From the IMG/VR virus record IMGVR_UViG_3300045107_000882, positions 1 to 35,682 of that record: a stretch of 35,682 bases of DNA. The stretch is one strand, 5' to 3'. Below, in pieces: positions 1 through 35,682 of the stretch (the stretch's first letter is position 1; every line of letters begins with the position of its first letter). Source of the stretch: a virus. The notes under the pieces are model-generated. The model had not been told where the DNA came from, did not search any database, and worked only from the letters and a program-made list of their open reading frames with translations. The translations under genes were made by a program, and so were the position numbers.

Positions 1-1692
1 TTCGTATTGCGGGCCCCAGCTGGACAGATCCCAGTACCAGCGCTGCGTGGCCTTCTTCGCCGGCATATTGGCCGGCGTCGTTTCCGGATTGTCCGGTGCG
101 GTCAGGAACAGGCTGAACGAGATCGAGCACTGGCCGTTGTACATCGAGATGTAGCTGCTGCCCCAGTTGCCCTGCCACCCGTAGTTCGGCGATTGCGGAT
201 GCAGCGGGTAGGCATTCCAGTTCGCCATCCCGGAAATCGAGACGCCGCCGGCCAGGTATTTCGTCTCGCCCGGTTCCAGATGCACCCACGCCTGCCAGCC
301 CGAGGCTTGCACCACAAGTCCGACGGCGAAATCGAAGGTGTTGCCCACCTTGATCACGAAACGGAAGGTGGTGATGTTCTTCATGTCGAACACGGCATCG
401 AACAGGATGCCGGTTCCGTTCGCCGGCCACGGATAGAGCACCGGACTGCGCGTGTAGGTCACCTCGAACGGCGGGATGATGCCGTCCGTCATCCCGGGCG
501 TGTAGCTGATCAGCGACGGCATGTGCGAGAGCCAGATCGGCTTGTACGACATTTGCGCAATGCCACTCACCCCGGGTACGCTGGCATATACATAGCGCTG
601 TCCTGTCTGGTAGCCGTAGGCCAGCAGGATGTAGCGCAGTCGATAGGTGCCAGTCGTTGGTAGGCCAAGAGGAGTCGGATCCAGGGTGCCAAGCCAGTAG
701 AACCAGTCCACGTTGTAGTGCCGGATGATGCCGTTGGCGTCTACCGACATCTGTTCCCAGCCGCTCGGCCACCAGCTGTAGGTGGTCATCTGGCCGGGCG
801 AATAGTTTGAGCCGTGCACGCTCTGGTACCAGATCTGCCCGGATTCCAGATGGGTCACCTCGATCACGGCGGCGATGCCGAAGTAGCCGACACCGGTGCT
901 GACCTGATAGGAGAGCGGCTGCGTCGGATCGACCCGATCCGCGACGGCGGCCGGGATCGGTCGGGACTCGAAGCGCACCCACAGGTCGGCGACCCGGTCG
1001 ATGATGAGATGCAGGCTGCCGAGGAACTGCGAGCCGCTGCTACCGGAGAATTTCAGGGTGCGACCGTAAAGCTCGAAATACGGGTCGGGCGTCACCGTCT
1101 GCTGATCGCGCCACTCCCAGCGGAAGTTGCCGCCCCCCGGACCGTGCAGCACGTAGTTGAAGTCGACCGGCTTGGCGAAGAGCTCGCGCCGCAGCATCGG
1201 GCAGGGCGTGGGCGGCGGCGGGGGCGTCCCGCCAGCAAACGGCACGGACAGCCGGGCCTCGATGCCTTTGGACTCGGTGGTGCTACCGCGTGTCACGCCA
1301 CCCCGGTCGAGGCGACTCGATACGGTAAGGCGCAGACCCGGCTCGGGTTCCGACTGCGAGGCGTAATGACGGCTCTCGCACTGGTTGTACGCCTGGCTCA
1401 CGGCATTGTTGAGATCGCCGCTCACCTGGTCGTAGTAGCGGCGCGCCAGCGGACTGTGATCCGGCTGCGGCTGAATCCACCAGTAGCTGTTGCCGAACAG
1501 CCAGTAGAAATCGACGCCCGGCCAGTCGTAGATCCACCAGTCGCATTCGCGGCTCCGGCGTACCTCGTCCTGCGCGCTCTGCCAGGTGCAGGCGAAGAAC
1601 TCGATGGGCAGCCCTTGCTTGAGGTTGGCTTTGACCGGGCCGCCCGGGGGTGGCGTGACATCCGGCAAAGGTTCCGGCAACGGCACTCTCAT
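1..1692 (-). CDS. Phage tail protein downstream of tape measure (partial, runs off left edge)
   Basis: The frame opens with ATG at 1692-1690, overlapping the tape-measure stop as TGATG, and stays open for all 564 codons to base 1, so the C-terminus is missing. The protein starts with a Pro-rich stretch (MRVPLPEPLPDVTPPPGG), then is rich in Trp and Tyr (for example WWIYDWPGVDFYW near residue 52), with a second Pro run near residue 157. I see no clear enzymatic motif. Its place directly after the tape-measure gene is where distal-tail or tail-tip proteins are encoded in siphophages, so a tail-tip or adhesion role is inferred from position only. I do not recognise the family. The aromatic, glycine-rich, beta-like composition fits an extracellular virion protein. 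Confidence 0.75.
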   Translation of the reverse strand, partial: MRVPLPEPLPDVTPPPGGPVKANLKQGLPIEFFACTWQSAQDEVRRSRECDWWIYDWPGVDFYWLFGNSYWWIQPQPDHSPLARRYYDQVSGDLNNAVSQAYNQCESRHYASQSEPEPGLRLTVSSRLDRGGVTRGSTTESKGIEARLSVPFAGGTPPPPPTPCPMLRRELFAKPVDFNYVLHGPGGGNFRWEWRDQQTVTPDPYFELYGRTLKFSGSSGSQFLGSLHLIIDRVADLWVRFESRPIPAAVADRVDPTQPLSYQVSTGVGYFGIAAVIEVTHLESGQIWYQSVHGSNYSPGQMTTYSWWPSGWEQMSVDANGIIRHYNVDWFYWLGTLDPTPLGLPTTGTYRLRYILLAYGYQTGQRYVYASVPGVSGIAQMSYKPIWLSHMPSLISYTPGMTDGIIPPFEVTYTRSPVLYPWPANGTGILFDAVFDMKNITTFRFVIKVGNTFDFAVGLVVQASGWQAWVHLEPGETKYLAGGVSISGMANWNAYPLHPQSPNYGWQGNWGSSYISMYNGQCSISFSLFLTAPDNPETTPANMPAKKATQRWYWDLSSWGPQYE

Positions 1693-4652
1693 CACGCGCC
1701 CCTGGAGAGTTCGCGCAGCGCCTGCGCCAGTTGCATGGCCGTCTCGCGCGAGGACTGCACCGTGTGCCGCTTGCCGGCAACAAAGAAGCGCAGATCGACC
1801 ACGTCGCGGGCAGGCGTGCTCGAATCGCCGGCCATCATCGCCATCTGGCTCACCGCATTGCCTACCGCCCCGCCAGCGGCGAAGCGTGGCATGGCCGGCA
1901 GAAAGCCTGCGTTGAGCGCAGCAAAGAAAGCCTCGCCGAACTTGCGCACGGAGGCCGCCCGGATCACGAACTCACCGTGGGAGAGCAGCGCCGGCACCGA
2001 ATCCGAGGTCTCGGTGCCCGGGCCGAAGATGCGTCCCGACATTCGCCGAAACCCTTCGGCCACGGTCTGCCCACCTTCGGCCAGCTTCTGGATCAGACCG
2101 CCCTGGGCATTGGTATAGACCTTGGTGACGTAGATCGTGTGGGTGCTGGAGGTCGGGCGCAGCAGTTCCGACACGGCCGCCCGGTACTGATTCAGGTCGG
2201 GCTGCACGGTGTGGGTGGCCGAGGTCGGAGCCGACAGCACCGTCTTTGCATCCAGGGCGAACGACGCCAACTGCTGGCGGGGCTGATCGAAGGACACCAG
2301 CGCCGGGATTTCTACATTGGCGCTGGCCAGCGTGCCCTTGAGCCGGTCGATGTCGGCAATGACCTGACTCGTGTCGGCCTCGACCTTGGCGAGCAGTTGC
2401 AGGTTGTCCGTGTCGGACTTGAGTTTCTCCAGGGAGGATTGCGCTTCCTTGGTGTCGGCCTGAATCTTGGCGACCAGCTGCTGTGCCTCGGTCAGCGCTT
2501 TGAGTTTCTCGATGCCGGTCTTGGCGGCCTCGATGTCGACGTCGAGCTTGAGCTTGTCCTGCGCGAGCAATTGGCTCCGCAGCTTGTCCAGTTCGTCGGA
2601 AACAGAGGCGAGTGCCCGCTTGGCTTCGTCGGCACCCTGGCCAGCGGCGCTGGCAGCCTGCTTGTGCGCGTCGCCCAAGCCCTTCAGGGCCGCATCGGCA
2701 ATGCCGGCGGCCTCCTTGATCTCGCCGATGGCGGTCGCCGCCGCCTGGCCTTCGGACACCACGGTCTGGGTGACCGTCTTGCCGTTCTGCTCGACCTGGC
2801 GGGTCACCGCCGAGGCGGTACGTTCGGCCAGGGCGATGGCTTCCTCGGCAAGTTTGCGGGCCTGCTCGTAGTTGCCGGCGGCGAGCGCCGCACGGGCCTG
2901 CGCCTGCTTCTCGTCGATCTGGCGCAGCCGATCCTGATAGGCCGCATACTCGTCCATCCCCTTGCGGGACAGTTCTCGAATGCGATCCTCGACCGACAGC
3001 CGCAGATTGAGCCGCGCTTCGTCGGCGGCCTTCGCCGCCTGCAGGTGACGCTGCTCCTCGGCAATGAGGCGATCCACCGTGGCACGGTAGGCCGACTCCA
3101 GTTGGCTGTAGATGGCGATGCGCGCATCAATAGCCTGCCGCTCGACGGCCTGCACATCCTGGCCCGCCGCCCGCGCCAATGCCACGGCTTGGCCGTAGGT
3201 GGTTTTCCAGGCCGCCTCCATCTGCCTGGCACCGGCTTCCACGGCGGTGAGTTTCTCGCGCTCGGCGGCGAGCAGCGCCTGGGCCGATTCACGGATCGCG
3301 GCGGCCTCGGAGCGAGCGGCATTCTGCGCCGCCACTTCCTGGCGCTTGTAGTTCGACTCGATCTCGGCAACGCGGGCATCCCATATCGCCTTGATATCGG
3401 CCGCCACCTGGCGGTACGAGGCCGAGAGTTGCTTGACCGTCTCGGCCGCCTTCTTGGTTTCGGCGTCGAGCGCCTGCCGGATGGCTTCGCCGGCCTGAGT
3501 GGCCGCGCCCTGGATGGCGCGCAGGGCGTCGCTCGTTGCGGGCAGCGCGGCCTTGAGTCGCTCGGCAGCCTGTGCCGCCAGCATCATCTGGGTTTTGACG
3601 GAGAGCGTGCCGGTATTGGCCAGTTCCTCCATCGCGGCGGTCAGCTGCTCCAGTTGCTGGCGCTGGCGGTTCATCTCGTCGATGGCGCGGTTGGTTTCGC
3701 GGATGTCCTGCACCATCTTGACGATGCCGCGCCCCATCTCCCAGACGGCGACGGCGGCGAGCACTGGCAGGAAGCGCATGAAAGCGGCCTTCAAGACATT
3801 GACCGACTCCATCAGCTTGGCGACGGCGGCCACACCCTTCACCGCGAGCACGGCGACCAGTGCCTCGCCCAGCACGCGCGCGACGGTCATGATTTCCTCG
3901 CCGTGGCTCGCTACTGTCACAAGCGTGTCGGCGAGTTTCTGCAAGGCCGGCAGCGCAGCTTCGGCCACCTTCATGGCAATGCCGGACAGCGCCTGCTTGA
4001 CGGTGTCGAGGGTGTCGTTGAATTTCTCTGCGGCTTTCGCGGTGTCGCCGCTGATCTCGAGGCCAAGCTCCTTGAATTTCCGCTTGAGCTCCTCGATGCC
4101 TGCCCGCCCCTGGTTGAGGAAGGGAATCAGCTCGACGCCGCTCTTGCCGAAGATCTTCACGGCCAGCGCCGACTTCTCGGCCCCGTCGGGCATCGCCGCG
4201 AAGGCGTCGGCGAGGTCGAGCAGCACCTCCTCGGTCGGGCGCAGTTGGCCGGCGGCATCCTTGACCGAGACGCCCAGGCGGCTGAAGGCCTCGACCTGTT
4301 CCTTCGAGCCGCCCGCCGCCTCGATCATTGCGGTGGCGAGTTTTTTGATGCCGTTCGCCAAGCCTTCCAGGCTCGTTCCAGACTGCTCGGCGATGGGGCG
4401 CAACAAGGACAGCGATTCGACCGAGATGCCGGTCTTCTGCGAGAGCTTGGCGAGCTCGTCTGCGGTTTCCAGCGCGTGGTTGCCGGCGGCAACCAGTGCG
4501 CCCAGCGACAAGGCCGCGCCCAGCCCCGCCAGCACCCCGTTGACCTTGCTGGCAGCCGATGACAGCCCCTCCAGATTCGCCTTCACGGAGGCGAGCGCCG
4601 CCTTGGTCTGGTCAATCGCGGTGATGAGGATTTGGGCGCGGTCGGAGGCCAC
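1692..4652 (-). CDS. Phage tail length tape measure protein
   Basis: A 986-residue protein starting with GTG (MASDRAQILITAIDQTKAAL). The N-terminal 250 residues resemble tape-measure proteins: an early amphipathic helix, a small hydrophobic stretch (VLAGLGAALSLGALVAAG, about 39-56), and an ELAKLSQKTGISVESL motif typical of the family. A hydrophobic patch follows near 255-310, then long Ala/Glu/Lys/Gln-rich helices predicted as coiled coil from about 320 to 780. The C-terminus (LLSHGEFVIRAASVRKFGEAFFAALNAG) is also typical of tape measures. It sits between the tail chaperone/DUF6441-like genes and a tail-tip candidate, the expected order. At the usual 1.5 angstrom per residue it would specify a tail of roughly 150 nm, a long flexible siphovirus tail (inference). 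Confidence 0.95.
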   Translation of the reverse strand: MASDRAQILITAIDQTKAALASVKANLEGLSSAASKVNGVLAGLGAALSLGALVAAGNHALETADELAKLSQKTGISVESLSLLRPIAEQSGTSLEGLANGIKKLATAMIEAAGGSKEQVEAFSRLGVSVKDAAGQLRPTEEVLLDLADAFAAMPDGAEKSALAVKIFGKSGVELIPFLNQGRAGIEELKRKFKELGLEISGDTAKAAEKFNDTLDTVKQALSGIAMKVAEAALPALQKLADTLVTVASHGEEIMTVARVLGEALVAVLAVKGVAAVAKLMESVNVLKAAFMRFLPVLAAVAVWEMGRGIVKMVQDIRETNRAIDEMNRQRQQLEQLTAAMEELANTGTLSVKTQMMLAAQAAERLKAALPATSDALRAIQGAATQAGEAIRQALDAETKKAAETVKQLSASYRQVAADIKAIWDARVAEIESNYKRQEVAAQNAARSEAAAIRESAQALLAAEREKLTAVEAGARQMEAAWKTTYGQAVALARAAGQDVQAVERQAIDARIAIYSQLESAYRATVDRLIAEEQRHLQAAKAADEARLNLRLSVEDRIRELSRKGMDEYAAYQDRLRQIDEKQAQARAALAAGNYEQARKLAEEAIALAERTASAVTRQVEQNGKTVTQTVVSEGQAAATAIGEIKEAAGIADAALKGLGDAHKQAASAAGQGADEAKRALASVSDELDKLRSQLLAQDKLKLDVDIEAAKTGIEKLKALTEAQQLVAKIQADTKEAQSSLEKLKSDTDNLQLLAKVEADTSQVIADIDRLKGTLASANVEIPALVSFDQPRQQLASFALDAKTVLSAPTSATHTVQPDLNQYRAAVSELLRPTSSTHTIYVTKVYTNAQGGLIQKLAEGGQTVAEGFRRMSGRIFGPGTETSDSVPALLSHGEFVIRAASVRKFGEAFFAALNAGFLPAMPRFAAGGAVGNAVSQMAMMAGDSSTPARDVVDLRFFVAGKRHTVQSSRETAMQLAQALRELSRGA

Positions 4653-4655
4653 GGC

Positions 4656-5309
4656 TTACAGACCTTGTGCGTTCAGTTGTTGCAGGATGGCGGTGGAGAG
4701 CTTGGGTAGTTGCGAGCGCACGAGGCCGGGCAGATCGAAGCGTCCGCGCAGAGTCACCGAGGGCACGAGCACGGCGATGGGGATCTCCTGACCCCGCTTG
4801 ATCGACTTCGCGCCGGTGCGGCCGCGCTCCGCCCGCTTGAAGCGGCGCAACTCGGCTCCGTTGTCCTGGATGTTCTCGGCCATCAGGATCACGCGGCCGT
4901 TCTTCTCGATGAAGAAGGCATTGCCGGCGCGCATCAGGCCGTCGATCACGCGCCGGAAGGCCTTGCGGCCGATGCGCTGGTGCTCGGGCAGGAGCGGAAT
5001 CAGCAAGCGGCCGCCGATGGTGCCGCCACGGACGTGGATGCCCAGCCAGGGGATCTTCGAGCCGATCAGTAGCGCCGGGAATTTCTCGGGGCTGCCGGCG
5101 TAGAGCTTGTACCGCATCGATTTCACGAACCCGGCCTTGCGCACCTTGAAGGCCGACTGCATCCGGGCGCGGGCCGTATCGGCGATCTCCTTGCCTGCGG
5201 TCTTCATGCCGGCCTCGACCGCCTTGCGGATCGCCCGACGCTTCTCAGGCACCCAGCTGTCGAGCCGCTTCGGATCGAGTAGTCCTGACGTGGTGAGGGA
5301 CAGCTTCAC
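4656..5309 (-). CDS. Phage minor tail / head-tail protein, DUF6441-like
   Basis: A 217-residue basic protein starting with GTG at 5309 that overlaps the stop of the frameshifted chaperone frame (GTGA). It is rich in Arg/Lys at the N-terminus (PKRLDSWVPEKRRAIRKAVEAGMKT) and has a central Gly-rich hydrophobic strand region (WLGIHVRGGTIGGRLLIPLL, about 88-107). It lies between the G/GT chaperones and the tape measure. I recall proteins of this pattern annotated as DUF6441 in proteobacterial siphophages; the assignment is from memory. A structural or assembly role in the tail is inferred from position. An HK97 gp10-like tail-completion role is possible but less likely, as that function normally lies upstream of the tail tube. 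Confidence 0.7.
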   Translation of the reverse strand: MKLSLTTSGLLDPKRLDSWVPEKRRAIRKAVEAGMKTAGKEIADTARARMQSAFKVRKAGFVKSMRYKLYAGSPEKFPALLIGSKIPWLGIHVRGGTIGGRLLIPLLPEHQRIGRKAFRRVIDGLMRAGNAFFIEKNGRVILMAENIQDNGAELRRFKRAERGRTGAKSIKRGQEIPIAVLVPSVTLRGRFDLPGLVRSQLPKLSTAILQQLNAQGL

Positions 5310-5877
5310 GGCTTGATTTCCCGGGCGAGCGACTTGATCTCGGCCCCGCCGCCGCGTGTCGCGGTGACGAGGAGCGCGAACTGGACGGCCAGTTCCTCGC
5401 GCTCGGCACGCTCGGCGGCGGCGAGAAACGCCCGCACCTGCGCCAGCGTGTAGCTCAGGACGTCGGGGTAACGGTGGCCGGATCGGAGGAGTCGGCCGAT
5501 GGCGTCGCTCCAGGGATCACCGTGCCGATCCGCTGGCTGACCCGTGTGATCTCCGGCACCACGCGGCGGATAAAAAAATCCACGTTCGCCCCGAACACCG
5601 CCTCGGCCAGCCGGATCGCGTCGTCCAGGGCGAGATTCGACACCCACTCCGGCGGTCGGCGGCAGGCGATGGCCAGCGCCAGGATCACCGACTCGCCGTC
5701 CTCGGACAGCAGGCGCAGCCAGTCGGGATCGGGGCCGAGCTTCCCGGCGAAGGGACGCACGGTGCGGGCGAAGATAGGCAACTCGCCTACCCGGAGCGGC
5801 GTGATGTCGAGCGTCTCGCCGCCGACGATCACGGTCTCGGGAACGGGCGGCAGCGCGGCAAAGGTCTCGTAAGTCAT
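5306..5877 (-). CDS. Tail assembly chaperone, -1 frameshift fusion (gpGT-like)
   Basis: The first codons are shared with the short chaperone up to ...ANVDFF. At that point the mRNA has seven consecutive U (genome 5578-5572, frame xxT TTT TTT). A -1 slip there moves translation to an open frame that continues YPPRGAGDH... for 88 codons to a TGA at 5308-5306. The fusion would be 193 residues from GTG at 5886, or 190 from ATG at 5877. The extension ends with a charged helix (AQVRAFLAAAERAEREELAV) like other T domains. The extension frame has no good start of its own, and its stop overlaps the next gene's GTG. This is the classic G/GT arrangement of siphophages; the efficiency of slippage cannot be read from sequence. 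Confidence 0.85.
5455..5877 (-). CDS. Tail assembly chaperone, short form (lambda gpG-like)
   Basis: The 0-frame product starts MTYETFAALPPVPETVIVGGE and ends near PATVTPTS (140 residues). A GTG at 5886 overlaps the tail-tube stop as GTGA, but ATG at 5877 has GGTGATC, a match to the extended Shine-Dalgarno sequence, three bases upstream, so either start is possible. Position between the tail tube and tape measure, small size and the overlapping -1 frame downstream all match lambda G/T-type chaperones, which bind the tape measure and keep it soluble until the tube polymerises around it. The alternative product made by frameshifting is listed separately. Confidence 0.85.
   Translation of the reverse strand: MTYETFAALPPVPETVIVGGETLDITPLRVGELPIFARTVRPFAGKLGPDPDWLRLLSEDGESVILALAIACRRPPEWVSNLALDDAIRLAEAVFGANVDFFIRRVVPEITRVSQRIGTVIPGATPSADSSDPATVTPTS
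5572..5578 (-). promoter_or_regulatory. Slippery heptamer for programmed -1 ribosomal frameshift
   Basis: Seven T on the minus strand, in frame as GAT TTT TTT ATC. Both the P-site and A-site tRNA(Phe) can re-pair after a -1 shift. It lies at the only place where the chaperone frame can pass into the overlapping open extension frame. GC-rich sequence follows (CCGCCGCGTGGTGCC), but I did not identify a specific pseudoknot. Confidence 0.85.
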
Positions 5878-5882
5878 GGCGA

Positions 5883-6638
5883 TCACCCGAGCTGCACGAT
5901 GCGGCCGAACTGGCCGAGCATCGCGTCGTAGGGCTTCGTGGAATCGGCCAGCAGCGAGCCTTCCAGCTCGAACTTGTTGAGGTCGTTCGAGATGATGTCG
6001 AACTTCTTCAACGGGTCGAAGGCCACGCGGTAGAGCTCGATCAGCACCTTGGCGTTGCCGGCGGCGGTGTTCACCCCTTCGAGACGCAGGAAGCGTTCGG
6101 GCAGGGGCTGGGTGAAGATACCGATCTCGGTCACCGCGCCGAAGGTGTAGCTCGCCTTGAACGGCGGCGTGAGGCCGGTGATGTCCAGAAACTGGACGGC
6201 ACCGAAATCCTCGTCGGCCGTGTAGTGCGTGCCGGGTGTCAAGGTCGCCGGCGTGCCGGCCGAATCGACCACGGTCAGCGCCGACACCTTGGGGTGCGCC
6301 AGGAAGTAGCGGTCGCCCACCACCGGCGCCGCCCCGCCCACCGGCTCGCCGGTGACGCTGCCGCCGGCATCGCTGACATGGCTGCCATAGAGGGCGAGCG
6401 ACAAGTTCTCCTTGGTGAATTCCTCGATGGTGAGCGCGACGGTGGCGGATTTCTGCTTGACCAGGCGCAGGTCGACCGCGCGCTGGCCGGTCTGGCTCTC
6501 GTAGTGTTCGATCACGTCGGTCTTGAGGGCCAGCGATAGATCGGCGACGTTGCCAGGCGTGCGTACATTGATCGGCTCGCCGTTGGCGTTGCGTTCGCCG
6601 AGATAGACGCGGCCCTGGAAGGAAGCGTAGTAGGACAT
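5883..6638 (-). CDS. Major tail tube protein
   Basis: A 251-residue protein with ATG start, preceded by AAGGAG nine bases upstream; that site also overlaps the stop of the upstream small gene. Sequence MSYYASFQGRVYLGERNANGEP, followed by an alternation of beta-type segments and a C-terminal LEGSLLADSTKPYDAMLGQFGRI, resembles phage tail-tube subunits. Location directly before the G/GT chaperones matches the major tail protein in lambda-like gene order. The product would polymerise in hexameric rings around the tape measure. Length fits the family. The region around GTPATLTPGTHYTADEDFG (about 128-146) looks like an inserted Ig-like surface loop, which is common in tail tubes (inference). Confidence 0.88.
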   Translation of the reverse strand: MSYYASFQGRVYLGERNANGEPINVRTPGNVADLSLALKTDVIEHYESQTGQRAVDLRLVKQKSATVALTIEEFTKENLSLALYGSHVSDAGGSVTGEPVGGAAPVVGDRYFLAHPKVSALTVVDSAGTPATLTPGTHYTADEDFGAVQFLDITGLTPPFKASYTFGAVTEIGIFTQPLPERFLRLEGVNTAAGNAKVLIELYRVAFDPLKKFDIISNDLNKFELEGSLLADSTKPYDAMLGQFGRIVQLG

Positions 6639-6644
6639 GCTGGA

Positions 6645-6842
6645 TTACTCCTTGGTGGTCTTGACGGCCTTTGCCGTGGCATCGGGCGCGTCCGATGCCG
6701 GCTCGGGGCGATGGGTGGCGGGTTCGGCGATGCGTTGGTCGATCAGCCAGCGGGCGGCGTGCTCGTCCACGTCGATGACGTGGCCGGCGGGATAGGCCAC
6801 CCCGGCATGGGTGTGGGTGACCTTGAGTTTCAGCTTGGGCAT
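6645..6842 (-). CDS. Small phage protein, DUF7210-like
   Basis: A 65-residue protein with ATG start and AAGGAGG five bases upstream. It begins MPKLKLKVTHTHAGVAYPAGHVIDVDEHAARWLIDQRIAEP, the pattern of a short phage family (a beta-hairpin of the form 'kVkVt..t.hG..y.pGd.i.v.e..A..Li..G.A') that I recall as DUF7210-like. The tail is low-complexity Ala/Thr/Lys. It sits between the terminator-like gene and the tail tube in the late operon, so it is probably a virion-assembly accessory; its function is unknown. Confidence 0.75.
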   Translation of the reverse strand: MPKLKLKVTHTHAGVAYPAGHVIDVDEHAARWLIDQRIAEPATHRPEPASDAPDATAKAVKTTKE

Positions 6843-6843
6843 G

Positions 6844-7272
6844 TCAGCCTCCTTGAGTGATGTCGGATACGAGGGTGCGGTAGGTGATGCGATAAAGGGC
6901 CGGGATGGCGATGGCGTCGATGTCGGCGTCTTCCGCCTGGTAGTCGGCGTCCATCTCGGAGATATTCAGCGCCAGGCCGCCGAGGGTGGGATCGGCGAAT
7001 AGCGCCACATGGGCTCGGCAGATCAGGTCGTCGGCCACGGCATGGCCATCGACCGGATCGCGGGCATGGCCGAGGAGGCGCACGACGAGGTCGCGCTCCA
7101 TGCGGTCGTTGCTGCGCTTCACTGGGGCATCGGATTCGATGAGCACGACGAGAACCGGCGTCTGCTCGCGAGGAATGGCCGTGGTCGGCTGGCGCAGCAC
7201 GGTGACGGGTGCTACCGCCGCCTGGCAACGCGCCTGCACTTCACGCACGATGCGTTCGCGTACCGAGATCAT
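6844..7272 (-). CDS. Tail terminator / minor tail protein U-like
   Basis: A 142-residue protein. The ATG at 7272 (MISVRERIVREVQARCQ) overlaps the previous stop as ATGA and is preferred over an in-frame start at 7299. The order head-tail adaptor, this gene, tail tube is that of the tail terminator (lambda U / HK97 gp10 type), which caps the tail tube and joins it to the head. The sequence has an amphipathic N-terminal helix and strands such as TPVLVVLIES and DAIAIPALYRITYRT, in line with the alpha/beta fold of that group, but similarity is weak by eye. The assignment rests mainly on gene order. Confidence 0.7.
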   Translation of the reverse strand: MISVRERIVREVQARCQAAVAPVTVLRQPTTAIPREQTPVLVVLIESDAPVKRSNDRMERDLVVRLLGHARDPVDGHAVADDLICRAHVALFADPTLGGLALNISEMDADYQAEDADIDAIAIPALYRITYRTLVSDITQGG

Positions 7273-7556
7273 GAAAGCCTCGCGAGCTTCGCCCGGCACT
7301 CGGCTCCGTCACGCAATGCCATCACCTCCCGCACGCGGTAGGGCTGGCCCGCGATCTCTATCGTGTCACCGACGGCGAGCTGCAGACGCTCGCTCGGAAA
7401 CTCGATCTCGTAGTCGCGGGAGAGCGACAAGCCGTCGAGCACCGTTTCGTCCGGCGCACGGAAGGCCGCCTGCACCGTGACCGCTCCGACCTTGACGGCG
7501 GTGAGCAGCCCGCAGCGCGCGGCCGCGTCGTAGAGGTCGGCGACGCTCATCCCCAT
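7269..7556 (-). CDS. Head-tail joining protein, lambda gpFII-like
   Basis: Start ATG at 7556 overlaps the capsid gene stop as TGATG; a second ATG at 7550 (MSVADLYDAAARCGL) is equally plausible. The product has about 95 residues. The C-terminal part reads GDTIEIAGQPYRVREVMALRDGAECRAKLARL, which parallels the GDTLTIGEENFWVDRVSPDDGGSCHLWLGRG region of lambda FII. FII completes the head and provides the tail-attachment surface. Position just after the major capsid gene agrees. Confidence 0.82.
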   Translation of the reverse strand: MGMSVADLYDAAARCGLLTAVKVGAVTVQAAFRAPDETVLDGLSLSRDYEIEFPSERLQLAVGDTIEIAGQPYRVREVMALRDGAECRAKLARLS

Positions 7557-8560
7557 CACGCCGCCGTCAGCCGCACCAGCACGCCGGGGCGATGGCACAT
7601 CGGCAGCGGGTTGGACTGGGTGTGCAGATCCGTGCCGCGATCGAACTTCCTCGGCTCCTGCTTGGCGTAGAGCGGCTGGCCGAGGGTGTTCACCGTCTCG
7701 TTGAAGTCCGCCGGCGCGAAGTAGGTGGCGAAGGTGTCGACCGTGCCGAGCGGGAAGGCATGGGCCTCGCCGGGGGCGATGAACTTGCGCACCGTACCGT
7801 TGATGTCGCTCGCCTGGCCGCGATACTCCTCGAAGGTGATACCGGCGAAGGTGAAGCCCGCGCGCACGTCGTTGATCAGAATCGCCCCTTGCTGCCAGTT
7901 GGCATAGGCCTCCTTGACCGTCTTGTGAGTGGTGAGCGCCCGGAAGAACTCGGGCGAGCAGAGCACGTGCACACCGGTCATGAACTCGCCCTTGAGGTTG
8001 TCCTCGATTTCGGCGAGCACGTCGTAGCAGTGGCCCTTGACGTCGCTGTTGGCGTTGGCGAGATCGAAGTTGATCGACGTCTGGGACAGGCCGAACTCGG
8101 TGTAGAGGTCGTAGATCGTGCTGCCGTCGGCGTCCAGGATCTGGCCTTTGAGCGCGCCCATGCGCAGGTGCTCCAGGGTGATGGCATGTTTGTTCCGCAT
8201 GGTCTCCAGATGCCGCGCCATCACGCCGGAAATCGCTTCCATCTCCGTCTCCGAGCCGAAGGCGCGGATGCCCTGCACTTCCTCGGGCAGCACTACGTCG
8301 TCGTGCGGGATGTGGGGGATGACGAAGGAGCGCAGCTTGCGGGTGCCGCGCTCGCCCACGGTGCCCGGCGAGCCGGGCGGTTTGGTCGGCAGGAGGTTCA
8401 GCCGTCCGGCGTACTCCTCGACGATGATCTGCCGGGTGCGCACGGGCTTGGCCGGAAAGAGGCCCAGCTGCTCGATGCGGCCGTAGCGGTTGGGAATGAG
8501 GTTGATGGCCGTGGTGAGGCTCGCCATCGAGAAGCCGGGGTTGTCGAAGGGATTCTGCAT
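7556..8560 (-). CDS. Major capsid protein, lambda gpE family
   Basis: A 334-residue protein (MQNPFDNPGFSMASLTTAINLIPNRYGRI) with GGAG before the ATG. It has the hallmarks of the lambda E family: N-terminal FsmasLT.aIN..pn.ygri, a central segment HDDVVLPEEVQGIRAFGSE, the conserved THKTVKEAYANWQQGA stretch and a C-terminal KFDRGTDLHTQSNPLPMCHRPGVLVRL. Length is typical. The gene lies directly after decoration protein gpD and before gpFII, the exact lambda order. It builds the HK97-fold capsid lattice. A strong hairpin between gpD and this gene could tune their relative transcript levels. Confidence 0.95.
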   Translation of the reverse strand: MQNPFDNPGFSMASLTTAINLIPNRYGRIEQLGLFPAKPVRTRQIIVEEYAGRLNLLPTKPPGSPGTVGERGTRKLRSFVIPHIPHDDVVLPEEVQGIRAFGSETEMEAISGVMARHLETMRNKHAITLEHLRMGALKGQILDADGSTIYDLYTEFGLSQTSINFDLANANSDVKGHCYDVLAEIEDNLKGEFMTGVHVLCSPEFFRALTTHKTVKEAYANWQQGAILINDVRAGFTFAGITFEEYRGQASDINGTVRKFIAPGEAHAFPLGTVDTFATYFAPADFNETVNTLGQPLYAKQEPRKFDRGTDLHTQSNPLPMCHRPGVLVRLTAA

Positions 8561-8580
8561 TTCGGGTCTCCAGAAGTAGG

Positions 8581-8604
8581 AAACCCGCCGGGCGGCGGGT
8601 TTTT
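8581..8604 (+). terminator. Hairpin between capsid and decoration genes, terminator-like on the plus strand
   Basis: AAACCCGCC, then a GGGC loop, then GGCGGGTTT form a perfect 9-bp stem, followed by a T run (8600-8604). Read on the plus strand this is a good intrinsic terminator and would stop transcription entering the phage late operon from the left. On the minus strand the same stem is followed by only three T, so it would act at most as a weak attenuator between gpD and gpE. Confidence 0.6.
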
Positions 8605-8624
8605 CGGGGGATGAGAGGGGCTGC

Positions 8625-9002
8625 TTACGCTGCGTCGCGCACCAGGATGCCGAGGGCGACGAGTTGCGCTTCGGCGGCGGCCTTCTGCGGGGCGGTGATG
8701 CCGGCTGGCCAGATGAGCGCGCTGCGCGCGACGATGGCGTGGCGCAGGATGGCGATGGCGTCGTCGCGATCGATCAGCGTCGCGTCGGTGTCGGCCGCGA
8801 GCACGCCCACGGCCGTTTCGGTGCCGTCGGTCGCACTCGGCGCCAGGGCATACAGCTTGCCGTCGGCGGCCTTCCTGCCGAGCACGGTGCCGAGTTGCAG
8901 GTTCTGACCGGCGGCGACCGTCACGGTCTCGCGGGAATAGAGGTTCGGCGCTTCGTACTTCAGAAGATCGCCGAGATTCTTGGCTTGGGTGATGGCGGAC
9001 AT
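8625..9002 (-). CDS. Head decoration protein, lambda gpD family
   Basis: A 125-residue protein, ATG preceded by AAGGAG with six bases spacing. The sequence (LGDLLKYEAPNLYSRETVTVAAGQNLQLGTVLGRKAADGKLYAL..., ending ALIWPAGITAPQKAAAEAQLVALGILVRDAA) matches the gpD/HDPD family: an early SRE.vtv..G..l..GtVLG segment and a C-terminal A...L...GI.VR. Decoration trimers stabilise the expanded capsid. It lies between the protease/scaffold gene and the major capsid gene, as in lambda. Confidence 0.93.
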   Translation of the reverse strand: MSAITQAKNLGDLLKYEAPNLYSRETVTVAAGQNLQLGTVLGRKAADGKLYALAPSATDGTETAVGVLAADTDATLIDRDDAIAILRHAIVARSALIWPAGITAPQKAAAEAQLVALGILVRDAA

Positions 9003-9005
9003 GGC

Positions 9006-9347
9006 TTACTCCTTGCGGATGAGTTTCTTGATGGCGGCGACCACGGGCGAGGACTCGGGGCGCTCAGGGACGTCGGTGCCGGCTTCCGCCGTGATGGTGG
9101 AATGGATGGGCGTGGCGTCCGTCCGTGCGGCCTTGGCCTCGACCAGTACCCGGCGCACCTCGGCCTCGGTGTGGCCTCCGGCGATGAACTCGGCGGCCTT
9201 CTCGGGGCAGCCGGCGATCAGACACAGCTCGGCGATCGCCTGGGCGGATCGGGCGACTTCACGGCGGGCCTCGGCGACCCGCGCAGCCAACTGAGCGGCC
9301 GCCGCATCCACGCCGATCGTTTCGGGCAGTTCGTTTTCTGCTTGCAT
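9006..9347 (-). CDS. Nested scaffold protein from internal start (lambda Nu3-like)
   Basis: Inside the protease gene an in-frame ATG at 9347-9345 (MQAENELPETIGVDAAAAQL) is preceded by a perfect AAGGAGG with five bases spacing, a stronger ribosome site than that of the full gene. It would give a 113-residue Ala/Glu-rich helical protein equal to the protease C-terminus. This copies lambda, where Nu3 starts within C and is the main scaffold for capsid assembly. The preceding residues (EALPTKEES) read as a linker. Expression is inferred from the ribosome site. Confidence 0.8.
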   Translation of the reverse strand: MQAENELPETIGVDAAAAQLAARVAEARREVARSAQAIAELCLIAGCPEKAAEFIAGGHTEAEVRRVLVEAKAARTDATPIHSTITAEAGTDVPERPESSPVVAAIKKLIRKE

Positions 9348-10238
9348 GGATTCCTCCTTGGTTGGGAGCGCCGCCTCGGTTCGAGTGCCTGCCCGAGCCT
9401 GAGGCGGCTTGCGGCTTCGGGAGCTGAGGAAAGTCGAGAATTCGGAAAGCGTCGCCTCCAGCGTGCCGACGGCGTCGGCGAGACCCGATGCAACGGCGTT
9501 CGGGCCGAAGTAGAGGGCGGCTTCCGTCGCGCGTACCGCCGTCTCCGGCAGTCCGCGCATGGCGGCAACAAAGCCGACGAAGAGGTCGTAGAGCCGGTCG
9601 ACCTCGGACTGGAGTTCGGCCTTCGCGGTGTCGGTGAGCGGCTCGTGCGGCGAGAAGTCGTTCTTGTGCCGGCCCGCCGTGATGGCCGTGTAGCGGTAGC
9701 CCTCGTTGGCATCCTTCACCGACTGGTCGATGTGCAGGGCGATGACGCCGATCGAGCCGACACCGCCGGTCTCGGTGACGACGAGGCGTTCGGCGGCAGA
9801 TGCGATGGCGTACGCCGCCGAGAAGGCGGCATCGTCGGCCACGGCCCACACGGGTTTCACGGCGGCGGCCTCGCGCACGCGGCGGGCGAGTTCGAAGCTG
9901 CCGGAAGCCTCGCCGCCCGGCGAATCGACATCGAGCAAGATGCCCGCGATGCTCGGGTCGGCCAGCGCCGTATCGAGCATCGCGCCGATGTCCTGGTAGC
10001 TGGTGAGCCCCGATGCCGCGTCCAACCCCAAGGTGCGCTTCACCAGGGTACCGTGGATCGGGATCACGGCAATGCCAGGCATCGAAAGAGGCGTGCTGCG
10101 CGGCGGCGGTACGGCAAGTTCTACAGTCGGCGTTTGGATGTCGAGCCGATGGCCGATCGCGGCCAGGATCACGTCGAGCTTGGCGCGATGGACGAGCAGC
10201 GGCGTCCCGAAGATGCGGGAGGCGAGGTGGGGCAGCAT
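9006..10238 (-). CDS. S49 family capsid maturation protease with C-terminal scaffold (lambda gpC-like)
   Basis: A 410-residue protein. Residues about 50-260 form a SppA/S49-type protease domain: IPIHGTLVKR (60-68), DVDSPGGEASG (103-113), the catalytic Ser at about 140 in DDAAFSAAYAIA, the GGVGSIGV loop (158-165) and the partner Lys at about 192 in GRHKNDFSP. The C-terminal 110 residues are Ala/Glu-rich, helical scaffold sequence. The protease clears scaffold and processes the portal in lambda-like heads. An internal in-frame start gives a separate scaffold (next entry). The gene lies between the portal gene and gpD; the ParDE-type pair has been inserted on its upstream side. Confidence 0.93.
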   Translation of the reverse strand: MLPHLASRIFGTPLLVHRAKLDVILAAIGHRLDIQTPTVELAVPPPRSTPLSMPGIAVIPIHGTLVKRTLGLDAASGLTSYQDIGAMLDTALADPSIAGILLDVDSPGGEASGSFELARRVREAAAVKPVWAVADDAAFSAAYAIASAAERLVVTETGGVGSIGVIALHIDQSVKDANEGYRYTAITAGRHKNDFSPHEPLTDTAKAELQSEVDRLYDLFVGFVAAMRGLPETAVRATEAALYFGPNAVASGLADAVGTLEATLSEFSTFLSSRSRKPPQARAGTRTEAALPTKEESMQAENELPETIGVDAAAAQLAARVAEARREVARSAQAIAELCLIAGCPEKAAEFIAGGHTEAEVRRVLVEAKAARTDATPIHSTITAEAGTDVPERPESSPVVAAIKKLIRKE

Positions 10239-10241
10239 GGG

Positions 10242-10270
10242 TTGAACTCCTGTGGAGGGGTTACTACAAT
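10242..10270 (+). promoter_or_regulatory. Sigma-70-type promoter of the ParDE-like toxin-antitoxin pair
   Basis: TTGAAC (10242-10247) and TACAAT (10265-10270) are separated by exactly 17 bases and lie about 40 bases before the antitoxin ATG. They lie in the only non-coding gap between the protease start and the antitoxin. The -10 box overlaps the dyad listed next. Confidence 0.7.
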
Positions 10271-10278
10271 TGTGGTAA
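10261..10278 (+). promoter_or_regulatory. Probable antitoxin operator (near-perfect 18-bp palindrome over the -10)
   Basis: TTACTACAATTGTGGTAA is an 18-bp dyad in which 8 of 9 base pairs match. It covers the -10 hexamer of the toxin-antitoxin promoter. Antitoxins of type II systems commonly autorepress by binding such sites, so this is the likely operator. Confidence 0.65.
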
Positions 10279-10309
10279 GCTGTTTCCGCTTGAATAGACA
10301 GGTGACGCC

Positions 10310-10543
10310 ATGACGACTTCGACCTCCATCCGCATCGACCAGAAGCTCTATGACCAAGCTCGCGTTGAGGCGCTGGCCGAGCATCGGACCATTGCCGGTC
10401 AGGTCGAGTACTGGGCCAAGATCGGACGTGCCGCCCTGGACAACCCCGATCTGCCGGTCAGTTTCATCGCCGAATCCCTGGCATCGATGGCCGAACCTCG
10501 TGAGGACGCCACGCCCTTCGTGCCCAGAAGCCGGCGTCGATGA
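10310..10543 (+). CDS. ParD-like antitoxin
   Basis: A 77-residue protein, MTTSTSIRIDQKLYDQARVEAL, then EHRTIAGQVEYWAKIGRAALDNPDLPVSFI, closely following the ParD_like antitoxin family: a ribbon-helix-helix N-terminal strand and helices, then a disordered C-terminus ending TPFVPRSRRR that would wrap the toxin. It overlaps the toxin gene by four bases (ATGA). It is on the opposite strand to the surrounding head genes and has its own promoter, which marks it as an inserted moron. It should repress its own promoter and neutralise the toxin. Confidence 0.88.
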   Translation: MTTSTSIRIDQKLYDQARVEALAEHRTIAGQVEYWAKIGRAALDNPDLPVSFIAESLASMAEPREDATPFVPRSRRR

Positions 10544-10821
10544 ACTACGCCCTCAAGCAGACCCGCCGCTTCGCCCGCGCCTACAAGAAGCTCCACGACA
10601 ACATCGCCGCCGATGTCGATGCCGCCACGGAGGTCGTAGCGGCCGATCCCACCGTAGGGGAACGCAAGAAAGGCGACCTGGCCGATCTGTTTGTCTACAA
10701 GTTCCGCAGCCAGAATCAGCTCTACCTCCTCGGCTATACCGTCGATGAAGGTGTTCGCCTCGTCTATCTCGAGGCTGTCGGGCCTCACGAAAACTTCTAT
10801 CGGGATCTCAAGCGCTCGTAG
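10540..10821 (+). CDS. RelE/ParE-family toxin
   Basis: A 93-residue basic protein, MNYALKQTRRFARAYKKLHDNI, with the family's C-terminal half DLADLFVYKFRSQNQLYLLGYTVDEGVRLVYLEAVGPHENFYRDLKR. The order antitoxin then toxin with a 4-base overlap is typical. Whether it is a ribosome-dependent mRNase (RelE) or a gyrase poison (ParE) cannot be told from sequence alone. Its 3' end overlaps the 3' end of the portal gene by 14 bases on the opposite strand, so no terminator fits between them. Confidence 0.88.
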   Translation: MNYALKQTRRFARAYKKLHDNIAADVDAATEVVAADPTVGERKKGDLADLFVYKFRSQNQLYLLGYTVDEGVRLVYLEAVGPHENFYRDLKRS

Positions 10822-12301
10822 CCGCATCCGCTGACTCCGCATCCTGGGGCTGTGCGGTTTCAGCGGGTCCCCCTGTGTCGTGGCGCGGATCCGAATCAAA
10901 AACCAATCCGAGCGCATCGGCACGAGCGTTGTCGGCGGCGATCTCCCTGTCGACGTCCTCGGCGTCGTAGCCGTAGGCCGAGATCGCCTCCGAGCGGCTC
11001 ATGAGCCCGGCGCGGATGGCGAGCTTCATGGCATTGAACTCCTTCTGCGGATCGACCCACTGCCAGCCCTGGGGGATCCACTTGGCGGCCTGGTACTCGC
11101 GCCGGCGACGACCGTAGCCGGGCAAGGTCAGCGCACCTTCGAGCACCGCCTGGTCCATCCAGGCCCGCCAGATGGGGCGGCAGAGCTGATGGACGATCAC
11201 GCCGTGCTGGATGGCCTCGCAGCGGCGGCGGAACTCCAGCAGCCCAGCGCGGATCGACGAGTAGTTCACCTGGGTGAGATCGCCCGTGAGCATCTCGTAG
11301 GTGATGCCCATGGCGGCGGCCACCGCCCGGAACTGCTGGCGCATGAATTCGGCGTAGGAACTGCCAACGTCGGCCGGAGCGGAGAACTTGATGTCCTCGC
11401 CCGGCTCCAGAATTTGCAGGGTGCCTGGTTCGAGCCCGGCCAGTGCCACGCCATTGGCGTCCGACAGTCCTTCGCCCATCAGGTTGTCCTCGGGGGCCAG
11501 TCGCGTGATGAAACCGGCGAACATCGCGGCGGTCTTCTTGCGCACCAGTTCGGCATCGTCGTACTGGTCGAGCTCGTTCAACTTCACCAGGGCACGAGCC
11601 AACCAGGGCTCGCCGCGGATCTGCCCAGGGCGCAGCGGCCGGAAGAGATGGATTACCTCGGAGGCATCCACCCGCACCGTGTCGATGCCGCCGGCGCCGG
11701 ACATGGGGGCGAGACCACCATCGTTCGGATGGGAGCGGTAGAGGTGGTAGGCCACCCGACGCCCCAGCCGGTCGAACTCGATGCCGGCGCGGATGAGGTT
11801 GCCGGAAGGCAATTCCCGGTTCATCGCCAGCGGCAGATGCTCGGCCTCCAGCACCTGGATTTGCAGCGCCACCGGCAGCCCGTCCTCCGGACGGCGCCAG
11901 CGCAGACGCACGATCGCCTCGCCGCCCTCCAGCATGGCCCGACAGGCGAGCGCCTGCAGGCCGTAGAAATCGGTGAGCCCGGCCGCATCGGCGACCTCGC
12001 ACCAATCCCACCACAAATGCTGGATGGCTTCGCGCTGGGCCGCATCGCCCACCATGCTCTGCGGCTTGATGCCGGTGCCGATGGCGTTGGCCACGAAAGC
12101 CTCGATGCCGGCGGCCGCCCAGGCATTGCGCCGCACAAGGTCGCGGCTCTTGGCGCGCAGTTGTTCCTGCGTGTAGGCGAGCGCCGCCACCGCGCCAGGG
12201 TTGGGAACCGACCAGGCGAGCGTGCGCCGGCCGAGGCCCGCACCGTCATAGATGGGCGTACCGCCGAAAACGCGGCGTTTGATGGTTCCAAACCAGCCCA
12301 T
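10808..12301 (-). CDS. Phage portal protein, lambda gpB family
   Basis: A 497-residue protein. It shows the lambda-portal pattern: an early SRDLVRRNAWAAAGIEAFVANAIGTGIKPQS segment (about 52-82), VLEAEHLPL (148-156), EVIHLFRPLRPGQIRGEPWLA (about 214-234), LNELDQYDDAELVRKKTAAMFAGFI (about 241-265), and AMGITYEMLTGDLTQVNYSSIRAGLLEFRRR. The portal dodecamer is the DNA channel at the capsid vertex and docks the terminase. ATG overlaps the gpW stop as TGATG. The C-terminus is low complexity (Ala/Asp/Glu) and its last codons overlap the ParDE toxin gene antisense, suggesting that the insertion was placed with little damage to the portal. Confidence 0.95.
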   Translation of the reverse strand: MGWFGTIKRRVFGGTPIYDGAGLGRRTLAWSVPNPGAVAALAYTQEQLRAKSRDLVRRNAWAAAGIEAFVANAIGTGIKPQSMVGDAAQREAIQHLWWDWCEVADAAGLTDFYGLQALACRAMLEGGEAIVRLRWRRPEDGLPVALQIQVLEAEHLPLAMNRELPSGNLIRAGIEFDRLGRRVAYHLYRSHPNDGGLAPMSGAGGIDTVRVDASEVIHLFRPLRPGQIRGEPWLARALVKLNELDQYDDAELVRKKTAAMFAGFITRLAPEDNLMGEGLSDANGVALAGLEPGTLQILEPGEDIKFSAPADVGSSYAEFMRQQFRAVAAAMGITYEMLTGDLTQVNYSSIRAGLLEFRRRCEAIQHGVIVHQLCRPIWRAWMDQAVLEGALTLPGYGRRRREYQAAKWIPQGWQWVDPQKEFNAMKLAIRAGLMSRSEAISAYGYDAEDVDREIAADNARADALGLVFDSDPRHDTGGPAETAQPQDAESADAATSA

Positions 12302-12531
12302 CAGAAACCCTTCCCGGTCGTCACCCGGATCTGGCGCGGCGCACGCGGATAGAGACCCGTGGCCACGGCATCCTTGTGCATGGCCGCCTCGACCTCGGCG
12401 ATGGCTGCTTTGAGTTCTTCGACCGTACGGTACTCGACCGTTTTGTCGCCGAAGGTGACGCGCTTCTCGCCACGGGCCAAGCTATCGCGCAGGGCCTGCA
12501 ACTGGGCTTCGGTGTAGGTCGGCGTGCTCAT
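12301..12531 (-). CDS. Head-tail joining protein, lambda gpW family
   Basis: A 76-residue protein from ATG at 12531 (overlapping the previous stop as ATGA). MSTPTYTEAQLQALRDSLARGEKRVTFGDKTVEYRTVEELKAAI is the gpW signature: helix, beta-hairpin around VTFGDKTVEYRT, helix. gpW stabilises DNA in the filled head and readies it for FII. A longer open frame runs far upstream in the same phase but is an antisense-like shadow of TerL. Confidence 0.93.
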   Translation of the reverse strand: MSTPTYTEAQLQALRDSLARGEKRVTFGDKTVEYRTVEELKAAIAEVEAAMHKDAVATGLYPRAPRQIRVTTGKGF

Positions 12532-12917
12532 CGATAGACCACCAGGTTGAGTTCGGTCGTATCGGCCAATGACCCGCTGTTCGAGGTGCAAACGATCTCG
12601 AGGCTGGCGGCCGTCTTGCCGTCGGTCGTCGTGCGCGCCGCAGCGACCCGGATGGTGCTCGTCGAATTGCTGCGGGCAGCCGCCACCCAGCAATAATCCG
12701 TGTCGGCGAAGGGCGTGGCGAAGGTGACGCGGTAGCGGCCGGCGACCAGACGCGTCACCGAAGCGACGTTGTGCGCGGCACGAAGCTGGATCGTCCCGCC
12801 CACGTAGCCGAAGTTCGCCCAGGCCCGCGCGAGCCCGGGATGATCGGGACGGATCAGCCCCTTGATCTCGGTCCCGATGCGGGCGGCGAGCGCGGAGAGT
12901 TGCGCGACCAGGCTCAT
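12528..12917 (-). CDS. Fibre-like phage protein (small)
   Basis: A 129-residue protein, MSLVAQLSALAARIGTEIKGLIRPDHPGLARAWANFGYVGGTIQLRAAHNVASVTRL. The first 20 residues look like the start of tail-fibre proteins, and the remainder (GRYRVTFATPFADTDYCWVAAARSNSTSTIRVAAART, then LNLVVYR) resembles C-terminal fibre-tip/lectin-like domains. A GTG at 12920 directly abuts the preceding stop; the ATG at 12917 is more fibre-like. It sits between the larger fibre-like gene and gpW, deep inside the head module, not in the tail region. A head-fibre or capsid-surface role is possible (inference). Confidence 0.72.
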   Translation of the reverse strand: MSLVAQLSALAARIGTEIKGLIRPDHPGLARAWANFGYVGGTIQLRAAHNVASVTRLVAGRYRVTFATPFADTDYCWVAAARSNSTSTIRVAAARTTTDGKTAASLEIVCTSNSGSLADTTELNLVVYR

Positions 12918-12920
12918 CAC

Positions 12921-13412
12921 TTACACCAGGGCCGCGTTGAAGATCGCCACGAAGTCGGTGTTGACGTCTCCGATGTCGGCGGCGGCCACCGCGCCGATAT
13001 TGTCGCGGGCCTGCTGCTGTTCGACCACCGTCAGCGTCTGGGCTGCGTCGAAGCGCACCCGCTTGTCGATGGCGGTGGTGAGTGCGGCGATGCCGGTCTG
13101 GTCGTTCTGCAACGCCTGCTGCAGTTCCAGCAGGGTGTCGTAGGCCGGGTCGGCACCACCCAAGATGTCGGCCTTGAGCGCATCGAGCAGGGTGACGACC
13201 TTGTTCGATGAATACGTAGTCGTCGTCGACACATGCAAATCGTCGATGGCCACGGCCGTGATGATCGCGGCCTTCAGTTCGTTGATCGCCGCGACCAGGC
13301 TCGACTTGTCGGTGGTGGTCAGGTTGGTCAGCGTGCCGGTGCGGCCCTTGACGGTGTTGAATTCCTCGGCGACGCGCAGGACGAAGCTGTTGAGTTGGGT
13401 TTGCAGACTCAT
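12921..13412 (-). CDS. Fibre-like phage protein (helical shaft candidate)
   Basis: A 163-residue protein. The ATG at 13412 has AAGGAG nine bases upstream; a second ATG at 13421 abuts that site and is unlikely. MSLQTQLNSFVLRVAEEFNTVKGRTGTLTNLTTTDKSSLVAAINELKAAI is the style of T4/prophage tail-fibre proteins, then QTGIAALTTAIDKRVRFDAAQTLTVVEQQQARDNIGA, a motif common in fibre shafts (aQtLt..eq.qAr.NIGA). Together with the following small gene it makes a two-gene fibre cassette between TerL and gpW. Tail fibres normally map at the other end of the late operon. Confidence 0.75.
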   Translation of the reverse strand: MSLQTQLNSFVLRVAEEFNTVKGRTGTLTNLTTTDKSSLVAAINELKAAIITAVAIDDLHVSTTTTYSSNKVVTLLDALKADILGGADPAYDTLLELQQALQNDQTGIAALTTAIDKRVRFDAAQTLTVVEQQQARDNIGAVAAADIGDVNTDFVAIFNAALV

Positions 13413-13433
13413 GGGAAACATCTCCTTCAGGTT

Positions 13434-15407
13434 TCAGGAAAGCCAGCGGCTCTTGATCACGCGCCGGCTCGTTCTCGGGGCTCCAGAAGCAGCAAGGCCA
13501 CCTCGCTGGGTGGCCTCGTTGATCGAACCGCTCGTTGTGTCCGCGTCGGTAGGCGGCGGCAGCCCGAGCTGTCGTTCCAGTTCGCGCCAGTGCCGCTCCT
13601 CGAAGCGGTCGAGGCCGGCGGCACTCGCCGCCGCGCGGGCATACACGTAGCAGTCGAGCGCCTCGTTGCGCTCGCGCATCTTCTGCCACTCCCGGATAGC
13701 GAAGCCGTTGCGATCGCGCCGGGTGACGAGCTGCTCGGCGCAGAGCTGCTGGACGAACTCGGCATCGACCCTGGGCAGATGCACAAAGCCGGCGGGGTAA
13801 CGGATCGTGACGCCGTCGTCGGCCACGTCCGCGCTCTTCCTCAGGTTGTTGTAGAACTCCAGCTTGGCGATGCCGGCGGCGACCGAGAACACCTTGATGC
13901 CCCGGCGCAGCTTCTTGCCGCCCCGGGAAAGATCGACCGCCGTCGGCGTGCCGATCAAGGCCGCGCCCCCCATCGTTCCACTTCTCACGCCCTTGACGGC
14001 CATCAGGCGGGGATCGCGGGCCAGCCGCACGAAGCTGTAGGCCTCCTGTGTGGCGAAGCCGGTATCCAGGGCAAACCTGGCGAGTGGCAACTGCGCCCCG
14101 GAAGCGTGCGTCCAGGTCTCGGCGATCAGCTCGGCCAGTCGTTTCCACACCGCGTCGCGGGCGGTATCACCCATCAGCACGCGATGCTCGACGAGCCAGG
14201 ACTCCTTGCCGCGCCCGAAGGCCCAGATGGAGGCCTCGATGCGATCCTTCTGCACGTCGGCCCCGCCCACCAGTAGCAGGCCGCCGGCCGGGATGCGTCC
14301 GAGGGGATAGTTCTCGCGCCGCTCGATCAGTCGCTGCCAGTCGGGCGCCTCGCCTTCCTCGACCCAGGTCTCGCCGAGTTCGGTGTTCTTGAAGGTCTTG
14401 ATGGCCGCCGCCGATCCGGATTCCTTGTTCACTGCGCTCTCCCAAGCGGCGGCAATCTCCCGCCAGCTACGCCAGCCCACCGGGCTGTAAAGGGACGACA
14501 GGTGGAAGCCCGCCGTCTTGGTTCCGTTCTCGGGGGCCATTGCGCGCCATTCGCCGTGCTCCAGCATCCAGGTCTTGTGGCTCTCCGGAATCGGTTCGTC
14601 GCACGCCTCGCACACGTAGGCCGCCGTCTCCGGCCGCCCCTTCTCCCAGCGCAGCTGCTCGAAACGCAGCCATTGCCGATGCGAGCAATGCGGGCAAGGC
14701 AGGAAGTAGCGACGCTGATCCGAAGCCTCGTACTCCCGCTCGATGCTGCTCGCCCCGGCGATGGTCGGCGTCGATACGATAAAGATCTTGCGCCGGGCGA
14801 AGGTGCGGGTGCGCGCCTCGGCGAGTGAAATCGCATCGCCCTCGCCATCGACGTCGGATGGGTAGCCGTCGACCTCGTCGAGGAACAGGTAGCGCACCGG
14901 CATCGAGCGCAGGCCCACGGCGCTGTTCGCGCCCGTCATCACCAGCACGCCGCCGCGAAACTCCTTCGCCAGGATGGTGTTGCCGGCATCGCGGCTGCGG
15001 GCCGGCGCGATCAGTTCGGCCAGCACCGGCGACTCCTCGATCAGCGGGTCGATGCGCTGCTTGGAGTTGCGCTTTGCCATCTCGACCGTGGGCGACACGG
15101 CCATCATCGGGCCGGGAGCGTGGTGGATCACGTAGCCGATCCAGTTGTTACCCATCTCGGTGGCCCCCAGCTGCGCCGCCTTCATGAACACGATCCGCTC
15201 GACCGCCGACATCGGCGACAGGCAGTCCATGATCGCCTTCAGGTACGGCGTGCGGCTGGTGCGCCAGCGGCCCGGTTCGGCCGAGGCCTTGCTGGAAAGC
15301 ATCCGGTGCCGGTCAGACCATTCGGACACGGTCAGCAGCGGATCGGGTGTCAGACCCTCGCGCCAGGCGCGCTCGATGTCGAGCGCCCCCTCGTAATCGA
15401 ATTCCAT
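13434..15407 (-). CDS. Terminase large subunit, lambda gpA family
   Basis: A 657-residue protein from ATG at 15407 (TGATG with TerS). It shows the gpA ATPase: a deviant Walker A KAAQLGATE (about 76-84), Walker B YLFLDEVD (173-180), and a coupling segment IVSTPTIAGAS. A CPHC ... CEAC zinc pair follows near 240-270. The nuclease domain has acidic motifs near VGGADVQKDRIEASIW and FALDTGFATQEAY. It packages DNA into the prohead through the portal and cuts at cos or pac sites. Length fits. The C-terminal tail (SGSINEATQRGGLAASGAPRTS) is low complexity. Confidence 0.95.
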   Translation of the reverse strand: MEFDYEGALDIERAWREGLTPDPLLTVSEWSDRHRMLSSKASAEPGRWRTSRTPYLKAIMDCLSPMSAVERIVFMKAAQLGATEMGNNWIGYVIHHAPGPMMAVSPTVEMAKRNSKQRIDPLIEESPVLAELIAPARSRDAGNTILAKEFRGGVLVMTGANSAVGLRSMPVRYLFLDEVDGYPSDVDGEGDAISLAEARTRTFARRKIFIVSTPTIAGASSIEREYEASDQRRYFLPCPHCSHRQWLRFEQLRWEKGRPETAAYVCEACDEPIPESHKTWMLEHGEWRAMAPENGTKTAGFHLSSLYSPVGWRSWREIAAAWESAVNKESGSAAAIKTFKNTELGETWVEEGEAPDWQRLIERRENYPLGRIPAGGLLLVGGADVQKDRIEASIWAFGRGKESWLVEHRVLMGDTARDAVWKRLAELIAETWTHASGAQLPLARFALDTGFATQEAYSFVRLARDPRLMAVKGVRSGTMGGAALIGTPTAVDLSRGGKKLRRGIKVFSVAAGIAKLEFYNNLRKSADVADDGVTIRYPAGFVHLPRVDAEFVQQLCAEQLVTRRDRNGFAIREWQKMRERNEALDCYVYARAAASAAGLDRFEERHWRELERQLGLPPPTDADTTSGSINEATQRGGLAASGAPRTSRRVIKSRWLS

Positions 15408-15946
15408 CAATCCACCCGCGGGCGCATCTCGCCCAGTTCCTGCAGGTGCTCGCGCACGGCGGTCTCCAGCGCGACGTGCAAGGTGTGCGCGTCGACATCC
15501 AGCTTCGCCGCCATCTGCGCCGAGATGCGCGCCGGCCAGTTGAGCCAGGCGTCCCGCTCGGCCCGCGCCAGCTTGAAGACGTGGGCGATGGCTTGCGGCC
15601 GGTCGACGAGCTCGCCCTTCAGGCGCGCCAGGCGCACCTTGTTGGTCTGGGCCTTGACCACCTCGTTGACGGTGCGCGCCTGCAGCAGCGACGTGCCGCC
15701 CGCATTCAATGCCGGAGCGACCGGTTCGCCGGCATGCCCCTTGACTGCGACCGTTTCAGCGCGGCGCTTGGTGCCCTCCTTGGGCATGTCGGAATTTTTC
15801 GCCCACTCCCGGTCGGCCTTGTCCGGATCGATGCTGCCGTCGGCCTCCGGCGTGATCCGCCCGGCACGAATAGCCTTGTGCACGGCGGTATCCGACACCC
15901 CTCGGTGCCGGGCGTAGGCGCGAATCGACAGTCCCATGATCTCCAT
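15407..15946 (-). CDS. Terminase small subunit (Nu1-like)
   Basis: A 179-residue protein. The N-terminus MGLSIRAYARHRGVSDTAVHKAIRAGRITPEADGSIDPDKADREWAKNS is a winged helix-turn-helix as in Nu1-type TerS; the middle is a linker, and the C-terminus (VRLARLKGELVDRPQAIAHVFKLARAERDAWLNWPARISAQMAA) forms the helical part that contacts TerL. It is coupled to TerL. Starts at 15946 (overlapping the stop of a 20-codon ORF) and 15937 (MGLSIRAY) are both possible. It should bind the packaging site, which I could not locate in the neighbouring 100 bases. Confidence 0.85.
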   Translation of the reverse strand: MEIMGLSIRAYARHRGVSDTAVHKAIRAGRITPEADGSIDPDKADREWAKNSDMPKEGTKRRAETVAVKGHAGEPVAPALNAGGTSLLQARTVNEVVKAQTNKVRLARLKGELVDRPQAIAHVFKLARAERDAWLNWPARISAQMAAKLDVDAHTLHVALETAVREHLQELGEMRPRVD

Positions 15947-16008
15947 CAAGCATTGGCGCGGCCCCCGATCAAATTCAGCTTGGCTTCTCTCTGGAACAGC
16001 GCGTTCAT
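15946..16008 (-). CDS. Possible 20-codon leader ORF coupled to TerS
   Basis: ATG at 16008 opens MNALFQREAKLNLIGGRANA and stops at 15948-15946 as TGATG with the TerS start. The same overlap style is used throughout this operon. It occupies the only gap between TerS and the divergent DUF3489 gene. It may be a translational leader or simply chance. Confidence 0.3.
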   Translation of the reverse strand: MNALFQREAKLNLIGGRANA

Positions 16009-16042
16009 GTCGTCACCATCAACCACCGCGAAGGAGCACGCC

Positions 16043-16612
16043 ATGACCACAACCATCAAGCTCACCGACACCCAGCGCGAAGTGCTGAGGCTCGCGACCC
16101 AGCGCCCCGACGGCAACATCGAGCCGTTGCCGCCCCAACTCAAGGGCGGCGCCCGCCAGAAGGTCATCGAGGGCCTGCTCGCCCGCGATCTGATCACCAA
16201 GTTCCACTATCCCGACCACGTCGAGTACTACCTGACCGACGCTGGCTATACGGCCGTCGGCAGGAAGCGCAAGCTGCCGGCACCGGTCTCGCCCGACCCC
16301 GAGCTCGAAGCGGCCGTCTCCGTTGCCGAGGAGAAGTGGCAGGTCGAGCAGCAGGGCGCGGCCCAGCGACTGCTCCAGGCGAGCGTCGAGGGCAGACCCC
16401 GCACCCGTGCCGACAGCAAGCAGGCCCGGGTGATCGAGATGCTGCGCCGCCCCGAGGGGGCCACCATCCGGCAGATCTGCGAGGCCACCGGCTGGCAGGC
16501 GCACACCGTGCGCGGCACCTTCGCCGGGGCGTTCAAGAAGAAGCTGGGCCTCACCCTCACCTCGGAAAAACCCGAGGGCGGCGAGCGCGTCTACCGGATC
16601 GTGGAGGCATGA
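16043..16612 (+). CDS. DUF3489 family protein (winged-helix-like)
   Basis: A 189-residue protein from ATG at 16043, with AAGGAG six bases upstream; the in-frame codons further left are a shadow of TerS. The C-terminal 70 residues (SKQARVIEMLRRPEGATIRQICEATGWQAHTVRGTFAGAFKKKLGLTLTSEKPEGGERVYRI) match DUF3489, a predicted DNA-binding helix-turn-helix common on mobile elements. The N-terminal half (LTDTQREVLRLATQRPDGNIEPLPPQLKGGARQKVIEGLLARDLI) looks like a second winged helix. It is transcribed divergently from TerS and coupled to the next small gene. A regulatory role is plausible; nothing is shown. Confidence 0.85.
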   Translation: MTTTIKLTDTQREVLRLATQRPDGNIEPLPPQLKGGARQKVIEGLLARDLITKFHYPDHVEYYLTDAGYTAVGRKRKLPAPVSPDPELEAAVSVAEEKWQVEQQGAAQRLLQASVEGRPRTRADSKQARVIEMLRRPEGATIRQICEATGWQAHTVRGTFAGAFKKKLGLTLTSEKPEGGERVYRIVEA

Positions 16613-16932
16613 CCATGTCGGCGAACGATGGCTATCCATGCACCCGCTGCCAGGGTAAAGGCAGAATACCTCATTACGCGAACGTCCTCGGTGGCGTGTG
16701 CTTCAAATGTGGCGGCTCCGGGCTACAGAAGTACAAACCAGCCATGCCATCGCGTCGCTGGTCTGTGAATGCCGTCCGCACCACCGACCGCAACGATTGC
16801 GTGGTGTTCCACGTGCGCGCGCGGACGGAAAAGGAAGCCATCCGGAAGGCACGAGACAAACTGGTTCGTGCCAGTCATCCGATTTACGACGCCTCCACTG
16901 TCCGAGTCGAACCATGGCCGGAAACGATCTGA
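16609..16932 (+). CDS. Small zinc-finger protein (DnaJ-type CxxCxGxG repeats)
   Basis: A 107-residue protein whose ATG overlaps the DUF3489 stop as ATGA; a second ATG lies two codons on. It carries CTRCQGKG and CFKCGGSG, two CxxCxGxG repeats as in DnaJ-type zinc domains. After a basic linker it has a small alpha/beta segment (VVFHVRARTEKEAIRKARDKL). It probably acts with DUF3489, but no function is recognised. Its last 49 bases overlap the 3' end of the first methyltransferase gene on the opposite strand. Confidence 0.75.
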   Translation: MTMSANDGYPCTRCQGKGRIPHYANVLGGVCFKCGGSGLQKYKPAMPSRRWSVNAVRTTDRNDCVVFHVRARTEKEAIRKARDKLVRASHPIYDASTVRVEPWPETI

Positions 16933-18191
16933 TTGTCATGGGCCACGCGACCTGGCGCCGCCTGATCGAACGCCAGGCCATCCGCCTCGCGCATGGCCTG
17001 CTGCCTGGTGTAGTCCTGCCAGCGGCGCACGATCACGTCCACGTACTTCGGGTCGAGCTCGATGAGCCGTGCCCGCCGCCCCGACTTCTCGGCGGCGATC
17101 AGCGTGCTGCCGGATCCGCCGAAGGGATCGAGTACCACGTCGCCCGGGCGACTGGAGTTGCGAATCGCGCGCTCCACCAGTTCCACCGGCTTCATGGTCG
17201 GGTGCAGGTCGTTCTTCTGCGGCTTCTTGATCTGCCAGACGTCGCCTTGGTCGCGGTCGCCGCACCAGTGGCGCTCGGCGCCCTCCGGCCAGCCGTAGAG
17301 GATCGGCTCGTACTGGCGCTGGTAGTCGGCGCGCCCCAGGGTGAAGGTGTTCTTCGCCCAGATGATGAAGGTCGACCAGTGGCCGCCGGCAGCCCGGAAG
17401 GCCGCCTGCAGGGTATCGAGTTCGCTCGACGACATCGCCACATACACCGCGCCCCTGCAGTGCGCCAAGGTCGGCGTCAGCGCCGCCAGCAGGAAGTCGT
17501 AGAAGCCCTCACCGAGATTGTCGTTGAGGATCGCGCGGTTTTTGCCGCGCAGCTTGTCCTTCGCGCTGTTGGCGTAGTTCACGTTGTACGGCGGATCGGT
17601 GAACACCATGCCAGCCAATTCGTCGCCCAGCACCTTGGCGTAGGCACCGGGATCGGTGGCGTCACCGCAGAGCACCCGGTGCTGGCCAAGCAGCCAAATG
17701 TCGCCCCGCCGGGACACCGGGGTTTCCAGCACCTCGGGGGCGGCGTCCTCGTCGGTCTGACCCTCGGTGCTCGCCTCCTCGCCAGAGAGCAGATCAGCCA
17801 AGGCATCGGCGTCGAAGCCAGTCAGGGTCAGATCGAAATCGTCATCCTGCAGGGCTACGAGTTCGACCTGGAGCATCGCTTCATCCCAGCCGGCGTTCTC
17901 GGCGATGCGGTTGTCGGCGATCACGAGGGCACGCCGCTGGGTCGGCGTCAGGTGGTCGAGCACCACCACCGGCACGGTGGAAAGCCCCAGCTTCTGGGCG
18001 GCAGCCAGTCGGCCATGCCCGGCCACGATCACGCCATCCGTGCCGGCGAGGATCGGATTGGTGAAACCGAACTCGGCGATGGAAGCCGCGATCTGGGCGA
18101 CCTGCTCGGGTGAGTGCGTCCGGGCATTCCGGGCATAGGGCACGAGCTTGTCCGTCGGCCAGTGCTCGATCTTGTCGGCGAGCCAGTTCAT
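16884..18191 (-). CDS. ParB-fold/DNA methyltransferase fusion, DPPY type
   Basis: A 435-residue protein starting at ATG 18191, overlapping the upstream stop as ATGA. Residues about 10-135 are a ParB/sulfiredoxin-like domain (KLVPYARNARTHSPEQV, VAGHGRLAAAQKLG at 57-69, ADNR at 92-95). Residues about 160-400 are an N6/N4 amino-methyltransferase: catalytic DPPY (199-202), then the AdoMet motif FGGSGST (357-363), that is, the beta-class order IV...I. DPPY favours N6-adenine. It lies in tandem with a paralogue, directly before the packaging genes. No restriction endonuclease is next to it, so it is likely a solitary phage methylase (anti-restriction or regulation). Its target site is unknown. Confidence 0.93.
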   Translation of the reverse strand: MNWLADKIEHWPTDKLVPYARNARTHSPEQVAQIAASIAEFGFTNPILAGTDGVIVAGHGRLAAAQKLGLSTVPVVVLDHLTPTQRRALVIADNRIAENAGWDEAMLQVELVALQDDDFDLTLTGFDADALADLLSGEEASTEGQTDEDAAPEVLETPVSRRGDIWLLGQHRVLCGDATDPGAYAKVLGDELAGMVFTDPPYNVNYANSAKDKLRGKNRAILNDNLGEGFYDFLLAALTPTLAHCRGAVYVAMSSSELDTLQAAFRAAGGHWSTFIIWAKNTFTLGRADYQRQYEPILYGWPEGAERHWCGDRDQGDVWQIKKPQKNDLHPTMKPVELVERAIRNSSRPGDVVLDPFGGSGSTLIAAEKSGRRARLIELDPKYVDVIVRRWQDYTRQQAMREADGLAFDQAAPGRVAHDNQIVSGHGSTRTVEAS

Positions 18192-19705
18192 TTTCGATTC
18201 CGTCCCCATGGCTGGTATGGCGGGTCGTCCAGTTTGGCCATGCGGTCGTTGAAGACGTCGGACAGGCGCTTCTTCGAGTCGCCATAGGTCGCCCTGACAC
18301 CCTCCGGCTCGCGCTCGACCTCGACCTCGTCCCAGTCCTGGCCGGTAGCCTCCAGCACCGGCACGATGTCCGGGTGGTTCTTGATCCAGCGGATGACGGC
18401 CACATCGACATACTCGGGTGCAAGCTCCGAGGCGCGCACCTTGCGGCCGCATGCCTCGCCCGCAAGGATCGTGGTACCTGATCCCGAGAACGGTTCGAAC
18501 ACGATCTCGCCCGGTTTGGCGTAGGACTCCATGACGAACTTCGGCAACCCCAGCGGGAACACCGCCGGGTGGTCGATTTCGCGCTCACGGTCGATCGGCC
18601 CGCGCTGGCGGGTGACGGTGATGACGGAGTCGGGGATGCGAAAGTCTTGGGTCGGCTGACCCTCATGACACCAGCCGGTGCGTTCTCCTTCCTTGCTTCT
18701 CAATCCGCCGGCGCTCGTGCCATCCGCCCGCAGGTGCACGTCCTGTCCGGCGTATTTGCACGGCACGATCTTGTTGGGCTTTCTCGCCTCGCGATTGAAG
18801 TGGAAGATGAACTCGTGGCGCGGGGCCAATCGTCCGTTCCAGTCTCCCGGCACGGTGACGCCCTGGTCCCACACATACCAGCCGAAGCGACGCCAGCCCT
18901 GGTCACGCAACCACTCGATCCAGCCGTCCCAGTAGGGATGCCATTCGTTGTCGCGATGAACGAGGCCGAGGTTGACCAGCATCTGGCCGTCTGCACGCAT
19001 GGCCTGTATCGCCGCGCCGAACACGCCTCGCATCAGCGCATCCCAATTGGCAATGCCGCCAGTGGTGTAGTTCCTTTGGTTGGCGTAGGGCGGGCTGGTG
19101 AAGAGAAGCGCCGCCTGCTCGCCCGCCATCAGGCGCGCGATGGCCTGGCGGTCGGATGAGTCGGCGCAGATCAGGCGATGTTCGCCCAGCAGCCAGACAT
19201 CGCCAGGTCGGCTGATGACGATGCGCGGCGGGGAGAGGTCGTCCTCGTCCGCGTTCGACTGCGCATCGATCACACCATCCTCCTCGGCGGCAGGTTCTTC
19301 CGCGATTGCAGCCAGCAGTCGCTCGATCTCGACATCATCGAAGCCGGTGAGCGCAAGGTCGTATCCCGCCTCGGACAACTCGGCCAGTTCCAGCGCCAGC
19401 ATTGCGTCATCCCACCCGGCGTCCAAGGCCAGTCGGTTGTCGGAGATCACGTAAGCGCGCTTCTGGGTGGGCGTGAGGTGGGCCAGTTCGATCACCGGCA
19501 CCTCGGCCAGTCCCAACTTGCGCGCGGCGGCCAGCCGGCCGTGGCCGGCGATGATGCCGTTCTCGCCATCCACCAGGATCGGGTTCGTCCAGCCGTACTC
19601 GACGATGCTGGCGGCGATCTTGGCCACCTGCTCGTCGGTGTGCGTCCTCGGATTCCGGGCGTAGGGGATCAGCGCCTCGACCTTGCGGTACTCGACGTTG
19701 AGCAT
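18188..19705 (-). CDS. ParB-fold/DNA methyltransferase fusion, SPPY type
   Basis: A 505-residue paralogue of its downstream neighbour. The ParB-like N-terminus (ALIPYARNPRTHTDEQVAKIAASIVEYGWTNPIL, AGHGRLAAARKLG at 53-65, SDNR at 88-91) aligns almost residue by residue with the first copy; the methyltransferase parts diverge. Catalytic motif SPPY (204-207), AdoMet motif FSGSGTT (406-412). SPPY is common among N4-cytosine enzymes but does not prove it. The insert of about 100 residues around 255-360 (HPYWDGWIEWLRDQGWRRFGWYVWD...) is probably the target-recognition region. Strong tandem duplication with altered specificity is the simplest reading. Confidence 0.93.
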   Translation of the reverse strand: MLNVEYRKVEALIPYARNPRTHTDEQVAKIAASIVEYGWTNPILVDGENGIIAGHGRLAAARKLGLAEVPVIELAHLTPTQKRAYVISDNRLALDAGWDDAMLALELAELSEAGYDLALTGFDDVEIERLLAAIAEEPAAEEDGVIDAQSNADEDDLSPPRIVISRPGDVWLLGEHRLICADSSDRQAIARLMAGEQAALLFTSPPYANQRNYTTGGIANWDALMRGVFGAAIQAMRADGQMLVNLGLVHRDNEWHPYWDGWIEWLRDQGWRRFGWYVWDQGVTVPGDWNGRLAPRHEFIFHFNREARKPNKIVPCKYAGQDVHLRADGTSAGGLRSKEGERTGWCHEGQPTQDFRIPDSVITVTRQRGPIDREREIDHPAVFPLGLPKFVMESYAKPGEIVFEPFSGSGTTILAGEACGRKVRASELAPEYVDVAVIRWIKNHPDIVPVLEATGQDWDEVEVEREPEGVRATYGDSKKRLSDVFNDRMAKLDDPPYQPWGRNRK

Positions 19706-19800
19706 GTTCGGTTCGGTTTCCCAAGAAGGTGCGGCCCGGACGGGTGAAAGGAGGAAAGCCCCGTCACGAGCCGCAAGGGTCGTGGCTAGCGGTAGAAACT

Positions 19801-19824
19801 AAAAGGCCCGCGCAGTGGCGGGCC
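19801..19824 (-). terminator. Intrinsic terminator upstream of the methyltransferase pair
   Basis: On the minus strand GGCCCGC, a six-base loop and GCGGGCC form a 7-bp GC stem, followed by TTTTAGTTT. It would end transcripts coming from the toxin-antitoxin/regulator block before the methyltransferase genes. It lies only about 95 bases upstream of the methyltransferase ATG, so it might instead work as an attenuator. Confidence 0.65.
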
Positions 19825-19837
19825 GGTCGGACTGGGG

Positions 19838-19872
19838 TGCAAACCTGCAAACCCTGCAAACCTCGGTTTGCA
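19838..19872. repeat. Iterated TGCAAACC 8-mers (three direct, one inverted)
   Basis: TGCAAACC occurs at 19838-19845, 19846-19853 and 19855-19862, and its inverse GGTTTGCA at 19865-19872. The cluster is in the gene-free stretch just upstream of the terminator and methyltransferase genes. Such clusters are usually repressor or initiator binding sites; no protein can be assigned. Confidence 0.7.
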
Positions 19873-20140
19873 GTTTGACGCTAGCGAAATGCCGCGCGCG
19901 CGCCCCCCGCATGGCGAAGGCGACAGGAAGGACCCGTGGATTTCCAGGCGGCTTCCTCGACCGTCACCGCTGTCCAGAAGATAGCGGAAATACTACCCCC
20001 GGACTGCCCGATCTGTTGCAGGGGTCAAAGCCGCATCACGCCGCAGACGCACGCGGATGCACGATCCCTCCCGCCAAATCACGCCAAAACACGACGGCGC
20101 GGTGGCATGCGATCGTGCCCACCGACTTCAGAGCACGGCC

Positions 20141-20491
20141 TCAAGCCGCGACGATGCGAAACTCGGTGGCCTTGGCGACCGGCCGGACATGATTCTTCTC
20201 GCGCTTGAGTTCGACGATGCCATAGCGCGACATCGTCTTGAGCGTGCGCGAGAGGTTGCTCGGCTTGCGCCCGGTGGCCTCGGCCAGTTCCGAGATCGAG
20301 CCGGGCCGGGTCTCGGCGATCACCCGGATCAACGCCCGGTTGTCGTCGCTGAGCACCTCGGCCAGCGACTTCATCGAGGTGAACCAGATCTTCGGCTCGC
20401 CCGGCTTTGGCTTGTGCTCGCCGCGCGCGATCGCGAGCACACGCTCGCGGATCTTGTCCTGCGGCAGGATGCCGATCACGATCGGTTTCAT
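20141..20491 (-). CDS. HVO_A0114-family winged-helix DNA-binding protein (TumA-like)
   Basis: A 116-residue protein; ATG at 20491 is preferred because AAGGTGG lies seven bases upstream. The sequence EPKIWFTSMKSLAEVLSDDNRALIRVIAETRPGSISELAEATGRKPSNLSRTLKTMSRYGIVELKREK has a MarR-like winged helix and matches the HVO_A0114 family, whose members act as antitoxins to TumE-type toxins. No TumE-like gene is found on either side. Here it instead follows a MazEF pair by 44 bases, probably in the same transcript. It may be an orphan antitoxin or have been recruited as a regulator. Confidence 0.82.
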   Translation of the reverse strand: MKPIVIGILPQDKIRERVLAIARGEHKPKPGEPKIWFTSMKSLAEVLSDDNRALIRVIAETRPGSISELAEATGRKPSNLSRTLKTMSRYGIVELKREKNHVRPVAKATEFRIVAA

Positions 20492-20535
20492 CGTCATTCC
20501 ACCTTGCTGCGGAGTGCGGTTCTTCCGATCACCCA

Positions 20536-20883
20536 TCACTCGGATAATCGGCCTTTGCGTACCAGCTCGACGACCCGGTTTCGCACCTGCTCCAGCTTCT
20601 CGTCCTTGATTTGTCCTGCCACGCGCTGGAACAAGCCCTGATGAGCAGTAAACAGTTTTCCGGGACGGATGAAGCTGGTCCGCTGTAGTGAGCCCCGGGA
20701 GAAGTCCCCATCCGCCAGTTCGATCGCGAAAGGGTCGGCGTAGGGCCGGCTGGTGATCTGCAGGCACAGCCAGTCCTCCCGTCCTGCATGGGCAAGAACG
20801 AGTGCCGGCCGAAGCTTGGATGTCGACAAATCGGAGAACGGGAAAGGCACGAGGACCACGTCGCCTATTGCAGGTGCGTCCAT
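20536..20883 (-). CDS. MazF/PemK-family toxin
   Basis: A 115-residue protein, MDAPAIGDVVLVPFPFSDLSTSKLRPALVLAHAGREDWLCLQIT, with the family's GDVVLVPFPFsDl....RPALVL signature and a later GSLQRTSFIRPGKLFT and C-terminal LEQVRNRVVELV. It is expected to be a sequence-specific mRNA interferase. The gene overlaps the antitoxin gene by 19 bases, with the antitoxin first. Minus-strand orientation means it could be co-transcribed with the early phage genes. Confidence 0.9.
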   Translation of the reverse strand: MDAPAIGDVVLVPFPFSDLSTSKLRPALVLAHAGREDWLCLQITSRPYADPFAIELADGDFSRGSLQRTSFIRPGKLFTAHQGLFQRVAGQIKDEKLEQVRNRVVELVRKGRLSE

Positions 20884-21074
20884 GCCTCATCCTCTTCCGG
20901 TTTCAGCCAATCTTCCGCGAGGGCCTTTTCAGCCAGCTGAGTGACCTCGTCGATCTCAACCGGTGCCTCGTCCAATATGGTCACCAAAGCGCGATGCATG
21001 CCTTTGATCTTGACGGGCTCGGCCAGACGGACATGCCCCTGTTCGTCGATGATGGCTTCCACAGTCTGTTTCAT
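20865..21074 (-). CDS. Antitoxin partner of the MazF-like toxin
   Basis: A 69-residue protein; ATG at 21074 lies seven bases after GGAGG, a better fit than a GTG one codon upstream. The N-terminal strand MKQTVEAIIDEQGHVRLAEPVKIKGMHRALVTIL has the AbrB/SpoVT-like swapped-hairpin look of MazE-type antitoxins, and the acidic C-terminus (LAEDWLKPEEDEAWTHLQ) is typical of a toxin-binding tail. It should neutralise the adjacent toxin and repress the operon. I recall near-identical small proteins next to PemK toxins in many proteobacteria. Confidence 0.85.
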   Translation of the reverse strand: MKQTVEAIIDEQGHVRLAEPVKIKGMHRALVTILDEAPVEIDEVTQLAEKALAEDWLKPEEDEAWTHLQ

Positions 21075-21169
21075 CACATGTCCTCCGCTTTATCCGGATC
21101 GCCCGGCTCAAACCCGCTTCGCCGACAATCTCATTTTATCACCTATTGATACGTAACGCTGAGTGGAAC

Positions 21170-21544
21170 TCACCCGTTCAGACGGTCAGCCACGATCTGC
21201 AGCGCCCGCTGCCACCGCCGCCAGGCCGTGGTCCGATCGCAACCGAAGCGCCGGCAGATGTCGCGCCACTCGAACTGCCGGGCGCGCAGCCAGACGAGAT
21301 GCCGCTGCTCGACCTCGAGCCACTGCACCCAGCGCATCGCCTCCAGCATGCGCTCGACGGCCTCGGGCGATGGAGGAAGGGGTCTATGGTCGCCCTCCGG
21401 TGCGCCCATCACCTCCCAGGGCTCGCGCTTGAACTCGGGCCAGACGTTGAAGTAGCCCTGCACGCGCACCCTGGGCAAACGCCGCGCCGTCTCGGCGGCC
21501 TCGGCGAAGCGCGCCGCCACGTCCTCCTTGGTCCATTCAGCCAC
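21170..21544 (-). CDS. DUF6362 family phage protein
   Basis: A 124-residue protein. The GTG at 21544 gives MAEWTKEDVAARFAEAAETARRLPRVRVQGYFNVWPEF, the usual family start, and GGGGAG lies seven bases before it; the ATG at 21559 is less likely. The C-terminus VWLRARQFEWRDICRRFGCDRTTAWRRWQRALQIVADRLNG is a helix-turn-helix, so it may be a DNA-binding late regulator. It overlaps the previous gene by eight bases and ends the replication block before the MazEF pair. A specific role is unknown. Confidence 0.85.
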   Translation of the reverse strand: MAEWTKEDVAARFAEAAETARRLPRVRVQGYFNVWPEFKREPWEVMGAPEGDHRPLPPSPEAVERMLEAMRWVQWLEVEQRHLVWLRARQFEWRDICRRFGCDRTTAWRRWQRALQIVADRLNG

Positions 21545-21740
21545 GGTGCTTCTCCCCATAGAGCCGCTCGCCCAGCCGGCGCACGAACTCGCGCTCCACG
21601 AAGTCCAGCCGCTCGTCCTGCGCCGAGACCACGAGGATGCGCTGGGCGCGCCAGCCCTCCTGCTTGACCGCCTCCAGGTCGGTGACCTCGGGCTGCAGGC
21701 GGCCCAGGGGGCAACGGTAGTGCTGTGCCGGGATCTTCAT
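21537..21740 (-). CDS. Small phage protein of unknown function
   Basis: A 67-residue protein from ATG 21740, two codon-lengths after the RuvC-like stop: MKIPAQHYRCPLGRLQPEVTDLEAVKQEGWRAQRILVVSAQDERLDFVEREFVRRLGERLYG. I do not recognise a named family. Its ILVVSAQDERLDFVEREFVRRLG half looks like a small alpha/beta unit. Tight coupling on both sides supports it as a real gene. Confidence 0.7.
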   Translation of the reverse strand: MKIPAQHYRCPLGRLQPEVTDLEAVKQEGWRAQRILVVSAQDERLDFVEREFVRRLGERLYGEKHRG

Positions 21741-21741
21741 G

Positions 21742-22206
21742 TCACGCCTCCTGGGTCTCGACGGCCCAGGCGAGCAGCGCCAGGGCATCCGCTTCGTTGT
21801 CGTCGCTGGGGCTGAAACCGCGGGCCCGGGCGGCGGCGATCATCTCGGCCTTGCCGGCGTTGCCCTTCCCCGTCGCATGTTTCTTGATCGTGCCCACCGG
21901 CACGCCCTGGTAGGGGATGCCGTGGTGCTCGCACCAGGCGGTGAGTTGTCCCATGAAGCCGCCGTAGGCGTGCGCGGCATCGACGCCGGCGTGGCGGCGC
22001 ACCTCCTCGAACACGACGAGGTCGATGCCCTCGGCGCACTGCTTGATCTCGGCGAGCCAGCGCTTGAAGCGAAGAAAGCGCATGCCGCCGCCTTCGAAGC
22101 GTTGCGGCTTGAAGGATTCGGCGCCGCTCGTGATGCGTCCTTCGCGGCCCATGAGGGCCCAGCCGGTCTGCGTGCCCAGGTCCAGGGCCAGGATCGTTTG
22201 GTTCAT
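21742..22206 (-). CDS. RuvC-like Holliday junction resolvase
   Basis: A 154-residue protein from ATG 22206 (GGAG six bases before). The RNase H-fold acidic residues of RuvC are visible: Asp in ILALDLGTQTGWAL (about 9), Glu in LVVFEEVRRH (about 67), and the C-terminal pair in SPSDDNEADALALL. A conserved GVPVGTIKKHATGKGNAGKAEMI region lies between them. It should resolve branched phage DNA before packaging. The gene follows a 98-base dyad-symmetric region and precedes DUF6362. Confidence 0.88.
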   Translation of the reverse strand: MNQTILALDLGTQTGWALMGREGRITSGAESFKPQRFEGGGMRFLRFKRWLAEIKQCAEGIDLVVFEEVRRHAGVDAAHAYGGFMGQLTAWCEHHGIPYQGVPVGTIKKHATGKGNAGKAEMIAAARARGFSPSDDNEADALALLAWAVETQEA

Positions 22207-22223
22207 CTGTCGCTCCAGTTCGG

Positions 22224-22321
22224 CGGGTGACAGATGGTGTCCGGTCTGCCGGTTATCTCTTATACGTGCGCGCACGCGCGTATACGGGTTAATCAGCAGA
22301 CCTGCCCCCATCTGTCACCCG
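22224..22321. repeat. 98-bp interrupted palindrome between primase and resolvase genes
   Basis: Perfect outer arms of 14 bp (CGGGTGACAGATGG at 22224-22237, CCATCTGTCACCCG at 22308-22321), inner arms of 7 bp (GGTCTGC 22243-22249, GCAGACC 22296-22302) and a 6-bp pair TATACG/CGTATA (22261-22266, 22279-22284) all share one centre at 22272.5. Many of the bases between also pair. It fills almost the whole 117-base gap, with an alternating purine/pyrimidine GCGCGC core. It could be a replication origin, a regulatory hairpin or a small inserted element. Confidence 0.85.
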
Positions 22322-22323
22322 GT

Positions 22324-24591
22324 TCAGTCCATCGGGTCGTAGTAGCTGCGGTTGTAGGGCTTGGGGCGGGGCATCAGCCCCTTGATGGCGCGCACCCCGC
22401 CGTGCAGGCGCGTGCGCTCGAAGCCACGCGAGAGCAGGGTTTCGACGAAGCGCTTGATGGAGCCCACGTACTCGCCGGCCCGCTCGGCCCACTCCCGCCA
22501 GTCCGCGTAGAGGTCCGAGGTCGAGACCTTGGCCTCGGAGTGCTGCTCGCAGCGCTCCTCGATCCATTGCCCGAGCGCATCCTCGGCCTCGAAGTACTCC
22601 TCGGTGGCCGACACGACGCAGGCGGGCGGCCGCAGGCCTTCGCGCTGCCAGGCGAGGCACCCGGCCACCGCCCAGGCGAGGATGCCGTCGCGCTCGGCGA
22701 GCAGCTTCTCGGTGAGCTTGCCGTCGCGCCGCTCGGGCGGGATGGTCACGGTGAAGGGGATGAGGTGCAGCCGCCGCTTCATCGCCTCGTCCACGTTGCG
22801 GATGGCGGGCTTGTGGTTGCCGGCGATCACCAGCTTGAACTGCGGCACGTACTCGAAGAAGTCCTGGCGCATGAAGCGCGCCGAGACCTTGTCGCCGCCG
22901 GTGATGGCCTTGACCTTCGACTCGTTCCAGCGCCGCCCCTGCTCGGTCTCGATCGAGGCGACGAAGCGCGCCCCGCGCAAGCCTGCCAGATCGGTCGGGT
23001 GCCGGTCGCCGCGCGCCTCCATGAAGGTGTCCATGGGGGCGCTCGCCGCGTAGTCGCCGAGTATGGTGGAGACGACGTTCACGAACACGCTCTTGCCGTT
23101 CGCGCCGGTGCCGTACAGGAAGAACAGCGCGTGCGCGGACGTGGCGCCGGTCAGGCAGTAGCCGACCATGCGCTGCAGGTAGGCCTGGAGCTCGGCGTCG
23201 CCGCCGGTCACGTCGGCGAGGAAGGCGAGCCAGCGCGGGCAATCACTCCGGGGCGTGGCGGTCGCCAGTTTGGTCATGCGGTCACGCCGGTCGTGGGGCT
23301 TGAGCCGCCCGGTGGCGAGATCCACCACCCCGCCCGGCGTGTTGAGGGCGAAGAGGTCGGCGTCCCATTCCTCCGAAGTGGAGGCGTGCCTCCGATCGGT
23401 GCGGGCGAGCCGCTCGACGCCGCCCACCGTGCTGCTCGCGGCGAGCTTCGCCGCCAGGCGATGCGAGTCGGCCTTGAGCGCCGCCTCGCGGCAGATGGCG
23501 CGGATGAGATGATGAACGAGGAGCGTCTCGTCGGCCTGCCAGCGAGCGCCCGTCCACACCAGCCACTTGCCCCAGGCGGCGCAGTAGCGCCAGTCCTCGC
23601 TGTAGCGGGCGGTGAAGGTCAGAGCCAGGGCATCGTCGGTCGCCCAGACCGAGGCCTCCTGGGTGGGGAGCCCATCAGCCTTCTTGATGCTCATGCGCGG
23701 ACCGGTGGCGACGAACCCCGCCGCGTCGAAGCCCTCGACGAGGGCGTCGGCCGCATCCCACCCCTCGGGCTTCTCGTCGGGCGGCAGCAGCACGTCGCAC
23801 GAGGCGGCACCGGCCGCCAGCGCCGCCTGCGCGGCCGCCATGGCGTAGTCCCAGCCGGGCTTGTCGCGGTCGGGCCAGACGAGCAGCGCCTTGGCCTCGA
23901 GCGGCGACCAGTCGGTCTTTTCGACCGGGGCGTTGGCGCCGTGCATCGCGGTGGTGGCGCACAGGCCGACACCGATCAGGGCCTCGGCGCACTTCTCGCC
24001 CTCGACCAGCACCACCGTTTCGGCGCGGGCGATGCCCGGCTGGTTGTAGAGCGGGCGCGGCTCGGGCGGCGCCATCTTGCGGCGACGGGCGTCCCACGGC
24101 CGGAACTCCTTTTTGCCGCCGGGCGGGTCGTAGCGGTAGACGACGGCGATCAGCCGACCCTCGGCGTCGAGATAGTCCCACTTGGCGGTGGCCGGGCCGA
24201 GCTCGTCGACCGGCGCCTCGCGCTTCGCCTTGCGTGCGGGCATCCTGCGGGCGCGGCCGAGCAGCCGGCCCGCCTCCTCCAGCACCCGCGCGAAATCACG
24301 GTGCGCATCGAGGCCGAGGTGCGCGGCGATGAGGTCGAACAGGTCCCCGCCGGAGCCCTCGGCCCGGTCGGTCCACAGCCCCGCCTTCTCGCCGGCGAGC
24401 ACCACCTCCAGGCTGTCGCCCGGGCTGCCCAGCACGTCACCGATGCGGAACTTGCCGTGCCGCTTCTTGCCGGCAGGGAAGAGCGCACCGAGCACGCCTT
24501 CCAGATTGCCGAGGAGCTCGGCGCGAATGGCCTCGCGCTCCAGCTCGCGATCGTTTTCCGGGAGAGTCGGCGCGTCGTTGAAGTCGATCAT
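22324..24591 (-). CDS. Primase-helicase with TOPRIM and D5/SF3 helicase domains
   Basis: A 755-residue protein. An N-terminal primase-type region contains TOPRIM motifs VLVEGEK (194-200) and WPDRDKPG (239-246). Residues about 330-480 are D5-N like (WCAAW..., LFALNTPGGVVDLATG). The SF3 helicase has Walker A GTGANGKS (494-501), Walker B-like segment ASIETEQG near 550, and IAGNHKPAIRN (sensor-type) near 590. The C-terminal 140 residues are helical. It primes and unwinds at phage origins, as in P4-type replication. Its ATG overlaps the HTH gene stop (ATGA). The dyad beyond its stop may be where it acts (inference). Confidence 0.93.
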   Translation of the reverse strand: MIDFNDAPTLPENDRELEREAIRAELLGNLEGVLGALFPAGKKRHGKFRIGDVLGSPGDSLEVVLAGEKAGLWTDRAEGSGGDLFDLIAAHLGLDAHRDFARVLEEAGRLLGRARRMPARKAKREAPVDELGPATAKWDYLDAEGRLIAVVYRYDPPGGKKEFRPWDARRRKMAPPEPRPLYNQPGIARAETVVLVEGEKCAEALIGVGLCATTAMHGANAPVEKTDWSPLEAKALLVWPDRDKPGWDYAMAAAQAALAAGAASCDVLLPPDEKPEGWDAADALVEGFDAAGFVATGPRMSIKKADGLPTQEASVWATDDALALTFTARYSEDWRYCAAWGKWLVWTGARWQADETLLVHHLIRAICREAALKADSHRLAAKLAASSTVGGVERLARTDRRHASTSEEWDADLFALNTPGGVVDLATGRLKPHDRRDRMTKLATATPRSDCPRWLAFLADVTGGDAELQAYLQRMVGYCLTGATSAHALFFLYGTGANGKSVFVNVVSTILGDYAASAPMDTFMEARGDRHPTDLAGLRGARFVASIETEQGRRWNESKVKAITGGDKVSARFMRQDFFEYVPQFKLVIAGNHKPAIRNVDEAMKRRLHLIPFTVTIPPERRDGKLTEKLLAERDGILAWAVAGCLAWQREGLRPPACVVSATEEYFEAEDALGQWIEERCEQHSEAKVSTSDLYADWREWAERAGEYVGSIKRFVETLLSRGFERTRLHGGVRAIKGLMPRPKPYNRSYYDPMD

Positions 24592-24815
24592 TCAGCCGCC
24601 TCCGTTGCGGCCTGGTTGCGATGGCGCGCCGACCAGGCCTCGAGTTCGGAGAGCCGGAAGCGGATGGTCCGCCCGATGCGGTAGAAGGGGATGGCGCGCG
24701 CCCGGCGGCTCGCGGGCTTGGTGAAGTAGTAGAGCGGCAGGTTGAGCGCCTGCGCCGCGTGGCGGGAGTCCACCATCGGCTCGACCGCGGGCGGTAGGGG
24801 AAGGGGATGTTTCAT
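24588..24815 (-). CDS. Small HTH DNA-binding protein (excisionase-like)
   Basis: A 75-residue protein, MKHPLPLPPAVEPMVDSRHAAQALNLPLYYFTKPASRRARAIPFYRIGRTIRFRLSELEAWSARH. The HAAQALNLPLYYF...IPFYRIGRTIRFRLSELEAW arrangement is the MerR/Xis-type winged-helix found in many small phage proteins. It is coupled on both sides (four-base overlaps with the nuclease and primase-helicase genes). It may recruit the primase-helicase or act as a regulator; its location away from the recombinase argues against excisionase. Confidence 0.8.
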   Translation of the reverse strand: MKHPLPLPPAVEPMVDSRHAAQALNLPLYYFTKPASRRARAIPFYRIGRTIRFRLSELEAWSARHRNQAATEAAE

Positions 24816-25549
24816 GATGGGGTTCTCCAGCAGCGGTCAGCCCAGGCGCACATCCGGCACTCGAAGTGCGTCGGCTCGGCGAAAGAGCGCGGCAGCAGCT
24901 CGCCGGCATCGGTGGCGGTGATGATCTTCACCGCCCGGTCCGACATGCGCTGGGCCAGGGCCGCATCAAAGGGCACGAGCTCGGCGTAGATCTCCATGGT
25001 GTCGGCATTCACCGCCGTGAAGAGCGCCGGCTGCTCGTGCAGTTCGAGATAGGCCTGGTAGAGGGCGATCTGGGCGGCATAGACGGGCTTGGCCACGGCG
25101 AGCCGATGCTTCTCCAACTCGCGCCAGGACTTGGCCCCCAGGCACTTGTTCTCCCACAGGCAGGGGTAGGCGAAGCCCTCGGGGCCGCCGACGATCACGC
25201 CGTCGGCATGGCCCTGCAGGCGCCCGTCTGCCACCGAGAAGCCGAACTGGCCGCCCTCGCGGTCGCGGGTGCGCAGGTCAAAGCCGGCCGCACGCAGCCA
25301 GGCGACCATGCTGTCCTCGATGACGTGGCCGCGCTCGAAGATGCGCAGCATCCGGCCTTCGATCTCGCGGCCGTAGTCGACCGGCGCCTGCGCATACTCG
25401 TACTGCAAGGCGCGTTCGCAGGCCACGCCGAGACGCGACGCCCCGAGGTACTGGCGTTCGGACTGGCGGGCGCCAGCCCGTTGCATCCCGGCGTCGATCA
25501 GGGCGGTGACCTGACCGGAAATGCTCGATGAGGAGTTGAAGTCGATCAT
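24812..25549 (-). CDS. PD-(D/E)XK nuclease with Fe-S cysteines (Cas4/RecB-like)
   Basis: A 245-residue protein from ATG 25549 (ATGA with the previous stop). Nuclease residues: His in RGHVIED (about 75), Asp in QGHADGVIV (116), Glu-x-Lys in LWENKCL (133-135), and QIALYQAYL (160 on), the QxxxY motif. Four cysteines placed as in Cas4/AddB (44 near the N-terminus; 231, 234 and 240 at the C-terminus) could hold a 4Fe-4S cluster. It lies in the recombination/replication operon with a Sak4-like ATPase, so a 5'-to-3' exonuclease for phage recombination is likely (inference). Confidence 0.9.
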   Translation of the reverse strand: MIDFNSSSSISGQVTALIDAGMQRAGARQSERQYLGASRLGVACERALQYEYAQAPVDYGREIEGRMLRIFERGHVIEDSMVAWLRAAGFDLRTRDREGGQFGFSVADGRLQGHADGVIVGGPEGFAYPCLWENKCLGAKSWRELEKHRLAVAKPVYAAQIALYQAYLELHEQPALFTAVNADTMEIYAELVPFDAALAQRMSDRAVKIITATDAGELLPRSFAEPTHFECRMCAWADRCWRTPS

Positions 25550-26022
25550 GGCTTCGCCTCCCAAGGCAGGTCGTCCTCCAAGTCGGCGAAGGGGTTGGCC
25601 ATCGGGTCGGGAGTCGGAGTCATGCCGCGCACCGGTGGAAATGTGGTTTCCTCGTGGTGTTCGACCATCGCCTTGGTGTAACAGGTGACGATGGCATCGA
25701 TCACCCGCAGTGCCTCGGCTTCCGAATAGGCTCCGAGCGGCTTGTCGAAGCCGATCTCTCCTGCCGCTTCACCGAATGACCGGAGGCACTTCTTCATTGC
25801 CGCCAGTTCGACATCAGAAGGATCGATCATGGCGACCTCCTTGATGCCGATGTGACCTTCCTTGACTCGTAGCCAGTTGCCGTACAGCGCGTGAAACGCA
25901 TCCTGGCAACGGCGCGAGCAGAACACCCAGTCGAGCACGTAGCGGCGCGGATCGGCGATCTTGAATCGACCGTCCATATGGCCGTAGCCGCGCGCTTGTC
26001 GTTTGCAGACCCAGCATTTCAC
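25546..26022 (-). CDS. DUF6511-like zinc-finger protein
   Basis: A 158-residue protein. The N-terminus MKCWVCKRQARGYGHMDGRF, then RRYVLDWVFCSRRCQDAFHALYG, holds a CxxC...CxxxC zinc site. I recall this as DUF6511 in proteobacterial phages. The rest is a helical segment (LAAMKKCLRSFGEAAGEIGFDKPLGAYSEAEALRVIDAIVTCYTKAMVEHHE) and an acidic tail with PFADLEDDLPW, a short motif resembling SSB-type protein-binding tips. It is coupled to P63C upstream and the nuclease downstream. It may bind DNA or partner proteins; function unknown. Confidence 0.78.
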   Translation of the reverse strand: MKCWVCKRQARGYGHMDGRFKIADPRRYVLDWVFCSRRCQDAFHALYGNWLRVKEGHIGIKEVAMIDPSDVELAAMKKCLRSFGEAAGEIGFDKPLGAYSEAEALRVIDAIVTCYTKAMVEHHEETTFPPVRGMTPTPDPMANPFADLEDDLPWEAKP

Positions 26023-26873
26023 GCCTCCTCCTCGAGTTCATCGAGCAGCAGCCCGAGCTGGAGTGCTGCCCCGGAAAAAGCAGCCTCGCAGCGGCGCTTG
26101 AAGTCGGCGTAGCTCATCGAGCTGCGCGCGATGGCCGTGACTGCGTGAATCTGTGATTCCAGATGCGCGAGACCCTGTTCGGTCAGCCACTGGTGGTGCT
26201 TCTGTGAGATGCCCTTGCGGTTGCGGATCTCGCCCAGCAAGTCATCCGGCAAGACCGGGCCATAGACCCAGCGCAGCGTGATCTGGCCGACGACATGCGG
26301 CGGGTTCTGTTCGTGCCCTTGGTACTTCCAGCCGAACAGCCGGTAGATGGCGCGGTAGTAGTCCGGGTGAAAGCGGCGCTCCCACGACCCGCAGGACTGG
26401 CGCAGCAATTTCGAGATCAGCTCCTGCAACGCATCGGGTGCGCGGTGGTGCTGATAGCCGGTGGCCTCGTCAATCAGCGCGACCTCGCCAGTAGTGGCGA
26501 GTGCGCGCATGATCGTCAGACAGTTTCCAACGATCCCTTGACGGGCGCGATGCAACGTACCCGCGATGGCAGCGTTCACCACGGCGGAGGCGACGTCGGC
26601 GATGATGCCTGCGGGGAAGAATTGCGTCTGACGCCCCGATGGCAGCAAAATCGGCCCGGATGATTTTTCCAATAACGACAATGAGTTAGGCGCCAATTCA
26701 GCCAAAAACCGGGTAAAACGGCCACCCTTGTGCGATTCGTGGAAACCGAGCAGCTTGGCGAGCTCCTTGCGGACATAGCCGCGCTCACCGTTGGTGAGTA
26801 CGACCGCTTCGCACTCGAGGTCGCCGAAATGCACGACGCCGTAGTGGCTGGCCGTGAGGATGGATGCATTCAT
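26019..26873 (-). CDS. P63C domain protein
   Basis: A 284-residue protein. ATG at 26873 has GGAGG five to six bases upstream, so it is preferred over the GTG at 26888. The C-terminal half shows the P63C pattern: EVALIDEATGYQHHRAPDALQELISKLL, FHPDYYRAIYRLFGW, VVGQITLRWVYGPVLPDDLLGEIRNR, SQKHHQWLTEQGLAHLESQIHAV. The N-terminal half resembles phage antirepressor-type regions (VVLTNGERGYVRKELAKLLGFHE). P63C proteins are widespread in prophages without a known function. It lies inside the recombination operon. Confidence 0.85.
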   Translation of the reverse strand: MNASILTASHYGVVHFGDLECEAVVLTNGERGYVRKELAKLLGFHESHKGGRFTRFLAELAPNSLSLLEKSSGPILLPSGRQTQFFPAGIIADVASAVVNAAIAGTLHRARQGIVGNCLTIMRALATTGEVALIDEATGYQHHRAPDALQELISKLLRQSCGSWERRFHPDYYRAIYRLFGWKYQGHEQNPPHVVGQITLRWVYGPVLPDDLLGEIRNRKGISQKHHQWLTEQGLAHLESQIHAVTAIARSSMSYADFKRRCEAAFSGAALQLGLLLDELEEEA

Positions 26874-26884
26874 GGCGACCTCCC

Positions 26885-27514
26885 TCACTGAGCCCAGGAC
26901 GGTTTGCCCGTCACGGGTGCGCGTTGCGTGGCCGGTGCCTGATATGCGGGCGCTGCCTGCGCCGGAGCGCCCGAAGTGCCGCCACCGGTCTTGGCCTTGG
27001 GCGGCACACCCATGAGCTTGGCGTACTCGGGGTGGTCGGGTTCGACCGCGAGCTTGATGACGTTGCGGTCCTGGCCCTTGGCGTCCTTCTCGACATCGAC
27101 TCGGACGAGGAACTCGATGCCGTCCAGTTCATGGAAACCCTGGATGCGGCGCGCGGCGGCGGCCTGCGGGCTGTTGTCCTGCGGGTGGACGTTGCGCGCG
27201 CTGTTGAGCACGGCACGGATGAAGCTGCGTCCCATCTGGCCCCAGGTCGGGCCCTTCTTGGAGTAGAGGCCGATGTTCGACCACATCTTGCGCTTGGCAT
27301 GCTCACCAGCGGTCACGACGAACTCGGCGGCGAGGTAGATCGAGCCGGTCTCGAAGGATTCGGTGGCGTAGCCGCCGCCCCAGCCTTGCGACGGGTCGTC
27401 ATAACCACCGGGCTTGAGGGTCATGCGCACAGGGACGATAGTGCCCTTGGGGATGAGGTCGAAGCCTTGCTGCTGTTCGGCGTCGTTGAAGTCGTTCCAG
27501 TTCTGCGTGGTCAC
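26885..27514 (-). CDS. Phage single-strand DNA-binding candidate (DUF669-like)
   Basis: A 209-residue protein beginning at a GTG (27514) with CAGGAG eight bases before it; residues to the left of it in the same frame lack a start and overlap the ATPase gene. The body has FDLIPKGTIVPVRMTLKPGG, then a beta-rich FETGSIYLAAEFVVTAGEHAKRKMWSNIGL, reminiscent of DUF669. The C-terminus is Pro/Ala-rich. Next to a Sak4-like ATPase and an exonuclease candidate, it probably binds single-stranded DNA (inference by context). Confidence 0.72.
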   Translation of the reverse strand: MTTQNWNDFNDAEQQQGFDLIPKGTIVPVRMTLKPGGYDDPSQGWGGGYATESFETGSIYLAAEFVVTAGEHAKRKMWSNIGLYSKKGPTWGQMGRSFIRAVLNSARNVHPQDNSPQAAAARRIQGFHELDGIEFLVRVDVEKDAKGQDRNVIKLAVEPDHPEYAKLMGVPPKAKTGGGTSGAPAQAAPAYQAPATQRAPVTGKPSWAQ

Positions 27515-27519
27515 GGCAA

Positions 27520-28365
27520 TTACTCCTGAGATTCGTGGGATTGGGGAATGGTGGCGCTGGCGGGCACGGGCGCGCCCGCGCACTTAGCGATCAGGGCGCC
27601 GAGATGCGGTGGTTCCAGCAGGTCGAGGCGACCGCTGCGGTCTTTGGCCGGGTAGCCGTAGGGATTGACGGTGTGCGTGACGAAGGCGCGGTAGGCGCTG
27701 CCGTCGTCGGCCTTGATCTCGGCCAGTGTCACGACCTCGTCGACGATGCCGGGCAGTTCGAGGCTGGTCTTGCTGCCCTCGATCTGCGGCACGAATACCT
27801 TGCGGTTGTAGTCATCGAGCCGTTCGTCGAGGATCGCTACGAACACCACGTTCTTCCCTCGCGCATGCTGCAGGTGGGTCAAGGCGCTGATCATTTCCTG
27901 GCCGAGCAGCCCATAGGCCGCACGCAGATCGGGCTTGCCGGTTCGGTCGCTGACCGCACCCGGTTGCGTCTTGCACCACGCAAAGCACTGGCGCGAGAGC
28001 TGCGTGATCGAGTCGAGGAAGAAAGTCTGGTAACGGTCGAGCTGGGACGGATCGCCAAACTTCTCTACGACGTGATCGTAGTGCGCCTGCGAGAACGCCG
28101 CTTCCTGCGGCAGCGACTTGTCCGGTCCTGCGAGGAACACGAAGAAGTCGCGGCTCTCGGGCCAGGACGCCGGGCGGATGGTGTCGACCGGGTGGTCGGC
28201 AATCGCCAGATCCCCCGCCTCGACGTCGATGAAAAGCGTAGTGGCTGGGTCGAGATCCTTGATGCGGGTAGTCTTGCCGATGCCCGATTTACCCAGCATC
28301 AGCAGCTTCACGCCCTTGCGTTCGGCCATCCGCTCAATGGCGGACACGATGGGGAGCTTTTTCAT
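27520..28365 (-). CDS. Sak4-like recombination ATPase
   Basis: A 281-residue RecA-fold protein: Walker A GKSGIGKT (25-32), acid strand TLFIDVEAGD (43-52), Walker B-like TFFLDSIT (114-121) and GLLGQEMISALTHLQ with NVVFVAILDE later. It resembles phage P-loop proteins ('phage nucleotide-binding protein'), of which Sak4 is a single-strand annealing type. The C-terminus is Pro/Ser-rich. It is coupled upstream to a small companion protein. With the SSB candidate and nuclease it makes a complete phage recombination set. Confidence 0.87.
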   Translation of the reverse strand: MKKLPIVSAIERMAERKGVKLLMLGKSGIGKTTRIKDLDPATTLFIDVEAGDLAIADHPVDTIRPASWPESRDFFVFLAGPDKSLPQEAAFSQAHYDHVVEKFGDPSQLDRYQTFFLDSITQLSRQCFAWCKTQPGAVSDRTGKPDLRAAYGLLGQEMISALTHLQHARGKNVVFVAILDERLDDYNRKVFVPQIEGSKTSLELPGIVDEVVTLAEIKADDGSAYRAFVTHTVNPYGYPAKDRSGRLDLLEPPHLGALIAKCAGAPVPASATIPQSHESQE

Positions 28366-28844
28366 GCTGCACCCCCATCGAGCGTCAGGGTGATGACCGG
28401 CTTGCCTTCTTCAACCGTGCGCGCAGCGGCGAACTGTTGTTGCAGCGTCTGTGGCCAGTTCGTGTACCGAGACTCGGACACCGACAGCTTGACGTCGATG
28501 TAGTCCTCGACCTTGTCGCCCGATGCCACTATGCGCCCGGCCATTTCCTCCAGGATCGTCTGGTTCCAGCTCACCTTCTTGGGCAACTCGAACTTGACGT
28601 GTAACGGCCCGTCGCTGATATGGGCTGTGCCGAAATCACGACCGGATTCTCGCAATGCGGCGCGGGCCTGCTCCCCGAAGCGCTGTGCCTTGGCGGCATC
28701 CAGCTTGGTGCGCAGTTTTTTGAGGTAGGCGATGGCCTCGTCGACGTGGCCTTCGGATTCAATGAAGTCACGAATCGGCAAGGACGCCAGTTGGGCGACC
28801 GTCATGCTGGCGAGGTCTGCGGGATAGTGGGTCAGTTCTTTCAT
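28362..28844 (-). CDS. Small helical protein in the recombination operon
   Basis: A 160-residue protein from ATG 28844 with GAGGAGG upstream (the frame's longer extension has no support). It begins MKELTHYPADLASMTVAQLASLPIRDFIESEGHVDEAIAYLKKLRTKLDAAKAQRFGEQARAALRESGRDFGTAHISDGPLHVKFELPKKVSWNQTILEEMA. I do not recognise a named family. Its stop overlaps the ATPase start. It probably works with the Sak4-like ATPase because it is always adjacent in such operons to my memory; unproven. Confidence 0.7.
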   Translation of the reverse strand: MKELTHYPADLASMTVAQLASLPIRDFIESEGHVDEAIAYLKKLRTKLDAAKAQRFGEQARAALRESGRDFGTAHISDGPLHVKFELPKKVSWNQTILEEMAGRIVASGDKVEDYIDVKLSVSESRYTNWPQTLQQQFAAARTVEEGKPVITLTLDGGAA

Positions 28845-28854
28845 GGCCGCCTCC

Positions 28855-29166
28855 TCAACCTGTGACACGTTCGGAGGTCGATACGTAGAGGTGGCGTTTC
28901 TCGTAATCGAGCACGCCGTTCTCGCCGTCGAGGGGATAGGCCACTTTCTTCGAGAACTTATTGAAGACCGGCCCGCGGCCAAGACCACGCCAGCGCGTGA
29001 GCGTCTTGGGGGACATGCCCCAGCGGCTGGCCAGCTCGGCTTCGCTCAGAAAGCGGCGCTCGGATAGCGCCGAGGATTGAGGGGTGGGAATCGAGCTGAA
29101 CCCGACACCGGAATTGAGGCCCGGTTTGCCACCGAAGCCTGGGGACATTGCCATTGAATAGGCCAT
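28855..29166 (-). CDS. Excisionase-like HTH DNA-binding protein
   Basis: A 103-residue protein, ATG preceded by AAAGGAG (seven-base spacing). After a Gly/Ser-rich N-terminus the sequence SERRFLSEAELASRWGMSPKTLTRWRGLGRGPVFNKFSKKVAYPL is a MerR/Xis-type winged-helix. It is the first gene of the recombination operon, downstream of the tandem dyads at 29262-29299, and could bind them. A role as recombination directionality factor is possible, given the nearby serine recombinase, but not shown. Confidence 0.78.
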   Translation of the reverse strand: MAYSMAMSPGFGGKPGLNSGVGFSSIPTPQSSALSERRFLSEAELASRWGMSPKTLTRWRGLGRGPVFNKFSKKVAYPLDGENGVLDYEKRHLYVSTSERVTG

Positions 29167-29261
29167 TGCTTTGCTCCTTTCCCGTTCAGGGATTGGGGCG
29201 TGAGCGGTGGCCAGTCCTGCACTGGCCGTTGACGCCGTTTCACGCCTTCATCGGGGAAGGC

Positions 29262-29299
29262 GCTACATCCGGCGTAGCAACAGCTACATTTGGCGTAGC
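29262..29299. promoter_or_regulatory. Two 17-bp inverted-repeat sites (tandem operators)
   Basis: GCTACATCCGGCGTAGC (29262-29278) and GCTACATTTGGCGTAGC (29283-29299) are two copies of the dyad GCTAC-N7-GTAGC, spaced 21 bases apart, two helical turns. They lie in the intergenic region between the integration module and the recombination operon. A dimeric regulator binding both sites on one DNA face is the likely user. The bases between 29167 and 29261 hold no gene. Confidence 0.75.
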
Positions 29300-29323
29300 G
29301 GAATTTTTTTGCTCGGCCCTCCG

Positions 29324-29800
29324 CTAGCCGAGTGACGCGATCAACCGGCGTTGCTCATCCCAGTCGAAGGGCACCTTGGCCCGCAGGATGGCTTCCAGCG
29401 ACACCGTCCGAGGGAGTTTTCCTTCGTAGGCGGCCTGGATGATGTCCGGGGCGAGAAGCGCCAGTCGCAGCAGTTCGTTGATCGTGGAGCGGTGGACGCC
29501 CTCGCGCTCGGCGATTTCCATCGTCGATGCCACTGCCCCACTGTCGAGCAGCTGTTGCCAGTAGATGCCTCGCCCCAGCGCCTTGAGCAGAGGCTGATCC
29601 TGCTCGGGGGCGAGTACGGGTGACGCGGTGACGGCAACCGGCTGGCTGACGCCATCGGGAGCGACGATCACCTTCTTGATACCCCGTTTCTTGAAGTGGA
29701 AGGGCACGAAGGTAGTGATCCGCACGCCACCGCCCTCTAGTGGATGGCGGCGTTCGTGTGGTTTGCCGTCGCTGATCAGCTTTTTGGACGAGCGGTTCAT
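29324..29800 (-). CDS. HTH protein of the serine-recombinase module
   Basis: A 158-residue protein from ATG 29800, which overlaps the recombinase stop as ATGA. The middle is basic with a stretch VRITTFVPFHFKKRGIKKVIVAP, and the C-terminal half (ASTMEIAEREGVHRSTINELLRLALLAPDIIQAAYEGKLPRTVSLEAILRAKVPFDWDEQRRLIASLG) is a helix-turn-helix like that of ParB-type or resolvase-associated proteins. I recall this small gene as a regular partner of DUF2924-linked recombinases. It may aid site choice or control of the recombinase. Confidence 0.78.
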   Translation of the reverse strand: MNRSSKKLISDGKPHERRHPLEGGGVRITTFVPFHFKKRGIKKVIVAPDGVSQPVAVTASPVLAPEQDQPLLKALGRGIYWQQLLDSGAVASTMEIAEREGVHRSTINELLRLALLAPDIIQAAYEGKLPRTVSLEAILRAKVPFDWDEQRRLIASLG

Positions 29801-31164
29801 GACGTCACCTCCATTTGCAGCAGCTCGCCACCGATGGTGTCCGGGCTCAGTTCTCCGGCCAGTTCCCGCCATCCGGACTCACGCCAGATGATGTCGACGC
29901 CGTCGGAGAGCAGCTGGACACGCTCGATCAAGAGATTGACCAGTCGCACCTGCTCGGCAGGGAATAGTTGCTTCCAAACCTCGCCGAGGCGGCGCATCGC
30001 CAGAACCACGGTCGGTTCGTCGATCCCTGGGTATTTGTCGCAGACGGCATTCCATACCCCTTGGATGCTCTCCGGTGCCTGGAGCGAGCCCACCAGCAGA
30101 TTCACCACCACCTCCTCGATTTGGTCGGCCGGAATCATCCCGGTGGCGCTGCTGCGGTAGCCGTACCGCTTGTCCGCCTTGGGGATGTAGTAGCGGTATT
30201 TCTTCCCCGATGGCTTCTTGCTGTAGGTGATGTGGTACTTGCAGCCGTCAGGCCCGTACATCAACCCGCGCAGTAGAGCGTCAGTCTTGTGCTTGGTTTG
30301 GGTGTGCCCCATCCGCTCCCAACTGTCTTCCGCGAGGATGGCCTGCACCCGATCCCAAAGCTGCCGTGAGATGATTGGCTCGTGCTGGCCGGCATAGATC
30401 GTGCCCTTATGCCGGATTTCCCCGACGTAGATCGGGTTGCGCAGCGTTTTGGAGATGTACTTTTTGTCCATGGGCGTGCCGTTGCGGTAGCCGCCCGTCT
30501 TCAGACGAATCGGTTTCGTGGTCAGCCCCTCGGCCGCCATTTCCCGGCATACGTCGGTGACGGATCTGGTTTCCGTGAATCGTTGAAAAATACGCCGGAT
30601 GATTTCCGCGTCCTTTTCGACGATGATCAGCTTGCGATCCTTTACCTCGTAGCCGAGAGGCGTGTAGCCACCCATCCAGATGCCCTTGCGCTTGCTGGCG
30701 GCTATCTTGTCGCGGATGCGCTCCCCGGTGACCTCTCGTTCGAACTGTGCGAAGGACAGCAGAATATTGAGCATCAGCCGCCCCATCGAGGTGGTGGTGT
30801 TGAACTGCTGCGTCACCGACACAAACGACACCTTGTGCCGTTCGAACACTTCCACGAGCTTGGCGAAGTCGGTCAGGCTGCGCGTCAGGCGGTCGATCTT
30901 GTAGACCACCACGATGTCGATCTGGTCGGCGACGATATCGGCCATCAGGCGCTTCAAGGCCGGGCGTTCCATGTTGCCACCGGAGTAGCCGCCGTCGTCG
31001 TAGTCGTCACCCACCGGCATCCAGCCCTCGGCGCGCTGACTCACGATGTAGGCATGGCCCGCCTCGCGCTGAGCATCGAGGGAGTTAAAGGACTGGTCGA
31101 GACGCTCATCCGTAGAAACGCGCGTGTAGACGGCGCAGCGTTTTTTGGTCACGACGGCGTTCAT
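29797..31164 (-). CDS. Large serine recombinase (phage integrase)
   Basis: A 455-residue protein from ATG 31164 (ATGA with DUF2924). The resolvase domain has the catalytic Ser at 17 in YTRVSTDERLDQ, then GYSGGNMERPALKRLM, YKIDRLTRSLTDF and QFEREVTGERIRDKI. The recombinase domain follows (TPLGYEVKDRKLIIVEKDAEIIRRIF). The zinc-ribbon position (GLMYGPDGCKYHITYSKKPSGKKYRYYIPKADKRYGYRSS) keeps the strand pattern but lacks the usual CxxC pairs. It should carry out prophage integration and excision; att sites were not found in the window by eye. Confidence 0.93.
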   Translation of the reverse strand: MNAVVTKKRCAVYTRVSTDERLDQSFNSLDAQREAGHAYIVSQRAEGWMPVGDDYDDGGYSGGNMERPALKRLMADIVADQIDIVVVYKIDRLTRSLTDFAKLVEVFERHKVSFVSVTQQFNTTTSMGRLMLNILLSFAQFEREVTGERIRDKIAASKRKGIWMGGYTPLGYEVKDRKLIIVEKDAEIIRRIFQRFTETRSVTDVCREMAAEGLTTKPIRLKTGGYRNGTPMDKKYISKTLRNPIYVGEIRHKGTIYAGQHEPIISRQLWDRVQAILAEDSWERMGHTQTKHKTDALLRGLMYGPDGCKYHITYSKKPSGKKYRYYIPKADKRYGYRSSATGMIPADQIEEVVVNLLVGSLQAPESIQGVWNAVCDKYPGIDEPTVVLAMRRLGEVWKQLFPAEQVRLVNLLIERVQLLSDGVDIIWRESGWRELAGELSPDTIGGELLQMEVTS

Positions 31165-31622
31165 TTCGCGCCTCGCTTTGAATTTCCCTTGATGATTCCG
31201 AAGAACAGCGGCCCAGACCATTGGGTGCCAGTGATGTGGCGGGCTACGGCTGACAGACTTTTATAGCGGCGGCCCTCGTACTCAAAGGTGCCGTCGGCCT
31301 GCGCCGTCACACGGTGCTCACGACTGTCGAACTCGCGCACCAGCACCGTGCCGGGCACGACCTGGACCTCGACGCCGCGCTGGGTTTTGATGTTCGACAG
31401 GGCTTCGCCGATGCGGGCCATTTGCGTCTGCACGGCTAGCTTGGTATTCAGCGCCTCCTCCTGAATCTTGTAGGCAACACGGCCCTCAACGTAGGCGCGG
31501 TTATGGTGGTGCGGGCGACGCGGGAAATACTTGTCCCAAAGCGCCCACAGATCGTTCATGGGCAGCTTGGGCAGATTGGCTATTTGCGCTGCCAGGGTCG
31601 GGCCGGTTATCGGGATATTCAT
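31161..31622 (-). CDS. DUF2924 family protein
   Basis: A 153-residue protein. ATG at 31622 is seven bases from AAGGAG, better than a TTG two codons upstream. LPKLPMNDLWALWDKYFPRRPHHHNRAYVEGRVAYKIQEEALN and GTVLVREFDSREHRVTAQADGTFEYEGRRYKSLSAVARHITGTQWSGPLFFG match DUF2924 (phage- and recombinase-associated); the latter part looks like a small DNA-binding RAMA-like domain. It is coupled to the recombinase and usually precedes it in mobile islands. Function is unknown. Confidence 0.9.
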   Translation of the reverse strand: MNIPITGPTLAAQIANLPKLPMNDLWALWDKYFPRRPHHHNRAYVEGRVAYKIQEEALNTKLAVQTQMARIGEALSNIKTQRGVEVQVVPGTVLVREFDSREHRVTAQADGTFEYEGRRYKSLSAVARHITGTQWSGPLFFGIIKGNSKRGAK

Positions 31623-32014
31623 TTGCAAACTCCTTCTGTAGAGGGGTTTGTATGAACGCGCTCGGGTGGCGAGAAGCCAAGTGAAATATCGCTGTCGCCA
31701 GGGCGTGTGGAATGCAGGCGGGCTATGGCGGCTGCGATGATTTCTGCGGCCTCACGCGCCCTCTGTCGTGGAGACATCAATTCAGGGAGAGTTTGTTCGA
31801 CGGTCATTTCGGCATCCAGTAAAGTAATCAGACCGTCACGAAGAATATGCGCCCAAGGCGGTCGGAGTATCCCGTTTTGGAGCGCATCAGCTGGGGTGAG
31901 CGAGATTACGAACAAATTCTTGATGGCATTTCTGGTCGCTCTCGCGGCGGGCAGTGCAGGTGCCGAAACAATCAGTGGCAAGGTGATCGGCGTCTCCGAT
32001 GGCGACACGATCAC
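31619..32014 (-). CDS. Possible small gene at the head of the integration operon
   Basis: An open frame whose stop overlaps the DUF2924 ATG (ATGA), the operon's usual coupling. The C-terminal 60 residues (MTVEQTLPELMSPRQRAREAAEIIAAAIARLHSTRPGDSDISLG, start possible at 31807) look like a small helical protein. The N-terminal part overlaps the antisense thermonuclease remnant and is doubtful; no ribosome site decides the start. Function is unknown. Confidence 0.4.
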   Translation of the reverse strand: MIVSPSETPITLPLIVSAPALPAARATRNAIKNLFVISLTPADALQNGILRPPWAHILRDGLITLLDAEMTVEQTLPELMSPRQRAREAAEIIAAAIARLHSTRPGDSDISLGFSPPERVHTNPSTEGVCK

Positions 32015-32451
32015 CGTGCTCGACGCCGAAAGGACTCAATACAAGATCCGGGTGGCTGGGATCGACGCGCCGGAGAAGGCGCAACCCTTCGGCCAGCGGG
32101 CAAAAGAGTCCTTGTCCACTTTGGTTTTTGGGGAGGGAGGTCGATGTCCTGTGGCGCAAGCGTGACCGCTACCAGCGGATCATTGGCAAGGTGATGGTGG
32201 CCGAACAGACATGCCAATCGCCGTCATGCCCGAAGACGGTGGATGCCGGCCTCGTGCAGATCACGAGCGGCCTTGCGTGGTGGTACCGAAAGCACGCATC
32301 AGAGCAAACCGTCGAGGATGCACAAGGCTACGAGACGGCGGAGCGGAAGGCGCGAGCACGGCGGATCGGGCTTTGGTCAGAAGGCCAGCCAGTCCGCCTT
32401 GGGACTGGCGTCACACCTCACGCCAGTAGGGCCGCAAAGCCGCAGTTTTAG
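31923..32451 (+). pseudogene. Thermonuclease (SNase)-like gene with a one-base frameshift
   Basis: The first frame encodes a signal-like start MAFLVALAAGSAGA, then ISGKVIGVSDGDTITVLD and IRVAGIDAPEKAQPFGQRAKESLSTLVFG, the SNase calcium/Arg motifs. At a G-rich run (about 32130-32141) the frame changes by one base; removal of one G restores FGEEVDVLW. The second frame continues with RKRDRYQRIIGKVMVAEQTC, the second catalytic Arg, and ends KARARRIGLWSEGQP, then a stop at 32449. Both halves are conserved, so this is a recent break or a sequencing error. A start with good ribosome site is not evident; signs favour a secreted or periplasmic nuclease when intact. Confidence 0.82.
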
Positions 32452-32465
32452 CGGAGTCGCTTCAA

Positions 32466-32494
32466 TTGACCTGATTTATATCAGGTCATATATT
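32466..32494 (+). promoter_or_regulatory. Promoter of the LexA-like/QueC-like operon
   Basis: TTGACC (32466-32471) and TATATT (32489-32494) are exactly 17 bases apart. The promoter lies 24 bases before the start of the LexA-like gene, after the nuclease remnant. The spacer is filled by the dyad in the next entry. Confidence 0.75.
32467..32488 (+). promoter_or_regulatory. Operator dyad between -35 and -10
   Basis: TGACCTGA, six bases (TTTATA), TCAGGTCA: a perfect dyad with 8-bp arms that covers nearly the whole spacer between -35 and -10. A dimeric repressor here would block polymerase directly. The LexA-like winged-helix gene that follows is the obvious candidate. It differs from the E. coli LexA box (CTGT-N8-ACAG). 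Confidence 0.72.
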
Positions 32495-32517
32495 TACGCA
32501 TCGGTGGGAGCAATGCC

Positions 32518-32751
32518 ATGAGCAAGAAAAAGACCGAGGGCATTACCGAACCGCAGGCAAAAACGCTGCGGGTCATCTGCGGCATCCTCGATAGCAAGGG
32601 CCTGCCGCCCACCGTCAAGGAACTGGCCGAGGCGCTAGGCATCAGCCACGCCAGCGCCCACGAACAGATCGCGCAGCTGGTACGCAAGGGGTATTTGAGG
32701 AAAGAGGAAAAAAAAGCACGCAGCATCGTCGTCGTGAAGCGCAACGAGTGA
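32518..32751 (+). CDS. LexA-type winged-helix repressor without peptidase domain
   Basis: A 77-residue protein, with GGGAG nine bases upstream. MSKKKTEGITEPQAKTLRVICGILDSKGLPPTVKELAEALGISHASAHEQIAQLVRKGYLRKEEKKARSIVVVK follows the N-terminal domain of LexA: TxxQ..iL..I......G.PPT..ELA..LG.S..sah.hl..L.rKGYl.....kaRsi. The dimerisation/autocleavage domain (Ser/Lys) is absent, so SOS-type self-cleavage cannot relieve repression. It is the first gene of the operon with the QueC-like enzyme, 35 bases from the next gene. It is likely the autorepressor of the operon. Confidence 0.88.
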   Translation: MSKKKTEGITEPQAKTLRVICGILDSKGLPPTVKELAEALGISHASAHEQIAQLVRKGYLRKEEKKARSIVVVKRNE

Positions 32752-32786
32752 CTGCAATGCACTGATTTCAATAAGGGGAGTCCTGG

Positions 32787-33575
32787 ATGGGGCATGTTCG
32801 GCTTGGGCTGTTACCAAGAACGAGGGCGTGGAAGGAAGTCGTCGGGCTAATCGCCGCCGGTGCCGACGTCTCCCAGATCGCCAATGCCACCATCACTGCT
32901 GCGGAAAAGGCCTTCTCCTCCGTAATGAAGGATGTGGGCTACACCGAGGCAGTCTGGTTGATGACCCAGATGGCGATTGCCGCCAAGAAGCCCGACATCC
33001 ATCAGCACCTCGCAGCGGTGGGGATCCATCTCCCCGCTGAACCGTCACTTATCGACGTGACCACGGCGATCACCGAGGCACTGGATCGCCGTGTGGAGGG
33101 CAACGGCCAACGCTCCGATCTGGGCAACCTTGCCAATCGGGCCATCGTTGGTGCCGTCAACGATGTTTTGTCGCCCAAACTCCATTCGCTGTTTTCTTCC
33201 GATCCAGACACGATGCGGGCAGCCCTTGCAAACTTGGGCAAGCCGAAGGAATTCGGCGAGTTTTCACGGCGCTTCTTTGCGAGACTGGCCAACGAGGGGC
33301 TTCAGTACTTTCTGAGCAAGGTCATAAACACCCAGCTTGGCGAAGGGATGCGCTTTGCATCGATGAATCAGTCTGCCCAATTCAATGCGGCATTGGAAAC
33401 ACATACCCGAGAGGCGTCCGTCATCGTCGAAAAATTTTCGAGCGAGTGGTTTTCCAAGCACCGGTTTCATGAGGGCGGCGATATTTCCAGAAAATCGTCG
33501 GATGGATTCGCAGGCTATGCCCTGAAAAAGATGAAGGACGAATTGAAGGCGGGGGCGCGTAGCGATGCAAGATAA
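32787..33575 (+). CDS. QueC-associated Met-Gly protein (candidate QatB-like acceptor)
   Basis: A 262-residue protein; the ATG has AAGGGGAG with six bases spacing, which fixes the start as MGHVRLGLLPRTRAWKEVVGLI. Gly at position 2 would be exposed after Met removal. The sequence is helical, with VWLMTQMAIAAKKPD (57-70), SDLGNLANRAIVGAVND (110-126), GEFSRRFFARLANEGLQYFLSKVINTQLGEG (157-187) and AALETHTREASVIVEKFSSEWFSKHRF (201-227). I recall close relatives in other bacteria next to QueC-like genes, from memory only. It overlaps the QueC-like gene by 11 bases. It has no enzyme motif. The role as conjugation target is inferred by analogy with Qat. Confidence 0.72.
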   Translation: MGHVRLGLLPRTRAWKEVVGLIAAGADVSQIANATITAAEKAFSSVMKDVGYTEAVWLMTQMAIAAKKPDIHQHLAAVGIHLPAEPSLIDVTTAITEALDRRVEGNGQRSDLGNLANRAIVGAVNDVLSPKLHSLFSSDPDTMRAALANLGKPKEFGEFSRRFFARLANEGLQYFLSKVINTQLGEGMRFASMNQSAQFNAALETHTREASVIVEKFSSEWFSKHRFHEGGDISRKSSDGFAGYALKKMKDELKAGARSDAR

Positions 33576-35682
33576 GCGATACGTTCTGTGCGGCAACGCG
33601 TCCGCCAAAGGCATCAGCGAAGATCCCTCGCGCGATCTGCGCCTGCGTCTCTCGGGAAAAGCGGGGCACGGCAACATCACCCTGCGCATCGAGGATGTCC
33701 ACAGCAAGCTGTTTCGTGGCGTGCCGCCGCTGTTCCACGACCTACTGGAGATCGCCACCTACGTATACAGCGCCGACCAGGTGGTCAGACGCGGCGCAGA
33801 TGATGTTGACAACTTCGGTGATGCCTGGCGACGCGACCTACACTTCGTGATTCCAGTCCGCAACCCGGATTTTTGGAACAGCGCGCAGGTAAATGAGACG
33901 CTGTGTTCGACACTCGGATTTTTGTCAGACGACCAGTACCGGTTCGATTTCGTCAAACTTGACCAGGATCACCAGTTCCAGGATTACCTTGAGTTCAACG
34001 ACACTCAGCAGATGTACGGTATGCCGGAGCAGGTGGTGATGTTTTCTGGCGGGCTGGACTCACTGGCGGGTGCCATTGATGAAGTTGTGAACCAGAAGAG
34101 GCGCGTGCTTCTGGTCACTCACAAGTCAACCTCGAAGCTCAACAAGCGCCACCGCACGCTCGAAGAGATGCTCGTTGAGAAAGCGGGCGACAACGCGCCG
34201 CATCGCATCAGCGTCCGCGTTCATAAGACCAAGGAGCTGAACCACGAATACACACAGCGCAGCCGGTCATTCCTGTACGTCTCCCTCGGCGCGACGATTG
34301 CCAGGATGCTTGGCCTTACGAGCGTGCGCTTTTACGAAAACGGCGTCATCAGCCTCAACCTGCCGGTGTGCGCCCAAGTGGTCGGCGGCCGCGCCACAAG
34401 GACGACGCACCCCAGGGTGATGAAGGGTTTTCAAGACCTCCTCTCGCTGATAGCGGGTGAAACCTTCACCGTCGAGAACCCGTACATATGGAAAACCAAG
34501 GCCGACGTGGTCAAGGTCATCATGGATGCGGGCTGCCACGACCTGATCAAGCATTCGATGACCTGTACGCACACCTGGGAGATGACGAACCAGCACACCC
34601 ATTGCGGGGCCTGCTCCCAGTGCATTGACCGGCGCTTTGCCATCCTATCCGCCAAGGCAGATCAATATGATCCGGTCGAGCACTACAAGTTTGACGTGTT
34701 TACCCAAAGTCGGGACAAAGGCGAGGACAAGATCATGGCGGCGGCCTATCTGGAGCGCGCCAACCAAGTGAAAGGCCTGACCGACGTAGCGCAGTTCATC
34801 AGCAGCTACCCGGACGTTGGCAGGGTATTCAAGTACCTCAACTACAGCAGTCTAGGGCCAGCAGCGCAGCGAGTGTTCGATCTCTATAAGCGCCACGCTA
34901 ACGAAGTGATGGGAGCGCTGGACGAACTGCTCAGCCGTCATCGCACCGCGATTCGTGAGCGGACGCTGCCCGGAGATTGCCTGCTTCAAACGGTTTACCA
35001 GGCGAATTCCGTGATTTCAATACCCGCCGTGGTCTCAGCAGAAAAGCAGCCGGAGAACTTCTTCCGCAAGCGCGGTGCAGTTTGGGAGGCGCGATTCCAG
35101 GGTCGCAATACCATCTGCCTGCTCAACGTAGACAAGGGCGCGGAGTACATCAACCTCCTGCTGGCATTTCCGGATCGTGAGGCGTCGGTGTATGAGATTG
35201 CCTGCGGAAGCGCAGTCAACGCTATTGATCTACCTTCTCATTCTGGCGTAGCACCTGAAGATATCGAAGAGGGGTTCCAAGTGACACAAGGCGTCCCTCT
35301 AGGAGATGCTGGAGACGTTGCGGACAGACGGGCTCTGAATGAGTGCAAGCAGCGGGCGCAGGAATTGTTCGGTGAGATGGAGGACGCGCGTGAGCTTGGT
35401 GACCATGCCCGCATCGAGGAGATCGAAACGGAGATGGCTGCCTTGGTCAAGTTCATTGAGAGTGGCAAGGGCCTCGGCGGGCGGCAACGCAAAGCCGGGG
35501 ACAAGCGCAAGAACGTCCGAGATGCCTTCCGAAACGCCGTTGACCGGGCCATCAAGCAAATCGAGAAGTACGACAAGCCGTTGGCGCAGCACCTCAAAGA
35601 CACGATCAAGATTAGTAACGAGGTTGTCTATCGGCCCGGGATTCCCATCACTTGGGATGTCCGCCCCATCGTTAACGGGTAG
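33565..35682 (+). CDS. QueC-like PP-loop protein with C-terminal regulator-type extension
   Basis: A 705-residue protein. Residues about 150-365 are a QueC-like domain: PP-loop SGGLDSLAG (161-169) and a zinc set Cys334, Cys347, Cys350 and Cys353 in CTHTWEM...HCGACSQC, as in QueC. The N-terminal 150 residues are beta-rich and unassigned. Residues about 497-545 (NFFRKRGAVWEARFQGRNTICLLNVDKGAEYINLLLAFPDRE) and 585-698 (helical; EMEDARELGDHARIEEIETEMAALVKF, KNVRDAFRNAVDRAIKQIEKYDKPLAQHLKDTI) resemble a C-terminal module I know from AAA/BTAD-type regulators. QueC itself is about 230 residues, so this is a large elaboration. The stop codon is the last three bases of the window, so further genes of the operon may follow. 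A role in deazaguanine-to-protein conjugation is inference. Confidence 0.85.
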   Translation: MQDKRYVLCGNASAKGISEDPSRDLRLRLSGKAGHGNITLRIEDVHSKLFRGVPPLFHDLLEIATYVYSADQVVRRGADDVDNFGDAWRRDLHFVIPVRNPDFWNSAQVNETLCSTLGFLSDDQYRFDFVKLDQDHQFQDYLEFNDTQQMYGMPEQVVMFSGGLDSLAGAIDEVVNQKRRVLLVTHKSTSKLNKRHRTLEEMLVEKAGDNAPHRISVRVHKTKELNHEYTQRSRSFLYVSLGATIARMLGLTSVRFYENGVISLNLPVCAQVVGGRATRTTHPRVMKGFQDLLSLIAGETFTVENPYIWKTKADVVKVIMDAGCHDLIKHSMTCTHTWEMTNQHTHCGACSQCIDRRFAILSAKADQYDPVEHYKFDVFTQSRDKGEDKIMAAAYLERANQVKGLTDVAQFISSYPDVGRVFKYLNYSSLGPAAQRVFDLYKRHANEVMGALDELLSRHRTAIRERTLPGDCLLQTVYQANSVISIPAVVSAEKQPENFFRKRGAVWEARFQGRNTICLLNVDKGAEYINLLLAFPDREASVYEIACGSAVNAIDLPSHSGVAPEDIEEGFQVTQGVPLGDAGDVADRRALNECKQRAQELFGEMEDARELGDHARIEEIETEMAALVKFIESGKGLGGRQRKAGDKRKNVRDAFRNAVDRAIKQIEKYDKPLAQHLKDTIKISNEVVYRPGIPITWDVRPIVNG

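What the first reader, a model, noticed from the sequence alone, without database searches (positions are those of the whole stretch)
35053..35660. QueC-like enzyme fused to a regulator-type C-terminal module
The last 200 residues (NFFRKRGAVWEA... then a helical GRQRKAGDKRKNVRDAFRNAVDRAIKQI...) resemble the tail of AAA/BTAD-type bacterial regulators, where they follow the pattern FRREGEYW...KG..YL..LL..PGRE and later LGGR.R...ERAR.NV...I..AI..I. Such a segment on a PP-loop enzyme is not something I know from QueC, QatC or Cap9. It could be a partner- or DNA-binding, or target-sensing domain.
Basis: partly seen in the sequence, partly recalled or inferred. Interest (0 to 1): 0.78.

Follow-up and report, generated by a model that had tools for sequence, protein, structure and literature searches.

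The report
Two-gene QatBC enzyme with regulator tail
A prophage carries a stripped-down, two-gene relative of the Qat anti-phage system whose enzyme ends in a winged-helix (DNA-binding-type) module shared with bacterial gene regulators; the same pair, with this end piece swapped for others, occurs in many bacterial phyla, mostly beside phage integrases.

Summary
The 705-aa protein (33565-35682) is a divergent QatC, the QueC-like enzyme of Qat defence; QatC active-site motifs are kept. Its last ~215 residues are homologous over full length to C-termini of actinobacterial AAA/TPR regulators (profile-profile E 7e-37). An AlphaFold model and insert-less profiles point to an OmpR/PhoB-type winged helix with an acidic helical hairpin inserted before a basic recognition helix.

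The preceding gene (32787-33575) matches QatB crystal structures (Z 14.2, 207 residues) and begins MGHxRLGxLPxTRxW, recalling QatB's essential N-terminal glycine tail. QatA and QatD were not detected nearby. Of 145 distinct complete relatives, 103 carry this tail, 26 an OmpR-type winged helix, 13 other tails (a DpnII/MboI nuclease in Leptospira), 3 are truncated. On a tree the tail type needs 14 changes. The pair usually sits beside a serine integrase; in the window's clade a LexA-like gene with a conserved palindrome precedes it.

Best reading: a self-contained QatBC immune module whose swappable C-terminal slot supplies a DNA-targeting or effector role that QatA/QatD may have in qatABCD. Homology is shown; DNA binding, modification and defence are inferred. 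New variant of a known kind.

The parts
33565..35682 (+). QatC-like protein with C-terminal winged-helix module, 705 aa
   Evidence: PADLOC QatC 1.7e-59; NF041925 QatC 3.7e-67, 226.9 bits, below its cut-off of 280; PDB QatC 9vlk 8e-35
33736..34743 (+). QatC/QueC core, residues 58-393: SGGLDS, RSRSF, ENG, TRTTHP, TK, HCGxCxQCIDRR
   Evidence: Alignment with six canonical QatC; motifs kept in 143-145 of 145 relatives (strict TRTTHP in 132)
34744..35034 (+). Helical extension and linker, residues 394-490; the first part aligns with the C-terminal helices of canonical QatC
35035..35679 (+). C-terminal module, residues 491-705, homologous to actinobacterial AAA/TPR regulator C-termini
   Evidence: hhalign E 7e-37; tblastn 4e-12
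35059..35226 (+). Module: three beta strands plus helices 1 and 2 of the winged helix (residues 499-554)
   Evidence: AlphaFold2 model
35227..35499 (+). Module: loop plus acidic helical-hairpin insert (residues 555-645; net charge of the insert -10, family median -8)
   Evidence: insert skipped in the alignment to PhoB
35500..35643 (+). Module: basic recognition-type helix 3 and wing (residues 646-693; helix segment charge +6, range +2 to +9 in the family)
32787..33575 (+). QatB-like partner, 262 aa, N-terminus MGHVRLGLLPRTRAW; overlaps the QatC gene by 11 bp
   Evidence: VIA-align to QatB crystal 9y01_A Z 14.2, 207 aligned, rmsd 3.8; conserved N-terminus
32518..32751 (+). LexA-type DNA-binding-domain protein, 77 aa, likely repressor of the operon (close clade only)
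   Evidence: PF01726 2.2e-14; present in 43 of 124 distinct loci
32467..32488 (.). Palindrome TGACCTGATTTATATCAGGTCA, probable operator
   Evidence: 0 expected by chance in the window; same palindrome at the same place in about 35 close-clade loci
29797..31221 (-). Large serine integrase of the prophage
   Evidence: phrog_95 5e-111; relatives beside most family members
31161..31628 (-). DUF2924 protein, partner of the integrase
   Evidence: PF11149 2e-40

Best explanation
This is a prophage-borne, stand-alone QatB-QatC immune module. QatC, an ATP-using QueC-fold enzyme, pairs with the QatB-like protein and acts on its N-terminal glycine, as proposed for qatABCD and shown for Cap9 in type IV CBASS. 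The extra C-terminal slot of QatC, here an OmpR-type winged helix with an acidic helical hairpin, tethers the QatBC complex to DNA (incoming phage DNA, or a DNA structure made during infection). It thereby supplies in one protein a DNA-handling or effector role that QatA (a DNA-binding NTPase) and QatD (a predicted nuclease) may have in qatABCD. Lineages swap the slot for other winged helices or, in Leptospira, for a DpnII/MboI-type nuclease. In the window's clade transcription is probably controlled by a separate LexA-like repressor at a palindrome. Shown here: homology of both genes, intact motifs, homology of the tail, swapping of the slot, absence of detectable QatA/QatD nearby, integrase linkage. 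Inferred: winged-helix fold (well supported), N-terminal modification, DNA binding, defence.
For: QatC identity and intact motifs. QatB fold of the partner, Z 14.2 against 7.3 for the next unrelated chain, with a conserved MGH..LG.LP.[TS][RK].W N-terminus and a disordered start. QatB+QatC alone defend against some phages, and the QatB N-terminal glycine and a conserved Pro/Trp stretch are essential (PMC13279940). Tail homology to regulators. Winged-helix fold: model beta-beta-beta-H-H-[HH]-H with wing; PhoB, CosR, ToxR and GlnR DNA-binding domains aligned over 88-94 residues; insert-less profile against OmpR-family domains E 2.5e-4, shuffled controls 0.2 or higher. Other lineages have clear OmpR-type tails (Trans_reg_C 1.5e-10; profile E 3e-9) or a DpnII-MboI nuclease. 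14 tail changes on the tree. No QatA/QatD by tblastn in about 190 loci. Basic helix 3 in every member. Integrase upstream in 59 of 91 loci.
Against: No defence, modification or DNA-binding experiment exists for this clade. The NCBI QatC score lies below its equivalog cut-off. Foldseek gave no significant hit for the tail (best E 1.2), and OmpR-type rows rank below helical matches to the insert, so the fold rests on combined evidence. The tail's overall pI is acidic (5.6). Winged helices also serve as protein-interaction domains. The reaction of QatC is unresolved even in qatABCD. QatA/QatD could be encoded elsewhere in the host.
Confidence: 0.5

Rival explanations
1. The winged-helix tail is a protein-recognition domain: it binds a phage protein (trigger) or a host factor, or helps to hold QatB or dimerise QatC, and does not touch DNA.
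For: Insert is acidic and the module pI is 5.6; frequent swapping at one slot would also fit target sensing; in canonical QatC the C-terminal extension contacts QatB.
Against: Several unrelated tails are OmpR-type winged helices or a DNA endonuclease, which share DNA rather than a protein partner; helix 3 is basic in all members.
Confidence: 0.27
2. The tail makes QatC an autorepressor that binds its own promoter, so that the fusion only controls expression.
For: Homologous module sits at the output position of actinobacterial AAA/TPR regulators.
Against: In the window's clade a separate LexA-like protein with its own conserved palindrome already occupies the promoter; distant clades share no upstream palindrome; the slot holds a nuclease in Leptospira.
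Confidence: 0.1
3. The pair serves the phage's own cycle (lysogeny control or take-over of the host) rather than defence.
For: Fixed place beside the integrase module and phage early genes in many elements.
Against: Homology to a tested two-protein defence core; cargo next to the integrase is a usual place for prophage defence genes (general knowledge); the Leptospira plasmid and other loci without the integrase also carry it.
Confidence: 0.1

Closest known systems
qatABCD anti-phage system (QatB and QatC)
   Same: QatC core with SGGxDS, RxRSF, ENG, TRT[TA]HP, TK and Zn motifs; QatB-fold partner encoded just upstream; conserved N-terminal Met-Gly with following Pro and Trp
   Different: No QatA or QatD found; QatC carries ~250 extra residues; QatB tail is short (about 12 disordered residues against 30-90) and starts MGH.RLG rather than MGTS; the pair is mostly beside serine integrases
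Type IV CBASS Cap9
   Same: QueC-fold enzyme acting on a partner's N-terminal glycine (proposed by analogy)
   Different: Cap9 is minimal and keeps the QueC Tyr/Asp pocket; here the QatC-type TRT motif replaces it; partner is QatB-like, not a CD-NTase
C-termini of actinobacterial and myxobacterial AAA_16/TPR (STAND, AfsR/MalT-like) regulators
   Same: Full-length homologous module including the helical insert (E 7e-37)
   Different: There it follows NTPase and TPR domains; here it follows a QatC enzyme
OmpR/PhoB-family DNA-binding domain (PF00486)
   Same: Predicted order of strands, helices and wing; other lineages of this QatC clade carry a clear PF00486-type tail
   Different: Window tail has a ~90-residue acidic insert before helix 3 and no Pfam match

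Membership tests
QatC (QueC-like enzyme of Qat) | Sequence homology over the QatC N-terminal extension and QueC core | tested here: met
   PADLOC 1.7e-59, residues 58-384; PDB 9vlk 8e-35
QatC (QueC-like enzyme of Qat) | NCBIfam NF041925 equivalog cut-off (280 bits) | tested here: not met
   226.9 bits: divergent relative, not a canonical QatC
QatC (QueC-like enzyme of Qat) | QatC-specific active-site motifs (SGGxDS, RxR, TxT in place of Tyr/Asp, HP, four Zn cysteines) | tested here: met
QatB | QatB helical fold | tested here: met
   9y01_A/9y02_A Z 14.2/14.0, far above other chains; sequence profile match only weak, prob 49, E 1.7e-4
QatB | N-terminal Met-Gly motif on a flexible tail | tested here: met
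   MGH..LG.LP...W, residues 1-7 pLDDT under 50; motif is MGH.RLG, not MGTS
qatABCD system | QatA (KAP NTPase) and QatD (TatD nuclease) in the operon | tested here: not met
   No tblastn hit with six QatA and six QatD in the loci, mostly 6 kb flanks; in the window itself only the upstream side can be seen
AAA/BTAD-type regulator C-terminal module | Homology over the whole module | tested here: met
   hhalign prob 99.9, E 7e-37, 182 columns
OmpR/PhoB winged helix | Fold: strands, helices 1-3, wing | tested here: inconclusive
   Model order fits; VIA-align Z 5.5-6.1 over 88-94 residues; insert-less profile E 2.5e-4; no Pfam match, no significant Foldseek E
OmpR/PhoB winged helix | Sequence-specific DNA binding | not testable with these tools
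   Needs EMSA or ChIP
Anti-phage defence system | Protection against phages | not testable with these tools
   Needs plaque assays; QatBC of P. aeruginosa protects (PMC13279940)

The most novel reading that the evidence does not exclude
A widespread family of autonomous two-gene, phage-carried Qat systems in which a conserved QatBC protein-modification core is combined with a swappable DNA-targeting or nuclease domain, making QatBC a general-purpose immune core whose output is decided by the attached C-terminal module.
Probability: 0.45. Interest if true: 0.8.

Novelty: new variant of a known kind. Interest (0 to 1): 0.64.

Why it matters
What QatC does to QatB, and how that stops phages, is stated as an open question in the 2026 structural paper (PMC13279940). 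Here nature offers the minimal QatB-QatC pair without detectable QatA/QatD, in at least 152 places in a one-genome-per-species collection, with built-in output domains that can be exchanged or deleted. That makes the roles of the core, of DNA contact and of the effector directly testable. Current tools would probably miss it: the QatC score is below the NCBI cut-off and QatA/QatD are absent. The module itself has no Pfam model although it occurs in several phyla.

Tried and rejected
Pfam/PADLOC/NCBIfam on the tail: nothing above cut-off; DUF1090 (E 0.002) rejected as a helical low-grade match to the insert. PHROGs: no hit for tail or partner. PDB sequence search with the tail profile gave mostly helical and designed proteins matching the insert. 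Foldseek alone was uninformative for both models. Direct homology between window-type tails and OmpR-type tails of the same clade was not detectable (E 0.04; 0.01 with the insert removed), so I treat them as two lineages of winged helix. Tails L079, L160, L112, L169, L097 gave no Pfam match; L090 only a sub-threshold one; any winged-helix look of these is by eye only. Autoregulation by the tail was considered and down-weighted. Literature search found no description of this two-gene family; the library lacks most subscription papers. The Gly2 count (124 of 124) is partly circular because the script asked for Gly at position 2 and H/S/Q/N at 3; positions 4-18 were not fixed except for a loose LP or W pattern. 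No background rate for serine integrases near random genes was measured, so the linkage is descriptive.

Full report
The finding. The ORF at 33565-35682 is exactly as described. The window is an IMG/VR virus record of 35,682 bases that ends at this gene's stop codon. It has a large serine integrase (phrog_95, 5e-111), a Sak4-type protein and a primase, so it is a prophage-type record and the gene lies at its integrase end.

What the enzyme is. Residues 58-393 match QatC (PADLOC 1.7e-59; NF041925 3.7e-67, but 226.9 bits against a cut-off of 280) and solved QatC chains (9vlk 8e-35, 9zee 5e-26). In an alignment with six canonical QatC proteins the SGGxDS loop, RxRSF, ENG, the TRT[TA]HP stretch, the TK motif and the CGxCxxCxxRR zinc site are all kept. 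The TxT in that stretch probably corresponds to the T278/T280 pair that replaces the Tyr/Asp base-binding residues of QueC and Cap9 (PMC13279940; my mapping). Canonical QatC ends near window residue 455, so the window protein carries about 250 extra residues.

The neighbour. The gene just upstream (32787-33575, overlapping by 11 bp) has no family match, but its AlphaFold model (pLDDT 89, all helical, first residues disordered) aligns with the two QatB crystal chains at Z 14.2 and 14.0 over 207 and 206 residues, against 7.3 for the next unrelated chain. Its N-terminus, MGHVRLGLLPRTRAW, is strongly conserved: in 124 distinct partners L9 118, P10 113, W15 116. QatB has an essential N-terminal Gly and conserved Pro16 and Trp18. 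The pair is therefore QatB plus QatC, the combination that alone suffices for defence against some phages in P. aeruginosa Qat.

The tail. Searched alone, it hits only actinobacterial regulator C-termini among plasmid records (4e-12 to 4e-6); the whole-length hosts found there carry AAA and mostly TPR domains. Profile-profile comparison gives E 7e-37 over the full module. In whole genomes the module is present in 28 of 199 Planctomycetota, 9 of 193 Myxococcota and 4 of 299 Pseudomonadota (phyla as given by the organisms of L088, L106 and L050), on AAA/TPR-like and TPR proteins, on a helicase-domain protein (L221), on QatC proteins and as short proteins. The AlphaFold model (mean pLDDT 77.8, core blocks 85-98) has strands, two helices, a helical hairpin, a long third helix and a wing. 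OmpR-family DNA-binding domains (CosR, PhoB, ToxR, GlnR) align over 88-94 residues, Z 5.5-6.1, skipping the hairpin. With the insert cut out, the profile matches a profile of eight E. coli OmpR-family domains at E 2.5e-4 in the expected register; column-shuffled profiles give 0.2-0.44 and the QatB profile 0.05. Helix 3 is basic in every member (median +6) and the insert acidic in every member (median -8). I take a winged helix with a helical-hairpin insert as well supported but not proven.

The family. Two motif scans gave 152 confirmed relatives in genome contigs (80 kept) and 79 in viral contigs. They lie in Pseudomonadota, Planctomycetota, Verrucomicrobiota, Thermodesulfobacteriota, Acidobacteriota, Myxococcota, Bacteroidota, Calditrichota and a Krumholzibacteriota, plus a Leptospira plasmid. 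Of 145 distinct complete proteins 103 carry the window-type tail, 26 an OmpR-type tail, 13 other tails and 3 are truncated. Seven of 76 tail representatives match Pfam Trans_reg_C (best 1.5e-10). The Leptospira tail is a DpnII-MboI nuclease (1.2e-9). A tree of the cores separates this clade from canonical QatC with full support and needs 14 changes of tail type (quick method, some long branches, tail labels partly by eye). No QatA or QatD was detected in these loci.

Context. A relative of the window's serine integrase lies within 4.5 kb upstream in 59 of 91 distinct loci with enough sequence, often with a DUF2924 gene. In some elements phage-like genes follow the pair (by eye from translations). 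In the window's clade a 77-aa LexA-type DNA-binding protein (PF01726, 2.2e-14) precedes qatB, with a palindrome TGACCTGATnnnnATCAGGTCA at a constant place. This looks like the operon's own repressor and makes autoregulation by the QatC tail less likely.

Mechanism. The best-supported reading is a self-contained QatBC complex, with a C-terminal slot that brings a DNA-contacting or DNA-cutting domain. In qatABCD, QatA binds DNA and QatD is a predicted nuclease, so the slot may replace them; this is inference. The acidic hairpin next to the basic helix could act as a built-in lid on the DNA-binding face; this is speculation.

Limits. Nothing here tests defence, modification or DNA binding. The tail's fold rests on a model plus weak-to-moderate profile evidence. 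The literature library is incomplete.

Noticed in passing
window 31923-32451 (+): A staphylococcal-nuclease-like gene (named by eye) between DUF2924 and the LexA-like gene is broken by a frameshift near 32130; related loci (e.g. L021) have an open copy.
   Followed up: partly
L032 4207-6851: Leptospira noguchii plasmid p1 carries the QatB-like partner plus a QatC fused to a DpnII-MboI restriction-endonuclease domain.
   Followed up: partly
L221 1-2025: The same C-terminal module sits on a protein with helicase C-terminal and Hel308-like domains in a Planctomycetota genome.
   Followed up: no
L207, L229, L243: The module also ends proteins (TPR repeats in L207 and L229) whose N-termini look TolB-like by eye, an arrangement in which an OmpR-type domain is usual at the other end.
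   Followed up: no
L215, L216, L227, L238: Short Planctomycetota open frames of 257-305 aa consist mostly of the module.
   Followed up: no
L199 3139-5296: Bradyrhizobium plasmid: a glycine-rich MGSGSFGGG protein beside a QatC-like gene without qatA/qatD annotation, followed by an ASCH-domain gene; possibly another Qat variant.
   Followed up: no
L060, L104, L168, L012: Relatives whose QatC frame stops early (before or inside the tail), perhaps decaying copies.
   Followed up: no
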